A stretch of DNA of 64,000 bases from positions 872,530-936,529 of the forward strand of contig NZ_OX424407.1 of the NCBI RefSeq assembly GCF_949152215.1, given 5' to 3'. Source of the stretch: Lancefieldella sp. Marseille-Q7238. GTDB lineage: Bacteria > Actinomycetota > Coriobacteriia > Coriobacteriales > Atopobiaceae. Of this stretch, positions 1-64,000 are shown in pieces. How positions within the stretch are numbered: position 1 is the stretch's first letter; every line of letters begins with the position of its first letter. The translations under genes were made by a program, and so were the position numbers. The notes beneath the pieces were generated by a model. That model was not told the DNA's origin. It saw only the letters and a program-made list of their open reading frames with translations, and searched no databases.

Positions 1-1828
1 CTCTTCAAGGTCTTCGAGGTAATTAAGGGGGATCATCCCCGCGCATGCGGGGAACAGCTCGACAGCCGTTATATCGTCACAGAAGGAAGGGGATCATCCC
101 CGCGCATGCGGGGAACAGTGTTTTATCATTTCCGCCGAATACGTAGAATCGGGGATCATCCCCGCGCATGCGGGGAACAGGTGAGGAAAAGGCAGGAATG
201 AGCGACAGACTAAGGATCATCCCCGCGCATGCGGGGAACAGCAGGTCACATGGTTAAAAATCGTGTGATTACGGGGATCATCCCCGCGCATGCGGGGAAC
301 AGCTCACGAGACAATCTTCAAACGTCTTCAGCATGGGATCATCCCCGCGCATGCGGGGAACAGTTGTGGGGCGTGCGTATGGGCCGTTGGCAGTAAGGAT
401 CATCCCCGCGCATGCGGGGAACAGCTTATCACGACCGCAGTCGAAAAGCAGATACTGGGATCATCCCCGCGCATGCGGGGAACAGGAACACCACCTGAAA
501 GAGGTTCAAAGCAATATGGGATCATCCCCGCGCATGCGGGGAACAGTAAAGCTCTCGTGCTCCGTTTTTCTCAAGGTAGGGATCATCCCCGCGCATGCGG
601 GGAACAGACTTCATATCACCTCTATTCGGTTTTGTTTTGGGGATCATCCCCGCGCATGCGGGGAACAGAGGACAAAATTCAAGGAGTCCATCAACCAGAA
701 GGGATCATCCCCGCGCATGCGGGGAACAGGTGGAGCTTAGTGCATACCACCAGCCACGCTCGGGATCATCCCCGCGCATGCGGGGAACAGCCTATCGCGC
801 TGAGGTTGTCTACAGCTGGGCTGGGATCATCCCCGCGCATGCGGGGAACAGAAGATACGAAGATGCTTTACTGGCAGGGTACAGGGATCATCCCCGCGCA
901 TGCGGGGAACAGTCGGAAGGGCAAGGCGGCACTATGGGATTGCAGGGATCATCCCCGCGCATGCGGGGAACAGATTTCTCAAACTCAAAGTTGTATATGC
1001 TGAGCGGGATCATCCCCGCGCATGCGGGGAACAGTGTACTCTGCACTGAGGAGCCTGAGTGTCTGATGGATCATCCCCGCGCATGCGGGGAACAGCCCTT
1101 TGTATCCCTCGTCCATAGCGTTAACGAGGGATCATCCCCGCGCATGCGGGGAACAGAAGTCAACGACTCCTTGAACCTTGCTACGGACGGGATCATCCCC
1201 GCGCATGCGGGGAACAGCATGCATCGTATGTCTGAATAAGACCGTTGGTAGGATCATCCCCGCGCATGCGGGGAACAGTCATAATTTCTTTGATTATTGT
1301 TTCTTCATCTAGGATCATCCCCGCGCATGCGGGGAACAGTCTGTCTGTGTGGTGGTGTTGGCCGCGTCCTTGGGATCATCCCCGCGCATGCGGGGAACAG
1401 CCTTCTGCTTGCTGTGTTGCAAGCACAACGTAGGGATCATCCCCGCGCATGCGGGGAACAGGTTTCCGTCCTTGGCAATGAACGTACGGTAATGGGGATC
1501 ATCCCCGCGCATGCGGGGAACAGTACAACACTCATAAAATCTGGCACCTTGTCCAGGGATCATCCCCGCGCATGCGGGGAACAGCTTCCTTTTAATGAGT
1601 TAATTATAACAGAAGTAGGATCATCCCCGCGCATGCGGGGAACAGTTGTTTCAAATTTGTGACAGCAATGGCAGAAAGGGATCATCCCCGCGCATGCGGG
1701 GAACAGGTCGTTGGCGGCAGGCGGGCATCTTGGCCTTCGGGATCATCCCCGCGCATGCGGGGAACAGTCAAGATCATCGGTGTCATCAGCAGTTTCATCG
1801 GGATCATCCCCGCGCATGCGGGGAACAG
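1..1828 (-). CRISPR. Type I-E CRISPR array, 30 repeats, open at the left edge
   Basis: Thirty copies of a 28-nt invariant repeat start at 30, 91, 153, 214, 275, and so on to 1801, with a 61-nt period (62 nt at two places, 91-153 and 1434-1496). On the minus strand the repeat contains the I-E type stem TCCCCGC / GCGGGGA followed by TGATCC, so the precursor crRNA is read right to left with the leader next to cas2. Counting the adjacent variable base as repeat position 29 gives the usual 29+32 I-E geometry. All 30 cores look identical and the 29 complete spacers look unique. Bases 1-28 are a partial further spacer, so the array continues outside the window. The plus-strand reading frames here are artefacts. 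Confidence 0.98.
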
Positions 1829-1872
1829 TCTAAAGATCCGCAGTTAAAATATAATGCATCCACTATAATGAA
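1829..1872 (-). promoter_or_regulatory. Short AT-rich CRISPR leader
   Basis: Only 44 bases separate the leader-proximal repeat from the cas2 stop codon. The segment is AT-rich, as leaders usually are. Being so short, the functional leader probably extends into the 3' end of cas2. Its role in spacer acquisition is inferred from position alone. Confidence 0.6.
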
Positions 1873-2748
1873 TCATATTTTAATCAGTTTGCGAAAAAGT
1901 CTCAACGTAACTTCGCAGTCAAATTCAGCTCTATGTGGATGCTTATTGTCAAGGTTCAAAAGGTCTGCCAAAGTTTCTAGGCGGTAATTTGTAGCCGCAG
2001 GAAGCTTCTTTTTAGCTAAATCAATAGTATCAATGACCTCATTACTAAAATCATCAAAATCACATTCTTCACAAGCAACTTGTATAAACTCAGAATCAAA
2101 ACGCGCATTGTGAGCTATAACAATGTCTAGAGAAACGAACTCCAAAAATGACTTGATAGCCTCACATAAAGGCGCACCACTTGATATCAATAATTCATCC
2201 GATATGCCTGTCAATTCGACAATCTTCTTTGATAGTGGTTTCTTCGTAGTAATCAAAGTATGAAATCGCTCCTCTATAGCACCCTTAACAACTCGAATGG
2301 CAGCAATTTCAATAATCTGATCCTTGTCAATATTAAGCCCTGTTGTCTCAATATCAAACACAACATATTGTTCCGGTTCCACAAAAATAGATTTTCCATA
2401 TTTACGTCGAGTCTTGGAGCATTGTGACATCTTGCTCCATCCAATATGCTTTCTCACCAGCGCTTTTGCTCGTGTGGGAGTTGGACGCATCATTAATTTT
2501 AATCCATCGTAATTAATAGGTTCCCAGCTCGTATTATGCACGCGGAAATTCAAATGCTGTTCGTTGCGGGCTGAATATACCATAGTTGCACGCCCATTCT
2601 TGGACTCCTCACACACCCGTTGCCAAAGTTTATCGCGAACACGAGCGCTCACTTGTCCTACATATACACCCAGGCTAACCTCCTGCAACCATTTTGTAAG
2701 GTCACCTCGCAACGCAAGTGGACATTTTTCAAGAGTAATGACGACCAT
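1873..2748 (-). CDS. cas2: Cas2 fused to a DnaQ-like DEDDh exonuclease
   Basis: The first 90 or so residues resemble I-E Cas2 (MVVITLEKCP, GVYVGQVSARVRDKLW), the dimer that scaffolds Cas1 for spacer integration. After a basic linker comes a 3'-5' exonuclease domain with all DEDDh motifs: DIETTG (D132, E134), AHNARFD (D218) and HRAEFD (H272, D277). In characterised systems with this fusion, the exonuclease trims the 3' overhangs of prespacers before integration. The start is placed at ATG 2748 because GGAGAG lies just upstream; a TTG at 2760 would add four residues. The gene overlaps the end of cas1 by 20 bases and ends 44 bases before the array. Catalytic residues are intact, so trimming activity is expected but inferred. 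Confidence 0.95.
   Translation of the reverse strand: MVVITLEKCPLALRGDLTKWLQEVSLGVYVGQVSARVRDKLWQRVCEESKNGRATMVYSARNEQHLNFRVHNTSWEPINYDGLKLMMRPTPTRAKALVRKHIGWSKMSQCSKTRRKYGKSIFVEPEQYVVFDIETTGLNIDKDQIIEIAAIRVVKGAIEERFHTLITTKKPLSKKIVELTGISDELLISSGAPLCEAIKSFLEFVSLDIVIAHNARFDSEFIQVACEECDFDDFSNEVIDTIDLAKKKLPAATNYRLETLADLLNLDNKHPHRAEFDCEVTLRLFRKLIKI
1877..1905 (-). promoter_or_regulatory. Candidate pre-crRNA promoter inside cas2
   Basis: On the minus strand TTGAGA (1905-1900) is followed by a 17-base spacer and TAAAAT (1882-1877), each one mismatch from the sigma70 consensus. Start of transcription would fall near 1870, about 40 bases before the first repeat. The promoter overlaps the last codons of cas2, so the array can be transcribed independently of the cas operon. 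Confidence 0.55.
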
Positions 2749-3748
2749 CACTCTCTCCAATCAGGACGCCATTTCCTACCTCTTCGGCCTGCAGTTGTAC
2801 TTCAAGCCTCTTACCATATGAAACACCAAATGCCACAGCGGGGTGAGATTCATCCCAGAGAAACATAGTCTCGAAATCTAATGAGTTTTCTTCCTCATAA
2901 ACAGTATCACCCAACAACAAAAACCGAATATCATAAGCACATCGTTCCATAATCTTGCCATCATAAAAAGAATCTCGTATTTTCTGGCGAGTAACAGATC
3001 CAATGTCCTCGGGTGGATTGGAAGCCACCTCAAATGCTATGGGAATAGTCAACTCCGCCTTGTAGAGATCAGAGACGTCATACACAAACGAACGCTCATG
3101 CCCATCATGAACAAAGCCTAGCGCGGGAGAGCACCCCAATGCCACAATGACGCTATGTACTATGCCATAAAGGCACACATTCGCAGCAGAAAGAGCCTGA
3201 TTAATGGGCGTCGCATCCGTAAAGTCCGTTGGGTTATACTCCCTGCCTTTCCAAGGAACGTTATATTCCTTTGAAAGCTTTCGATAGAGTGAGCGTATGC
3301 GAGCGCCCTCTCGTCCACGCAGTTGCTGCATGGTGAACCCAGAGACATCCTCTCCAGGGAAACGCATCTGGTACATGGCGCGCGCAACCGCAAGGCGCTT
3401 GCGCGTGTTTGACACGAGTTCCGCTTGCTTGACAATAAGACGTGAGGAGCGAGTAAGGGGTCGCCCATGGGCGTAGTAGCGGACGCCATATTCACCAACC
3501 CACACCACAGTTGACCCGGCATCGCCTAAAAGCTCAACAGCACGATGTGAAATATTTGTCCCTGGTCCCAACATCAACACGCCAAGAGAGGCTGCAGGCA
3601 CATAGGCAGTTCCACGTTTATCGGTAATGGTCACCGCGCTATCCTGACGATTAATCAAACACCTTTCAACATAGAGAAAAGTCATACGCTCCCTAATGGT
3701 TGGCAGAGTATGGAGATCTGGTTTGATGATGCCGGTTATGCCTGACAC
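2729..3748 (-). CDS. cas1: CRISPR integrase Cas1 (type I-E)
   Basis: Cas1 is the metal-dependent integrase that inserts spacers at the leader-repeat junction as a Cas1-Cas2 complex. The 339-aa protein shows an N-terminal beta domain and the alpha-helical catalytic domain with E147 (LRGREGARIR), H214 (GFVHDGH), D224 and D227 (YDVSDLYK), matching E141/H208/D218/D221 of the E. coli enzyme. It is some 30 residues longer than E. coli Cas1, mostly at the C terminus (EVQLQAEEVGNGVLIGESD). It overlaps cas6e by 13 bases upstream and cas2 downstream, so the three are translationally coupled at the end of the cas operon. Confidence 0.97.
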   Translation of the reverse strand: MSGITGIIKPDLHTLPTIRERMTFLYVERCLINRQDSAVTITDKRGTAYVPAASLGVLMLGPGTNISHRAVELLGDAGSTVVWVGEYGVRYYAHGRPLTRSSRLIVKQAELVSNTRKRLAVARAMYQMRFPGEDVSGFTMQQLRGREGARIRSLYRKLSKEYNVPWKGREYNPTDFTDATPINQALSAANVCLYGIVHSVIVALGCSPALGFVHDGHERSFVYDVSDLYKAELTIPIAFEVASNPPEDIGSVTRQKIRDSFYDGKIMERCAYDIRFLLLGDTVYEEENSLDFETMFLWDESHPAVAFGVSYGKRLEVQLQAEEVGNGVLIGESDGRHYS

Positions 3749-4512
3749 GAGCCGCTTCCTCCCTCAGCTGCAAGGGTCAGTAGTCCACAGCCAAAGCCCT
3801 TGCCATGCCCAATCCCATTAATCAGGGCGTGGCGCAGCGCTGTTATATCTGTCACTCTAAGAAGGCCATCATATTGGGCTATTGCAAGGGTAATCGGCTG
3901 TTTCTGCGACTCTTTATGAAAGCTCAGTTCTCTAGTATTGCTCACAATCAGACGAGAAATACCTCGTGCATCCTGGAGAACCTCGAAGCCATTGCGAGAG
4001 GCTCGCGTAGAGTCCTGCTGTAAAAACAATTCTGGCACCTCTATATTTGTCCCATTATATGCAGCCTTACCAACAAGCCACGCCTCTTGCTGCAGGATAG
4101 TCAGATGCGGCAAGCGCATCTGACTGCCTTGTTTGTTAATAGCGTCCTGTTTACCACCACGGGAACTGCGGTTCACCACAGGGTTGGCCACCAAACGAAA
4201 GGCATAGCGCTGTCCTACAGCAAGATGATCTAGGAAGGGATTATAATCTCTCGTCTGCCATGAAGGACTCAAATCAGGAAAACCAATCTGCTCATTGAGG
4301 CCTACAAGACTTGGAGACGTAGGGCTCACGACGTAAAGGTAAGCTCCGCCGTTTTTCTGCCAATCGACACGCCAGAGAACCCTGCCTTCCTCCTCCATGG
4401 GCACATCTGGAGGAAAGCTTCCTGCTATGGCAGCGTGCATGCGGTAAGGCGAGGCAAGCATGTGGCGCGTCTCACGCCGCGTTAAGTTAATGGGAAAGCG
4501 CGTGAAGTACAT
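3736..4512 (-). CDS. cas6e: Cas6e pre-crRNA endoribonuclease
   Basis: Cas6e cuts within the repeat of pre-crRNA and stays bound to the 3' hairpin in Cascade. The 258-aa protein has the family N terminus (MYFTRFPIN), a candidate catalytic His in SPYRMHAAIAG (about H26), and the glycine-rich C-terminal loop GIGHGKGFGCGLL. It is longer than E. coli Cas6e (199 aa). The ATG abuts the TAG stop of cas5e with no gap, and the end overlaps cas1 by 13 bases, so it is an internal gene of the cas operon. Confidence 0.93.
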   Translation of the reverse strand: MYFTRFPINLTRRETRHMLASPYRMHAAIAGSFPPDVPMEEEGRVLWRVDWQKNGGAYLYVVSPTSPSLVGLNEQIGFPDLSPSWQTRDYNPFLDHLAVGQRYAFRLVANPVVNRSSRGGKQDAINKQGSQMRLPHLTILQQEAWLVGKAAYNGTNIEVPELFLQQDSTRASRNGFEVLQDARGISRLIVSNTRELSFHKESQKQPITLAIAQYDGLLRVTDITALRHALINGIGHGKGFGCGLLTLAAEGGSGSCQA

Positions 4513-5271
4513 CTAACTCATCACCTCATCAATCGTTACTAGAGGATCATGCTCAATCCGCTGAGGCTTATAGGAGGGATTCTTGACAGTTGTCGTAGCA
4601 TGTGAAACTGTACGCCATGAATATTGACGGTATGTTTGAGAAAAAGCAACGGGCACATCCTGCTGCACGACATCGTAGCCCTCCCCATAATCATCGAATC
4701 CCTTGTCATAAAGAATCTCGAGCTTGATTTCTTCCTTTTCGCGTATATTCCACCGATGTCTGTAGGAATCAGTTGCTTGCCATGGAACGGAGCTGAGGGT
4801 TTCCAAGAGGGTCGCATGCTCCTCGATACCCAAAAGCACTTTGCACGAAGGTGGACACGACCTCCTACCGAGGAAGAGCGGGAAAACTGGATGCTCAAGC
4901 GCCTCAGCACATGTATGGACAAGGTTGCTGTCACCTTCGAATGCAGCGATAAAAATCGCATCAGAGAGATAAAAACGATGACTCAACGGTAAACTGTCCT
5001 TAAAAACCCAGCACTTCGCTTCTTTATCCCATGTGCGCGTGTGCTCGGTCTGAAAGTCTCGCTCATACGTACCAGGCTGATCAATGCGCACACCGAAGCG
5101 CAATGACACAAGGTCATTCACTGGGTCTTTCCTCCTGCGGCCTAGGGCAGCGGCGACAAGACCGATAACTCCACTCTTGGTAGGCTCGTGTTGCGTTTTA
5201 CGCTCAGTGAAACGGCTGTTGGATCCCCATGACTGAAGCGGACCCGCAAGCTTGAGAAGCAGCACTGCCAT
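4513..5271 (-). CDS. cas5e: Cascade subunit Cas5e
   Basis: Cas5e caps the 5' handle of the crRNA in the type I-E Cascade complex. The 252-aa sequence opens with the family signature LLLKLAGPLQSWGSNSRF and continues with TKSGVIGLVAAALGRRR, the conserved segment of the RAMP fold. It starts three bases after the cas7e stop and its TAG stop abuts the cas6e ATG, indicating tight co-translation. No unusual residues were noticed. Confidence 0.95.
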   Translation of the reverse strand: MAVLLLKLAGPLQSWGSNSRFTERKTQHEPTKSGVIGLVAAALGRRRKDPVNDLVSLRFGVRIDQPGTYERDFQTEHTRTWDKEAKCWVFKDSLPLSHRFYLSDAIFIAAFEGDSNLVHTCAEALEHPVFPLFLGRRSCPPSCKVLLGIEEHATLLETLSSVPWQATDSYRHRWNIREKEEIKLEILYDKGFDDYGEGYDVVQQDVPVAFSQTYRQYSWRTVSHATTTVKNPSYKPQRIEHDPLVTIDEVMS

Positions 5272-5273
5272 AG

Positions 5274-6416
5274 CTACTCCTGTTCCTCACTCGAATACCC
5301 ATTACCCGCAAGATAGGACGCACACTCTTCGGAAACCCTAGAAATAAGAGTGTTGAAATCAACTATTTGCGCATTGGGAAAATCCTCCAACGCATGGGCA
5401 TCAGGCGATGCAATGGTAACGAAGGTTGCTTTTGGAGCAATGTCAAAAGCCTCGTCGATAACGCGTTCTTGGACAACGAGTTCTTCACAGGCACGTTCGG
5501 TCTGGCTCTTTCCCTGCGTAGTAGAGATGGGCTTCTCGAATGCATTGACTAAGCTGACTGGCTGCCTCTCGCGCAGCTCAACGATAACGGCAGCAGGAAG
5601 CGTTCTGTTGGCAAATGAGTTCTGCTTACCTGTAGGCATGGAACGAACGAAAGCGTTCAAGAATGCTTCTATACCCCTGCACGCTGCCGCTGCAGAACCT
5701 AGGTTCTCACATAGGTGGTGAACATCAATGTCGGCATAGCGATAAAGCGTCGACGAAGTGAACTCTGTAGTTTCTATCATGGCTGCCCCAGCGTTGTCCT
5801 CTGGAGCTTGGTCATCGAGAGCTGTAAAGTAGTCGAACTCCGTCTCCGCACGTCCAACGCTTATGGCATGTGCCACCTGAACTGCTGCGTCAACGTTGAG
5901 ATCCGGCGCATCAGCAACCATTCGGCCAAATAGGGCGATGTCAATCGCATTGAGCGTTGGCCTCTGCTTGATGTTTAGAACGTCTTTTGCAGCTTTCTTA
6001 TCAATCGAGCTGTTTTCTTCAATCGACGCGATAGCAAGGTCCGCAAGGCTCTCCGCCTGCTTGGGCGAGAGAAAAAGCAGGTAGCCAGTATCTTTGTCTG
6101 TCACTTTGATTCCTGTTGCACCAAGAGCTTTGGCAGAAGCGTCCTCAAGATTCTTTCCATTCAAGTCAGGTCGCTTTATGGCAGCATATCCACTAATAAG
6201 ATCGACAACGTGTTTGGTTCTCCATCCAATCTCATCCTCTAGGAGGTACGAGGGAAACAGGTCGCGAGTCGCCTTTTTCCACGCCTGACTGGAAATTCGG
6301 GAGCGGATAACCCCACCAAAGCGGGCGGTCTTAGGGCTACCTGTATCGTCACGGTTAATATTACTTGGCGGGACATTTTGAAGGATATGGATATCAATAA
6401 ACAACGAATTACTCAT
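5274..6416 (-). CDS. cas7e: Cascade backbone subunit Cas7e
   Basis: Cas7e polymerises along the spacer part of the crRNA to form the Cascade backbone. The 380-aa protein begins LFIDIHILQNVPPSNINRDD and has GSPKTARFGGVIRSRISSQAWK, the characteristic N-terminal segment of the Cas7/Cse4/CasC family. Length is typical (E. coli CasC is about 363 aa). A GAGG motif lies a few bases upstream of the ATG. It follows cse2 with a 15-base gap and precedes cas5e by 2 bases. Confidence 0.97.
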   Translation of the reverse strand: MSNSLFIDIHILQNVPPSNINRDDTGSPKTARFGGVIRSRISSQAWKKATRDLFPSYLLEDEIGWRTKHVVDLISGYAAIKRPDLNGKNLEDASAKALGATGIKVTDKDTGYLLFLSPKQAESLADLAIASIEENSSIDKKAAKDVLNIKQRPTLNAIDIALFGRMVADAPDLNVDAAVQVAHAISVGRAETEFDYFTALDDQAPEDNAGAAMIETTEFTSSTLYRYADIDVHHLCENLGSAAAACRGIEAFLNAFVRSMPTGKQNSFANRTLPAAVIVELRERQPVSLVNAFEKPISTTQGKSQTERACEELVVQERVIDEAFDIAPKATFVTIASPDAHALEDFPNAQIVDFNTLISRVSEECASYLAGNGYSSEEQE

Positions 6417-6431
6417 AACTGCAACCTCTTC

Positions 6432-7085
6432 CTAATCGTTTTCAGGCAAAGAAGCCTGCTCTTGACCGCACATTTCTCCTAAACAGCACGAGGCAAATCC
6501 TCTGCCCCACGCGCGCCTCACGCCATTAGCCTTCTCTGAAAATTGCAAATCATAGAATTGCTGTGCCAACAACGCATAATCAAGGGGGATAGTCTCCCTC
6601 CGTAGCTGACCAACAAGCTGTCGCGCATAGTGCATTGTCTCTGAAAACGACTCAGCGGTCACAAGAGCGGCAAATCTTCTCGGGAGTTCTCCAGGTTCCA
6701 GAGACTCATATCTATCAGCTGCACACAATACAAGTTGGCGCATTGCCTGGCCCAGCCCATGTTCACGCCCCCACTGATGCATGGGAATCGACTGTGACTG
6801 TTGGTGAACTGCATAAAGCGTAAGAGCCGCATGGACAGCCCATTCTCCAGGAGAGGGATCGTCACACCTGCCAACGAGCGCATCTGGCATACCCTCAAAC
6901 TCGAGACCCCATATAGCAGGCGTATCTCCAGGTTTTCTCGTGACTGCATGACGCAAGAAGGCAAGCTCTCGTGCACCTTTTGATTTACCTGTAGGTGATA
7001 GATAGGCGTTTTGAATGGCCTCAATCTTTCTTCCTACAAACACCCTTACCTGATTTCGCGGACTTTCAGTCTCACTGCTTTTCAC
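6432..7085 (-). CDS. cse2: Cascade small subunit Cse2 (Cas11e)
   Basis: Cse2 forms the two-copy belly of type I-E Cascade and stabilises the R-loop. The 217-aa protein has the helical pattern of the family, including FLRHAVTRKPGDTPAIWGLEFEG and WAVHAALTLYAVHQQ. It carries a somewhat long C terminus. The start codon lies inside the 3' end of cas8e (14-base overlap), which is the usual order cas8e-cse2-cas7e and implies translational coupling. Confidence 0.93.
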   Translation of the reverse strand: MKSSETESPRNQVRVFVGRKIEAIQNAYLSPTGKSKGARELAFLRHAVTRKPGDTPAIWGLEFEGMPDALVGRCDDPSPGEWAVHAALTLYAVHQQSQSIPMHQWGREHGLGQAMRQLVLCAADRYESLEPGELPRRFAALVTAESFSETMHYARQLVGQLRRETIPLDYALLAQQFYDLQFSEKANGVRRAWGRGFASCCLGEMCGQEQASLPEND

Positions 7086-8757
7086 TGCCGGAACCCTCCT
7101 TTACAATTGCATTCCCTTCAAGGGGTAGCGCCTCTCTGATTGCGGAATAAAACCATCTCTCAGCTATCGAAGAGGTAATCCATGTGCCAGATTTCCCGCG
7201 CTTTCTTGACCGACCTGTAATACCCTGAGGACCTACCTCCGAAATATATCTTTTTGCAAGCAAATCCAGCACCTTACGAGCTTCACAATTCCATCTGGCT
7301 CGCTCGCCAACAACATCGCTATCAGTGTTAAGACTTGCAAGCCAACTGCGAAACAATGAATCGAGCTCAAAGTAAGCCTCTGTTTTAGCCTCATTAGCTG
7401 CGTCAGAGATATTATCTTGATCTCCTCCCGCAGCAATCAGAAGGTTCGACACCAAATTTCCTAAAGCTACAACAGCCCTATCTGCGTCACCAACACAATC
7501 ACATGCCAAGGCAACCAGAGGAGAGCCTTCTGGCGATAGCAGAAAAGAACTGAGAAGAACGGTGTCGTCAATCAGGTCGGTAACAACTGAACTTTGCGTA
7601 CCGTATTCGAGTCCCGTGCCATGTATATGTAGATGCATGCTCTGAGAGAGTCTTCGTCCTCCATTTGCACTTGTAAGATATTCCGCCCACGCAAGTACAC
7701 CAGGAGTAAAGCTAGCCGCCAGTCCATCGTCACGATTCTCAGGTGCGAACAGTGAGCTCAATCCTCTCCACAATGCCCTGTTCGACCGATGAGACATAGG
7801 AAGGTAAATGGGAACCTGGCCCAGCTTCTTTTCCTGGTTTTTACTTCGCCTCCATGCGGTCATGGACTCGATTCTATGCATATTCTTGAGCTCGAGTTTG
7901 TCTCCATTGGTAAGTACCAAACCGGTAACCACTCCCCGGTCTGCAACAAGCCGTACCCGACGCGACTGCCAGGTATAGATGTCGGCATGACCGACTGGTA
8001 GAGCGTCAAGGCTTCCAAATTCCCTCAGCGACTGTTCCCATGTGGGCAAGTCATCAGGAGAAAATACCTCATTGTCATCATCTTCCCAAACAACGAAGTT
8101 GAGCAGAAGTGTTTCACGTAGCGTTTCGCCCTCAAGAAAGATACCACCAAGATTTCCCGCCCAGCCGGTTCCTCTTGGATAGCTCTTCCCTCCCTTAACG
8201 GTTGAATCCCCCACCACGCCACTTTTAATTCCTGCCGTATCAAAGGCCTGAACATGTATGAGCCAGCGTGCTGCTTCAGCAAAGGTCAGATAGTCTATCT
8301 TTTGGCCTGATCGCAACGAAAACAGCCTGTCACCATCAGGAACGTCAGACATAATTTTTGAGACTGGTGCACACTCGTCTCGAGATGTTCTTAAGCCCGG
8401 TACCTGCATGAACGGACGCTCCGAATCAAAGAGATCAAACCGGTCATGCCATTTGGAAAGATATGCTTCAATGGCGCCCATGGGCAACTCAGAAGCCTCC
8501 CATAGCTGTCCCCAAACCTCAGCAGGTTCCACGTCTTCGTCAAGATCGTCTAGCATGGGAGAGATAGAACGTTGCAGGATGGCAAGCAATACGCGCAGGA
8601 TAGCAAAATCCTGTGTCGGTAAGTCATTGATAAGGCATTGTAACCTCGGTGCTTGGCGGAACAGCTCAAGAAGGGACACCTCCTTAGCTACTCCCTTATC
8701 ATCAAGAACACGAATCCATAGTTCATCGATGAGGTTGAAGCTTGCCTTCTCGTTCAC
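7072..8757 (-). CDS. cas8e: Cascade large subunit Cas8e (Cse1)
   Basis: Cas8e recognises the PAM and recruits Cas3. The 561-aa protein starts with FNLIDELWIRVLDDKGVAKEVSLLELF, the typical N terminus of Cse1, and contains DIYTWQSRRVRLV and LPMSHRSNRALWRGLSSLF typical of the family. Length is close to E. coli CasA (502 aa) but with extra C-terminal sequence. It uses a GTG start that shares one base with the cas3 TAG stop (TAGTG), a stop-restart arrangement. Confidence 0.95.
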   Translation of the reverse strand: MNEKASFNLIDELWIRVLDDKGVAKEVSLLELFRQAPRLQCLINDLPTQDFAILRVLLAILQRSISPMLDDLDEDVEPAEVWGQLWEASELPMGAIEAYLSKWHDRFDLFDSERPFMQVPGLRTSRDECAPVSKIMSDVPDGDRLFSLRSGQKIDYLTFAEAARWLIHVQAFDTAGIKSGVVGDSTVKGGKSYPRGTGWAGNLGGIFLEGETLRETLLLNFVVWEDDDNEVFSPDDLPTWEQSLREFGSLDALPVGHADIYTWQSRRVRLVADRGVVTGLVLTNGDKLELKNMHRIESMTAWRRSKNQEKKLGQVPIYLPMSHRSNRALWRGLSSLFAPENRDDGLAASFTPGVLAWAEYLTSANGGRRLSQSMHLHIHGTGLEYGTQSSVVTDLIDDTVLLSSFLLSPEGSPLVALACDCVGDADRAVVALGNLVSNLLIAAGGDQDNISDAANEAKTEAYFELDSLFRSWLASLNTDSDVVGERARWNCEARKVLDLLAKRYISEVGPQGITGRSRKRGKSGTWITSSIAERWFYSAIREALPLEGNAIVKEGSGSEKQ

Positions 8758-11700
8758 TACTCCTGCTCTCCTTTCTTGGTATCGATGAGCTCTAATCCAG
8801 TACCCTGAGCATACCTGAGGCGGTAGACAGCAATTCCCGTGTCAATCGTCGCCTCTCCCGCTTCGTTGAATACAAGAACAAGCTGACCCTTCAGCCAGCG
8901 GGACTCTTGCCAACCAGGAATGGGACATGACATCTCAAGCGCTTTGACAATAGCCTCGGCGTTCCACGGTCCTGAAAGGGCTGGAGGCAGATTGACTGTG
9001 CAGGTTGCAGCAAGTCGCGCAGCGTCATCATCGGGAATCATTTCGCCGTCGCCAAGCGACCTAGACGTGGGAGAGCTTCCATCCACATTATCGACCCATG
9101 GGAAAATACATAGACCCCCACTACATTCCTGAACGGCAATGACCTCTATAGACTCCTGTGAGTCACGAACCGTCGCTCTACCAACGTTTTCGTCAGTCAT
9201 CGTCAGCGATTCCCTCAGCCACCCGACCAGATCCTTGGGACTACGAGACTGGGGCTTGCCCAATAGCCAGGTCTTTGCATTGCTTGCCGCGTCCGCCCGT
9301 CTTTTGGTCAATTCCCTCTCTGCCTCATCAATCTTTGATTGCCAGGTATCAGGAACGTCAAAGGGGACAGTTGTCTCATCGACCTCCCCATCGCAATCCT
9401 CATACACGCTCTCCACGAAGCCCGCAATGTCGTGTGGGAGATTCACGATTATGCGTCCCTCGGAATCCGCTCTGCCACGAAGAGCCAGAATCGTCCTCAG
9501 CAACAACGCCTTCTGGTAGACCTTGTCGATACCTCTCGAGAAAGACGGAGGGTTGGCCCCCCAGTCCTCAACGCCAGTGACATAGCACCGGGCCCTGCGT
9601 AGCCGTGCGGGCCGATTACACTGACCCTCTCCGCGAACATGGCGATGCAGGCGACCCATACGCTGCAACAGAAGGTCAACGGGGGCAACGTCGGTAATCA
9701 TGACGTCAAAATCAATGTCGAGCGACTGCTCCATGACCTGCGTACCGACCACGATGAGCCTCTGCGGACGGATGGACGCATCGGGGCCAAGGAGCCTGAG
9801 AAGCTCGGCATCGTTATGAAGGCGGTCAGCCGCAATGAAGCGCGAGTGGACGAGCATGAGCCGAGTACCATCAAGGACATCAACCAAATTTTCCTCAAGC
9901 ATCCGATAGGTTGCCTGCGCCCGCGAGACCGTGTCGCGCAGCACACACGCACATCCACCCTCAGATAGAAGATCGGACAGAGTCTGAACGAGCTTCTCGT
10001 CATCATCCGGCAGAAAATCAAGACACACATCCGTACCAGCACCATCAATGCTGCATGGGGTGTATGGATCTTGAACCTTTTGATCACGTGTCAGCGCAGT
10101 CACAAGAGGGTACGCCGGACAACCGGCAGAATCACGCGGAGGCTCCCCTAGCCCCTTTCGATGTGAGTGTCTTCCTCTCGAACTCGCATCATGCCCTCGG
10201 TAGGCGAGCATCAGCTCCTTACGGCGCTCAGGAGGCAGCGTTGCCGATAGCAGGATCGTGGGAACTTCATATGCGCCCAGCCAGGTAAGTACGCGCTTGA
10301 GGTACGTGCTCATGTAGGCATCGTAGGCATGGACTTCATCGATGATGATAACCTTGCCCGCAAGCCCGAGATGGCGCAACTGCACATGCTTTGTCTTAAG
10401 AGCTGCCATCAGGAGCTGGTCGACCGTACCGACCACGAAGGATGCGAGCAGACCACGCTTCCTACCACCAAACCACTGGTGAGCGATGACTCGTTCATCC
10501 TCGTCACCGCCTCTACCATCCCCCATCCAGCTGCCATTCCACCTTCTGAGCCTCGTGTAGTCAGAATTGAGCGCAGCCTTACTGTGAAGCAGCTGCATGC
10601 TTTGGGGAGGCGCATCGCTCGACTGAGCAAGCAGCTCAAGCCATTCTTCCACGCGGGAGAACATGGCATTCGACGTGGCCATTGTTGGAAGTAGATAGGC
10701 AATGCCGCCACCGCCGAACTTACGTGCCAAAACCTCTGCACACAGAAGCGATGCTTCCGTTTTGCCATTACCCATAGGAGCCTCAATAACGATGAGGCCA
10801 GGTTCATTCATGTTGAGCGCTGCCCAAACCGCCGCTTCTTGCGCTGGACGTAAGCATGCAGTCTTGGGAAGGCCAGTAAATCTCTCATGAAAGAGACGCT
10901 CCGTGCTCGCTTTCGAAGCGAGTGTAAAATCGGGCGTATGCCAAGTAGGTGGCAGGGCAAGTTGTTCCCACGCGAAATTAGCACGAGCACGGAGCTCATC
11001 TACGCTCACCCATCCGTTGGTGAGCGGGAAGAGGTCCACATTTGAGGCAATCCAATCCGCCATGATGACAAGCCCCGTTAGAAGTACCTCGACAGGCTGG
11101 AGAAGACCAAGAGGGTTCAGACTTTTCTCGTGTACTTCCATGCCAGAATAACAGAGCATCCATTCAAGAAGTTCGCTTTGTACGAACTGCCAATCGGAAT
11201 CTCCAAGCACCTCATTGGGGAAGTTCGAGGAACTTAGCTTAATATTACGAAGCTCACCCTCACTCGAGGGCGGAGTGCCGTGATGTCCACCTACAATGCA
11301 CGAGTAGGTATTTGGATGTTCCCAGCCTCTACTTGCAAGCCATCCATCCAAGATAACCTCTCCCATAAGAGCGTGAGGACATGGCTTTATCATCTGGGAG
11401 GCCGGCACATCCAAACCCACTTCCCGAACCGCTTCAGCTCGGTCTGAAACCTTACATTGGAAGTTTGGTGTTGCCTTGCCAATGTCATGAATCCCTGCCA
11501 GCCATATCACAAGCGCCTCAGCAATAGCACCATCTCCACTTAAGGAACCAGAAATAAATCGTCGCTCTGAGGTGGGGAGCCATTCATTCCACAGGTGACG
11601 CGCAACATTAGCTGAATCAGCCATATGAACATAGAGTGGTAGCCAAAATCCGCGTCGCTCATCGTTGTTCATATCTGTCTTAGCCCAGAGAAAACGTTGT

Positions 11701-11795
11701 TGGTCAGAGAGATGAGACCCTGCCTCCCAGCCTTTCTTTTTACCACCAACCTTACCGTACATCATATCTACGGCCCCTCTAGCTAACAAAACCAT
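8757..11795 (-). CDS. cas3: Cas3 HD nuclease-helicase
   Basis: Cas3 is the effector that unwinds and degrades target DNA after Cascade binding. The N-terminal HD domain has H57 (LYVHMADSA), H103-D104 (GIHDIGKATPNFQ), H141 (PHALMGE) and H171-H172 (GGHHGTPP). The helicase core follows with Walker A APMGNGKTE (about 339-346), DEVH (486-489), SATLP, and motif VI QRMGRLHRH. It is the first gene of the cas operon. The 1012-aa length uses the ATG at 11795, which has a weak ribosome site; ATG 11765 or 11762 is preceded by GAGGGG about 8-11 bases upstream and may be the true start. All catalytic motifs are intact. Confidence 0.95.
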   Translation of the reverse strand: MVLLARGAVDMMYGKVGGKKKGWEAGSHLSDQQRFLWAKTDMNNDERRGFWLPLYVHMADSANVARHLWNEWLPTSERRFISGSLSGDGAIAEALVIWLAGIHDIGKATPNFQCKVSDRAEAVREVGLDVPASQMIKPCPHALMGEVILDGWLASRGWEHPNTYSCIVGGHHGTPPSSEGELRNIKLSSSNFPNEVLGDSDWQFVQSELLEWMLCYSGMEVHEKSLNPLGLLQPVEVLLTGLVIMADWIASNVDLFPLTNGWVSVDELRARANFAWEQLALPPTWHTPDFTLASKASTERLFHERFTGLPKTACLRPAQEAAVWAALNMNEPGLIVIEAPMGNGKTEASLLCAEVLARKFGGGGIAYLLPTMATSNAMFSRVEEWLELLAQSSDAPPQSMQLLHSKAALNSDYTRLRRWNGSWMGDGRGGDEDERVIAHQWFGGRKRGLLASFVVGTVDQLLMAALKTKHVQLRHLGLAGKVIIIDEVHAYDAYMSTYLKRVLTWLGAYEVPTILLSATLPPERRKELMLAYRGHDASSRGRHSHRKGLGEPPRDSAGCPAYPLVTALTRDQKVQDPYTPCSIDGAGTDVCLDFLPDDDEKLVQTLSDLLSEGGCACVLRDTVSRAQATYRMLEENLVDVLDGTRLMLVHSRFIAADRLHNDAELLRLLGPDASIRPQRLIVVGTQVMEQSLDIDFDVMITDVAPVDLLLQRMGRLHRHVRGEGQCNRPARLRRARCYVTGVEDWGANPPSFSRGIDKVYQKALLLRTILALRGRADSEGRIIVNLPHDIAGFVESVYEDCDGEVDETTVPFDVPDTWQSKIDEAERELTKRRADAASNAKTWLLGKPQSRSPKDLVGWLRESLTMTDENVGRATVRDSQESIEVIAVQECSGGLCIFPWVDNVDGSSPTSRSLGDGEMIPDDDAARLAATCTVNLPPALSGPWNAEAIVKALEMSCPIPGWQESRWLKGQLVLVFNEAGEATIDTGIAVYRLRYAQGTGLELIDTKKGEQE

Positions 11796-11860
11796 CTATT
11801 GATTGTCCCGATTACCAGTCAGGACAACACTGCGAGTCAAAATACGGCTTTGCCAAAAAT

Positions 11861-11935
11861 GTTATCCATTTGGATAACGCCACGTAGGTGGCACTTTGAC
11901 TTGTTAAGAGCCTTCCAACTTGGAAGGCTCTTTTT
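11861..11935 (+). ncRNA. Candidate structured RNA or operator between cas3 and tsaE
   Basis: Three consecutive inverted repeats occupy the gap upstream of cas3: GTTATCC-ATTT-GGATAAC (11861-11878), GCCAC-GTAG-GTGGC (11879-11892) and an 11-bp stem AAGAGCCTTCC / GGAAGGCTCTT (11906-11932) followed on the plus strand by TTTTTA. Read on the plus strand this has the form of a small RNA with an intrinsic terminator, divergent from cas3. Read on the minus strand the same stems would lie in the cas3 5' leader. No open frame or clear plus-strand promoter was found, so the function is inference only. Confidence 0.3.
11906..11935 (+). terminator. Rho-independent terminator, plus-strand orientation
   Basis: An 11-bp perfect stem with a five-base loop (AACTT) is followed by a U-run on the plus strand only. 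No plus-strand gene ends here. It could terminate a small plus-strand transcript. On the minus strand the T tract is missing, so it is a poor terminator for tsaE. Confidence 0.6.
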
Positions 11936-11956
11936 ATCTACAAATCAGTCTACGCG

Positions 11957-11985
11957 AATATTTTTTCTATTAGTTCTTATGTCAA
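11957..11985 (-). promoter_or_regulatory. Candidate cas operon promoter
   Basis: On the minus strand a perfect TTGACA (11985-11980) is followed by 17 bases and AATATT (11962-11957). The -35 is consensus and the -10 is weak. Transcription would start near 11950, giving a leader of about 155 bases before the annotated cas3 start that contains all three local hairpins. Confidence 0.45.
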
Positions 11986-12066
11986 GTTTATTCGGCGATA
12001 GGTATCATTTATTCTGTAATTGCTTTAGTGGATGGCAATTCTTTACAGTGCTTCTAGAAAGCGCTC

Positions 12067-12615
12067 TTACCTGCCGAGCTCCTCAACCAACTGCTGACCG
12101 CGGGAATCATGCACAACAAAGCGAATCTCTCGCTGAGGCTCGCTGCTGCCATCAACGGCGCCACCAGCGCTGCCATCGCTGACGCTGCTATCGACAGCGC
12201 CTCCCTCAAGACGGGAAATGAACACGTCAACACGTTCATCACCAATATCGTCGGCAAACTGCTCACCCCACTCAATAACGGTGGGACCGTCAGATCCAAT
12301 GGCATCAAAAAGGCCGGTATCTTCAAGCTGGCCGGAATCATTCAGACGATACAGGTCAAAATGATAGAGAGGCATCGTGCCACCTTCATACACCATCTCA
12401 ATGGTAAAGGTAGGGCTCGTCACATCAGTAGCAATACCCATACCCTGTGCGATGCCTTTCGTGAACTGCGTCTTTCCCGCTCCAAGATCTCCTGTCAGCA
12501 CCAGCACATCGCCGGCTGCAAGGAGCTTTCCGCACTTCTCACCAAGAGTAATCGTTTCGGAGGCGGAAGAGGATATAAAAACGCCGGGGGCCGTCATGCG
12601 TGGAAGTTTACTCAT
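12067..12615 (-). CDS. tsaE: tRNA threonylcarbamoyladenosine ATPase TsaE
   Basis: TsaE is the ATPase that drives turnover of the TsaB-TsaD complex in t6A37 tRNA modification. The 182-aa protein has the P-loop LTGDLGAGKTQF, the switch TSPTFTIEMVYEG and the downstream HFDLYRL and IEWGEQF motifs. The start is set at ATG 12615, which has AGGAG upstream and overlaps the udg stop by 8 bases; a longer frame to 12678 lacks support. Unusual is a low-complexity insert near the C terminus (GGAVDSSVSDGSAGGAVDGS), absent from the compact family fold. Confidence 0.93.
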   Translation of the reverse strand: MSKLPRMTAPGVFISSSASETITLGEKCGKLLAAGDVLVLTGDLGAGKTQFTKGIAQGMGIATDVTSPTFTIEMVYEGGTMPLYHFDLYRLNDSGQLEDTGLFDAIGSDGPTVIEWGEQFADDIGDERVDVFISRLEGGAVDSSVSDGSAGGAVDGSSEPQREIRFVVHDSRGQQLVEELGR

Positions 12616-13249
12616 AAGAGGGCTCCTGCTTCTGAGATGTAATTTGTCCTTGCGGATGGCTGCGGAGCCATTCGCCAAGAAGGCGGAGGTCGTCGGTCAG
12701 AAGCGGTTCCCAAGCCGGATGATAGATAGTGGCCGCGGGGTGGAAGGTTGGCAACACGACAAAATGCCCCGTTTGATACAGACGTCCACGCAGCGATGTC
12801 ACGCCCTTCTCGGTGCGCAAAATAAACTGCGACGCAAAATTACCCAGACACACAATCACGTCCGGCCAGATAGCGCGAACCTGATTGCGCAGGTACGGAG
12901 CGCACGCCTCAATCTCTTCGGGACGGGGATTCCTGTTTGAGGGAGGACGGCATTTGACCACGTTGGTGATGAAAATATCGTCACGAGAAAGACCTGCCGC
13001 CGCAAGGTAACCGTCAAGCTTCTTGCCCGCCGCGCCGATAAACGGCCTTCCACCGAGGTCTTCGTTCTTGCCGGGTCCCTCGCCGATAAACATGACGCGC
13101 GCGTGAGGATTACCATCCCCAAACACGATGGTATTGCGGCCTTCGCAGAGCTGGCAGAGGCGACAGTCTTTCATCTGAGCTCGAACCTCTTCGAGCGTGA
13201 CAGGTGAAACGTGTGGGAGCGGATTTTCAGACATCTTGTAACCAACCAT
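12608..13249 (-). CDS. Family 4 uracil-DNA glycosylase (Fe-S)
   Basis: This enzyme removes uracil from DNA in base excision repair. The 213-aa protein has the family 4 motif GEGPGKNEDLGGRPFIG, the C-terminal HPAA motif (FHPAATIYHP), and four cysteines placed to hold a 4Fe-4S cluster (CRLC near residue 30, KCRPP, EACAPY). Starts at 13249 and 13234 are both possible; neither has a strong ribosome site. It precedes and overlaps tsaE. It is called SPO1-like or UdgA-type in other annotations. Confidence 0.93.
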   Translation of the reverse strand: MVGYKMSENPLPHVSPVTLEEVRAQMKDCRLCQLCEGRNTIVFGDGNPHARVMFIGEGPGKNEDLGGRPFIGAAGKKLDGYLAAAGLSRDDIFITNVVKCRPPSNRNPRPEEIEACAPYLRNQVRAIWPDVIVCLGNFASQFILRTEKGVTSLRGRLYQTGHFVVLPTFHPAATIYHPAWEPLLTDDLRLLGEWLRSHPQGQITSQKQEPSYE

Positions 13250-13358
13250 ACTCTCGGGCGGACGGTGTTGCGCGCTCTACGATACTAGCCGCGCTCGCCG
13301 TGCCATGTCAATCGCGCTCGCCGCGCCACGCCGCCCGCATTACTCTACATGCATTGCA

Positions 13359-14510
13359 CTAAAGGTAAACTTTATCGAGGCGCATTCCAAAATCGCATAC
13401 GACCTCGTAGTTGATGGTATTACAAAGCTCAGCAATCTCTTCCGCGGAAATAAACTCATCGCCGTCAGCGCCCATGATAGTCACCATATCACCCACGCTG
13501 ACCTCGTATCCGGGTCGATAAGAACGCGTTCTGTTGACATCAACGGCAAACATGAACTGATCCATGCAAATGTTGCCCACCTGTCGCACGCGCATGCCAT
13601 CTACCAGCACATCCATGCGATTAGAAAGGCAGCGCGCGAGACCATCGGCATAACCGATAGGCACTGTTGCCACCTGGACGTTCTTCCGCGGAACCCGCCA
13701 GGTCAGTCCATACCCCACTCCATCGCCGACGTTGGGATAGACCGCGCGCGACACGCGTCCCCGCACGCTCATCACGGGCTCAAGAGCAATGCGCGGCACG
13801 GTGTTTTCCGCAGGATGAAGGCCGTACAGGCCAATGCCCACCCGGCACATATCAAACTGAATGTCGGGATGAAGGATGGTGCCGGGGGTATTGTCGGCAT
13901 GTATCAAACCGGTTTCAAGTCCGGCTTCATGCAGTATCGAAACCGCCTCGGTAAAGCGATTCACCTGCAAGGCGAAATCCCAGTCGTTGAGCAAGTCAGC
14001 GGTGGCAAAATGCGTGAACGTACCGGCGCATGCAAGACCGCGATGGAAATCGATGGCGCGCCGAACCTCAAGAGCTTCTTCTCGCCGCACGCCGATGCGA
14101 GTCATGCCGGTATCAAGGGCAAGATGATACTGGCCGACCTTGCCGGCCGCAGAGGACGCCTCCCCGTATTCGAGTGCGAAATCAACCTCGTATATCGCGG
14201 GCATCAAGTCAAATGTGACCAGGTCAGCAATGCTCTCCAGAGGCGGCTGGCTGAGCACCAAAATGGGATCTTCAATGCCCGCCTGGCGCAGAGAGATACC
14301 TTCGTCAACTGTGGCGACCCCAAATTGATGGGCGCCCGCCTGGCGCAAAGCCTTAGCGCACGCAACGGCTCCGTGACCGTAAGCATCGGCCTTGACGATG
14401 GCCATCAGCTTCACACCGCGCGCCATCTGCGCCTGAAACGCCTTCGCATTGCGCTTGAGCGCGCTGAGATCTATCTCGACCCATGCCCACCTGTTATTTG
14501 GAAGCGCCAT
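13359..14510 (-). CDS. alr: Alanine racemase
   Basis: Alr interconverts L- and D-alanine for peptidoglycan, using pyridoxal phosphate. The 383-aa protein carries the PLP lysine K40 in IVKADAYGHGA, the typical VEIDLSALKRNAKAF start, and the C-terminal VGYGLTWR and IGYADGLAR motifs. It starts five bases after nnr, with GGAG upstream of the ATG. The order nnr-alr next to acpS and near tsaE is common in actinobacteria. A 109-base gap separates it from udg. Confidence 0.97.
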   Translation of the reverse strand: MALPNNRWAWVEIDLSALKRNAKAFQAQMARGVKLMAIVKADAYGHGAVACAKALRQAGAHQFGVATVDEGISLRQAGIEDPILVLSQPPLESIADLVTFDLMPAIYEVDFALEYGEASSAAGKVGQYHLALDTGMTRIGVRREEALEVRRAIDFHRGLACAGTFTHFATADLLNDWDFALQVNRFTEAVSILHEAGLETGLIHADNTPGTILHPDIQFDMCRVGIGLYGLHPAENTVPRIALEPVMSVRGRVSRAVYPNVGDGVGYGLTWRVPRKNVQVATVPIGYADGLARCLSNRMDVLVDGMRVRQVGNICMDQFMFAVDVNRTRSYRPGYEVSVGDMVTIMGADGDEFISAEEIAELCNTINYEVVCDFGMRLDKVYL

Positions 14511-14515
14511 CTTTG

Positions 14516-16132
14516 CTACTCCGTCATCGTTTCCACAGGAAATGAGATTTGCTCTTCAAGAGCGTCCGCCGCGAGGCCGACCGCCTCGGAAATATCGGAC
14601 GCCATAACGCCACGTGTGCCGAATTTCTCCACCGCCAGCTGTCCCGCATAGGCATGTACCTCGCAGGCAAGCGAGCAAAATGTTGGAAGATCGTCAACAA
14701 CTCCTCCAGCCAGAGCCAAACGCCCCGCGAGAACGCCTGCAAGAACATCGCCCGAACCGGCAGTCGCAAGCGTTGCGGAGCCGGGCTTGGGTAGTACGGC
14801 CTTCTGAACACCAACGCAGGCGGTCGCCGTGCTCTTAGCAACAACGACGAGCTCAGAGCCACCGTCAGCCCAAATGATCTTGCGAGCGGCGTCAAGCTGC
14901 TCTACCAGGCTTGCGGGCGGATTGTTAATCCTGCCCACCAAGCGGCCAAGCTCGCGGCGGTGCGGCGTCAGGATAAGCGGCGCAGAACGCCTTGTGACCT
15001 CGGGAAAATCGGGCAGATTGTGGGACGTCAGGCGCGCGATACAGTTGAGCGCATCAGCGTCAACAATAAGCGGCAAGCTGGAATCGATAAGGGCCGATGT
15101 TACAGCAACCGTACCGCCGGAAACCCGCATACCTGGGCCAACAAGCGTGACCGTTCGCATGCCGGCAAGCTCGCTCACGAGAGGAACTGCGTCTTCGGTA
15201 AGCATGCCCTCCTCATCACAAGGCAGGCCGACCGCGGGAATCTCCGGGCATTGAATCTGCACCGTAGGCAAAATGGCTTCCGGAACCGCAAGGGTCACAT
15301 AGCCGGCGCCCGCGCGAGCGGCGGAGCGCGCCGCCATAACCGCGGCACCCGGGAAGCGAGAAGAGCCTCCCACCACAAGCACAGATCCGCGCGAGAACTT
15401 GTCCACGTCGTTTTGCTGCGCAGGCAAGCTGTCCAGATAGTCTTCCAAATCAGTGCGCCACGCTACGGGATCCGCGTCCACTACAAGACGCTCGGTTTGC
15501 TCGGCAAGCGGTGCGACCACAATGGAGCCGCATACGTCACGGCCCGCATCCGCCAAAAGGCCTGGTTTAAGGGCTATCATCGTGACCGTCATATCCGCTA
15601 TAACACAGGCGCTTTCGGCGTGGCCGGTCTGGGAGTCAAGACCCGACGGCACGTCCACCGCAAGCACGCGGGCGCCGGACTCATTGAGCGTCTCAATCCA
15701 AATGTCAAAGGGAGCGCGGACTTTTCCGTGAAAACCGGTTCCCAACATGCAGTCAAGGACGGCGTCAGCGGTGGAAAGCAAGTCCGCAAGTTCCGTCTTT
15801 GATGGGCCGACCAGCACTGATACGCCGGAGCGAACCGCGCGCTGCGCAGTTTGGCGCGCAAGATCGCCTGATATTTGATCCGGCTCAATGGGAGTAATGA
15901 CCTTGACGTTAACGCTTCGCGAACGCAGCGCCTCAGCAGCCACCCAGCCGTCGCCGCCGTTGTTGCCCATGCCAGCAAGCACTACCACGTTATCGATGGT
16001 TCCCCCAAGATTCAGAACTTCCTGAGCGGCCGCATAGCCGGCACGATGCATCAGCTCGGAAACGCTCACCCCCGTACGGGTAAGCGAGACCTCGACGCGC
16101 TTAATATCCTCAACGTTCAGAACAGGCTGCAT
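14516..16132 (-). CDS. nnr: Bifunctional NAD(P)H-hydrate repair enzyme Nnr
   Basis: This fused protein repairs damaged NAD(P)H: the N-terminal YjeF_N domain (about 1-215) epimerises NAD(P)HX and the C-terminal ribokinase-like domain (about 230-520) dehydrates the S form using ADP or ATP. Visible are AGMGNNGGDGWVAAEALR in the epimerase, and PGSATLATAGSGDVLAGVLAG, the nucleotide and catalytic motif of the dehydratase. The 538-aa length is normal for the fusion. Its ribosome site is formed by the final Glu codons and stop of acpS (GAGGAGTAG), so the two are coupled. Confidence 0.95.
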   Translation of the reverse strand: MQPVLNVEDIKRVEVSLTRTGVSVSELMHRAGYAAAQEVLNLGGTIDNVVVLAGMGNNGGDGWVAAEALRSRSVNVKVITPIEPDQISGDLARQTAQRAVRSGVSVLVGPSKTELADLLSTADAVLDCMLGTGFHGKVRAPFDIWIETLNESGARVLAVDVPSGLDSQTGHAESACVIADMTVTMIALKPGLLADAGRDVCGSIVVAPLAEQTERLVVDADPVAWRTDLEDYLDSLPAQQNDVDKFSRGSVLVVGGSSRFPGAAVMAARSAARAGAGYVTLAVPEAILPTVQIQCPEIPAVGLPCDEEGMLTEDAVPLVSELAGMRTVTLVGPGMRVSGGTVAVTSALIDSSLPLIVDADALNCIARLTSHNLPDFPEVTRRSAPLILTPHRRELGRLVGRINNPPASLVEQLDAARKIIWADGGSELVVVAKSTATACVGVQKAVLPKPGSATLATAGSGDVLAGVLAGRLALAGGVVDDLPTFCSLACEVHAYAGQLAVEKFGTRGVMASDISEAVGLAADALEEQISFPVETMTE

Positions 16133-16135
16133 GTT

Positions 16136-16657
16136 CTACTCCTCAGACTGCTGTTTCATGGTGTCTATTATAGTTTCTTGCACACGCTCAAGCTCATCTA
16201 TCACAGAACGCGCCTCTTTAAATGAGGCCGCAAGCGCTTGAGCTGCGTCTTCTTTCTCGTCAATTTTCGGTTTCACCGCGTCCGTCACGGTAACTGCATT
16301 TGCCACCGCAACAGAGCGGGTATGCGAGATTGAAAGGGCAACCTCGCGAACTCCCTGCTCGCGCGCCACCTCAGCCGCTCGTCCGGCGAGAAGAACCCTC
16401 GGACGACCCGCGTCATCCAGCGTAACCGAAACGTCAGAAAACCCGACACCCGCGCCAAATCCCAGCCCCAACGCCTTCAGCACGGCTTCGCGGGCGGCAA
16501 AGCGGGCGGCATAGTGCTCGGCGGGATGCGCCGTATGCTCGCAATAGAGACGCTCCTCCTCCGTAAACACACGCCTGATAAAGTGAGAATGGCCATCAAT
16601 CGCCCGCTGCATGCGCGCAATCTCCAGCATATCAACGCCAATTCCTGCAAGAGCCAT
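16136..16657 (-). CDS. acpS: Holo-[acyl-carrier-protein] synthase with C-terminal tail
   Basis: AcpS transfers phosphopantetheine from CoA to the acyl carrier protein. The catalytic half is normal: GIGVDMLEIARM with the metal-binding Asp, FAAREAVLKALG with the metal-binding Glu, and LSISHTRSVAVANAVTV. The family usually ends at about 120-130 residues. This protein continues to 173 aa with a charged helical tail (VKPKIDEKEDAAQALAASF and onward) that may form a coiled coil. It lies between glmM (13-base gap) and nnr (3-base gap). Confidence 0.93.
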   Translation of the reverse strand: MALAGIGVDMLEIARMQRAIDGHSHFIRRVFTEEERLYCEHTAHPAEHYAARFAAREAVLKALGLGFGAGVGFSDVSVTLDDAGRPRVLLAGRAAEVAREQGVREVALSISHTRSVAVANAVTVTDAVKPKIDEKEDAAQALAASFKEARSVIDELERVQETIIDTMKQQSEE

Positions 16658-16670
16658 ACGTTACCCGCGC

Positions 16671-18014
16671 TTACGCCGTCAACTTGAAGGGTGCAAGCGC
16701 CTTCAAAACAATTTCATTGGCTTCCTGGCAAAGCTTTTCGGAGGAAGCCTCCGCAAGTACGCGCACCAGAGGCTCGGTGCCCGATGCCCGCACCAGAACA
16801 CGACCATCGCCCTCGAGGTACTTCTCGGCAGCTTCAACTGCCTTCTTTACGTCGGCGGACTCCATGGCGGCGTTCTTGTCGGTGACCTGGACATTGAGCA
16901 ACTGCTGCGGGTACAGGCGGACGGGACGCGCCAGCTCCGAGAGTTTCTCGCGCTCGGCACGAAGAACTTCCATGATGCGAAGGCTGGTCATGATACCGTC
17001 GCCGGTCTTTTCCAAATCGCCAAAGATGATATGGCCGGACTGCTCGCCGCCCAGGCTGTACTCGTGCTCATTCATGCAGGCGTAGACGTTCTTATCGCCC
17101 ACATCGGTCTTGGCGTAGGAAAGACCCGCGTCCTCGAAGGCCTTGAACAGCCCGAAGTTGCTCATAACCGTGGTGACAACCGTCTGCTTTGCCAGACGTC
17201 CGTACTTATTGAGATAGCAGCCACACACATACAAGATAAGGTCGCCGTCGACCACGTGGCCGCGTTCATCAACGGCCAGACAGCGGTCGGCGTCGCCATC
17301 GTAGGCAAAACCGACATCAAGGCCGTTTTGCACCACAAAGCGCTGCAGCTGGTCAATATGGGTGGAACCAGAGTCCACGTTGATGTTAAGGCCGTTTGGA
17401 GCGTTGTTGATAACGTGCGTCTCCGCGCCGAGCGCGTCAAAAACAGGACGAGCAACGCTTGAAGCCGCGCCGTTAGCGCAGTCAAGACCGATTTTCATGC
17501 CCTGAAGGCTGAAGCCGCACGAGGCAATAAGACTGGAGATATAGCGATTGCGTCCCTGCATATAGTCGATGGTGCAGCCGATCTGTTCGCCTGTGGCGAG
17601 AGGGACCTCAAAGGCGCCGTCGATGTAATCCTCAACTTGCTGGAGTATATCCTCCTCCATTTTATAGCCGTCTTTATTCACAAGCTTAATGCCGTTGTCC
17701 GTGAAGGGATTGTGAGAAGCGGTAATCATGATGCCGCAGTCAAAGGCGCCGTCGACCACCTCATAACTTACTCCGGGCGTCGGAATAACATGAAGGATAT
17801 ACGCGTCAGCGCCCGAAGCCACAAGACCAGAGACGAGTGCCGACTCAAACATATAGCTGGAACGGCGAGTGTCTTTTCCCAAAATCACGCGGGCGCGATG
17901 ACCCTGACGAAGCCCGTAGTACCACCCGATGAAGCGGCCAATCTTGTACGCGTGGTCAACGTTGAGGCCTTCGTTCGCACGGCCTCGAAATCCATCAGTG
18001 CCAAAGTACTTCAT
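16671..18014 (-). CDS. glmM: Phosphoglucosamine mutase
   Basis: GlmM converts glucosamine-6-phosphate to glucosamine-1-phosphate for UDP-GlcNAc and cell-wall synthesis. All phosphohexomutase motifs are canonical: KYFGTDGFRG at the N terminus, the phosphoserine loop ITASHNPF, metal site DGDADRC, sugar loop GGEQSGH and phosphate loop RASGTEPLVRV. The start is ATG 18014, preceded by AAGGAG at ideal spacing, giving 447 aa; the frame remains open upstream but without support. It is the first gene of the glmM-acpS-nnr-alr run. It contrasts with the divergent homologue at 55.3 kb. Confidence 0.97.
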   Translation of the reverse strand: MKYFGTDGFRGRANEGLNVDHAYKIGRFIGWYYGLRQGHRARVILGKDTRRSSYMFESALVSGLVASGADAYILHVIPTPGVSYEVVDGAFDCGIMITASHNPFTDNGIKLVNKDGYKMEEDILQQVEDYIDGAFEVPLATGEQIGCTIDYMQGRNRYISSLIASCGFSLQGMKIGLDCANGAASSVARPVFDALGAETHVINNAPNGLNINVDSGSTHIDQLQRFVVQNGLDVGFAYDGDADRCLAVDERGHVVDGDLILYVCGCYLNKYGRLAKQTVVTTVMSNFGLFKAFEDAGLSYAKTDVGDKNVYACMNEHEYSLGGEQSGHIIFGDLEKTGDGIMTSLRIMEVLRAEREKLSELARPVRLYPQQLLNVQVTDKNAAMESADVKKAVEAAEKYLEGDGRVLVRASGTEPLVRVLAEASSEKLCQEANEIVLKALAPFKLTA

Positions 18015-18150
18015 AGCAGCTCCTTGCATATGTCGTATATCGTATGTCATAGGTCCGCGCGATGCGGACGATTGGATGTTCTTCTCGCCTCGCACGCCTA
18101 CACATGCGCGGCAATACTAATATTTTAGGTGAAATCAAAGTGCAGCCAAC

Positions 18151-18186
18151 AAGAAAAAGGGTCTGTCGTAAAATCGACAGACCCTT
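18151..18186 (-). terminator. Terminator of the rplM-rpsI operon
   Basis: A perfect 12-bp stem AAGGGTCTGTCG / CGACAGACCCTT with a six-base loop (18157-18186) is followed on the minus strand by TTTTTCTT. It lies about 70 bases past the rpsI stop and ahead of glmM. Confidence 0.9.
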
Positions 18187-18257
18187 GTGTGCTTTGGTTC
18201 TCGCGTGTCCGCATTCCTTGCGCCAATGCACCTTGCGCTCGGATACGTCCTGAAACG

Positions 18258-18653
18258 TTAGCGCTTCGAGAACTGCGGACGCTTGCGTGCCTTCTTCAGG
18301 CCGTACTTCTTACGCTCGACCGCACGGGAATCGCGGGTGAGGTAACCAGCCTTCTTGAGATCCTCACGGTACTCACCGGCCTCAAGGAGCGCGCGGGCGA
18401 TGCCCAGACGAAGCGCGCCAGCCTGACCGTTGATACCGCCGCCATCACAATTTGCGAAAACATCAAAATGACCAAGGGTATCGGTAACGCGCAGAGGCGC
18501 TACGGCATTGTCAACGAGCTGCTGGCGACCAAAATAGATGGCTGCCTCACGACCATTGACCACTACCTTGCCGGTACCGGGAATAAGACGAACACGAGCC
18601 ACGGCCTCTTTACGACGACCGGTGCCAGTATAAACTGCAGTATTTTCAGCCAT
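18258..18653 (-). CDS. rpsI: 30S ribosomal protein S9
   Basis: S9 is a small-subunit protein whose basic C-terminal tail reaches the P-site tRNA. The 131-aa protein shows [19 protein letters not shown] at the N terminus and ends in [14 protein letters not shown], the conserved KRPQFSKR tail. It follows rplM by 3 bases, the universal rplM-rpsI operon. Confidence 0.99.
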
Positions 18654-18656
18654 CGT

Positions 18657-19097
18657 TTAGCCCTCCAGCTCGATCTTAACGGGATTCTGCGCAGCATGCG
18701 GATGATTGGCTCCGGTATACACCTTGAGCTTCATTCCCTGCTTGCGACCAAGAGTGGTCTTGGGGAGCATGCCCTTAACGGCGTGCTCAATGACACACTC
18801 AGGATGCTTCTCCATAGCTTCCTTGAAAGACTCAAGCTTGAGACCTCCAAGATAGCCAGAGTGACGCCAGTACTCTTTGTAATCAGCCTTAGTACCGGTA
18901 AGGATGACCTTCTCGGCGTTGATGATAACTACAAAGTCACCAGTATCGGCGTTAGGGGTATACTGCGGCTTGTTCTTTCCGCGAAGGATCATTGCTGCCT
19001 TCGTGGCCAGACGGCCGAGCGTAGCGCCCTCAGCGTCGATGAGCACCCACTTGCGCTCGACTTCGCCAGCCTTGGCGAACTGAGTCGACTTCTTCAC
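18657..19097 (-). CDS. rplM: 50S ribosomal protein L13
   Basis: L13 is an early-assembling large-subunit protein. The sequence contains [40 protein letters not shown] and [12 protein letters not shown], all family signatures. The start is the GTG at 19097, preceded by AGGAGG six bases upstream, giving 146 aa, the normal L13 length; the longer frame to 19121 reads through that ribosome site. A TATACT (minus strand, 19197-19192) may be part of its promoter, but no convincing -35 was seen. Confidence 0.98.
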
Positions 19098-19290
19098 TAG
19101 ACTCCTCCTACGAATGTACAAAATGGCAGCTTCTGGACAAGCTACCGCTGCTTTTATCAGAGATTACGGGGCTCTGTGGAAAAGCCTTAAAAGTATACTC
19201 CACTTGCACGGCAATATCACGAGGAATTTTATATACGTTCTTCAGCAAACCGAGTATTATCAGTAGTATCCCACTCATCGGAGGTTGCTG

Positions 19291-20223
19291 ATGATTTATA
19301 CCGTTACGTTAAACCCCGCACTCGATAAGACCGTCCAAATTCCGCATTTTACCATTGACCAAGTCAACCGTATCACCGATATCCGTCAGGATGCGGGAGG
19401 CAAGGGCATCAACGTATCCAAGGTTATAGCTCAGCTGGGTGGAACTTCTGTTGCTGTCGCTCTTCTTGGCGGCACTACAGGCACCTGGATTGAGCGCTCT
19501 CTTAGCGAGCAGAACATCAAAGTCCATGCCTTCGACGCCGGTGGACAGACGCGAACCAATCTCAAGGTAGTTGACGTTGTCAGTCACACCAATACCGACA
19601 TCAACGAATCGGGACCTGAGGTGCGCGATGAACAGCTCACTTCCATTCTCAACGAACTTGCGGGCATGACCTCCGCGGGAGACATCGTAGTGCTCTCCGG
19701 CAGTCTCCCGCGTGGGGCTTCCATAGATACCTACGGTCGCTGGACGCGCCGCCTGCGCGAAGCGGGACTGAAAGTCTTTTTGGACGCTGATGGCGCTGCC
19801 CTCCAGGCCGGCCTTGCCGAGAAGCCCTATTACACCAAACCCAACGATCATGAACTCTCTGAGCTGGTAGGACGCAAACTTGATACCGTCGACGACATTG
19901 CCGATGCCGCGGCAGCACTTGTCGCAGAGGGTCCCAGCACCGTTTGCATCTCTATGGGAGGCAATGGCGCCGTCTATATTGCCAAAGATCAGGCATGGTA
20001 CGCGTATCCTGTGCGCGTGCCGGTAGGAAGCACCGTTGGAGCGGGAGATTCGGTAGTGGCGGCTTTTGCCTATGCCGAGGATAAAGGACTTTCCATTGAG
20101 GACACGCTGCGCCTCGCTATGGCAACTGGCGCCGCCAACGTCATGGAATCCGGTACGCAAGCCGCTCCACGCTCCGTTGTGGATTCGCTGCTTGAAAAGG
20201 TGCAGCTCAAGCGCCTTACCTAA
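19291..20223 (+). CDS. PfkB-family hexose kinase (1-phosphofructokinase/tagatose-6-P kinase type)
   Basis: Members of this family phosphorylate fructose-1-phosphate, tagatose-6-phosphate or fructose-6-phosphate. The 310-aa protein starts MIYTVTLNPALDKTV and has the substrate motif GGKGINVSKVIAQLGG, and the ATP/anion-hole motif STVGAGDSVVAAFAYA with catalytic Asp in GAGD. The ATG at 19291 has GGAGG six bases upstream; a TTG six bases earlier is not needed. It is the only clear plus-strand gene here. The substrate cannot be decided: no PTS or fru repressor gene is adjacent. Its stop overlaps the convergent patatin gene by 8 bases. Confidence 0.93.
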   Translation: MIYTVTLNPALDKTVQIPHFTIDQVNRITDIRQDAGGKGINVSKVIAQLGGTSVAVALLGGTTGTWIERSLSEQNIKVHAFDAGGQTRTNLKVVDVVSHTNTDINESGPEVRDEQLTSILNELAGMTSAGDIVVLSGSLPRGASIDTYGRWTRRLREAGLKVFLDADGAALQAGLAEKPYYTKPNDHELSELVGRKLDTVDDIADAAAALVAEGPSTVCISMGGNGAVYIAKDQAWYAYPVRVPVGSTVGAGDSVVAAFAYAEDKGLSIEDTLRLAMATGAANVMESGTQAAPRSVVDSLLEKVQLKRLT

Positions 20224-21247
20224 CGCCATCCGCGACAAAGGTGCGGATCTCTTCAATCCGCTTTTCCGCCTGTCCACGCCCTTGCAGGTAAAGCGTCAAA
20301 AGCGCCTCGCCCGAGCGTTCGTTTACCTTGACGCCTACCGTCTCGGGAGGAGCTATCACCAGACATCGACCTTCTCGCTCCAGCTGCCAGAGCTGCTCCC
20401 TGCAAGCGTTGTATCTTTTCGCACGCGTCTCAAGCGCGTCGAGATAATACGGGAAAGCGTCATAGCGATGTGAGCGAATGGCCATTTGCTCGTTTGCGGT
20501 GCCCTTGAGGTATTCACGGTCTTGCGTCACGATCACCACTGCCCGTTTTGACGGCATGTGATCCTCGGGGATTCGCGCTCCCGAAAGTCCAAGCGCAGGA
20601 GCAAAGGGAATGGAATCGGTAGTGCCGCCGTCCAAATAGCGGCGTCCCTCCTGCTCGACCGTCCTTGATACCAGCGGCATCGAAGCCGAGGCCTGAACTT
20701 TCCAGATATCCTCAGGCAGAGATCGTACATGCAGGTACGCGGGGGTCCCAAAGGTAACGTCAGAAGCTACGGCATACATTTGCAGAGGATTTGAGTTGAA
20801 TGCCTCAGAATCGCATGGGTCCAGATGATTTTGTATCTCTTCGTACATGAATTCGCTGCCGGCAATATTTCCCGTAGTGGCCAGCGACCAGAACGACATG
20901 AACCTGCGATCGTCCCGGAATGCCAGGATCACGCGCATGGCACGACCGATCTGACGAGATTTGAAGCTCACTGCATTGATGGCGCCCGCAGAGGTTCCCC
21001 ACACGCTGTCGAAGTCGACAATGCCATGTTCAAGCAAGACATCCAATACGCCGGCGGTAAAAATGCCCCGAAAGCTGCCGCCCTCAAGAACGAGGGCGGC
21101 AGTCGATTGGTACGCTCCAGCCTGTTGAGACGGTCGGACCGAAGGGGTTTCTCGCTCTTCTTTTGCCGCTAGGGTTTCCTTTGCAGTTTCTGTCGAATTC
21201 CTCGCCTTAGGTTCTGTTGGGTTTTCCTTCTCGGCTTCTGCTCCCAT
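20216..21247 (-). CDS. Patatin-like phospholipase
   Basis: The 343-aa protein is a patatin-family serine hydrolase, probably cytoplasmic (no signal peptide). The oxyanion loop LEGGSFRGIFTAGVL, nucleophile elbow GTSAG and dyad aspartate in YLDGGTTDS are all present, as in the YjjU-like bacterial branch. About 50 N-terminal residues before the domain are charged and low complexity (AEKENPTEPKARNSTETAKE). The start at 21247 has AAGGAGG just upstream; a longer frame reaches 21286. It follows the DUF3021 gene by 38 bases. Its stop overlaps the plus-strand kinase gene tail to tail. The lipid substrate is unknown. Confidence 0.92.
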   Translation of the reverse strand: MGAEAEKENPTEPKARNSTETAKETLAAKEERETPSVRPSQQAGAYQSTAALVLEGGSFRGIFTAGVLDVLLEHGIVDFDSVWGTSAGAINAVSFKSRQIGRAMRVILAFRDDRRFMSFWSLATTGNIAGSEFMYEEIQNHLDPCDSEAFNSNPLQMYAVASDVTFGTPAYLHVRSLPEDIWKVQASASMPLVSRTVEQEGRRYLDGGTTDSIPFAPALGLSGARIPEDHMPSKRAVVIVTQDREYLKGTANEQMAIRSHRYDAFPYYLDALETRAKRYNACREQLWQLEREGRCLVIAPPETVGVKVNERSGEALLTLYLQGRGQAEKRIEEIRTFVADGVR

Positions 21248-21285
21248 GAGGCCTCCTTCTGTTACTTGAAAGAAGTGTACCCTCA

Positions 21286-21798
21286 TCAGCGCCGAGCGTC
21301 CTGATACTTTTTGAACGCCATTTGATATTCTCTATTCTCACGTTTGAAACGCCAGTTAAAGAGGATGGTCATCACCAGAAGAATCACAAGATATGACCCT
21401 ACAAACGAAACCCATGCCTCAGGGATGCCGGGTAACCAGCCTCCGATGAGCGCCATTATCACTAACACGGAAAACATGCAGACGTTAAATCCCAGATACC
21501 GTTTGAAATAGCTAAAGCGCAGGATAAACGGTTGGTAATTAAACCAAACCTGCTGAAACAGCCCCGCTCCTGCTCCCGCGCCAATGAGCGTCAGAACAAG
21601 GATACTTTCCTGTCTGTCGCCAAAGTCACCAAGCAGCATCACCACAAAGTACACAAGTGAAACCATCGTAAAGTAAAACGCTCCTATAACAAGACCTTTC
21701 CGCGCCGTCTCGCCCATCGTTTTGTTGGCGCCACCGCCAAACTCTTGATTGGCGGTCTGCTCAATGTTCTGCATGCCCTGCGACTGTTTAAGTTCCAT
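21286..21798 (-). CDS. DUF3021-like four-helix membrane protein
   Basis: The 170-aa protein has four predicted membrane segments (GLVIGAFYFTMVSLVYFVV, ILVLTLIGAGAGAGLF, LGFNVCMFSVLVIMALIGG, FVGSYLVILLVMTILF) between a polar N terminus and a basic tail. This arrangement matches DUF3021 proteins, which are almost always encoded next to a LytTR regulator and are thought to inhibit it at the membrane. The LytTR gene is immediately upstream. Start at 21798 chosen for the purine-rich GAAGGGGATACC before the ATG; a longer frame reaches 21837. Function is inferred from context. Confidence 0.82.
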   Translation of the reverse strand: MELKQSQGMQNIEQTANQEFGGGANKTMGETARKGLVIGAFYFTMVSLVYFVVMLLGDFGDRQESILVLTLIGAGAGAGLFQQVWFNYQPFILRFSYFKRYLGFNVCMFSVLVIMALIGGWLPGIPEAWVSFVGSYLVILLVMTILFNWRFKRENREYQMAFKKYQDARR

Positions 21799-21934
21799 GG
21801 TATCCCCTTCTCTTGGGACGTGTTGAATTTGAAACATACTCGAACACCCTGCGGCCTAGTGCCCCAATCACCTCGTGACTGCCCGCCCTCGCGCATAATG
21901 CCTCGCGCGGCTGGCTACCTTTGCCCCGAGGCAC

Positions 21935-22381
21935 CTACCTGAGGCCAATGCGCTTTTTAATGCCTGCCGCATATTTTCTTGAGGCAACCAGGTTCTTCTC
22001 ACCAAGAGAAAGAAGCATGCGTCCGGATCCCGCGGGACTAATCCCTGTAACATGGTCCAAATTGACCAATTCCTGTCGAGAAGTACGGACAAACTCCGTT
22101 TCTTTCAGGGCCGCTTCAAGCTCATGCAGGCGACTGTCGCTTTCAAGCGTTTCACCAGTTGCAAGATGAATCAGTGATGCGTTCTCGCTCGTTTCAATCC
22201 ACGCTACATCGGCGAGAAACACTATGCGCCGCTTGATGGTTCCGGGAACGTACCCCGAAATTTTGCCGTCAGCCATCTGCAGCTGGCGAACAATTCCGGC
22301 AACGCGCCAGTCATCCGACCCGCTCAGGATAGTCACCTCTATCTGCGAACGACCCTTTTCCTCTACGACACGAATCTCCAT
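21935..22381 (-). CDS. LytTR DNA-binding domain regulator
   Basis: The 148-aa protein has no receiver domain. Its C-terminal half is a LytTR domain (IVFLADVAWIETSENASLIHL, RLHELEAALKETEFVRTSRQ, LVNLDHVTGISP). Together with the DUF3021 gene downstream it forms the common two-gene membrane-inhibitor/regulator module; such modules often control their own operon and competence or stress genes in other taxa. ATG 22381 is preferred; a TTG start at 22396 would add five residues. Target sites are not identifiable here. Confidence 0.93.
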   Translation of the reverse strand: MEIRVVEEKGRSQIEVTILSGSDDWRVAGIVRQLQMADGKISGYVPGTIKRRIVFLADVAWIETSENASLIHLATGETLESDSRLHELEAALKETEFVRTSRQELVNLDHVTGISPAGSGRMLLSLGEKNLVASRKYAAGIKKRIGLR

Positions 22382-22538
22382 CTTTCGTCCAAACAATCGA
22401 TTCTGCCTGTTGCCGCCTCGCCTTAAGGCATCTCTAGCATAAGCAAACTGAATGCGAATAGCTCAGCATGCGCCCAAGATGCACTATCTGGCAGGTAGAA
22501 TGCTTTTTATGCAATAAATTCAACATCGCCGCAATATT

Positions 22539-22579
22539 ACAATCGTTCATATTGCATGTATGGCAATATGAACGATTGT
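22539..22579. repeat. Perfect 17-bp inverted repeat downstream of the sortase gene
   Basis: The arms at 22539-22555 and 22563-22579 are perfect complements (beginning ACAATCGTTCAT) around a seven-base loop. It lies 27 bases past the sortase stop. There is no T tract on either side in the minus-strand direction, so it may act as an mRNA 3'-end stabiliser, a terminator of unusual type or an operator. Confidence 0.8.
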
Positions 22580-22605
22580 TAATTCATTATTTATCTCTAT
22601 TCATA

Positions 22606-23649
22606 TTATCTTTTATGGGATCTGTTGCTCCTCTTCTTATGGAACTTCACTGCAAAAACTATGCCTAAAATAATACTTATTGTAACCAGTATGCCAGCAA
22701 TTGAATAAAACACCATATGCCTAGGCAAATCGGCAAGCGGTTCAACAGAACGATTGACCAGCTTCTTTGAAGACTCCCATTCCGCAGGGACTTCACAGCG
22801 CTCTGCGTGCACGAGCAAACGATGGGTATTAACGCCATATGGTGTACAAGTTACGAGAGTAACTTGGTCTTTTCCAGGTTCGATTGAGAGACTATTTACT
22901 TCTTCAGGAAGAACAACCTCGGTTGAAGTTACTCTATATGCGTGATCTTCACCAAGCACACGAACAATGAACCAATCATTTACGCTCAGTTCATTCAGCT
23001 TATCAAAAATGCGAGCAGTTGGTAATCCGGTATGTCCCGCAAGGACACAGTGAGTTGATTCTCCACCGATAGGAACTGACGTGTTCACAACATGCCCAAC
23101 ACCATGCTGAAGCACTTTATCAGTTGTAAAATGATAAATGGGGAGATCAACACTAATTTTTGGTATTATCAGCTCACCCATGGTACCGTCTCCGGCAACA
23201 TTGAGGACTTCCTTGTATTCTTCGTTTCCAGGCATCGTATCTTTACTGTCAAATGGGTCAATGACTTTTGAGCTACCATCACGAAGATGTTTATTAAAGG
23301 CTATTGCTTTCTCTTTTTCAGAAGAAAGATCCTCTTTTTTCATTGCTGTTACAGTTTTTTCTTGAGTCGCACTCACTTCATTTTGGGCTTGCTGATTAAG
23401 CCAATCACTTACAAATGGATAAGATATAAGTGCAAGACCTGCTACTAAAGCAATAATAGATAAAATCAGCCAAATCTGGGAACGTTTCTTTTTCTTTATA
23501 TTTTCAACATTTAACTGAGTTCCGGACATCTGTATACCGGATATTTGAGGCACTGATACTTTCCTTCTACCGGACACAGTAACAGAAGCAGGAGAATCTG
23601 ATGATTCTCCTGCTTCACTACCATGCTTCATATGTTTTGCATAAGTCAT
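22606..23649 (-). CDS. Class C (pilus-polymerising) sortase
   Basis: The 347-aa transpeptidase links pilin subunits through their sorting signals. It has an N-terminal cytoplasmic tail, a membrane segment (LILSIIALVAGLALISYPF), the catalytic His in VLAGHTGLPTARIF, Cys in TLVTCTPYGVNTHR with the downstream Arg, and a second membrane segment near the C terminus (IAGILVTISIILGIVFAVKF) typical of class C. Preceding the catalytic domain is a linker that could act as the lid. It follows the pilin gene by 22 bases, so it belongs to the pilus operon and probably polymerises that pilin. Confidence 0.95.
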   Translation of the reverse strand: MTYAKHMKHGSEAGESSDSPASVTVSGRRKVSVPQISGIQMSGTQLNVENIKKKKRSQIWLILSIIALVAGLALISYPFVSDWLNQQAQNEVSATQEKTVTAMKKEDLSSEKEKAIAFNKHLRDGSSKVIDPFDSKDTMPGNEEYKEVLNVAGDGTMGELIIPKISVDLPIYHFTTDKVLQHGVGHVVNTSVPIGGESTHCVLAGHTGLPTARIFDKLNELSVNDWFIVRVLGEDHAYRVTSTEVVLPEEVNSLSIEPGKDQVTLVTCTPYGVNTHRLLVHAERCEVPAEWESSKKLVNRSVEPLADLPRHMVFYSIAGILVTISIILGIVFAVKFHKKRSNRSHKR

Positions 23650-23671
23650 GGTTGAAACAAATCCTGCTTAC

Positions 23672-25102
23672 TTAAGCGCGCTGCTTCCTTGAACGAATGA
23701 TTGCAAACACGCCAGCGGCGAGAAGAACAGTTCCTGCTGCAGTAAGAGCAAAGGTACCTGCATCGCCGGTAACAGGAAGGACAGGCTGCTTCTTATCGAC
23801 TACATTTTGAGAATTAACAAGGAAATTGTTCTCGGTTACACCCTCTGTAGCTGGGTTATCAGCAGTAGCAGTGGTTTCACTAAGATCAAACTCAATGTCT
23901 TCGACCTTGGTGTAGCCGGTAGGCACACCAGTCTCAGAAATCTTGTAGTGACCGGCAGCAAGGCCGGAGAAGTAGACATAGCCCTTATCATCGGAGGTAG
24001 AAGTTAAAACCTTGCCGTTGGGAAGGGTGAGAGTAAAGGTAGCACCCTTAAGAGGATTGCCTTCAGGGTCAGTCTTCTTGAAGACATAGCCATAAGTCTT
24101 CACCTTAGTTGTGCTATCAGGGGTAACAGTTGTCGAATCATAAGGGTTAGGATTAAACGTAACGGTGGCAGTGTTGCCAGTTACATCATCTGCGCTGTGA
24201 GAAAAAGCTTCAGAAGTAAGCTCTGCCTCATAGGTAACCTCAATTGATTTACCAGGGTTAGCCAGGATGTAATCCTTCTTGAACTCAATGGTATAGCCGT
24301 TCTCAGCTGCCGTCAGGGTGTAATCAGCGCCGGAAACTGCCGTCTCACCATTGATCTTAATGGTGCTCGTCTTGATTTTAAGGCCCTTGGTCGGCTTATC
24401 ACCAATCGTGAAGGTGGCGTTTTTAGAATCCTTTGGATAGTTAGGAATAGCAGTGTTGACCTTGAAGGGAACGGTATCGCCAACACTGTACTTGTCAGTA
24501 GATTCCTTGTACTCAGAACCAACAGTCTTCTTGACAGTGACATCGGTCTTCTTGACGTCGATAGGAGCAACGTCACGAGACTTATAGACACCGCCCTCGA
24601 CCTTTGGTGATACGTCAACGACCATGTTCTGATACACGCGGGTCTTACCACTTGCAGAGGTAACACGGACCAGATAGTAGCCGCTTCCAAGGGTAAGCTT
24701 GGCGTTACCGTCGGCGCCTGCAGTTGCAGTAGCATTAGCGGCCTTTGAGGTCAGCGCGTTTGCGATGGCCGCAGTGGCATTCTGCATAGCGGAACCCTGA
24801 GTAAAGGTATAGCCATCGGTAGCAACGGCAGCGATCTTCTCGATCGTATCGTACTCAGAGGGCAGGCCATCCGCCATCTTGTAGGTCAGATTGTTGGCAG
24901 CATCAATATCTGCATCAGCAATCTGATAGGCACTTACAACGTCACCCGTTTCAAGACCCTTGATGGTGACTTCGCTGTCAGCAACATCCTGAGCGCTTGT
25001 AGGCGCTGCAAATGCCTTGACCGGCACCAGAGAGAAAGCCAGAACGGCTGCTGCAAGAAGACAGCTGATCCTCCCCAGAATGCCCTTAGAAGCAAATTTC
25101 AT
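23672..25102 (-). CDS. Major pilin subunit, LPVTG-anchored
   Basis: The 476-aa precursor has a signal peptide (ILGRISCLLAAAVLAFSLVP..AFAA), a central isopeptide-forming pilin region (YQNMVVDVSPKVEGGVYKSR resembles the pilin-lysine segment of FimA/SpaA backbones; VKKTVGSEYKESTDKYSVGD starts the next domain), a C-terminal Cna-B/SpaA domain (FKKTDPEGNPLKGATFTLTL, ending in YKISETGVPTGY with its E-box glutamate) and the cell-wall sorting signal LPVTGDAG plus membrane helix and RSRKQRA tail. AGGAGG precedes the ATG. It lies between the tip adhesin and the sortase gene. The pilin-motif lysine assignment is by resemblance only. Confidence 0.93.
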   Translation of the reverse strand: MKFASKGILGRISCLLAAAVLAFSLVPVKAFAAPTSAQDVADSEVTIKGLETGDVVSAYQIADADIDAANNLTYKMADGLPSEYDTIEKIAAVATDGYTFTQGSAMQNATAAIANALTSKAANATATAGADGNAKLTLGSGYYLVRVTSASGKTRVYQNMVVDVSPKVEGGVYKSRDVAPIDVKKTDVTVKKTVGSEYKESTDKYSVGDTVPFKVNTAIPNYPKDSKNATFTIGDKPTKGLKIKTSTIKINGETAVSGADYTLTAAENGYTIEFKKDYILANPGKSIEVTYEAELTSEAFSHSADDVTGNTATVTFNPNPYDSTTVTPDSTTKVKTYGYVFKKTDPEGNPLKGATFTLTLPNGKVLTSTSDDKGYVYFSGLAAGHYKISETGVPTGYTKVEDIEFDLSETTATADNPATEGVTENNFLVNSQNVVDKKQPVLPVTGDAGTFALTAAGTVLLAAGVFAIIRSRKQRA

Positions 25103-25204
25103 TCTTTCCTCCTTTTCATTTTCTGGTCATCCAGAATGAATCGACATTTATTTGCATCTTGTAAAGTCTTACAAGTCACAAACTGAAACAACGTGGGATA
25201 CGAT

Positions 25205-27819
25205 CTATCGACGTTTTTTCGCATTTCTCGCGAATGCGATCCCACCCGAAACCGCAAGCGTTGTACCTGCCACTACGATACCTACAATACCGGCGCCTGC
25301 GGTCGTCGGAAGACCCGGAATGGGTTCATCGGCTATGGTGATCGTCGGGACATTTCCAATCTTGGGAAGAGCTGCTTGCGCTCCGCCCGAATCTACGGTG
25401 CTCACATTGCCGTCTTCGTCGACAATGATCTTGTGAACTTGTGTATCAAGGTTATATCCGGCCGGAGCCTGGGTCTCTTTGAGCCAATAGGTCTTGCCGG
25501 CGATAAGACCGTAGAAGAGCGCTTTGCCGTCTCCGTCGGTTGTCACGGTTGCATCGGGAATAGGACTGGTAAGGGAGGCGTCGCTATAGACGAGCGCGGG
25601 GTTGTCGCCTGCGCCAAACGAGCCGTCATTGTTATCCTCATAGAGCGTAAATTTCGCGCCACTCAATGCGGTAGCTCCGTCAGTGCTCTTCTTGAGCACG
25701 GCGAGCGGCACGGCAATGTACTTATTGGTAAATACCGCTCCGTCGCCATCATATTCAGGGGTCGCCGTAAGGGTACCGTCGCCGTTGTCCACAACCTTTA
25801 CCGTGACATTTTCCACGTGATCGTCGTTTTTATAGCCGGTCCCTCCGCCGCGTACCTCTGTAATGGTATAGCGATACGTACCTGGCTGAGTGTATTCGAT
25901 CTTATCAAAGGCAACGGCGCCGTTGCTATCGTTGGTTTTCAGCTGATCGGTAGCATCATCCTGACCCTTAAGCCTGAACTGGAATTGTCCGTCCTCAAGC
26001 GGACGGCCTTCCAAGACCTTAGTCGCGCTGAGGCTGACTTCACCTTTTGCCTTATAGGTATTGGTGATCTCAAAGGAACCAGTCTGGGCAGTGATACCCT
26101 TAAGCGTGATCACAGAGCCTGCAGCCGAAGACGTTCCCTGCGCCGTTGCCGTTACAGCGGAAGCCTCATAGTAGGACGGAAGAGATTCTTCCTCAAACGT
26201 ATAAGTATGCCCAAGGGGTCCTGCAGGGACGCTCTCTAGAGTCGTCTCATAGGTATTGGTCCCTGTTTTTGTCAACGTAACGTCGTACTTTTTCTCGTTC
26301 ACCGTTCCGGCATCACGCGTGACGGTGCCCCGAAGTACCGCAGGTCGGCTTGCGTTGTTTTGAACGTGGTCATCGCCGGCCCACTGTTTTGTGATCTTCA
26401 GTTTTGACGTATCGGGAGAAACTACCGGCTTGTTATAGAGAGCCTCGGCAGGATCGCTCACCTTTGTTGTAACAGTCCCGTCAGAAGACGTTGACGTCAG
26501 GATGGTCCTGAAGGAGATCTTGGCCTTATCGTTATCATTTGAATAAAGGCCCTTGGAATCGTTAACGCCGTCACCGTCGTTATCTCCGTCTTCCAGAGTT
26601 GCGCCTTCTGCTATGGCGTCATACGCGGCCTGAGTCGCTTTTGTCTTGAGCGTGATCGAATACGTAACGCCATCCTCAAGGACCTTTGACGAATCACGTT
26701 CGGGCGACCAGGTAACGGTCTTATCGGCCATATTGAATACGGGCTTTACGTAATCCCAGCTGCCCGTTGTTGCTCCTGTTGAAGAATCGTAGCTTGCAAG
26801 CACCGTACCGTCAGACGCCGTCTTTTTCAAAACGTACTGGGGCGTCCCGGTACCGGCAAAATCCATGTTCACGGTATTAAGACCGTCATTAATGGTGACT
26901 TGCTTATAGGTAATCGACTTGGTAATGACAGAGGCGATCGCCTTGAGAGCATCTTCCAGCTCGGCGGTGTTGTTTGCCTTATAGTAGTATTTGCCATTTG
27001 GTGCCTGATGCTCATTCCCGGTATATGCATAGTTAGTCAGTTGTCTGAGGTAGTTATGTCCTCCGTACATATACACTGAATAGAGATGGTATCCGGACTG
27101 ACCGAGAGCACGGGCTTCGTCTAAAGCGCTGTAATAACCATCGTAGTTGTTTGTCCAGATAGGATTCCCCCCATCCCCCTTTTTTGAGTCGGAAGGCCAT
27201 CGGTGACAAAGAGCACATAGGTGGGATTCCCATTCGCCGCTTTTTGGTCAGCAAGGTATTTTGCTTCCCCAAGGGCCTCTTCCCAGTTTGTACCTGTGTG
27301 CCATCCCATATTGTTAGTTGCCCTTTGGAATGTGTTGAGATCCGCCGTCCAATTACATTCGACATGCGGTTTCTCATTGAAGGATAGCAGGGCCATTTCC
27401 ACAACATCTTTTTTTGCATCTTTATTGATTCCGAGGATGGTCGACGAAAGATCATTTACAACGCGTTTTGCAGCCTGAAGACGAGTCAAGCCTCCGCCAG
27501 CTTGTGAAGTCATACTGGAAGAGTTGTCAAAAACGACCAGAACGTTTGCTTTCTGCTCCTCGGAAGCAGAGGCGGTTTCGCCTTTAACGGTAAGCGTCAG
27601 ATCATAGGTACCGTCACCGTTTGAGGTTAGTGTCTTTTTATGTACTGGTGGGGTTGTGATTTCCGGATCTTGTGCAAATGCACTGCCGGAAGTAAAAAGT
27701 AACTGCCCTACAAGAGCAAATAAAAATACTACTAGGAAGAGAGGGAGTTTATTACGCCCCCTCCCGCGCGTTTTAGCACAGGCAGAAATCTGCTTTGGCC
27801 TGCTATTTACTAAAATCAT
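25205..27819 (-). pseudogene. VWA/Cna-B pilus tip adhesin, frameshifted (or phase-variable)
   Basis: The N-terminal part (27819-27121) has a signal peptide and a von Willebrand A domain with MIDAS motif VFDNSSSM, reading on to TYVLFVTDGLPT. The frame then shifts by one base within a tract of C6, AT, C5 and T6 at 27167-27185 (plus strand), and stops at 27121. The downstream frame, open from about 27165 (TNNYDGYYSALDEARALGQS) to 25205, encodes the rest of the VWA domain, Cna-B domains (GTYRYTITEVRGGGTGY, KTYWLKETQAPAGYNL) and a sorting signal LPTTAGAG with membrane helix. One added base in the tract would restore a protein of about 870 aa. A sequencing error, a pseudogene or slippage-based phase variation are all possible. 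It is the first gene of the pilus operon. Confidence 0.85.
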
Positions 27820-28017
27820 AGCTCTCCTCGCAAGTGCCGTTTCTCTTTTAGTTCAACTTTCCTTAGATTACTTTAGGACTTACTGTATCAGAAGAAACGA
27901 AATGATTTCTTTCTTTTCTCATCTTCACAATAAATGTATATTTCGAAATGGTAATTGAAATATAGCTTATCTACCTAGTCTTTATTTAACGACGATTTAT
28001 GGAGATGTTCAAGGTTC

Positions 28018-28052
28018 AAAAATACACCGCCCAAAACATATGAGCGGTGTAT
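28018..28052 (-). terminator. Terminator of the SHIRT-domain surface protein gene
   Basis: A 9-bp stem ATACACCGC / GCGGTGTAT is followed on the minus strand by TTTTTG, 69 bases past the stop of the 693-aa surface protein gene. It separates that gene from the pilus operon. The rest of the 301-base gap (27820-28120) is AT-rich and should hold the pilus operon promoter, but no convincing -35/-10 pair was found. Confidence 0.85.
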
Positions 28053-28120
28053 GAAACTTAAACTATGGCCGAAAGCTCAGGCTATGCGACCAGCCTTAAA
28101 GTTGTTGCCTCTGGCACGCC

Positions 28121-30202
28121 TCAGCCTCTGGCAGCACGATACTTCTTGGCAACGATCGCGAGAAGTACGACCGCACTACCGGCGGCAGCTGTCATAAGAG
28201 CATACTGCATCATCGAGTTGTCGCCCGTATAAGGAACGGTCTTGTGCGACTTTGGCGGTACCGGATTGGTCGTAGTGTTGGTATCCGTATCTATCAAGCC
28301 GTCGCTCACATGAGCGGTATTGACAACATTGACATCTTTGGTGCCCTTATCGACCTTGACCTTAAAGGTTACGGTAAGAGTCTCTCCGGAAGCCACGTTC
28401 TTCTTCCAGGTAACCTTATGCGCAGCTTCATCATATACGCCGTCGTTATCAGCGGAACCATCAACATAGGTGGTATGCTCAGGGATAGCGTCGGTAATGG
28501 TAACGTCGCGAGCGGTATTTGTGGTATTGGTATACGTCACAGAATACGTCAGTATCTGTCCCGCTTTTACCTTATTGCCATCAATAGTATTACCGTCAGC
28601 ATCAAGGACATCTTTTTTGGGCTGAGGTTCAATAACCCATACGCCAATAAAGTGTGCATTCTTATGGTCAATGGTCTCAGAATCGTGATCATAGCCCATA
28701 AAGACCCATGTGCCTTCAGAAGTCTCTACGCGAGTCTTTCCGTCAATAGGAGGATCAGGAGTTACTGTTGTACCGTTTTTAATCCCTGTTTGCTTGCCGG
28801 GAAGCAGATCGAGAACTTCTTGGGGAAGCTCTTTACCGGGCGTACCGCTCACAAATTCGTGATCCTTTGCATACAGCAGGTCTGTAACGACTTTGTTTGA
28901 ATCAGTTTTAATGTTATCCACATTCTGCGTCACAATATTGGTGATACTCTCAGCACCCTGCTGAGTAACCTTCTCATTGGTAACCGTCTTATAAACGATA
29001 GTATAGTATTTACCGCCGTTACCCTTAGTCAGATGCTTCTTGGCAATATCAACAGTAACTTTCTGTCCTTCAACTGTAACGGTATAATCATCGCCCTCTG
29101 TCAGAGTGGTGCCGTCTTGAGTGACCGTAAGGCTCTTGAAATCCAAACGCTCGTCAAACGTATCGACCATACTCATAGATGTAATAGGGCCAATGGTATC
29201 TACACCCGGTTTGGGCATACGGTATTTGGTTGTATAGGTAAGCTCTTGGCCGGCTTCTGCCTGTACCTCAGCCTTGTCGACCTCTTTGGTTGGAGGAGGT
29301 GCAATGACCTCTGTATAGAGTCCAAAAAGACCGCCACATGACATGGTAGTGCCGTACTCAAAGTTGATCTTGTTGTCCACCGACCGAATACCCATGCCGG
29401 TAACATTGTGTTCCGCGTCGTCACCGGATGTGCCGGCAGGATCAGTCGGCTCCCACGTGGTCTTGTTCCCAACAGTAGTTTCATGAAGATTGTTGCGATT
29501 GTTCTTAACGATCTTGTCGAATGCCGTATCCTTGTTGAACACAGAGAACGTCTCTTTGCGATTATGTGTGCTGATAACGTCGATGTCGGAGGGGAACATG
29601 ACCGCCCTGAGATCGCAAGGAGACCCGTCCTGGTACTTCAGCTCAACGGTAACGTTGGCATTGACTGAAAAAGTATGGAACATGTCCTTGGTATAGGTGG
29701 GATGCGTGCCATCAAGGTAATTCTGAATATAGAAGGATTTTTTGCCCCAGTTTTCATCAACCATCATAAACGGTACAACAGTCTTGGAGGGATTTTCAAA
29801 ATCTCCGGTCCCCTCCTGCAAAAAGCCCAAATCAACACTATTTACCGTTACGTACACATCAACAGCTTTGCTGTTCACAGTGCCGGCATTTGAAAACTTA
29901 AGCCGAAGCGGCTGGTTAAACGACTGATCTCCCCGATTGGCCTTATCTACCTTAAGAGCAAAGACCGTACTCTGTTCACGGCCGGCCTCAGGAGGAAGAA
30001 CGTCCATCTCAACATCACCGCTTTGGGAGAGCACCTCCATGTTTGCCTGAGTCATGGTGAACTGATACGCCTGGACATGAGCAAGATCGGTATCATCCTT
30101 GATTTCAGTAACTGCAAAAGCAGCAGTTGATGGTACTACTATCAAACACGCTAACAGGGCTGCAAGAAATACCGACGCCCTTTTTATGATCCGTTTGCGC
30201 AT
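28121..30202 (-). CDS. Large cell-wall-anchored adhesin with SHIRT and DUF11-like domains
   Basis: The 693-aa precursor begins MRKRIIKRAS with a signal peptide (VFLAALLACLIVVPSTAAFA). The N-terminal 300 residues are an adhesin-like region of unknown fold. Then come an isopeptide-type domain (LDFKSLTVTQDGTTLTEGDD), a SHIRT-like domain (HEFVSGTPGKELPQEVLDLL to FIGVWVIE), and a DUF11-like repeat (GQILTYSVTYTNTTNTARDV). It ends with VPYTGD, a membrane helix and KKYRAARG, a sorting signal that deviates from LPXTG in its first residues. The start at 30202 has GAGAGG upstream. It is transcribed separately from the pilus operon. A surface adhesion role is inferred from architecture. Confidence 0.88.
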   Translation of the reverse strand: MRKRIIKRASVFLAALLACLIVVPSTAAFAVTEIKDDTDLAHVQAYQFTMTQANMEVLSQSGDVEMDVLPPEAGREQSTVFALKVDKANRGDQSFNQPLRLKFSNAGTVNSKAVDVYVTVNSVDLGFLQEGTGDFENPSKTVVPFMMVDENWGKKSFYIQNYLDGTHPTYTKDMFHTFSVNANVTVELKYQDGSPCDLRAVMFPSDIDVISTHNRKETFSVFNKDTAFDKIVKNNRNNLHETTVGNKTTWEPTDPAGTSGDDAEHNVTGMGIRSVDNKINFEYGTTMSCGGLFGLYTEVIAPPPTKEVDKAEVQAEAGQELTYTTKYRMPKPGVDTIGPITSMSMVDTFDERLDFKSLTVTQDGTTLTEGDDYTVTVEGQKVTVDIAKKHLTKGNGGKYYTIVYKTVTNEKVTQQGAESITNIVTQNVDNIKTDSNKVVTDLLYAKDHEFVSGTPGKELPQEVLDLLPGKQTGIKNGTTVTPDPPIDGKTRVETSEGTWVFMGYDHDSETIDHKNAHFIGVWVIEPQPKKDVLDADGNTIDGNKVKAGQILTYSVTYTNTTNTARDVTITDAIPEHTTYVDGSADNDGVYDEAAHKVTWKKNVASGETLTVTFKVKVDKGTKDVNVVNTAHVSDGLIDTDTNTTTNPVPPKSHKTVPYTGDNSMMQYALMTAAAGSAVVLLAIVAKKYRAARG

Positions 30203-30381
30203 AACATACCTCTCGCTATAGGCTATACACACCGACGCAGATACTATCTCATAGTCATATCGCCTTATCCGTAAAAGTCAAAAGAAATTACCCCCACACA
30301 CACAAAATTAACAAACTTAGGCAACAGAACTCATGTTTATTAACCGTAATCCTATGCATAGTTGATAGTGATCATACGCAT

Positions 30382-30417
30382 AGTTGTCCATTCGAAAATA
30401 GTTGCCCATTCGAAAAT
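30382..30417. repeat. Tandem 18-bp repeat
   Basis: Two abutting copies of AGTTGYCCATTCGAAAAT (30382-30399 and 30400-30417) differ at one base. The core GCATAGTTG also occurs twice just upstream. They lie in the 338-base gap between the adhesin gene and ssrA, upstream of the adhesin, and could be regulator-binding sites. The same gap holds an 11-bp-stem hairpin at 30465-30488 (GGGGCGAGAAG / CTTCTCGCCCC). Confidence 0.8.
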
Positions 30418-30492
30418 GGTCTGCAAATTGCCTGTTATAAGTCGTCGGCTATGCGGGGCGAGAAGCCCTTCTCGCCCCTTGAATATCTACCA

Positions 30493-30532
30493 AAGAAGCC
30501 GTACCAAAAATCACTTCCTGATACGGCTTCTT
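30493..30532 (-). terminator. Terminator of ssrA
   Basis: An 11-bp stem AAGAAGCCGTA / TACGGCTTCTT with an 18-base loop begins eight bases past the encoded CCA end of tmRNA, with a short T run (TTCTTTGG) on the minus strand. Confidence 0.75.
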
Positions 30533-30540
30533 GTTGTGTA

Positions 30541-30910
30541 TGGTGGAGGTGCGGAGAATCGAACTCCGGTCCAAAGCAAATCCGCGGCAGGTGTCTCCAA
30601 GCTCAGTTGCTCATTACATCTTAAACAACGCACGCCGAGCAACCCGCGTTTGTTGTTCCAGCCGGTTCAATCTTTTTGTAAGGCATACCGACTACGTCCT
30701 TACAAGCATCTCCCTCACATGACGTCGCCCCGGAAGCGGGAGCATATCCCGGTTTGACGCGCTGAACTTTTAATTAAGCAGCGAGAGCCATCTGAGGCTC
30801 ATAAGAAAGAGTGTTGTCAATTCAATTTGACATTTCCCCTGTTTAACGTGGCGAGGAGACCACGGCTTGCTGCCCACCTAAAACTCACCCTGTCGAATCC
30901 AGTCACCCCC
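30541..30910 (-). ncRNA. ssrA: Transfer-messenger RNA (tmRNA)
   Basis: The 370-base gene starts GGGGGTGACTGGATTCGACA and ends GGAGTTCGATTCTCCGC..CCA, the tRNA-like half that pairs through GGGGGTG / CACCTCC. It rescues stalled ribosomes. The tag reading frame ends at a TAA (30776-30774) and encodes DNTLSYEPQMALAA (30818-30777), ending in the degradation signal ALAA. A UGA two codons earlier limits the resume codon to the GAC or the codon before it. The partner gene smpB lies about 1.8 kb away. Confidence 0.97.
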
Positions 30911-31120
30911 GGATGAATGAGGCGCTGTGTCACCATACAGCTTTCAAGTTACGCACGCGAGAAGCACAGCACAGGCGGCGTTGCTTAAGCCGCGCCGGAC
31001 GGACGGCATCTCTACCATCGCCGAGCTTTTCTCAGCGCCCGATAATAACATCGGGACGAACAGTATACCCCTTTTTGTCGGGATATGCTCGTGTTTTCAG
31101 ACGACAACACAGCGCGCGAG

Positions 31121-31230
31121 GTAACTTTCCAGAAGTGCGGCGCCGCGCCTTCCGAAAGTATGGCCCAGCAGGTGACTTTCCAGAAAGGGGTATGGCTCAC
31201 GGGTGGCGTTTCCAAAAAAGTGCCACAGTT
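31121..31230. repeat. Four imperfect tandem repeats of about 24-31 bp
   Basis: Units starting at 31121, 31145, 31172 and 31203 share the core GTGACTTTCCAGAAAG followed by a variable TATGGC-like segment. They form the left half of a 520-base gene-free stretch between ssrA and the YoaK gene (30911-31431). Short frames through them on both strands look like repeat artefacts, not genes. No promoter or terminator was recognised in the stretch. Confidence 0.7.
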
Positions 31231-31337
31231 GTGATAAAAATACTTCACAACTCATGGCATTTTTAGGGGATTTATCACAACTGATGCCTTTTTTAGGAGA
31301 TTTCGTATCACAACTCATGCACTTTTTTGGAATCGCC
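31205..31337. repeat. Composite repeat: 32-bp inverted arms around tandem units
   Basis: The arms 31205-31236 and 31306-31337 are inverted copies matching at 28 of 32 bases (GGCG..TTCCAAAAAAGTGC...AGTTGTGATA). Between and including the right arm are three direct copies of a unit of about 31 bases with core TCACAACTCATG..C.TTTTTT.GG (from 31244, 31275 and 31308). The structure resembles a small mobile or regulatory repeat element; its family is unknown to me. Confidence 0.75.
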
Positions 31338-31431
31338 TCAATGGACGCCCGAGTAGACCGGAAGCGGACGCCTGGGTAGCACCTAACGAGGACTGAAGTG
31401 GACCAGAGCCGAACGCTGAAGTGCACTGGAG

Positions 31432-32226
31432 TCAGTCGACTGAAGAGGAACTTCCTGGCTGAGAGGTTCTTCTCGCCCGCTCATGCGCTCGGCCTGCCGC
31501 GAAACCTTTGGCATACTCTGACCTGCGGCGATCCTTTGCCTCGCGAATCTCCTCATCATGCAGCAGCTGCCGCTCCCGATCGATGAACATAACCGCAATC
31601 ACAGCGAGAAGAAACACGGGGCTTGCAAGAATCATGTAATTCCCCATCACGGGAATCAACCGACTCCCGATAACGGCTCCCGCAACAAAGCAGAAAATGG
31701 TTCCGAAATAGAGCAGGGAAGACTCCGCGTGCTCCTTGTTATGCGTGTGGATATATGCGGCGACTTCCTGCGTGCCGCTTCGAAGGTTCCCTATGCACAT
31801 GGTCGTCGCGAACGCGTGTCCGTGCAGCTTTCTGAACGCCTGCACCTGGATGCCGCACGCCAGCGACGTAAGGCTGTTTGCCAGCAGGTTCATATCCTGC
31901 GGCATAAACGCAACGCAGGTCAAGAGAAAGATTTCGACAAAAACGGCAAGCTGTCTCCAGTGAAGATGACGTTCGCGAGCCACTATGCGAATGACATACG
32001 CCACCGCGATGCCGATGGCAAACGCCAGCACCGGCATTCCATACTTAGCACACTTTTCAAACGAGCCGCTGGTTACATGAATGCCCAACAACAACAAATT
32101 GCCCGTTTGCGCATTGGCGAAGACGTGATCGCGCACAAGATAGGAGTAGGCGTCCATCACGCCTCCCGACAGCGCCAAAAGCGCCGCTACCTCAACGGAA
32201 TCCGACATTTGCAACGCGTGTTTCAA
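31432..32226 (-). CDS. YoaK/DUF1275 family membrane protein
   Basis: The 264-aa protein has about six membrane segments and the family signatures SGGVMDAYSYLVRDHVFANAQTGN and ACGIQVQAFRKLHGHAFATTMCIGNLRSG. YoaK-family proteins are integral membrane proteins of unsettled function, often annotated as possible transporters. A TTG start with GGGAG six bases upstream is used. The C-terminal 45 residues are hydrophilic and arginine-rich (EIREAKDRRRSEYAKGFAAG). It stands alone, between repeats and a terminator. Confidence 0.9.
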   Translation of the reverse strand: MKHALQMSDSVEVAALLALSGGVMDAYSYLVRDHVFANAQTGNLLLLGIHVTSGSFEKCAKYGMPVLAFAIGIAVAYVIRIVARERHLHWRQLAVFVEIFLLTCVAFMPQDMNLLANSLTSLACGIQVQAFRKLHGHAFATTMCIGNLRSGTQEVAAYIHTHNKEHAESSLLYFGTIFCFVAGAVIGSRLIPVMGNYMILASPVFLLAVIAVMFIDRERQLLHDEEIREAKDRRRSEYAKGFAAGRAHERARRTSQPGSSSSVD

Positions 32227-32272
32227 AGCAATCTCCCTGCTGATTGGTCACCATAAGTCGTGCAACTCGCAC

Positions 32273-32306
32273 GAAAAAAGCGGCGCAAGCAAAAGCTTAC
32301 ACCGCT
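32273..32306 (-). terminator. Terminator of the rubredoxin gene
   Basis: A 12-bp stem with G-U pairs (AGCGGTGTAAGC / GCTTGCGCCGCT on the minus strand) with a TTTT loop is followed by TTTTTT. It lies 65 bases past the rubredoxin stop. Confidence 0.9.
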
Positions 32307-32370
32307 AACTTAGCACTACTCGACAAAAATGTTATAGCTCAATTGCCAAGCTTCATTCGCATCGTCAAAG

Positions 32371-32508
32371 TTAGTCCTCGACAAGCTCAAACTGATCGGG
32401 GCCAACGCCGCACACGGGGCACGTATAGTCCTCGGGAAGTTCGGGGGTATCAACCTCAACCTCATAGCCGCAAACGGTGCATACGAACTTGTATGTCTTT
32501 TCTGCCAT
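32371..32508 (-). CDS. Rubredoxin (45 aa)
   Basis: This small gene encodes [20 protein letters not shown] followed by [20 protein letters not shown] and ends ELVED. The two CxxCG knuckles bind one iron, making a one-electron carrier used in oxidative-stress and redox reactions. It is shorter than classical rubredoxins (about 52 aa), with a compact loop between knuckles as in the C-terminal domain of rubrerythrins. GAGG lies seven bases before the ATG. It has its own terminator and so is probably a single-gene transcript; no partner oxidoreductase is adjacent. Confidence 0.93.
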
Positions 32509-32748
32509 GTTGTTTCCTCTCTCCACGACCGGCTCCATACCGGTCTTTTACGTACTTCTGGTCCTGCAAACACGCGATCGCACTGGGTAAATTACGACCA
32601 CGTTTGAAGCATTTTATCAATACCTGACTTTTTTACAAGCCCGAGAGCTCCTTATCGGCACGTAACGTCACCGGCCTCTAAGCTGCCGGCGTCCAAAGTC
32701 CGGCGACCACAGCCTGACGCATCAACACCGGAGCATCAAAACCAGCAG

Positions 32749-33219
32749 CTAAAAGCGACTCCGCTCCTTGAGCGCACGCTGAATCTCCCTGTCGGAATCA
32801 CGACGAGCAGCGTCGGCTCGCTTGTCATATAGTTTCTTGCCGCGCGCGAGTCCAATAACCAGCTTCACACGATTATGCGTGTCAAACAGCAGGTCAAGCG
32901 GTATGAGCGCAAGCCCCTTTTGGCGCAGCTTGCTATCAAGATAGGTAATCTGGCTCCTGTGCAGCAACAGCTTGCGCTTGCGGTCCGGGTCTACATTCCA
33001 CACACCGCCATTTGAGTACGGATGGATATGCACCCCGTGAAGCCACACTTCACGACCACGAACCAGGCAGAACGCGTCCGTAATCTGCGCTCCACGGTCA
33101 CGAAGGCTTTTGACCTCCGTGCCCGTCAGCACCACACCGCATTCAAACGTCTCCAGTATTTCGTATTCATGGCGAGCAGAACGATTGCGCGCAATACTCT
33201 TACGCTCACGCTTTTCCAT
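32749..33219 (-). CDS. smpB: SsrA-binding protein SmpB
   Basis: SmpB binds the tRNA-like domain of tmRNA and brings it to stalled ribosomes. The 156-aa protein has YEILETFECGVVLTGTEVKSLR, HIHPYSNGGVWNVDPDRKRKLLLHR and the basic tail KKLYDKRADAARRDSDREIQ. The start at 33219 has GGAGG six bases upstream; the longer frame into the upstream gene is not supported. It overlaps the TPR gene by 14 bases. The target RNA gene, ssrA, is about 1.8 kb downstream, so both partners are clustered. Confidence 0.97.
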   Translation of the reverse strand: MEKRERKSIARNRSARHEYEILETFECGVVLTGTEVKSLRDRGAQITDAFCLVRGREVWLHGVHIHPYSNGGVWNVDPDRKRKLLLHRSQITYLDSKLRQKGLALIPLDLLFDTHNRVKLVIGLARGKKLYDKRADAARRDSDREIQRALKERSRF

Positions 33220-34165
33220 CGTCCGCCTCCTTTTGTGTCTTGGACCCAGGCTCCTTGCCGGCCGACATCTCAGACCCGGACCCCTTGCCATCCGACATCT
33301 CAGGCTCGGACTTCGTGCCAGCCGACGTCTCGGAGTTCAGCGCCGCGTCGCGCACGAGCTCCAAAAGAGCGAGGGCAGCGGGCTCGCCCACAAGATCGCG
33401 GGCGCGAATGGTCAACTGCGTTGCCTCGCCGCGATTGCCCATTGCAGCCTCATCTTGAGCGCACATCAAAAGGCAGACCGCGATTTCCGCGTTGGCTCCA
33501 TCAGGCAAGCCTTCCGCCGCGAGAAGATCCTCCGCTTCAGAGTCGGACACGCCATCCGGGTCGGTTTCGGTACCCGCGGCCTGACTCAAAGCGGCGTCAA
33601 GCGCCCCGTCACGCGCGTCAAGACGGCGAGCCACACGCAGCGCCGCTGCCGCCTGCTGCGGACAACCTGTCTGCTCAAACCATGCGGCGAAATTCAAAAA
33701 GGCGCGCGCAAGATGCCTTACCTCGCTTGCTCGCTCAAAGACGCTGAAGGTAAGCGCCAGATACTGCTGGACATCGCCGGCAATCTTATACAAATCAGCC
33801 AAATCAAGACGGGCGGCGCAGTTCATGGGGTTCCAGCGGATAGCCTGCTTGAGGGCGTCTGCCGCCTCTTCGTATTTGCCTGTCCGCACGCAGGAAAGCG
33901 CAAAGTCGGCATACAGACGTTCAAACGGCTCTCCAACGTCACGCAACTCTCGGGGGTCCTTCTCTACACGCCTATAGGCAAGACGGTCAAAGAGCGTGGG
34001 AAACGCGAACCATTGAACCTCGTTGGTTGTCTGATAATTGCGGTCAACGTACTCTTCCGCGTCCTCCGCGAGACGAGCCAGCAGCCCATACGCCTGTTCA
34101 TCTTCATTTTGCAGCAACAAGCCCTCGGCATCGATGAGCTCATCGGAAAGTTCTGTCTGTGCCAT
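33206..34165 (-). CDS. TPR-repeat protein between rnr and smpB
   Basis: The 319-aa protein is helical, with TPR-like units (FALSCVRTGKYEEAADALKQ, AIRWNPMNCAARLDLADLYK, AFLNFAAWFEQTGCPQQAAA). It has no signal peptide. The last 45 residues are a hydrophilic repeat (SETSAGTKSEPEMSDGKGSG, SEMSAGKEPGSKTQ), consistent with a disordered tail. It lies after rnr and overlaps smpB, so co-expression with the RNase R/trans-translation system is likely; a role in that pathway is only a guess from context. The start has GGAGAGAC before the ATG. Confidence 0.8.
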   Translation of the reverse strand: MAQTELSDELIDAEGLLLQNEDEQAYGLLARLAEDAEEYVDRNYQTTNEVQWFAFPTLFDRLAYRRVEKDPRELRDVGEPFERLYADFALSCVRTGKYEEAADALKQAIRWNPMNCAARLDLADLYKIAGDVQQYLALTFSVFERASEVRHLARAFLNFAAWFEQTGCPQQAAAALRVARRLDARDGALDAALSQAAGTETDPDGVSDSEAEDLLAAEGLPDGANAEIAVCLLMCAQDEAAMGNRGEATQLTIRARDLVGEPAALALLELVRDAALNSETSAGTKSEPEMSDGKGSGSEMSAGKEPGSKTQKEADDGKA

Positions 34166-34202
34166 GTCTCTCCTTCGGAGGCAATGCTTTATCCTTTTCG
34201 GC

Positions 34203-34258
34203 CGGCTACGCTGCGCATCGGCTACACTACACCCTCGGCCACGTTGCGCATCGGCTAC
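34203..34258. repeat. Two 23-bp direct repeats upstream of the TPR gene
   Basis: Copies at 34203-34225 and 34236-34258 share CGGCYACGYTGCGCATCGG with two mismatches overall, and a third partial copy (GGCTACGTTGCGC) overlaps the second. They lie in the 169-base gap between the rnr stop and the TPR gene start. No terminator is evident there. Confidence 0.65.
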
Positions 34259-34334
34259 GTTGCGCGGAACCGCGTTTCGGCCAGCGGCTCTTGCACGGCG
34301 GCTTTTTGCGCAGCTACTCTATACCCGCCTTGGC

Positions 34335-36422
34335 TCACCTTTTAACAGACGGTCGCTTAACAGGCAACCGTTTGCCATGCAGCATATTCACCGGCAAAAA
34401 ATCAATCTGCCCGCGTTCTATTGTAACCGCAGAAACCTTGACCTTAATGCGATCTCCGATGCGCCACCTTTTGCCGGTAGCCTCCTCGGTAAGCATGAAC
34501 TGCTCCTCGTCGTAGCGAATCCACTCCTGCCCGAGATCTCTGACATGCAGCAGCCCTTCAGCATACGTCGTATCCAGCGTAATAAAGAGGCCAAAGCGCT
34601 CTACGCTCTCAATGGTTCCCCATGCCTCCTCGCCGATTCGGCTCTGATAGAACTCGGCCATTTTTATTTTCTGCGAAGCGCGGGCGGCGCTGTCGGCTAC
34701 ACGTTCGCGCTCAGAGCACGTCGCGCACAGCTGCGGAAGCGCTTTTATCTGCTCAAGCCGACCTTTTCCGAGATTCTTCTCGCCGGCGAGAAGAGCTTTA
34801 AGCGCGCGATGCACCAGTATGTCCGGATAGCGCCGAATGGGCGAGGTGAAATGACAGTACGCAGTGGCTCCAAGCGCGTAGTGGCCTTGATTGACGGGTA
34901 GATAAATCGCACGCTTTTGCGCTCTGAGCAGCACGGCATTAACCACACGGGCATAGGCGGTACCGCGCGATTTCTCAATCGCCTCGCGAATGGCACGGGG
35001 GTCTCCATTCGCTATGCGCGCGGCTTCTGCAGCCTCCAGGGCTCCGATGGCGATAAGCGCCGACAAACCGGCGCGCAGTGCCTCGGGGGAAGGCTGCTCA
35101 TGTACACGATAGGCTGTCTTACTGTCCGCGTCGGCAAGCATCTTGGCCACTGACTCGTTTGCCAGCAGCATCGCCTCTTCTATCAAATCTGTGGCGCGCG
35201 TTCTCCTGCGAACAGAGACACCGGTCGGATGCCCGTTTGTATCCAGCAGCATGCGCGTCTCAACGGTCTCAAAATCAATGGCTCCCCGCTCGCGACGAAT
35301 CTTCTGACGCTTCGCCCTGATTTCATCGAGAACCTCAAGCATTTCGACTAGAGCTGACTGCTGAGCCTCGCCGTCTGCAGCACCGTCCGATACAACGACA
35401 TCTTGAGCTTGCTTTCCTTCAAGCAAATCATCTGCCTGCTCATACGATAAGCGGGCTGCAGAACGAATCATAGCGTTCATCGCTTGAGCAGAACAGACGG
35501 CGCCCTTCTCGTCAAGTCTCATGCGAACGCTTACGGTCAGGCGATCTTCATGAGGGCGCAGCGAGCACAAATTATTGCAAAGCTGCTCAGGCAACATGGG
35601 GATAACACGATCCACAAGATACACCGAACAGGTCCGCACCTGCGCTTCAAGATCAATCGGCGAGCCCCAAGATACATATCGAGAAACGTCCGCGATATGA
35701 ACGTCGAGTTCATATCCGCCATCGGGCAGCCGACGGGCGCCCACAGCGTCATCAAAGTCCTTCGCGTCCGAAGGGTCTATCGTGATGCAGAGCGCTTCTC
35801 GCAAATCAACACGACTCGCGTCGTCCGCCAGCTCTGTATTGCTATCGAGTGACAGGCGTGACGCCTCTGCCAGAGCGCTTTGGGGAAACTCCGTAGCAAG
35901 TCCGAATGAGGCAATTACAGCCTCAATATTCATATCCAACTCATCGGACGAGCCGACACGCCGGTCAAGGGTAACCACTGCGGCGCTCATGCGCGTGGGA
36001 TACTCCACAATACGAGCGACTACAATGTCGCCGTGAGAGACACCGCAGCGCTTCGGCGAAGAGTCTTCCGGCAACACAAAGAAATCTCTTTGGATGCGGG
36101 CGTCCAGCGGTATAACAGCACCGAGAGGACCGGCGGTTTCATAGCGTCCTAAAAAAGTTGAGGTAGCACGTGTCAGCACAGAACGAACGATTGCCTGTGG
36201 CTCTCTGCCCCTTGCCGTTGCAAGAGACACCTGCACTTCATCGCCATCCATGCCTTCATGCAGACCATGGCGCGCAAGCGCAAAGGTGCCTTCAGGCGTA
36301 GTCACCGTCCCTGTTCCTGACCGCATTACGCGCAGGATTCCCGTTAGAAGCTTCGGCGATTTTCTCGCTCTTTTAACCCTACCCTGCTTGCGGTTGCCGT
36401 TATGTACCTTTTTGCGCGCCAC
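34335..36422 (-). CDS. rnr: Ribonuclease R
   Basis: RNase R is a 3'-5' exoribonuclease that degrades structured RNA and, with tmRNA and SmpB, non-stop mRNAs. The 695-aa protein has an N-terminal cold-shock-like region, the RNB catalytic domain with ITIDPSDAKDFDDAVG, and an S1 domain (GTIESVERFGLFITLD). It starts with GTG preceded by GAGGG. It heads the rnr-TPR-smpB cluster. An 18-bp perfect palindrome CTTCTCGCCGGCGAGAAG (34776-34793) lies within the coding sequence for LLAGEK. Confidence 0.95.
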   Translation of the reverse strand: MARKKVHNGNRKQGRVKRARKSPKLLTGILRVMRSGTGTVTTPEGTFALARHGLHEGMDGDEVQVSLATARGREPQAIVRSVLTRATSTFLGRYETAGPLGAVIPLDARIQRDFFVLPEDSSPKRCGVSHGDIVVARIVEYPTRMSAAVVTLDRRVGSSDELDMNIEAVIASFGLATEFPQSALAEASRLSLDSNTELADDASRVDLREALCITIDPSDAKDFDDAVGARRLPDGGYELDVHIADVSRYVSWGSPIDLEAQVRTCSVYLVDRVIPMLPEQLCNNLCSLRPHEDRLTVSVRMRLDEKGAVCSAQAMNAMIRSAARLSYEQADDLLEGKQAQDVVVSDGAADGEAQQSALVEMLEVLDEIRAKRQKIRRERGAIDFETVETRMLLDTNGHPTGVSVRRRTRATDLIEEAMLLANESVAKMLADADSKTAYRVHEQPSPEALRAGLSALIAIGALEAAEAARIANGDPRAIREAIEKSRGTAYARVVNAVLLRAQKRAIYLPVNQGHYALGATAYCHFTSPIRRYPDILVHRALKALLAGEKNLGKGRLEQIKALPQLCATCSERERVADSAARASQKIKMAEFYQSRIGEEAWGTIESVERFGLFITLDTTYAEGLLHVRDLGQEWIRYDEEQFMLTEEATGKRWRIGDRIKVKVSAVTIERGQIDFLPVNMLHGKRLPVKRPSVKR

Positions 36423-36500
36423 TATCCCTCTCTCGCACTTTTTCTGTATCTTCGATGTACTAATCGTTTCATTCTGATTTGACTAAGATATTACGATACG

Positions 36501-36530
36501 CGAAAGGGGTCGTCTCGCGAGCGACCCCTT
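36501..36530 (-). terminator. Terminator of the amidohydrolase gene
   Basis: A 9-bp stem AAGGGGTCG / CGACCCCTT is followed on the minus strand by a short TTTCG tract. It lies 48 bases past the amidohydrolase stop and upstream of rnr. Confidence 0.7.
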
Positions 36531-36577
36531 CCTCCTTAATCGATTAAAATCCTATCCGTTCAGGACTGGCTTATACC

Positions 36578-37825
36578 CTACAACGCGCCCCTAATGACAA
36601 TATCGCCTTCCTTCATGATAACTTCCATATTGTCAGGTGTCAGATCATGGATGTTGGAGGCAACGTCGCCCTTAACCACGAGAAGATCAGCAAGTTTACC
36701 CTTTTCAAGTGAGCCAAACTCATCCTCATGATGAACCATCTTTGCACCGTTCAGGGTACCGGCTTTGATGGTATCAAGAATGGAGATGCCTGCCTTATCA
36801 ACAAAGTCATACATCTCATCGATGGTGACATAGCCGTATGGAGTTACAAAGCTGAAGGAGTCAGAGCCAATAGTCAGGGTCACGCCACGCTCATATGCGC
36901 GACGAAGATTGGCATAGGTGCGCTCCAAGCCCTTCTCGATAACACCGTTGCCTGGGAATTTGTCCAGCTCCGGCGTCCACTCGGGCGGATATGTCGCATA
37001 CCAGGTTGGCAAAAAGCCGATGGTGGGAGTAAAGAACGTTCCCTGTTCAACCATCAGATCCATGGTCTTATCGTCAAGCTCAAAACCGTGAATGAGCTGC
37101 TCGCAGCCACAGCGAACTGAATCATACGCGGCAGAAACGCTGTTGTACGAATGCGACCATACGGGAATGCCGACCATTGCGGCTTCATCGCAGACCGCCT
37201 TAATCTCCTCGTAGCAGTAGTGCTGATCCCTGCCGGAGTCCCAATGCCAGATACCGCCACCGGTTGCCCAAATCTTAATGGCGTCAGGGTTCTCGCGAAG
37301 ACGACGGCGTACCGCCTTGCGCAAATCCCACGGACCGTCTACCTGGTCTCCCCATGGGTGGCTGTCTTTTGAAATCTGCAGTGGGAGATGGTGCGAATCG
37401 CCATGTCCGGCAACGCGGCAAAAACCAAGCCCGGTCGCGTAAATGCGAGGACCTTTCATAATGCCCATATTCACCAAATCGCGAATGGCAATACCGTTGC
37501 GGCCAATCTCGCACACGGTGGTAAGACCGTGCGTCAGAGCATCGTAGGACTGCTTGACCGCGCAAGCCTGCTTCTGAGCAACGGATTCAATAACCCAATC
37601 GTTGTCATCGTCTGTCAGATTTCCGGAAAAGTGCAGGTGAGAATCGATAAGACCGGGCATAATGGTACGGCCCTGAATGTCACGAACCTCATAACCCTCG
37701 GGAACCTCAGTCCGAGGTCCTACATAGGTAATCTTTGTATCGTCGACAAGGACCAAGGAGTCCTCAACCGGAGCTGAACCGGTACCGTCAACGAGTTTAC
37801 CGCCTACAAAAGCATACCTTCCCAT
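36578..37825 (-). CDS. Metal-dependent amidohydrolase
   Basis: The 415-aa protein belongs to the amidohydrolase superfamily. It has the first metal motif in MPGLIDSHLHFSG, further histidines in VWSHSYNS and LIHGFELD, and the catalytic Asp in TIGSDSF. The overall pattern (AFVGGKLVDGTG at the start, LADLLVVKGDVASNI at the end) resembles Xaa-Pro dipeptidase or imidazolonepropionase-like members. The start at 37825 has GGAGAGG upstream; a longer frame reaches 37858. It is 53 bases after an APC amino-acid permease gene, suggesting that the permease imports an amino acid derivative or peptide-like substrate that this enzyme hydrolyses. Confidence 0.9.
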   Translation of the reverse strand: MGRYAFVGGKLVDGTGSAPVEDSLVLVDDTKITYVGPRTEVPEGYEVRDIQGRTIMPGLIDSHLHFSGNLTDDDNDWVIESVAQKQACAVKQSYDALTHGLTTVCEIGRNGIAIRDLVNMGIMKGPRIYATGLGFCRVAGHGDSHHLPLQISKDSHPWGDQVDGPWDLRKAVRRRLRENPDAIKIWATGGGIWHWDSGRDQHYCYEEIKAVCDEAAMVGIPVWSHSYNSVSAAYDSVRCGCEQLIHGFELDDKTMDLMVEQGTFFTPTIGFLPTWYATYPPEWTPELDKFPGNGVIEKGLERTYANLRRAYERGVTLTIGSDSFSFVTPYGYVTIDEMYDFVDKAGISILDTIKAGTLNGAKMVHHEDEFGSLEKGKLADLLVVKGDVASNIHDLTPDNMEVIMKEGDIVIRGAL

Positions 37826-37878
37826 AATCCTCTCCAATTCTTTGTCGTTATCCGACACAGTGCCGCGTATTTTTCGCG

Positions 37879-39309
37879 CTATCCGCGCTTGTTAAACGCC
37901 AGAAGAATTACAAGGCCTATAAGAATCCACGCGCCGGTAATCATCCATTCAACAGGCTTCATTGCGGCTGGGCTGAAGGGAACGACCATAAGGGCGATGA
38001 TAATCGCTCCAGCAAGAATGGCGCATATGATTCCGAATATGCCACCATTGACCTTGTAAGGCCGCGGAAGATCAGGTTCCGTCCGACGCAGGCGCAGGCA
38101 GGCCAAACCGGCCATCGTGCAGGCAAAAATAAAGCCGAGCGACGCAACGTTTGTCAAAGGAACGAGCATATTGCGGCCCAAGAACGGCCCCACAAGGGTG
38201 AGACAGGCCATGAAGATATTGGCCGTTTTCGGCGCGCCCGACTTTGGGTCAAGACGAGCAAAGCTTTCAGGCAGCATCTTCTTGCGACCCAGAGCCAGCA
38301 GAAGGCGAGTTGAAGCGCCGAAGAACGAATTCATGGGACCAAGGGGTCCAAGTGTCGCGATAATGAGCATCGCGATATAGAAGAAGATGTTAATGCGCTG
38401 AAGCACTGCAAGCGCAGGCACAGAACTCTTCACAAATTCATGCCAGTCAATCATGGTGCCGAAGGCGTAAATGCAGATGAGATAGAAAATACCAGAAGCT
38501 ATGAGCGCGAGCGCCGGAATGATACCAAATTTCTTCCAATCCAAACCCTCAGAAGCTTCTTCAGCCTGCTGAGGAATAGTATCGAATCCGGCATAGAAGA
38601 AGGGTGTCATGACGAGAACGGCAATGACTCCGCCCAAAAATGAAGTCGCTTTTGTTGGATCTCCGCTTGCAACCTCAGTAGCCTGTGAGAAAAGAGGCAT
38701 ACCATTTTGCGGTGAGCCCACAAAAAATGAGATCACCATTGCAAGAACCATGCCAGCAAGCAGAGCCTTAGTAAGGAAGCTGGACAGTTTTGCCGCCGCT
38801 CCCGCACCCCTAAAGTTAAGGAAGATAACGAGAACCGCAAAACCTAAAGCAATAATCGTCGGCCATAGATACACGTCCGCACCAAGAATGGTATAGAGCT
38901 TGACGGATCTCAACCATGAAAGCACAGGGAAGGCACCAAAACGATCCGTCAAAAGCGTTGAGATCGCAATAGCTTCCCACGGACACAGAGGCGCGTTACC
39001 CAAAAGCAGCATCCAGCCGGTAAAGAAGCCAACCGGGCGGCCAAAAGTTCTGTCCGTGTATTCAATGATGCCACCTGAAATGGGAATTGCAGCGGTCAGC
39101 TCGCCAAAGACCATGCCAATCGGAACCAAAAACAGCGCACCGATTGCAAACGCGATCATTGCCGGATACGGGCCACCGCCAAGAATCATCCAGTCGCCGA
39201 CCAAAAGCACCCATCCGGTGCCGATAATCGCGCCAAATCCAATAGTAAAGAAGTTAAAAAGCGAGAGCGACTTCTTCATTTGCGGTGCGGAAACATCTGT
39301 ACTTGCCAT
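37879..39309 (-). CDS. APC-family amino-acid permease
   Basis: The 476-aa protein has about twelve membrane segments. The first carries the APC superfamily motif FTIGFGAIIGTGW. SGGIIEYTDRTFGRPVGF and MTPFFYAGFDTIPQQAEE are further family segments. It lacks a signal peptide and starts MASTDVSAPQMKKS. It precedes the amidohydrolase gene, with which it probably forms a two-gene transport and hydrolysis unit. Substrate is unknown. Upstream (39367-39394) is an inverted repeat, AAAATGAT / ATCATTTT, that may be an operator. Confidence 0.92.
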   Translation of the reverse strand: MASTDVSAPQMKKSLSLFNFFTIGFGAIIGTGWVLLVGDWMILGGGPYPAMIAFAIGALFLVPIGMVFGELTAAIPISGGIIEYTDRTFGRPVGFFTGWMLLLGNAPLCPWEAIAISTLLTDRFGAFPVLSWLRSVKLYTILGADVYLWPTIIALGFAVLVIFLNFRGAGAAAKLSSFLTKALLAGMVLAMVISFFVGSPQNGMPLFSQATEVASGDPTKATSFLGGVIAVLVMTPFFYAGFDTIPQQAEEASEGLDWKKFGIIPALALIASGIFYLICIYAFGTMIDWHEFVKSSVPALAVLQRINIFFYIAMLIIATLGPLGPMNSFFGASTRLLLALGRKKMLPESFARLDPKSGAPKTANIFMACLTLVGPFLGRNMLVPLTNVASLGFIFACTMAGLACLRLRRTEPDLPRPYKVNGGIFGIICAILAGAIIIALMVVPFSPAAMKPVEWMITGAWILIGLVILLAFNKRG

Positions 39310-39468
39310 GCCAAATCTCCCCTACAACTCAAAACGTATGAAGTTCTCTAGCCGTATCCTCACACGAAAATGATAAAAACGATTACATCATTTTGCGAGC
39401 GGTCGTATAAATCATGTAGACGGATTACAGCGTTTCGCTTCTCCGACTGACGCGATAGCATACCGCTG

Positions 39469-39500
39469 AAAAAATGGCGAGAAGACCAATCTTCTCGCCA
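39469..39500 (-). terminator. Terminator of ftsE-ftsX
   Basis: The 10-bp stem TGGCGAGAAG / CTTCTCGCCA is followed on the minus strand by TTTTTT, 38 bases past the ftsX stop. Each arm contains the 9-mer GGCGAGAAG that is over-represented in this window. Confidence 0.92.
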
Positions 39501-39537
39501 TTACATGCTTCAGTACCGTACTATGTGCGTTTACAAT

Positions 39538-40473
39538 CTACACTTTCAGATAGCGCCCCATGGCAATCGCAGAACCAAAAAGACCCAGCAACAATCCGAG
39601 CAGCAAAAGCAAGCCGCTCATGCCCCACACCACATAGGTCGGAATGGCAAAGGTCAAAAATGACATGCTCTCCGTCAGACGCGGAAGCACAAAGTGCATA
39701 CCGATAACGAGCGTTACCACGGCGAGAATCGCGCCAATCAGGGCCTCAAGCGCGCCTTCCATCAAAAACGGCCCGCGGATAAAGCTGTTAGAGGCTCCTA
39801 CCAGGCGCATGATAGCAATCTCACGGCGACGCGCGTTGATTGCCAGACGAATGGTGTTGTTGATGAAGACGAACGCCACAAAAATAAGGAGCGCTACCAG
39901 CACGATGGCGCCGATACGGATGTACGAGGTAACGCTGAAAAGCCTCTCGACAGTTTCGCGGCCGTACTGGACGTCACCTGAAGGATTGTCCTTGTTGTCC
40001 GCGATGGCCTTAAAATCACTTGACGAGGAAATCTTCTGGGCTGTTGACTCTACCTGCTTGGGATCCTTCATCTTGATAACAAGTGAGGCCGGAATGGGGT
40101 TCTGACCGTCGAGCGCGCTGACCGCGTCAGCGGCATTGCGGTAGGACATAGTGTTCCTGTATTCCTCGAGAGCCTCGTCCTTGCTCTTGTACGTCACAGA
40201 TTCAACGTTGTCCCAACCCTGCACCTGCTTGGTAAAGGCGTCAACGGCGGTCTTGTCGGCATCGTCTGAGAGGAACGCCTGGATGGTAACGCGATTCTCA
40301 ACGTTGCCGACCATGTTTTCAATCAAAGCTGAGCCAAGCACAAACAAGCCGATGATAAAAAGCGACAGGAAGATAGTAACAACAGCGCCAAAAGCCGTTG
40401 ACCAGTTCCTCCTAAAGTGATGACCCGCCTCACGCAGGGAATAGCCAAAATTAGAGAGCACCATAATAGCCAT
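39538..40473 (-). CDS. ftsX: Cell division permease-like protein FtsX
   Basis: FtsX is the membrane partner of FtsE; the pair activates peptidoglycan hydrolases at the septum. The 311-aa protein has an N-terminal membrane helix (FGAVVTIFLSLFIIGLFVLG), a large extracellular loop (ENRVTIQAFLSDDADKTAV) and three C-terminal helices with the MacB/FtsX-type segment RLAINARRREIAIMRLVGAS. The start is ATG 40473, preceded by GGAGAAAGGGGG and overlapping the end of ftsE by 23 bases; the frame open to 40554 lies within ftsE and is not supported. Confidence 0.95.
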   Translation of the reverse strand: MAIMVLSNFGYSLREAGHHFRRNWSTAFGAVVTIFLSLFIIGLFVLGSALIENMVGNVENRVTIQAFLSDDADKTAVDAFTKQVQGWDNVESVTYKSKDEALEEYRNTMSYRNAADAVSALDGQNPIPASLVIKMKDPKQVESTAQKISSSSDFKAIADNKDNPSGDVQYGRETVERLFSVTSYIRIGAIVLVALLIFVAFVFINNTIRLAINARRREIAIMRLVGASNSFIRGPFLMEGALEALIGAILAVVTLVIGMHFVLPRLTESMSFLTFAIPTYVVWGMSGLLLLLGLLLGLFGSAIAMGRYLKV

Positions 40474-41428
40474 AGCCCCCTTTCTCCTGATCGCGCACGA
40501 TATGGCCGGCTTCAAGCGCAATAACACGCTTGCGCAGAGAGTCAACCATCTCACGGTCGTGCGTTGCCATTACAACCGTTGTACCAGCGCGATTGATGCG
40601 ATCAAGCAGTTTCATAATGCCGAGCGAAATAGCCGGGTCAAGGTTGCCGGTGGGCTCGTCGCAGATAAGCAGCGGCGGGCGGTTGACCATGGCGCGAGCA
40701 ACGGATACGCGCTGCTGCTCGCCGCCGGAAAGCTGATCGGGATACGCGTCCATCTTCTGTCCAAGACCCACGAGGCGCAGTACCTCAGGAACCTGAACAT
40801 TGATAATAGAGCGCGGCTTGCCAATGCACTCAAGCGCAAATGAAACGTTTTGATAGACCGTCTTGTCGGGAAGCAGCTTAAAATCCTGATACACCGTGCC
40901 AATCTGACGGCGCAGATACGGGACTTTAGAATTTCTCATCTTAGTGAGATCCTGGCCGGCAATAATCACTTTGCCGCCCGTGGTCTTTTGCTCACGGGTA
41001 ATAAGGCGCAGCAAAGACGACTTGCCCGACCCCGAGTGACCAACGACAAATACAAACTCACCGGGATAAATATCGGCACTGATGCCGTCAAGCGCGGGTT
41101 TTTCAGGCTGCGACGGGTACACAAGCGTTGCCTTTTGAAATGAAATGGCCGGAGTTCCCGTACGGGAAATCGTTGGCTCGTCTTCACGGGCAAGGTCAGC
41201 AAACAGGCTGGCTCGATCCACCGGAGCCTGTTCCGGCTCCGTTTGCTCTTCAGCTGTAACAACATGAACACCGTCAGCAGTATCAAGCGGATCAAGTGAG
41301 TTGTCACTTGCAGGCGCGCTGTTCTGCTCGCCATATTCGCTCACGAGGCCGGCGTCGGGCGAAATCACGCCAAAACGCTCCTCTACATCGGCATTTTGTT
41401 GTTCATCGGTACGAAAATGATTAGCCAC
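40451..41428 (-). CDS. ftsE: Cell division ATP-binding protein FtsE with long N-terminal extension
   Basis: FtsE is the ABC ATPase that pairs with FtsX. The ABC domain starts near residue 94 ([14 protein letters not shown]) and contains Walker A GHSGSGKS (130-137), signature [15 protein letters not shown], Walker [13 protein letters not shown] and the H-loop MATHDRE. The preceding 93 or so residues are acidic and apparently disordered ([20 protein letters not shown]), absent from ordinary FtsE (about 220-230 aa). A GTG start with AAGGAG five bases upstream supports the long form. ftsX follows with overlap. Confidence 0.95.
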
Positions 41429-41515
41429 AGATGCTCCTTTTCACATACCGTAGAAACAGATACAGGGGTAATTCTACCAAACACGCAGGTATCTTGCGAA
41501 ATCACCACGTAGATT

Positions 41516-42394
41516 TTACGTTATCGCCTGAAATGACTTAAAACCTTCACCAAACGCCTCGTGAACCTCGGACACAAACACGAGCGCCTCGGAGTCTATC
41601 TCGGCCACAATCTCTTTGAGCTGGATTGATTCTGAACGATTGAGTACCACAAGAAGAACGGGCTTGGTATTACCGCTCCACACGCCGCGAGCCTGCAGCT
41701 CCGTACAACCGCGGTTGAGTGAGTAGAGAATCTCATGAGCTATCGCGTCATGCTCCTTGGAGATGATGTACGCCGCGCGCTCCGACTTGGGGCCGTCAAC
41801 CACATAGTCGAGCACTTTGCCTGTAATGAACATGGCCAGCATCGAATACAGTCCGCTCTCCAGTGAAAAGACGGGAATGGAGATTATGATGACAACCATA
41901 TCAACAATGATAACCGCGGTGCCCATGGGAACCAGGAACCTCTTTGCGAAGGCCTGGGCGATAATATCGGTGCCACCCGTGTTGGCGCCAGCTCGAAATA
42001 CCAGGCCGAGTCCAATGCCACAGATAATGCCGCCCCAAAGCGACGCGAGTATCAAATCATGCTTTCCAAGCACCGGAAGAACCGGCGCGAGAAGGTCGAT
42101 AAATAGCGAGGACACCATGAAGCCTACGACTGAGCGGACCACATAGCTCTTGTTTCCTCCTCGTATGACAAAGACGATGAGAATGATGTTCATGGCGATG
42201 GTCTGAGCGCCAATAGGCAGCTCAATGCCGGCGGTTGCCGCAAGCGCGTGAAATACCGTTGCGAGACCAGTGATACCACCGGCCGCGATGCCGTACGGAA
42301 TCTCAAAGCAATCGAGGCCAATCGCAAAGATTATCGAGCCAAGTATGATGAAGAATGTATCGCGGACAAGCGTGCGTATTTTCATTCTTTTCAT
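41516..42394 (-). CDS. YitT/DUF2179 family membrane protein
   Basis: The 292-aa protein has five or six membrane segments (TLVRDTFFIILGSIIFAIGL, GITGLATVFHALAATAGI, HDLILASLWGGIICGIGLGL) and a C-terminal soluble DUF2179 domain (GPKSERAAYIISKEHDAIAH to EVHEAFGEGF). The motif GLVFRAGANTGGTDIIAQ is typical. The physiological role of the family is not settled. Its ATG overlaps the prfB stop (ATGA), so it is translated with prfB. Confidence 0.9.
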   Translation of the reverse strand: MKRMKIRTLVRDTFFIILGSIIFAIGLDCFEIPYGIAAGGITGLATVFHALAATAGIELPIGAQTIAMNIILIVFVIRGGNKSYVVRSVVGFMVSSLFIDLLAPVLPVLGKHDLILASLWGGIICGIGLGLVFRAGANTGGTDIIAQAFAKRFLVPMGTAVIIVDMVVIIISIPVFSLESGLYSMLAMFITGKVLDYVVDGPKSERAAYIISKEHDAIAHEILYSLNRGCTELQARGVWSGNTKPVLLVVLNRSESIQLKEIVAEIDSEALVFVSEVHEAFGEGFKSFQAIT

Positions 42395-43506
42395 GAAGCG
42401 TCCTTTTGTCCGACAATCCAGCGGTGATACGCGATGATAAAGGGGTCAAGATCTCCATCACTCAAGACAGCATCAACGTTACCCGTTTCCTCTCCAGTGC
42501 GGAGATCCTTAACCAGCTGGTATGGATAGAGGACATAACTGCGGATTTGATTGCCAAATGAGATCTCATGCTTAGGTCCACGCAGCTCATCAAGCTCCGC
42601 CTCACGCTTTTCTCGCTCGATTTCATACAGGCGGGAACGGAGAATGTTCATGGCCGCGGCCTTGTTTTGCAACTGGCTACGCTCGTTTTGACACGTCACA
42701 ACGGTACCGGTAGGAATATGCGTGATGCGCACCGCGGAGTCGGTGGTGTTCACTCCCTGCCCGCCGGGTCCCGATGCGTGATAGACGTCAATGCGCAGGT
42801 CACTAGGGTCAATTGCGACTTCTATGTCGTCCGGCAAGACCGGAAGCACTTCAACGCCGGCAAAGCTTGTTTGGCGACGTTTCTTATCGTCAGTGGGAGA
42901 AATGCGAACCAAACGATGGACGCCTTGCTCGGCGCGAAGCATTCCATACGCGTTTTTGCCCGACACGGTAAACGTAGCGCGGTCAATACCAATAACTTCA
43001 GCGGGAATTGCCTCCGCGATATCCACGCCCCACCCGCGACGCGCCGCATAGCGAAGATACATGTGGTAGAGCATATCCGCCCAGTCCTGGGCTTCAAGGC
43101 CGCCTTGCCCCGGCTTGACGGTAACAATCGCGTCGCCGTGATCAAGCTCATCCGTAAACCAGCTGGAAAGCTCCAACTCCGAAAGGTCATGCTCAAGTGC
43201 ATCGACAAGCTGCTCCGATTCGGCGAGAAGCCCCTCGTCTCCTGTTTCATCACCCAACTCACGAGCGGCCTTCGCGTCATCCAACTTCGTTCGAGCCGCG
43301 TCAATGCCGGCGACATCGTCCTTCAAGTTTGCGAGATGAGCCATGGTCTCCCGCGCAAAATCAGCGTCGTTCCAAAAGTCAGGTTGTGCGCTTACCGAAG
43401 TAAGACGCGCTATTTCTTTGCGCTTCTCGTCAATATGAAGATACTGTTCGACTTCACCAAGACGAACGGCAAGAGCGCCTAAAGAGGCGTGCTCGGTTTC
43501 AGCCAT
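42391..43506 (-). CDS. prfB: Peptide chain release factor 2 with SPT tripeptide
   Basis: RF2 terminates translation at UGA and UAA. The 371-aa protein has the GGQ catalytic loop (SGPGGQGVNTTDSAVRITHI, 248-250). The codon-recognition tripeptide, normally SPF, reads SPT here (residues 203-205 in RLVRISPTDDKKRRQTSF; codon ACT at 42894-42892). The reading frame is continuous through the region where many bacteria have a programmed frameshift, so none is used. AGG motifs precede the ATG. It follows secA by 10 bases and overlaps the YitT gene. Confidence 0.96.
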   Translation of the reverse strand: MAETEHASLGALAVRLGEVEQYLHIDEKRKEIARLTSVSAQPDFWNDADFARETMAHLANLKDDVAGIDAARTKLDDAKAARELGDETGDEGLLAESEQLVDALEHDLSELELSSWFTDELDHGDAIVTVKPGQGGLEAQDWADMLYHMYLRYAARRGWGVDIAEAIPAEVIGIDRATFTVSGKNAYGMLRAEQGVHRLVRISPTDDKKRRQTSFAGVEVLPVLPDDIEVAIDPSDLRIDVYHASGPGGQGVNTTDSAVRITHIPTGTVVTCQNERSQLQNKAAAMNILRSRLYEIEREKREAELDELRGPKHEISFGNQIRSYVLYPYQLVKDLRTGEETGNVDAVLSDGDLDPFIIAYHRWIVGQKDAS

Positions 43507-43516
43507 GTCCTACCTG

Positions 43517-46276
43517 TTATCTGTTTTTGCCGTGGCAATTCTTGAATTTTTTACCGCTTCCGCAGGGGCAGGGATCGTTTCGGCCTACGTTGACATAGGG
43601 GTTGGGGTCGTCAGCCTTGCGATAGGTCGCAACCGATGAAGAGCCCACGCCGGAACCCTGAGGGGATTTTCCAATGGCCGCGCTGCGATTCTTGACCATC
43701 GCCGGTTTCTGGCCTTGGTCTCCGTCCACCTCTTCGCCGCCAGAGTACTGCACTCCTCGAAGCGACTCAGGCTCTTCGTCAGCAGACACACTCGTGCGGG
43801 GACGATTGACCAGCTCAATGTGCAGAATAGTGCGAAGGAAATCCTCGTACATCGTATTGACCAGCAACGTAAATGCCGCGTACGCCTCGGTCTTATACTC
43901 AACGAGAGGATCGCGCTGGCCAAAACCGCGCAAGCCAATGCCTGTCTTCAGGTAGTCCATCTCCTGAAGGTAGGTCATCCAGCGGGTATCAATGACACGC
44001 AGCATAACCTGGGCAGAAAGCTCTTGCATAACTTCTTCACCCAGGCGATCGGACTTTTCATTGAAAGCGGTTTTGATGAAGTCAGCGACCGTTTTCGTAA
44101 GTTCCTCGGATTTCTTCTCTTCAGAAAGCTCCGGCACCTTTTTAGACTGGACACCCGTGAGCTCCTTGAGCCACTTGACGAGGCCGTCAAGATCCCATTC
44201 TTCATGAGGACCGAAGCAGTACTCGCCGATCACGCGCTCTGCGGTGGCGTCAGTAACATCCTCGATAAGCGCCATAAGATCTTTACCGTCAAGAATCTTA
44301 TTACGCTCACCGTAGATAACCTGACGCTGCTTGTTCATGACGTCATCGTAGTCAAGAACATTCTTACGCATAGCGAAGTTGACTTCCTCAACCTTGTGCT
44401 GAGCTCCCTCAACGGCACGGGTAACAATCTTTGCCTGAATAGGCTGGTCGTCAGGCATTTCGTAGCGCTGCATCATAGCGGAAATGCGATCCATTCGATC
44501 TCCGCCAAAGCGGCGCATCAAATCGTCTTCAAGAGAAAGATAGAACTGAGTCTCGCCGGGATCGCCCTGTCGGCCCGAACGGCCACGAAGCTGATTGTCA
44601 ATACGGCGGCTCTCATGGCGCTCGGTACCAATGACGCAAAGACCGCCGGCAGTAAGTACGTGCTGTCTCTCTGTTTCACAGACTTTCTCGGCACGAGCTT
44701 TTGCGCCTGCAAGTTGCTCGGTAGTAGCTTCTTCAGGATCGATGCCCTGCTCGCGAAGGAGATCTTCCGCCAGAACCTCCGCATTACCGCCCAGCAGAAT
44801 ATCGGTACCACGGCCGGCCATGTTTGTTGCGATGGTCACCGCAGCTTCGCGGCCGGCTTGCGCGACAATCTGAGCCTCACGCTCATGGAACTTAGCGTTC
44901 AGAACGCTGTGTTTAATGCCTCGTTTGTCCAGCAGGCGAGAAAGGCGTTCGGAGTTGTCGATAGAAACAGTACCAACCAGAACAGGCTGACCATTCGCAT
45001 GGCGCTCCTCAACGTCATCAACGACCGCCTTGAATTTTGCGTCCACTGTGCGATATACCAAATCATCGTGGTCAACACGAATGACCGGGCGATTGGGTGG
45101 GATGACCTGAACAGGGACATGATAGACCTCGCGAAACTCCGCGTCCTCTGTCATGGCGGTGCCGGTCATGCCGGAAAGCTTGTCATACATCAGGAAGTAA
45201 TTTTGGAGCGTAATGGTGGCAAGCGTCTGGTTCTCTTCACGAACCGCAACATTTTCCTTTGCCTCAATTGCCTGGTGAAGACCCTCGGAGTAGCGGCGGC
45301 CTTCCATAATGCGGCCAGTAAACTCGTCAACGATTTTGACTTCGCCGCCCATAACGACATACTGCTGGTCACGATGGAACATGTACTCGGCTTTGAGCGC
45401 CTGCTGCAGGTGATTGACAAGCTGTCCTGCATCGTCACCGTAAATATCAAGCCCAAGCTTCTTCTCGACTTTTGCAAGGCCGCTCTCTGTAGTGGCAATC
45501 GTGTGTTTTGCCTCGTCCATCTCAAAATCGACATCAGCAATAAGACCACGAACCGCCTGAGCGAAATCACGATAGGTACCGGCTGATTTAGTCCCCGCGC
45601 CGGAAATAATGAGAGGAGTGCGAGCCTCATCAATAAGGATGGAGTCCACCTCGTCGACGATAGCAAAATGATGGCCGCGCTGAACGCGCATTCCCGGCTG
45701 GGTAACCATATTGTCGCGAAGATAATCGAAACCAAATTCAGAGTTGGTTCCATAGGTAATATCTGCCTCGTAAGCCGGCTTTTTTAAGCTGAGGCGCATT
45801 CCGTTTTGAAGCAGGCCAACTTTCATGCCCAGGAACTTATAGATCTTGCCCATCCATTCAGAGTCGCGCTTGGCAAGATAATCGTTCACGGTAACGATAT
45901 GAACACCGTTGCCTGAAAGCGCATTGAGATAACCGGCCAGCGTTGATACGAGCGTCTTGCCCTCGCCGGTTTTCATCTCTGCAATGGTTCCCTTATGCAA
46001 CGCGATGCCGCCAATAAGCTGCACGTCAAAATGGCGAAGACCTGTTGTACGGACAGATACCTCACGGACAGTGGCAAATGCCTCCGGAAGCAGGTCATCT
46101 AGACTTTCTCCATGTGCAAGGCGTTTTTTAAACGCGTCCGTCTGCGCGCGAAGTTCATCATCGGTCATCGCCTGCATTTCCGGCTCAAGGGACGTAATCT
46201 GACGTGCGATTTTCTCATATGCCTTCAAGTCCTTATCGGCGCCGAAGGAAAGAACCTTTGAGAGAAAGTTTGCCAT
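43517..46276 (-). CDS. secA: Preprotein translocase ATPase SecA
   Basis: SecA powers export of unfolded proteins through SecYEG. The 919-aa protein has Walker A MKTGEGKTLVSTL, the DEAD-type VDEVDSILIDEARTPLIISG, the nucleotide-binding domain 2 motif NMAGRGTDILLGGN and ESRRIDNQLRGRSGRQGDPG. It ends with the SEC-C zinc motif DPCPCGSGKKFKNCHG. No second secA is seen in the window. It is followed by prfB after 10 bases. It probably serves the pilins and surface proteins encoded at 22-30 kb. Confidence 0.98.
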   Translation of the reverse strand: MANFLSKVLSFGADKDLKAYEKIARQITSLEPEMQAMTDDELRAQTDAFKKRLAHGESLDDLLPEAFATVREVSVRTTGLRHFDVQLIGGIALHKGTIAEMKTGEGKTLVSTLAGYLNALSGNGVHIVTVNDYLAKRDSEWMGKIYKFLGMKVGLLQNGMRLSLKKPAYEADITYGTNSEFGFDYLRDNMVTQPGMRVQRGHHFAIVDEVDSILIDEARTPLIISGAGTKSAGTYRDFAQAVRGLIADVDFEMDEAKHTIATTESGLAKVEKKLGLDIYGDDAGQLVNHLQQALKAEYMFHRDQQYVVMGGEVKIVDEFTGRIMEGRRYSEGLHQAIEAKENVAVREENQTLATITLQNYFLMYDKLSGMTGTAMTEDAEFREVYHVPVQVIPPNRPVIRVDHDDLVYRTVDAKFKAVVDDVEERHANGQPVLVGTVSIDNSERLSRLLDKRGIKHSVLNAKFHEREAQIVAQAGREAAVTIATNMAGRGTDILLGGNAEVLAEDLLREQGIDPEEATTEQLAGAKARAEKVCETERQHVLTAGGLCVIGTERHESRRIDNQLRGRSGRQGDPGETQFYLSLEDDLMRRFGGDRMDRISAMMQRYEMPDDQPIQAKIVTRAVEGAQHKVEEVNFAMRKNVLDYDDVMNKQRQVIYGERNKILDGKDLMALIEDVTDATAERVIGEYCFGPHEEWDLDGLVKWLKELTGVQSKKVPELSEEKKSEELTKTVADFIKTAFNEKSDRLGEEVMQELSAQVMLRVIDTRWMTYLQEMDYLKTGIGLRGFGQRDPLVEYKTEAYAAFTLLVNTMYEDFLRTILHIELVNRPRTSVSADEEPESLRGVQYSGGEEVDGDQGQKPAMVKNRSAAIGKSPQGSGVGSSSVATYRKADDPNPYVNVGRNDPCPCGSGKKFKNCHGKNR

Positions 46277-46476
46277 AGGTATCCTTTAAGTATCGGTTTC
46301 TCTTTGTGAGAGTCCCTTAAGAAAGAGACTCCTTTATCCAGCCTTTTAATTCTACTCATTTTTTCCCTTGATGGAATATCCTAAGCTCCTTTAGGTGCCT
46401 ATTTGCCCCTACTTCATGAAATTGCTACATACTTACCTCACCGCAACTACGCCATTACTTCACTGAGACTCCACCA

Positions 46477-49400
46477 TCACTCCACCGCGACTTCAATATA
46501 GGAATCCTCGATACGCAGCGGCTCCGCCTTGTGTGATTTGTCGCGAATATCCCCAGCGATTATACGCAGCTCTTTTGAGGGAATACGATTCTCCTGCTGC
46601 AGACAGCGCCTTACATAATCGTCGTAGCAACGCTGGGCTTCTGCCGATCTTCCGCAAGCCCGCATGGCCTTTACCAGAGCAATGATTGAGCTTTCTTTGT
46701 ATTCATCGACAAGAACGGCGTTTTCGGCGAGAAGTACCGCGAGCTTATAGCACTCTAGACGCAACGCGGCTTCTGAACCGATTGTCATGATGTCGATATA
46801 CTTTTGACAGAAATTTCTTCTCACCGTTTCAACGTAGGAAAAAGCATCGTCTGTCGGAACATAGACATCACCTCTATACAGACACCGAACTTCCTGCGCA
46901 AGATGGACCAACTCTTCATCGTCCGTAACGGTCGGTACTATCCGAGCGATTTCTTCAAAGCGGTCGATATCAACCGTAAAGATTTGATCATTCAACATGA
47001 CGGTCTTCTCACCTCGAATCGATATGATTGGATTGCATGTTTCATCAATTGAAGCGATTGCCTGTCTAATCACTCTTGTTGCCTGGTAGATTTTCTCGAC
47101 ACCTGCTCCATATGTGCAATTTGGCCACAGCGCGTCAATAATGGCGTGCCTCGGCGCGGTATGTTTTCTGGAGAGCGCCAGGTAAATAAGGAGCAGTTTA
47201 GCGTAGCGTTTTCCAAACATACTCTCCGGAACAGGCACCCCATTAACCGTTACCGAAAATCCTCCCAAAATAGAGAGCCGAATACCCCGATGTGGAGACG
47301 CCTGAGTGGAACCAGCCTCTTTCTGCGTTTCATGCTGTATTTCATGCGAATGGGGATTTATGCTGCCAGAATTCTTCTGCAATGAGGCTCCCATTGCACG
47401 TTTCCAAGACTCAGGGATACACTTTGTAAGTTCGTCCGAAAACTGCCCAATTCCTTTTACAAGCGCACGAATAAGCCAAAGCGCGTTCTGAGGCGCCGAC
47501 TCAGCAGACATCCGCGGCTCTTTGAGAGACCCGCATCCTGAAAAGGAATCCATCGCATTTACAATCACCTTATACGCCTCGTACAGCGAAGGATTAACAA
47601 CAGGACGTGTTTCTTGTTCTTTTGGAGGCTCGCCCAGCATAAAGCGGGATACTCCCGAGAGAATGAAACCTGTTTCAGCGAGGTAGTCGCACCGAACCTT
47701 TTGCGCAAGAACCAACGCATTGTTTGCATGAACATACGCTCGCGGATACGCTTTGCTTCGCAGGTCAAGTATGCTGACCGCAAGCAACTCAACAACTTGC
47801 GCAATCACATCGCCGCGCTCTTCAGCCTGAGACGCGTAGCGCTCAACCTGATAAATTGAGGCAACATCTGTTTCTTTCTGCTCAATAAGCCGGAGACTTT
47901 GCACAATGCCGATATAACTTCTCAACCCCATAACATCAGACGTTCTCAAAAAGCCAAGCGCCTCATCCAACCGAACTGATGAAGCTGGTTGAGGAATTCC
48001 TAAAAGGATGCGGAGTATCTCTCTGTCAATCGTGATACATGCGGACGACAGGGTCATTTTGCAGTCATCATGTATTTCAAGGCTCAAAAGTCGATATGCA
48101 TCGGCCAACCTTCCCACACGAACAAGCGAAAAGACCTGTCTGTGCAGCATGAGCCTCTGAACCATGGAGCTTTGCTCATCGATGTCTCCTGCAAGAAACG
48201 GCAACGGTTTAACAACGAGCATCCTTGCAGACGCGAGCAGAGCACATGCATTGACAAGAGACTCCGGTGAAGCAATTGATTTGGCGGAGAAGGTATCGTC
48301 AAAATCCTTGTTTTGCGTCTGCCCCTGTACGACATATGAAAGAGCGTGCTCAAGCGCCCTCATACCAGTCCGCGAAAGAACATCTCTGTTTCTCATGGTC
48401 AAAAATACATTGCTTACAAGGTGAGTTTCTCCCGCGTCAATCAGCTCAGCAGCATCCGGCAATACCAGGTTCCAAGAGTACGCCTCGCCAAGAAGCGTGC
48501 ATGCGAGGGACAGGCGCTTGTATTCGTGACGCTCCTTTAGTAATAAGGCTATCTTCTGAAGGTACGCCATCATGAACGGCACATATTGCTTAAGCTTTGG
48601 AACGCAGCCTTCAAGAAGGTCGGCGCGGCTGTTAAGAATACAACTGAACCGTTTGCCCTTGTTATCGACACCGAAATAGGGAACGTTCGCTTCAAAATAT
48701 GGCATATATTCAAGAGCGCGTTTTCCGAGAACCGTCTCAATATCCTGAAACGTTCCCTTACCAAGTAGCAAAAGGGTTGATCTGGCTATAAGCTCTTCGT
48801 GACAAAGCGCTTCTCTCACCGTATCAAAAATAAGAGAGAGCAGTGCTTCCTGGTATCTAATTGACAGCTTTGTTGTATCACCACAGAGCATTTCTTCTCG
48901 CAAAGATCCTACGAGCAGCGGGACTCCTCGCGTAAGCTTTGCAGCTTTTCTCTTTACACTCTCAGGCGCAGGGGAATTGCTCTCATCAAGGAGCAATTCG
49001 AGCGCACTAAAAACGAGACAGTTTGGTATTTCTTCAATAAGCTGCGCCGCCTCGGGCAGGCAAGCGACAACAACGGCACAACCTGCAGCTCTCAACCGGC
49101 TGAATGCGCGAGCCTGTTTAACCACCTGCGCTTCATCTGATTCCGGCACATCGTCAAAGAAAACAATCCGCTGTTTGATTGAGTTTTTGCAACGAGAAAT
49201 GTCATATGATTTGCGAGCAATATATGCGGAAGCGTCTTTTGGAGTGTAGCCGCAAAGCGAAAAATCATAGTACTTCCAGCCACGATACTCCGATTGCGCT
49301 CGCAATTCACGCATGAGCGTTGTTTTACCCATTCCAGGCTCAGCGCAAAGGACCAAGATTCTATCGCGCATAGCCGAATCAATAAAATGACCAACCGTAA

Positions 49401-49488
49401 GTGAATGGCTAAAGAGACCTTCGTAGGGACTCACAAAGGAGCAGCGCGACGGTGCATGATGAGTCTCTTCAGAATTTTCTTGATACAT
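46477..49488 (-). CDS. Large STAND-type regulator with C-terminal SARP/BTAD-like domain
   Basis: The 1003-aa cytoplasmic protein has an N-terminal P-loop NTPase (LCAEPGMGKTTLMREL, about 48-63, and a Walker B-like RIVFFDDVPE). A long helical middle region of TPR-like character follows. The last 260 residues begin GIRLSILGGFSVTVNGVPVP, an OmpR-like winged helix start as in SARP regulators, and continue with a bacterial transcriptional activator-like segment (YRGDVYVPTDDAFSYVETVR, AMRACGRSAEAQRCYDDYVR). This order resembles MalT/AfsR-like signal-transducing ATPases but with the DNA-binding domain at the C-terminal side. Target genes are unknown. It is monocistronic, with a 200-base gap to secA. 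Confidence 0.85.
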   Translation of the reverse strand: MYQENSEETHHAPSRCSFVSPYEGLFSHSLTVGHFIDSAMRDRILVLCAEPGMGKTTLMRELRAQSEYRGWKYYDFSLCGYTPKDASAYIARKSYDISRCKNSIKQRIVFFDDVPESDEAQVVKQARAFSRLRAAGCAVVVACLPEAAQLIEEIPNCLVFSALELLLDESNSPAPESVKRKAAKLTRGVPLLVGSLREEMLCGDTTKLSIRYQEALLSLIFDTVREALCHEELIARSTLLLLGKGTFQDIETVLGKRALEYMPYFEANVPYFGVDNKGKRFSCILNSRADLLEGCVPKLKQYVPFMMAYLQKIALLLKERHEYKRLSLACTLLGEAYSWNLVLPDAAELIDAGETHLVSNVFLTMRNRDVLSRTGMRALEHALSYVVQGQTQNKDFDDTFSAKSIASPESLVNACALLASARMLVVKPLPFLAGDIDEQSSMVQRLMLHRQVFSLVRVGRLADAYRLLSLEIHDDCKMTLSSACITIDREILRILLGIPQPASSVRLDEALGFLRTSDVMGLRSYIGIVQSLRLIEQKETDVASIYQVERYASQAEERGDVIAQVVELLAVSILDLRSKAYPRAYVHANNALVLAQKVRCDYLAETGFILSGVSRFMLGEPPKEQETRPVVNPSLYEAYKVIVNAMDSFSGCGSLKEPRMSAESAPQNALWLIRALVKGIGQFSDELTKCIPESWKRAMGASLQKNSGSINPHSHEIQHETQKEAGSTQASPHRGIRLSILGGFSVTVNGVPVPESMFGKRYAKLLLIYLALSRKHTAPRHAIIDALWPNCTYGAGVEKIYQATRVIRQAIASIDETCNPIISIRGEKTVMLNDQIFTVDIDRFEEIARIVPTVTDDEELVHLAQEVRCLYRGDVYVPTDDAFSYVETVRRNFCQKYIDIMTIGSEAALRLECYKLAVLLAENAVLVDEYKESSIIALVKAMRACGRSAEAQRCYDDYVRRCLQQENRIPSKELRIIAGDIRDKSHKAEPLRIEDSYIEVAVE

Positions 49489-50061
49489 AGTGTGTCCCCC
49501 TCACCTATTGCTAGCCGTGCAACTCCATTCTCTTGGACTTACTTTTGGTTGCACTTTTGGCTCTTTAAAAGTTTCACTACTAAGAGTGATACAAAATGCA
49601 ATAGAAAAATTAAGGACTCGGTAATCGGTAGGGAGAAATTTGTAAGATTAAGGTCAAATAGCAGTCAGATAACGGTCAGATGAAACATAAGGTGTGTTGA
49701 GAATGTTTAAAACTCTCTCATAATATATTACATATTTTGTTATCTAATCATTTTTTCTTAAATATATAAGCTAATTTAACGAAAGTTATCGAATTATGAA
49801 ATTTATGTATTTTATATATGTAGGTTTTGTTTACTATCCGTAGAAAAATCTTCGAAGAAAAGTTGAAAAATTGCATCTTAAAGAAGCGGCTCAAGATATA
49901 GAGATTTCATGTAGGGGCTGAACGGTCACACAAATCCGCCTATGCACACAGTTTCATCAAAAAAACTCGACACATCTTCCACATTTCATCTACGGCATCG
50001 TTCTTCAAAAGCCTCCACATACGCGCACGCAAAAGTCCCTCTCTATGCAAATGCCCCTTGT
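49489..50061. other. AT-rich gene-free stretch between the SARP gene and 5S rRNA
   Basis: No gene is supported here. The segment 49690-49860 is strikingly AT-rich (TTAAATATATAAGC, TTTTATATATGTAGG) compared with the rest of the window. It should hold the promoter of the SARP-type regulator gene and the terminator of the rRNA operon, but no clear stem with T tract downstream of 5S was recognised. Confidence 0.6.
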
Positions 50062-50180
50062 TGGTCAGCGACGTCCTGCTCTCCCACGGACTTCCTCCGC
50101 AGTACCATCGGCGCTCGGGAGCTTAACTTCTGGGTTCGGAATGGGACCAGGTGTGCCTTCCCTGCCATAATCGCTGACCA
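50062..50180 (-). rRNA. rrf: 5S ribosomal RNA
   Basis: The minus strand reads TTGGTCAGCGATTATGGCAG, then CACACCTGGTCCCATTCCGA with ACCCAGAAGTTAAGCTCC, the conserved 5S core, and closes with CGCTGACCAA pairing with the 5' end. The terminal stem extends outward as CCCCTTG / CAAGGGG, probably the processing stem. Ends are approximate. Confidence 0.95.
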
Positions 50181-50291
50181 ACAAGGGGTATTCGACTTTC
50201 AAGCGAGGCTTTCGCTCACGTACCCTGAGGGCCGCACAGTGTGATTGTTCGATCGAAGAAGGATCGCTTTGGATAGAAGTATGTTTGAAAA

Positions 50292-54971
<4,680 letters not shown>

Positions 54972-55299
54972 CTGATACAGACACATGTGCCTGTAGAGGT
55001 TAAAAGAGGTGAGTATAAATCCTCGCTTAGATCACGCTGATCTCGGATTCGCTGAAATATATAAGAATTGGCGTGAATTTGCATTCACATTCGATTATTT
55101 CGCTAGTCTGTCTTTGTCGATCTTTTACGATCTCAGTATCCGGTTTTCAAGGTTCGCTGCGCTGCGCTTTTAGTAGGTCTGTCAGCGTCGCGCGGGGAAT
55201 AACTATAGTCTCTACCCACCTTCGAAAGACCCGAAAAGATCGTCTTCACAAATCCTCCACAATTCGGGAACGAGAGGGTAGGTGGAAGGGAGGAAACAT
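54972..55299 (-). promoter_or_regulatory. rRNA operon promoter and leader region
   Basis: This 328-base gap between the phosphohexomutase-like gene and 16S must hold the rRNA promoter and leader. A TATAGT followed by a GC-rich stretch (TATAGTTATTCCCCGCGCG on the minus strand, about 55190-55208) could be a -10 with discriminator, but no good -35 was seen. The 12-base element at 55133-55144 pairs with the spacer after 16S. Confidence 0.45.
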
Positions 55300-56724
55300 C
55301 TACGCCTCTCTGCGCACAATCTCGCAGGCGGCGTCTAAAAGCTTGTCGCGCTGCGCCTCGGTCGACGCCTCAGCATAGACGCGTACCAGCGCGTCCATGC
55401 GAGACGGACGAATCAACACCCATGAATTATCGGCAAATTGCAGGCGCAGGCCATCGGCGTGGCTTACGGATACAGGTTCATACCCTGCAACATCAGCGGG
55501 ATTCAATCCGGGAAGGATATTGCGGAACGCCTGTGTAGCCGCCGCGTCAAGACGTACGCCGCGGCGCATATAGCGCATGCGTCCAAGCTCCAGCGTATCC
55601 TCAGCAATAAGCTCTGCAATGCTTTTCTCGCTTTTTGCGACCATCTCGACTATATAGAGAGCCGCAAGCAGTCCATCTCTTTCGTGGAGGTGATGCGGAA
55701 AACACATGCCACCATACTCTTCGGCAGCAAGCAACACATCTCCCGCCTCAATTTCGTTGTAGATGCGCGCGAAACCCACGGGCACCGACACAGATTCCAA
55801 ACCCAGACGCTCAGCCTGGCGAGAAATGCGTGCGGAACAGGTAATCGTAGAAATCACGCGCCCCTTCTCGCCACGAAACGCAGCGAGGTGCTTAATAACC
55901 AAAGGAACAAACTCGTGCGGCGTCAGAAGGTGCCCCGACCCGTCGACTATAGCGGCCCGGTCTCCGTCGCCATCGAACAAAACGCCTAAGTCAGCCCCTG
56001 TTTCCTGCACAACACTGGAACACTCATCAGCCCATGGATCCGCAGGCTGCGGATGGATACCGCCGAAATCATCCTGAGGTCCCGCATGGATTTCCTGCAC
56101 GCTGCAGCCCGCGGCGCGGAGCAGCTCGGCAACGTATCCGGAAGCGGCGCCGTACATAGGATCCACAACAACACGCAGGCGAGAAGAAGTGATCGTCTCA
56201 ACGTCCACCTCTGAGAGAAGCGTTTCAAGGTAGGGAGTCATAAGGTTGATTGTCTGATAGTTGCCGCGCGCTTCGGTGGGCTTCAGCGGGATCTGATGCT
56301 CAACCACATCCAAAAAACCGCGAGATACCGGACCCCCGTTGTAATCGCGCACGACGATGCCATTGTATTCACAGGAAAGCTCGGTCGCCGTAATAATGAT
56401 GCCGCCAACAGCATCGTCCGACGTCGCACAGGCGAACCCGACTGCCGGCGTGGGGCAAAAACGATCAGAAACCCGTACCTCTAATCCGTGTGCAGCAATG
56501 ACCTGAGCGACAAGCCGCGCATATTCGGAAGACTGCGCTCGCGTATCAAAACCCACGATAACTGTGGCGCCAGGCTGCTCATCAGACCAGACGTGACCGA
56601 GGGCGTCCGCAAGGCGGACGATGTTTTCTTTGGTGAAGCTTTTATCATAGCGGGCTTGCCAGCCATCGCTGGAAAACCGCAGTATATCAGCTGACTTATC
56701 CAAGGTTCTCAGCCGCTTGGCCAA
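55300..56724 (-). CDS. Phosphohexomutase homologue with altered active site
   Basis: The fold is that of phosphoglucomutase/phosphomannomutase (474 aa): metal loop FDGDGDRAAIV (251-255) and GGIHPQPADP are intact. Three key loops differ. The phosphoserine loop TASHNPxxYNG reads TATELSCEYNG (112-122), replacing the catalytic Ser with Thr and losing HNP. The sugar loop EESGG reads EEYGG (335-339). The phosphate loop RPSGTEP reads RPSRMDA (439-445). The gene overlaps galU by 29 bases, so a role with UDP-glucose synthesis is likely, but normal mutase catalysis is doubtful. A TTG start at 56724 is assumed, with AAGGAGG close upstream; a TTG at 56703 is possible. Confidence 0.85.
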   Translation of the reverse strand: MAKRLRTLDKSADILRFSSDGWQARYDKSFTKENIVRLADALGHVWSDEQPGATVIVGFDTRAQSSEYARLVAQVIAAHGLEVRVSDRFCPTPAVGFACATSDDAVGGIIITATELSCEYNGIVVRDYNGGPVSRGFLDVVEHQIPLKPTEARGNYQTINLMTPYLETLLSEVDVETITSSRLRVVVDPMYGAASGYVAELLRAAGCSVQEIHAGPQDDFGGIHPQPADPWADECSSVVQETGADLGVLFDGDGDRAAIVDGSGHLLTPHEFVPLVIKHLAAFRGEKGRVISTITCSARISRQAERLGLESVSVPVGFARIYNEIEAGDVLLAAEEYGGMCFPHHLHERDGLLAALYIVEMVAKSEKSIAELIAEDTLELGRMRYMRRGVRLDAAATQAFRNILPGLNPADVAGYEPVSVSHADGLRLQFADNSWVLIRPSRMDALVRVYAEASTEAQRDKLLDAACEIVRREA

Positions 56725-57592
56725 GCGCCTCCTTAAATGCGTCTATTTGATTGGGATCCGACAGTGCCATACGGGCATTGGTAGCCGCCCATGCAGCAGG
56801 CGTCCCCGTGTCGCAGCCTTCGGCAGGGTCTACCACCAGCGCGTACATCTCTTCTTCAGCAAGCAGGCGCTCCATCGCGTCAGTAAGCTGTATCTCATTT
56901 CCGGCGCCGGGACCTTGCGTGGCGAGAAGTTCCATGATTCTGGAAGACAAAAGATATCTGCCGACGATAAAGAGGTGCGATGGCGCGTCTTTAGGCTCGG
57001 GCTTCTCCACAAGTCCTGAAACTTTCCAAACGGCACCTTCGCTTTCAGTGTCCGCTGTCTCAGACCTGTTGATGCACTCCCCTGCAATGATTCCATAGCG
57101 ATTTGTCTGATCTTCAGGGACGGGCGCAACGGCGATAACGGAAGCGCCGCCATGCTCCTTGGAAACCTCCGTCATACGAAGGCACATCTGGCGGTCCGGA
57201 ACAAAGTAATCGCCCAGCAGTACAAAAAACGGCTCAGCGCCCACAGCCTCCGCAGCGCACAGTACCGCATGACCAAGACCGCGGGGGTTGTCTTGATAGA
57301 CAAAAGAGACCGGAAGTGTTGAAGCCTCATGAACTCTTTGGGCAAACTCGTCTTTTCCCCGTGAGCTCAACATATCTTCAAGTTTTTCATCAATGGAGAA
57401 ATAGTCCTCTATCTGTGGTTTTTCTCGCGAATTGACAATGATGACGCCATCGACGCCTTCAGGCTCCAGAGCCTCTTCGACAACATACTGGATGACGGGC
57501 TTATCGAGAACAGGAAGCAGTTCCTTGGGCATTGACTTGGTTGCAGGTAGGAATCGAGTACCGAGTCCTGCTGCCGGAATAATAGCCTTCAT
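56696..57592 (-). CDS. galU: UTP-glucose-1-phosphate uridylyltransferase
   Basis: GalU makes UDP-glucose from UTP and glucose-1-phosphate. The 298-aa protein starts MKAIIPAAGLGTRFLPATKS, with the nucleotide-binding loop, KPVIQYVVEEA, and LGDYFVPDRQM. It ends with PAEGCDTGTPAAWAATNARM. The ATG at 57592 has GGAAGGA upstream; the frame open to 57637 is not needed. It precedes and overlaps the divergent phosphohexomutase gene, the expected partner step (glucose-6-phosphate to glucose-1-phosphate). Confidence 0.96.
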   Translation of the reverse strand: MKAIIPAAGLGTRFLPATKSMPKELLPVLDKPVIQYVVEEALEPEGVDGVIIVNSREKPQIEDYFSIDEKLEDMLSSRGKDEFAQRVHEASTLPVSFVYQDNPRGLGHAVLCAAEAVGAEPFFVLLGDYFVPDRQMCLRMTEVSKEHGGASVIAVAPVPEDQTNRYGIIAGECINRSETADTESEGAVWKVSGLVEKPEPKDAPSHLFIVGRYLLSSRIMELLATQGPGAGNEIQLTDAMERLLAEEEMYALVVDPAEGCDTGTPAAWAATNARMALSDPNQIDAFKEALGQAAENLG

Positions 57593-57784
57593 CACATTCC
57601 TTCCGCATGACGCATTACGCTCATCACAATACCCCAAACCGCTCGGTTTAACCGCATTGCGCTATGCCTATGCCGTAAACGGGCGGATTCGGCCGCCCTG
57701 CGCATGAGCGCCGCACAACAACGTGTCCTCTATATATCCTCTGCGCGAGTACACTATACGAGAAATTCTCTGGAATTCGAGAGA

Positions 57785-58213
57785 TTACCTCTCATCGATA
57801 GTAATTCCTCGACTCTCAAGGAATTGCACCAGTTTGGACATGGTGCTGTGCGAAAGCGAATGCTCCATCAGGCACGCCTCCGCGTCCGCGGTGTCCTCGT
57901 CCACATGCAGGTCATGCTCGAGAAACGTTCTGAGCGCACGGTGGGCGCGCCATACCTGTCGCGCGTTTTTCTCGCCTTCCTCTGTCAGTGTCACACGGCC
58001 ATAGCGGCTCTGCTCAACCATGCCCTGCTCTTTAAGGAGGGAAAGCGCCTTGTTTACGCTTGCTTTGGAGACCTTGAGCGCCTCGGCAACATCGACCGAA
58101 CGAACGCCTCTGTCGTCTTCAGGCTGGTCCAAAGCAATCCGATAAATCGCTTCCAGATAATCTTCCCCTGCCTTGCTTAGGGTATGGTCAGGGAGTATTG
58201 CGTCATTAGCCAT
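57785..58213 (-). CDS. DtxR/MntR-family metal-dependent repressor
   Basis: The 142-aa protein has an N-terminal winged helix (LSKAGEDYLEAIYRIAL, RSVDVAEALKVSKASVNKAL, GMVEQSRYGRVTLTEEG) and the metal-binding dimerisation domain (HRALRTFLEHDLHVDEDTAD, EACLMEHSLSHSTMSKLVQF) of the DtxR family. It lacks the third SH3-like domain, as in MntR or short IdeR-like forms. Start ATG 58213 has GGAGGG upstream. It stands alone between galU and the LCP gene. Whether it senses iron or manganese cannot be decided from sequence. Confidence 0.93.
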   Translation of the reverse strand: MANDAILPDHTLSKAGEDYLEAIYRIALDQPEDDRGVRSVDVAEALKVSKASVNKALSLLKEQGMVEQSRYGRVTLTEEGEKNARQVWRAHRALRTFLEHDLHVDEDTADAEACLMEHSLSHSTMSKLVQFLESRGITIDER

Positions 58214-58327
58214 GCGACCCTCCAACAATGTAGCAGCCGTGTTTTTTGATTAAGAGGAACTTTTACTCACTATGAATAATGATACCCCTATTACTTAAAA
58301 CGTTACTTGAGTCGGCGGCGCACAGCA

Positions 58328-58459
58328 TTACTTCACAATACGGCATGGCGCAAGACAGGCGGCACATCGGACAAACCAGAGCAAGCAAATGAGAGCGGCG
58401 ACAAGCGCCAGCCCGAGCTTCGCCCAAAGGTATTTTGCAGATGGCTCAGAAACTACCAT
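58328..58459 (-). CDS. Possible 43-aa membrane peptide after the LCP gene
   Basis: An ATG nine bases past the LCP stop opens a 43-codon frame, MVVSEPSAKYLWAKLGLALV continuing AALICLLWFVRCAACL and ending APCRIVK. It has one strongly hydrophobic segment flanked by positive charges and three cysteines near its end. Only a weak GTGGG lies before the ATG, and translation would have to be coupled to the LCP gene. It may be a genuine small membrane protein or chance. Confidence 0.4.
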   Translation of the reverse strand: MVVSEPSAKYLWAKLGLALVAALICLLWFVRCAACLAPCRIVK

Positions 58460-58467
58460 CCCACGTT

Positions 58468-59658
58468 CTACTGAATGACGTCTTCGCTGTTGACTGTAAC
58501 GGGATTGTCATTATGCCCGCTGTCTTCCTCGCTTGCGGAAGTTAAGCGAGAAGTGCTTGGCTCCTCAGATGAGCCTCCTTCTCCCGCCTCCTTGTCGGCC
58601 TCAGCGTCAGTCTTATCGTTGAGCGAAGAGGGATTTCCTCCCCGGTCAATGATTTCCATCATTTTGGCAAGCTTATCGTCATCGGCAATGACATAGGACT
58701 GGTCGCCGATGGTTTCAGGAGCCGAGGGTACATATGCCGTATAGATGCCGGTGTCCGCTCGCAGGCCTATCATCTGAGACGCAAGTGAGATTGCGTCGGC
58801 CACCGAGAGATCCGTGACCACCATATCGGCCGTAGCGTTAATGATGGAAGCAATCTTGACCGGATCACCCGAAGAAAGCACCTGCGCCAGAAGAGCCTTG
58901 ATAAAGGTGCGCTGGTGCCGCATACGCGTATAGTCGCTGTCCGCAAAGGCATACCGGCAACGCGTATAGAACAGCGCCTGTTGCCCGTTGAGGGTCTGCC
59001 TGCCCGCATAGAGCTCGGTCACGCCGCTGAAGTTCTCGGTGTCGCGCATGTATTGATCTACATCGACTGTCACTCCACCAACGGCATCGGTAATACCCGC
59101 GAGGCCGTCGAAATTCACTTCCGCGTAGTGCGCAATCTTAACGCCGCAGAGCTGGTTGACTATCTGCACCATTCCGGCCGCCCCGTCATAAAAATGGACG
59201 GCATTGATCTTCATCTGTGTGCCCTTCCATGTGACATAGGTGTCACGCGGAATGGAAAGCAAGGTCACTCGCTTGTTGGCCGGATCAACGCGAGCCAAGA
59301 TGATAGAATCTGCACGATACTCAGTTTCTCCTGGCCGCCCGTCAGTGCCTAAAAGCAGCATATAGTATGGATCGGACGGAGCAGTCTGCTCTGTCAGAGT
59401 ACTGCGGAGATTGTCATTAATGACTTCTGAGTTATTGAGGCGCATCTGAATGGACGCCACCCATACCACCGCCGCAACAACGGTGGCTATGACAAGGGAA
59501 GAAAACGTGACGAGAGCAGCCCTTTTGGCGACACTTCTGTGCGCAACTTTTTTACGGCGCTCGTGATACGCTTCCGCTGAAACTCGGCTGAACCGCGCCG
59601 TCTCGGAAACGAACGGCGTGCCTTTGTCCTTTTGAGTCTTAGCGGACTTTGGGCTCAT
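58468..59658 (-). CDS. LytR-CpsA-Psr (LCP) family glycopolymer ligase
   Basis: LCP enzymes attach wall teichoic acid or other glycopolymers to peptidoglycan. The 396-aa protein has a cytoplasmic N terminus, one membrane helix (FSSLVIATVVAAVVWVAS), and an extracellular LCP domain with YRADSIILARVDP, LLSIPRDTYV, ITDAVGGVTVDVD and YTRCRYAFADSDYTRMRHQR, where the conserved Asp and Arg residues bind polyprenyl phosphate. A serine-rich, acidic tail follows (EGGSSEEPSTSRLTSASEED). It starts five bases after murA and ends before the small membrane frame, so it is in the wall-synthesis part of the atp-murA run. Confidence 0.94.
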   Translation of the reverse strand: MSPKSAKTQKDKGTPFVSETARFSRVSAEAYHERRKKVAHRSVAKRAALVTFSSLVIATVVAAVVWVASIQMRLNNSEVINDNLRSTLTEQTAPSDPYYMLLLGTDGRPGETEYRADSIILARVDPANKRVTLLSIPRDTYVTWKGTQMKINAVHFYDGAAGMVQIVNQLCGVKIAHYAEVNFDGLAGITDAVGGVTVDVDQYMRDTENFSGVTELYAGRQTLNGQQALFYTRCRYAFADSDYTRMRHQRTFIKALLAQVLSSGDPVKIASIINATADMVVTDLSVADAISLASQMIGLRADTGIYTAYVPSAPETIGDQSYVIADDDKLAKMMEIIDRGGNPSSLNDKTDAEADKEAGEGGSSEEPSTSRLTSASEEDSGHNDNPVTVNSEDVIQ

Positions 59659-59663
59659 GAACG

Positions 59664-60947
59664 TTACCCTTCAAAGATATCATCATCAGGAATGGACAGG
59701 CGCCGGGCAACCGCTCCGATTGAGACAAGCTTCTCGACAAAGCCCTCGTAACCACGGTCGATATGATGGATGGCCGATACCGTTGTTTCTCCTTCTGCCA
59801 CAAGGCCAGCCATCACGAGCGCGGCGCCGCCACGAAGATCCGGTGATTTAACCTGGGCTCCTTCAAGCCCGGAAACACCGCGAACGATAGCGTGATGGCC
59901 TTCGATGGTAATATCGGCACCCATACGTTGAAGCTCGCTTGCAAGCATAAAACGGTTTTCAAAGACATTCTCCGTAACGATGCAGCTGCCTTCGGAAAGT
60001 GAAAGCAGCGTCATAGTCTGAGCTTGCATGTCCGTCGGAAAACCCGGGAACGGCAGTGTCTGAATATCAATGGCTTTCAAGGGTTTTTGGCGAGAAGCAC
60101 ACGCCCACTGTCTGCCGTATTCGATATTGATGCCCATTTGCTCATACTTCTTGAGCACCAGGCCAAGGTGTTTGGGGTCAAAGCCGTTCACGCGCACAGG
60201 GTCACCCGTAAGAGCGCCGATGGCTAGAAATGTTCCCGCCTCGATGCGATCCCCTACAACAGCGTGCACGCACGGATGAAGCTCCTTGACGCCGTGAATT
60301 TCAATGACGGGAGTACCTGCTCCAACAACGCGAGCGCCCATTTCGTTCAGGAGATTGGCAAGGTCAACAATCTCGGGTTCACGAGCCGCATTGTCGATAA
60401 CCGTTGTGCCTTTCGCAAACACTGAGGCCATCATGAGGTTTTCCGTCGCTCCAACCGACGCGAACGCCAAAGAGACAGTTTCGCCGACAAGACCATTTGG
60501 AACGGAAGCGTGGATATTGCCGTGCGCTACCTTAAACGCAACACCTAAAGCCTCAAGGCCCAGGATATGCATATCAATCTTTCGAGCACCGATGTTGCAG
60601 CCTCCGGGCATTGCCACAATCGCCTTCCCGAAACGGGAAATAAGCGGTCCCAACACCGCTGTTGAGGCGCGCATCTGGGCAACAAGGCTGTACGGAGTTT
60701 CCCATTTATCGATATCGGAGGTATCAATCTTAAGCGTATGTTTGTCCACAACTTCGATGCGCGCGCCAAGGGTTTTTAAGACCTTTCCCATCACGTGCAC
60801 ATCGGCAATATCGGGTACGTTAGTAAGCGTTGTAACGCCAGGCGCCATGATAGTGGCCGCCATGAGCTTCAACGCAGAGTTCTTTGCACCCTCAACCGTC
60901 ACCTGTCCTGTGACAGGATGACCGCCTTCAATCTGTATGACATCCAT
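59664..60947 (-). CDS. murA: UDP-N-acetylglucosamine 1-carboxyvinyltransferase
   Basis: MurA makes the first committed precursor of peptidoglycan. The 427-aa protein has the K22-N23 pair in VEGAKNSALK, the catalytic loop AMPGGCNIGARKIDMH with Cys117, and the C-terminal ALVMAGLVAEGETTV. Cys at this position is the residue alkylated by fosfomycin, so no intrinsic target-site resistance is expected. It follows atpC by 11 bases and precedes the LCP gene by 5. Confidence 0.97.
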   Translation of the reverse strand: MDVIQIEGGHPVTGQVTVEGAKNSALKLMAATIMAPGVTTLTNVPDIADVHVMGKVLKTLGARIEVVDKHTLKIDTSDIDKWETPYSLVAQMRASTAVLGPLISRFGKAIVAMPGGCNIGARKIDMHILGLEALGVAFKVAHGNIHASVPNGLVGETVSLAFASVGATENLMMASVFAKGTTVIDNAAREPEIVDLANLLNEMGARVVGAGTPVIEIHGVKELHPCVHAVVGDRIEAGTFLAIGALTGDPVRVNGFDPKHLGLVLKKYEQMGINIEYGRQWACASRQKPLKAIDIQTLPFPGFPTDMQAQTMTLLSLSEGSCIVTENVFENRFMLASELQRMGADITIEGHHAIVRGVSGLEGAQVKSPDLRGGAALVMAGLVAEGETTVSAIHHIDRGYEGFVEKLVSIGAVARRLSIPDDDIFEG

Positions 60948-60958
60948 AAGTCTCCGAG

Positions 60959-61396
60959 CTACTGCTCCTGGGTGCTTGAGTGTTCAAGCACCTGCTTCAA
61001 GAGAAGGTTACACCATTTAATCTTATTTTCGTAATACGCACGCCTGTTGTCCTTCTCGTCCAAGGCATCCATCTTATCAATGGCGGCGTCGCGTGTCTCG
61101 CGCACAACATCAGCGTTAATGTCGTCCGTCCGGCGGGCGTGGTCAGCCAAAATAATAACGCCGGACGGATCAATCTCAGCATACCCGCCTGAGATAACAA
61201 CTTTTTGAACAGCGATTTCTCCATCGGGACGCCTGATGTGAAGGCGCACGATTCCATCACCAAGCGCGACAATCTCCGGTTCATGACCGGGCCATACGCC
61301 AAGCTCACCATCAATAGTCGCGAGGATGAGACTTGCCACATTTCCCTCGTACAAAAGACGGTCGGGTCGCACAAACTGACAGGTTAACTCAGCCAT
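60959..61396 (-). CDS. atpC: ATP synthase epsilon subunit
   Basis: The epsilon subunit couples gamma rotation to catalysis and can inhibit hydrolysis. The 145-aa protein has LTCQFVRPDRLLYEGNVASL and IDGELGVWPGHEPEIVALGDG in the beta-sandwich and a C-terminal helical pair. It lies eight bases after atpD and is the last atp gene. Confidence 0.96.
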   Translation of the reverse strand: MAELTCQFVRPDRLLYEGNVASLILATIDGELGVWPGHEPEIVALGDGIVRLHIRRPDGEIAVQKVVISGGYAEIDPSGVIILADHARRTDDINADVVRETRDAAIDKMDALDEKDNRRAYYENKIKWCNLLLKQVLEHSSTQEQ

Positions 61397-61404
61397 GGCA
61401 GATC

Positions 61405-63800
<2,396 letters not shown>

Positions 63801-63806
63801 TCCGTA

Positions 63807-64000
63807 TTACTCCTGATCAGGACCCTTTTGAGTTGCCGCAAGGTCACTCGGGTTTTCCGCGCTGGCAAGCACATCCTCCACAACTTTGTTGGGATGTTCA
63901 TCAAGGAACTTCTCCTTAAAGTGCTGTATGTGCATGCGCAGACGCGCGGCGGCATCATCTGAAATTTTGCCGTCCATGATGCTGTTGCGCAGCTGCGGGT
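63807..64000 (-). CDS. atpA: ATP synthase alpha subunit, C-terminal end (partial)
   Basis: The frame enters from the right edge and ends at a TAA at 63807. It encodes PQLRNSIMDGKISDDAAARL, RMHIQHFKEKFLDEHPNKVV and EDVLASAENPSDLAATQKGP, ending DQE. Its position before atpG and the helical C-terminal pattern identify the alpha subunit. Most of the gene lies outside the window. Confidence 0.9.
   Translation of the reverse strand, partial: PQLRNSIMDGKISDDAAARLRMHIQHFKEKFLDEHPNKVVEDVLASAENPSDLAATQKGPDQE

Follow-up and report, generated by a model that had tools for sequence, protein, structure and literature searches.

A phosphohexomutase-fold protein encoded beside galU in Atopobiaceae, with altered catalytic loops and a probable non-mutase role

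In a 64,000-nucleotide stretch of the genome of Lancefieldella sp. Marseille-Q7238 (the window), galU overlaps a gene whose product has the fold of a phosphoglucomutase/phosphomannomutase (PGM/PMM), with catalytic loops that depart from the canonical sequences. Is this protein still a mutase, an enzyme with another reaction, a protein with a non-catalytic role, or the product of a gene in slow decay? A first-pass annotation had suggested a mutase using phosphothreonine, a regulatory pseudoenzyme, or an enzyme with a new reaction; comparison with orthologues argues against the first of these, and a regulatory or otherwise non-mutase role remains the best reading.

The gene, its fold, and its junction with galU

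The ORF, its coordinates, and the four loop motifs first quoted for it were confirmed from the sequence (Table 1). Read from TTG 56724 on the minus strand, it encodes a full-length member of the alpha-D-phosphohexomutase superfamily, with the four-domain arrangement PGM_PMM I–IV: Pfam domains I, II, and III score strongly, above cut-off, and domain IV marginally (19.6 vs. 23.1 bits). The predicted fold is intact. An AlphaFold2 model (pLDDT 88.4, pTM 0.88, from a thin 16-row alignment) superposes along its full length on archaeal and Thermus PGM/PMM structures (Foldseek E 7e-42; VIA Z 47.7), including Thermus thermophilus PMM (PDB 1TUO), which has the same domain order and fold at 30–31% identity (VIA Z 46.8 over 429 residues). 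The protein is under the cut-off of all seven NCBIfam mutase equivalog models (for GlmM, 143 vs. 447.55 bits), but these scores are uninformative on activity, because canonical orthologues likewise fall below. The normal GlmM expected near 16.7 kb is at 16671–18095 and exceeds the TIGR01455 cut-off.

Table 1. Features of the mutase-like gene and its neighbors (window coordinates; residue numbers from TTG 56724).
Feature	Coordinates	Strand	Remarks
Altered phosphohexomutase-fold protein, ORF as listed	55300..56724	-	474 aa, stop codon included in coordinates; ORF, domains, model
Probable true coding region	55300..56703	-	Conserved TTG; 8-nt overlap with galU stop (TTGGATAA); 467 aa
Loop 0, GWQARYD, residues 21–27	56644..56664	-	Canonical GWRA; Arg to Gln23
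Loop 1, TATELSCEYNG, residues 112–122	56359..56391	-	Canonical TASHNPxxYLG; Ser to T114, His to E115, following Lys to V124
Loop 2, metal loop DGDGDRA, residues 251–257	55954..55974	-	Retained in window protein
Domain III loop VPVGFARIY, residues 314–322	55759..55785	-	Canonical TPVGFKWIY; Lys to A319, Trp to R320
Loop 3, EEYGG, residues 335–339	55708..55722	-	Canonical EESGG; Ser to Y337, fixed in core Atopobiaceae
Loop 4, RPSRMDALVRV, residues 439–449	55378..55410	-	Canonical RPSGTEPLVRV; Gly to R442 fixed; R439/S441/R448 kept
galU (UTP-glucose-1-phosphate uridylyltransferase)	56696..57637	-	Upstream of mutase-like gene and overlapping it
DtxR/MntR-type regulator	57785..58228	-	Conserved upstream neighbor of galU

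As had been noted, the gene sits with galU, overlapping its stop codon. The sequence TTGGATA(A/G) lies across this stop in 9/9 core Atopobiaceae sequences compared, window included, and provides a TTG start that overlaps galU by 8 nt. Because this TTG is conserved in the core relatives inspected, 56703 is taken as the probable start, seven codons inside the listed ORF, rather than TTG 56724; the latter may be the start instead, given the AAGGAGG just upstream of it. Whichever TTG is used, translation is probably coupled to that of galU, and the stretch 56696–56724, conserved in all core Atopobiaceae compared, has the look of a translational-coupling junction. More distant members of the family start the gene 5–15 nt past galU. 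Long open frames at some loci hinted at a GalU-mutase fusion, which was rejected: the compared loci have a galU stop at or near the junction, and the frames of the two genes are mostly different.

Two observations concern the neighbors. The window GalU scores 269.7 bits against TIGR01099 (cut-off 326.8), GalU of this lineage being somewhat divergent. Directly downstream of the mutase-like gene is a minus-strand 16S rRNA gene (about 53500–54975); since many draft contigs end at the rRNA operon, gene absence in draft genomes was treated with caution.

Catalytic positions in the window protein and across the Coriobacteriia

Residue roles were mapped to window columns by alignment through canonical orthologues and 1TUO, with loops and phosphate contacts as defined in Xanthomonas PGM (PMC6443537) and the roles of the acid Arg, base Lys, and alternative acid His from PMC7761743. 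Relative to canonical orthologues and 1TUO, the window protein replaces TASHNP, GFK, EESGG, and RPSGTEP, and the seven catalytic positions scored (acid Arg, Ser, His, three Asp, base Lys) are reduced to three. The phosphoserine loop (TATELS for TxSHNP) has neither Ser nor His; Q23 and A319 stand in for the acid Arg and base Lys, and there is no Lys anywhere in VGFARIYNEIEAGD. The sugar loop has EEY for EES, and the phosphate loop, canonically R-S-G/N-T...R, has also changed Thr to Met443 beside R442; its kept R439, S441, and R448, together with the sugar loop, correspond by alignment to parts that have loop-iii and loop-iv roles in Xanthomonas PGM (PMC6443537). The three motifs originally reported missing are indeed altered, but the loss is wider, extending to the domain-I Arg, loop-1 Lys, and domain-III Lys. 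The metal loop (DGDxDR) was reported as retained, which holds for the window protein but not for the family: several Atopobiaceae lineages have lost Asp residues of the triad.

Orthologues were sought in 296 genomes of the class, most of which gave a good match. The window's family, f1 (Atopobiaceae), includes Lancefieldella, Olsenella, and Tractidigestivibacter by contig identities; two others, f2 and f3, we take to be Eggerthellaceae and Coriobacteriaceae. The window genome closely resembles that of Atopobium sp. oral taxon 199, in the lineage of L. rimae and T. scatoligenes. A conspecific contig (NZ_KE150486.1, 99.8% identical) has identical loops; the L. rimae orthologue (82%) has a single loop difference, RPSRT for RPSRM; and about 70 Atopobiaceae genomes have altered loops, mostly at the locus MurA-LytR-MntR-galU-gene-16S. 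Sequencing or assembly error is excluded by the conspecific genome and this family-wide distribution. Canonical motifs in homologues had been proposed as a sign of local error; they are found outside the Atopobiaceae, but within it the altered loops are general.

The nearest kin of the window protein are its Coriobacteriia orthologues. Gene order around it has changed little across f1; f3 still has the gene between MntR and 16S, sharing the rRNA-adjacent position, with galU absent from that place. In a tree built without the loop columns, f1, f3, and f2 each fall on one side of a branch, several long branches being unsure. Judged by position and tree, this is one vertically inherited Coriobacteriia gene, with the canonical orthologues and the window gene in a single orthologous lineage. 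Outside f1 and f3 the loops are near-invariant: GWRA, T(A/S)SHNP..YLGxK, DGDADR, GFKW, EESGG, and RPSGTEP. Those of f3 are partly changed (TGSHHP, EEAGG or EETGG, mostly RPSGTEP), and those typical of f1 are TASERSCEYGG, GFxRIY, EEYGG, and RPSRTxxVVRV, with more change in some genera. All seven catalytic positions are present in 21/22 non-redundant canonical sequences, 14/27 from f3, and 0/51 from f1, in which no sequence exceeds five. Divergence by itself cannot account for this, since within-group identities are comparable (mean pairwise 0.58 for the canonical group vs. 0.53 for core f1).

Within the Atopobiaceae, the Ser, His, and metal Asps have been lost repeatedly. Thr at position 114 occurs in the window's genus alone, its relatives having Ser, Gly, Asp, Cys, or Ala. 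Among 36 core sequences each triad Asp is nonetheless intact in at least 30, and Ser in 29, whereas the domain-I Arg, loop-1 Lys, and domain-III Lys positions vary freely, with no one fixed substitute.

Some matches were irregular. In five genomes, some of f2/f6 (L155-L159; G282, G274, G288, G179, G256), the first search matched the C-terminal two thirds only; the loop-1 motif is present in a longer frame, with possible insertions in domain I. Three others (L030, L124, L125; G183, G245, G287) have one in-frame stop codon reported inside the match range.

Selection, retention, and a second phosphoglucomutase

The first-pass annotation considered the gene intact and under selection, and dN/dS values agree in indicating purifying selection. 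Close core pairs give 0.025–0.2, near or moderately above the adjacent galU, dS being saturated for the most divergent pairs; in the window's and neighboring genera values go down to 0.025–0.1, also for pairs whose dS exceeds 1. Where the Asp triad is incomplete, some close pairs still give 0.04–0.09 (L135/L138, L146/L150, L061/L128). A few pairs are faster, at 0.3–0.4 (L147/L143, L143/L140, L128/L129).

Residues conserved in the core include, on the ligand side, the phosphate contacts R439, S441, and R448, the sugar-side H345, and E336 and G338, plus R256, and several new residues are fixed there (L121G, W320R, S337Y, G442R). Seven sites have exchanged one fixed residue for another, six of them in active-site loops (L121G, T314V, W320R, S337Y, V346L, G442R), an enrichment with a Fisher p of 0.009, ignoring relatedness. 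As read from these alignments, the cleft is remodeled, not eroded alone.

The gene is present in 72/79 Atopobiaceae genomes. All seven without a match keep GalU; in one (G202), where the full gene is missing, galU is immediately followed by a remnant of about 67 residues (L212 4806-5006). Two further f1 genomes (L050, L052) have galU elsewhere, away from the mutase-like gene. These cases and the f3 arrangement do not support strict dependence on GalU. Since some lineages evolve fast or drop the gene while keeping GalU, the function is dispensable and the GalU link weak.

A search for another canonical pgm, as the annotation had recommended, found one in the window genome, of PgcA type (C1:1499213-1500931 / L002:877-2598; 573 aa, TASHNPAVYNG and RPSGTEP). 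It belongs to the same superfamily as the mutase-like protein but to a separate lineage with canonical motifs. In B. subtilis, PgcA provides glucose-1-phosphate for UDP-glucose (PMC6797236). PgcA-type canonical PGMs were found in 79/79 Atopobiaceae genomes. In f2, 35 genomes have only the short canonical gene, 40 only the PgcA type, one neither, and none both (mutual exclusion p = 7e-21, ignoring shared ancestry). Both genes occur in 34 f3 genomes, and a near-canonical short gene alone in 13 close relatives. The f2 exclusion and the presence of a PgcA-type PGM in all f1 suggest that the ancestral PGM probably became redundant and was then repurposed. Some f3 genomes (L163-L189; G098, G104, G106, G140, and relatives) have two GlmM-sized phosphohexomutases of about 445–450 aa and no PgcA-type PGM; there the near-canonical short gene may be the sole PGM.

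Possible functions

If the Atopobiaceae gene has a function, this could be ligand binding, regulation, or a different chemistry. We favor, with moderate confidence, a non-mutase pseudoenzyme, most likely one whose domains III and IV hold an anionic sugar ligand between them. From the missing residues we infer that mutase activity is absent, while domains III and IV probably still bind a phosphosugar or sugar nucleotide. Translational coupling to galU is the sole hint of a partner, and suggests that the protein might regulate UDP-glucose supply or serve there as a scaffold. A more specific version, in which the rebuilt protein is a sugar-phosphate or nucleotide-sugar sensor controlling GalU or another envelope enzyme by contact, its stoichiometry set by translational coupling, we regard as quite unlikely.

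A PGM/PMM that still works, if sloppily, through phosphothreonine (in the window's genus) or alternative residues is very unlikely. Pseudomonas aeruginosa variants S108A/C/D have solved structures, one with bisphosphate bound, and loss of the Ser might by itself be tolerated; but in the window protein five positions have gone together (acid Arg, Ser, His, and the Lys residues of loop 1 and domain III), Thr is limited to the window's genus, with Gly, Asp, Cys, or Ala taking its place elsewhere, all these genomes have a canonical PGM, and TASH, SASH, and TPSH are the commonest loop-1 motifs in a survey of 20,000 similar sequences (PMC7761743). At the other extreme, slow decay after redundancy, leaving no function, might account for the absences, the G202 remnant, and the raised dN/dS of a few lineages. 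It is nevertheless highly improbable: the gene is kept across the family, new residues have become fixed, constraint is strong in the window's and neighboring genera, and dN/dS near 1 is not seen across the core.

An altered enzyme would be harder to separate from a binding protein. Here the rebuilt cleft (Y337, R442, R320, G121) and retained metal loop would serve a different reaction, such as a phosphatase, bisphosphate-dependent phosphotransfer, or a mutase for an unusual sugar. The coordinated, fixed replacements clustered in active-site loops, the Ser and Asp triad intact in most core sequences, and strong constraint in the core genera are in its favor, and the fixed new residues fit a new reaction as well as ligand binding; Olsenella-type core relatives, with Ser and Asp triad kept, may undergo phosphorylation or carry out some phosphotransfer. 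However, the three positions that activate phosphoryl transfer (domain-I Arg, loop-1 Lys, domain-III Lys) vary freely with no single new residue instead, and several lineages drop metal Asps with the gene still under selection, and on balance we think this reading unlikely.

The favored pseudoenzyme would have some precedent. Vertebrate PGM5 (aciculin) is a phosphohexomutase that lacks activity yet can bind substrate (PMC7761743); as presumed for the window protein, it keeps the fold without PGM activity beside an active paralogue, and the changes in both include the phosphate loop. Of the catalytic Ser, metal site, acid Arg, and base Lys, all present in herring PGM5, the window protein has only the metal site; because PGM5 keeps most of its catalytic residues, the catalytic loss here is, residue for residue, the more extreme. 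The two are of independent origin (about 23% identity), the window protein being bacterial, encoded beside galU, and not an orthologue of PGM5. That a protein of this fold can regulate another enzyme by contact is known from GlmM, which binds and inhibits the c-di-AMP cyclase CdaA (PMC8573169), but GlmM is an active mutase, and the window protein fails the GlmM model cut-off. The window genome also encodes a diadenylate cyclase; a CdaA-type partner is possible, and nothing ties this cyclase to the mutase-like gene. No report of a bacterial phosphohexomutase pseudoenzyme was found in the open-access literature searched.

In the simplest history, whose order of events we infer, a vertically inherited Coriobacteriia PGM/PMM would have become redundant in the presence of a second, PgcA-type PGM. 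f2 lineages would have retained one or the other; f1 would have held on to the old gene after its mutase chemistry went, with loss of the phosphoserine, the following His, the acid Arg, and the base Lys, and in several lineages of metal Asps too. The retained protein would bind a sugar ligand without interconverting sugar phosphates.

Both the fold and its presumed fate, that of a pseudoenzyme, are known; what is new is the lineage, together with a loss of the catalytic set that is unusually complete. Extant proteins form a natural series, from active-looking (class-wide) through half-altered (f3) to dismantled but selected (Atopobiaceae), and the likely cause, a second PGM belonging to a different superfamily lineage, is visible in the genomes; the origin of a pseudoenzyme would thus be directly testable with extant proteins. 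The annotation of these genes as phosphoglucomutase/phosphomannomutase in Atopobiaceae of the mouth and gut is probably wrong, which affects metabolic models.
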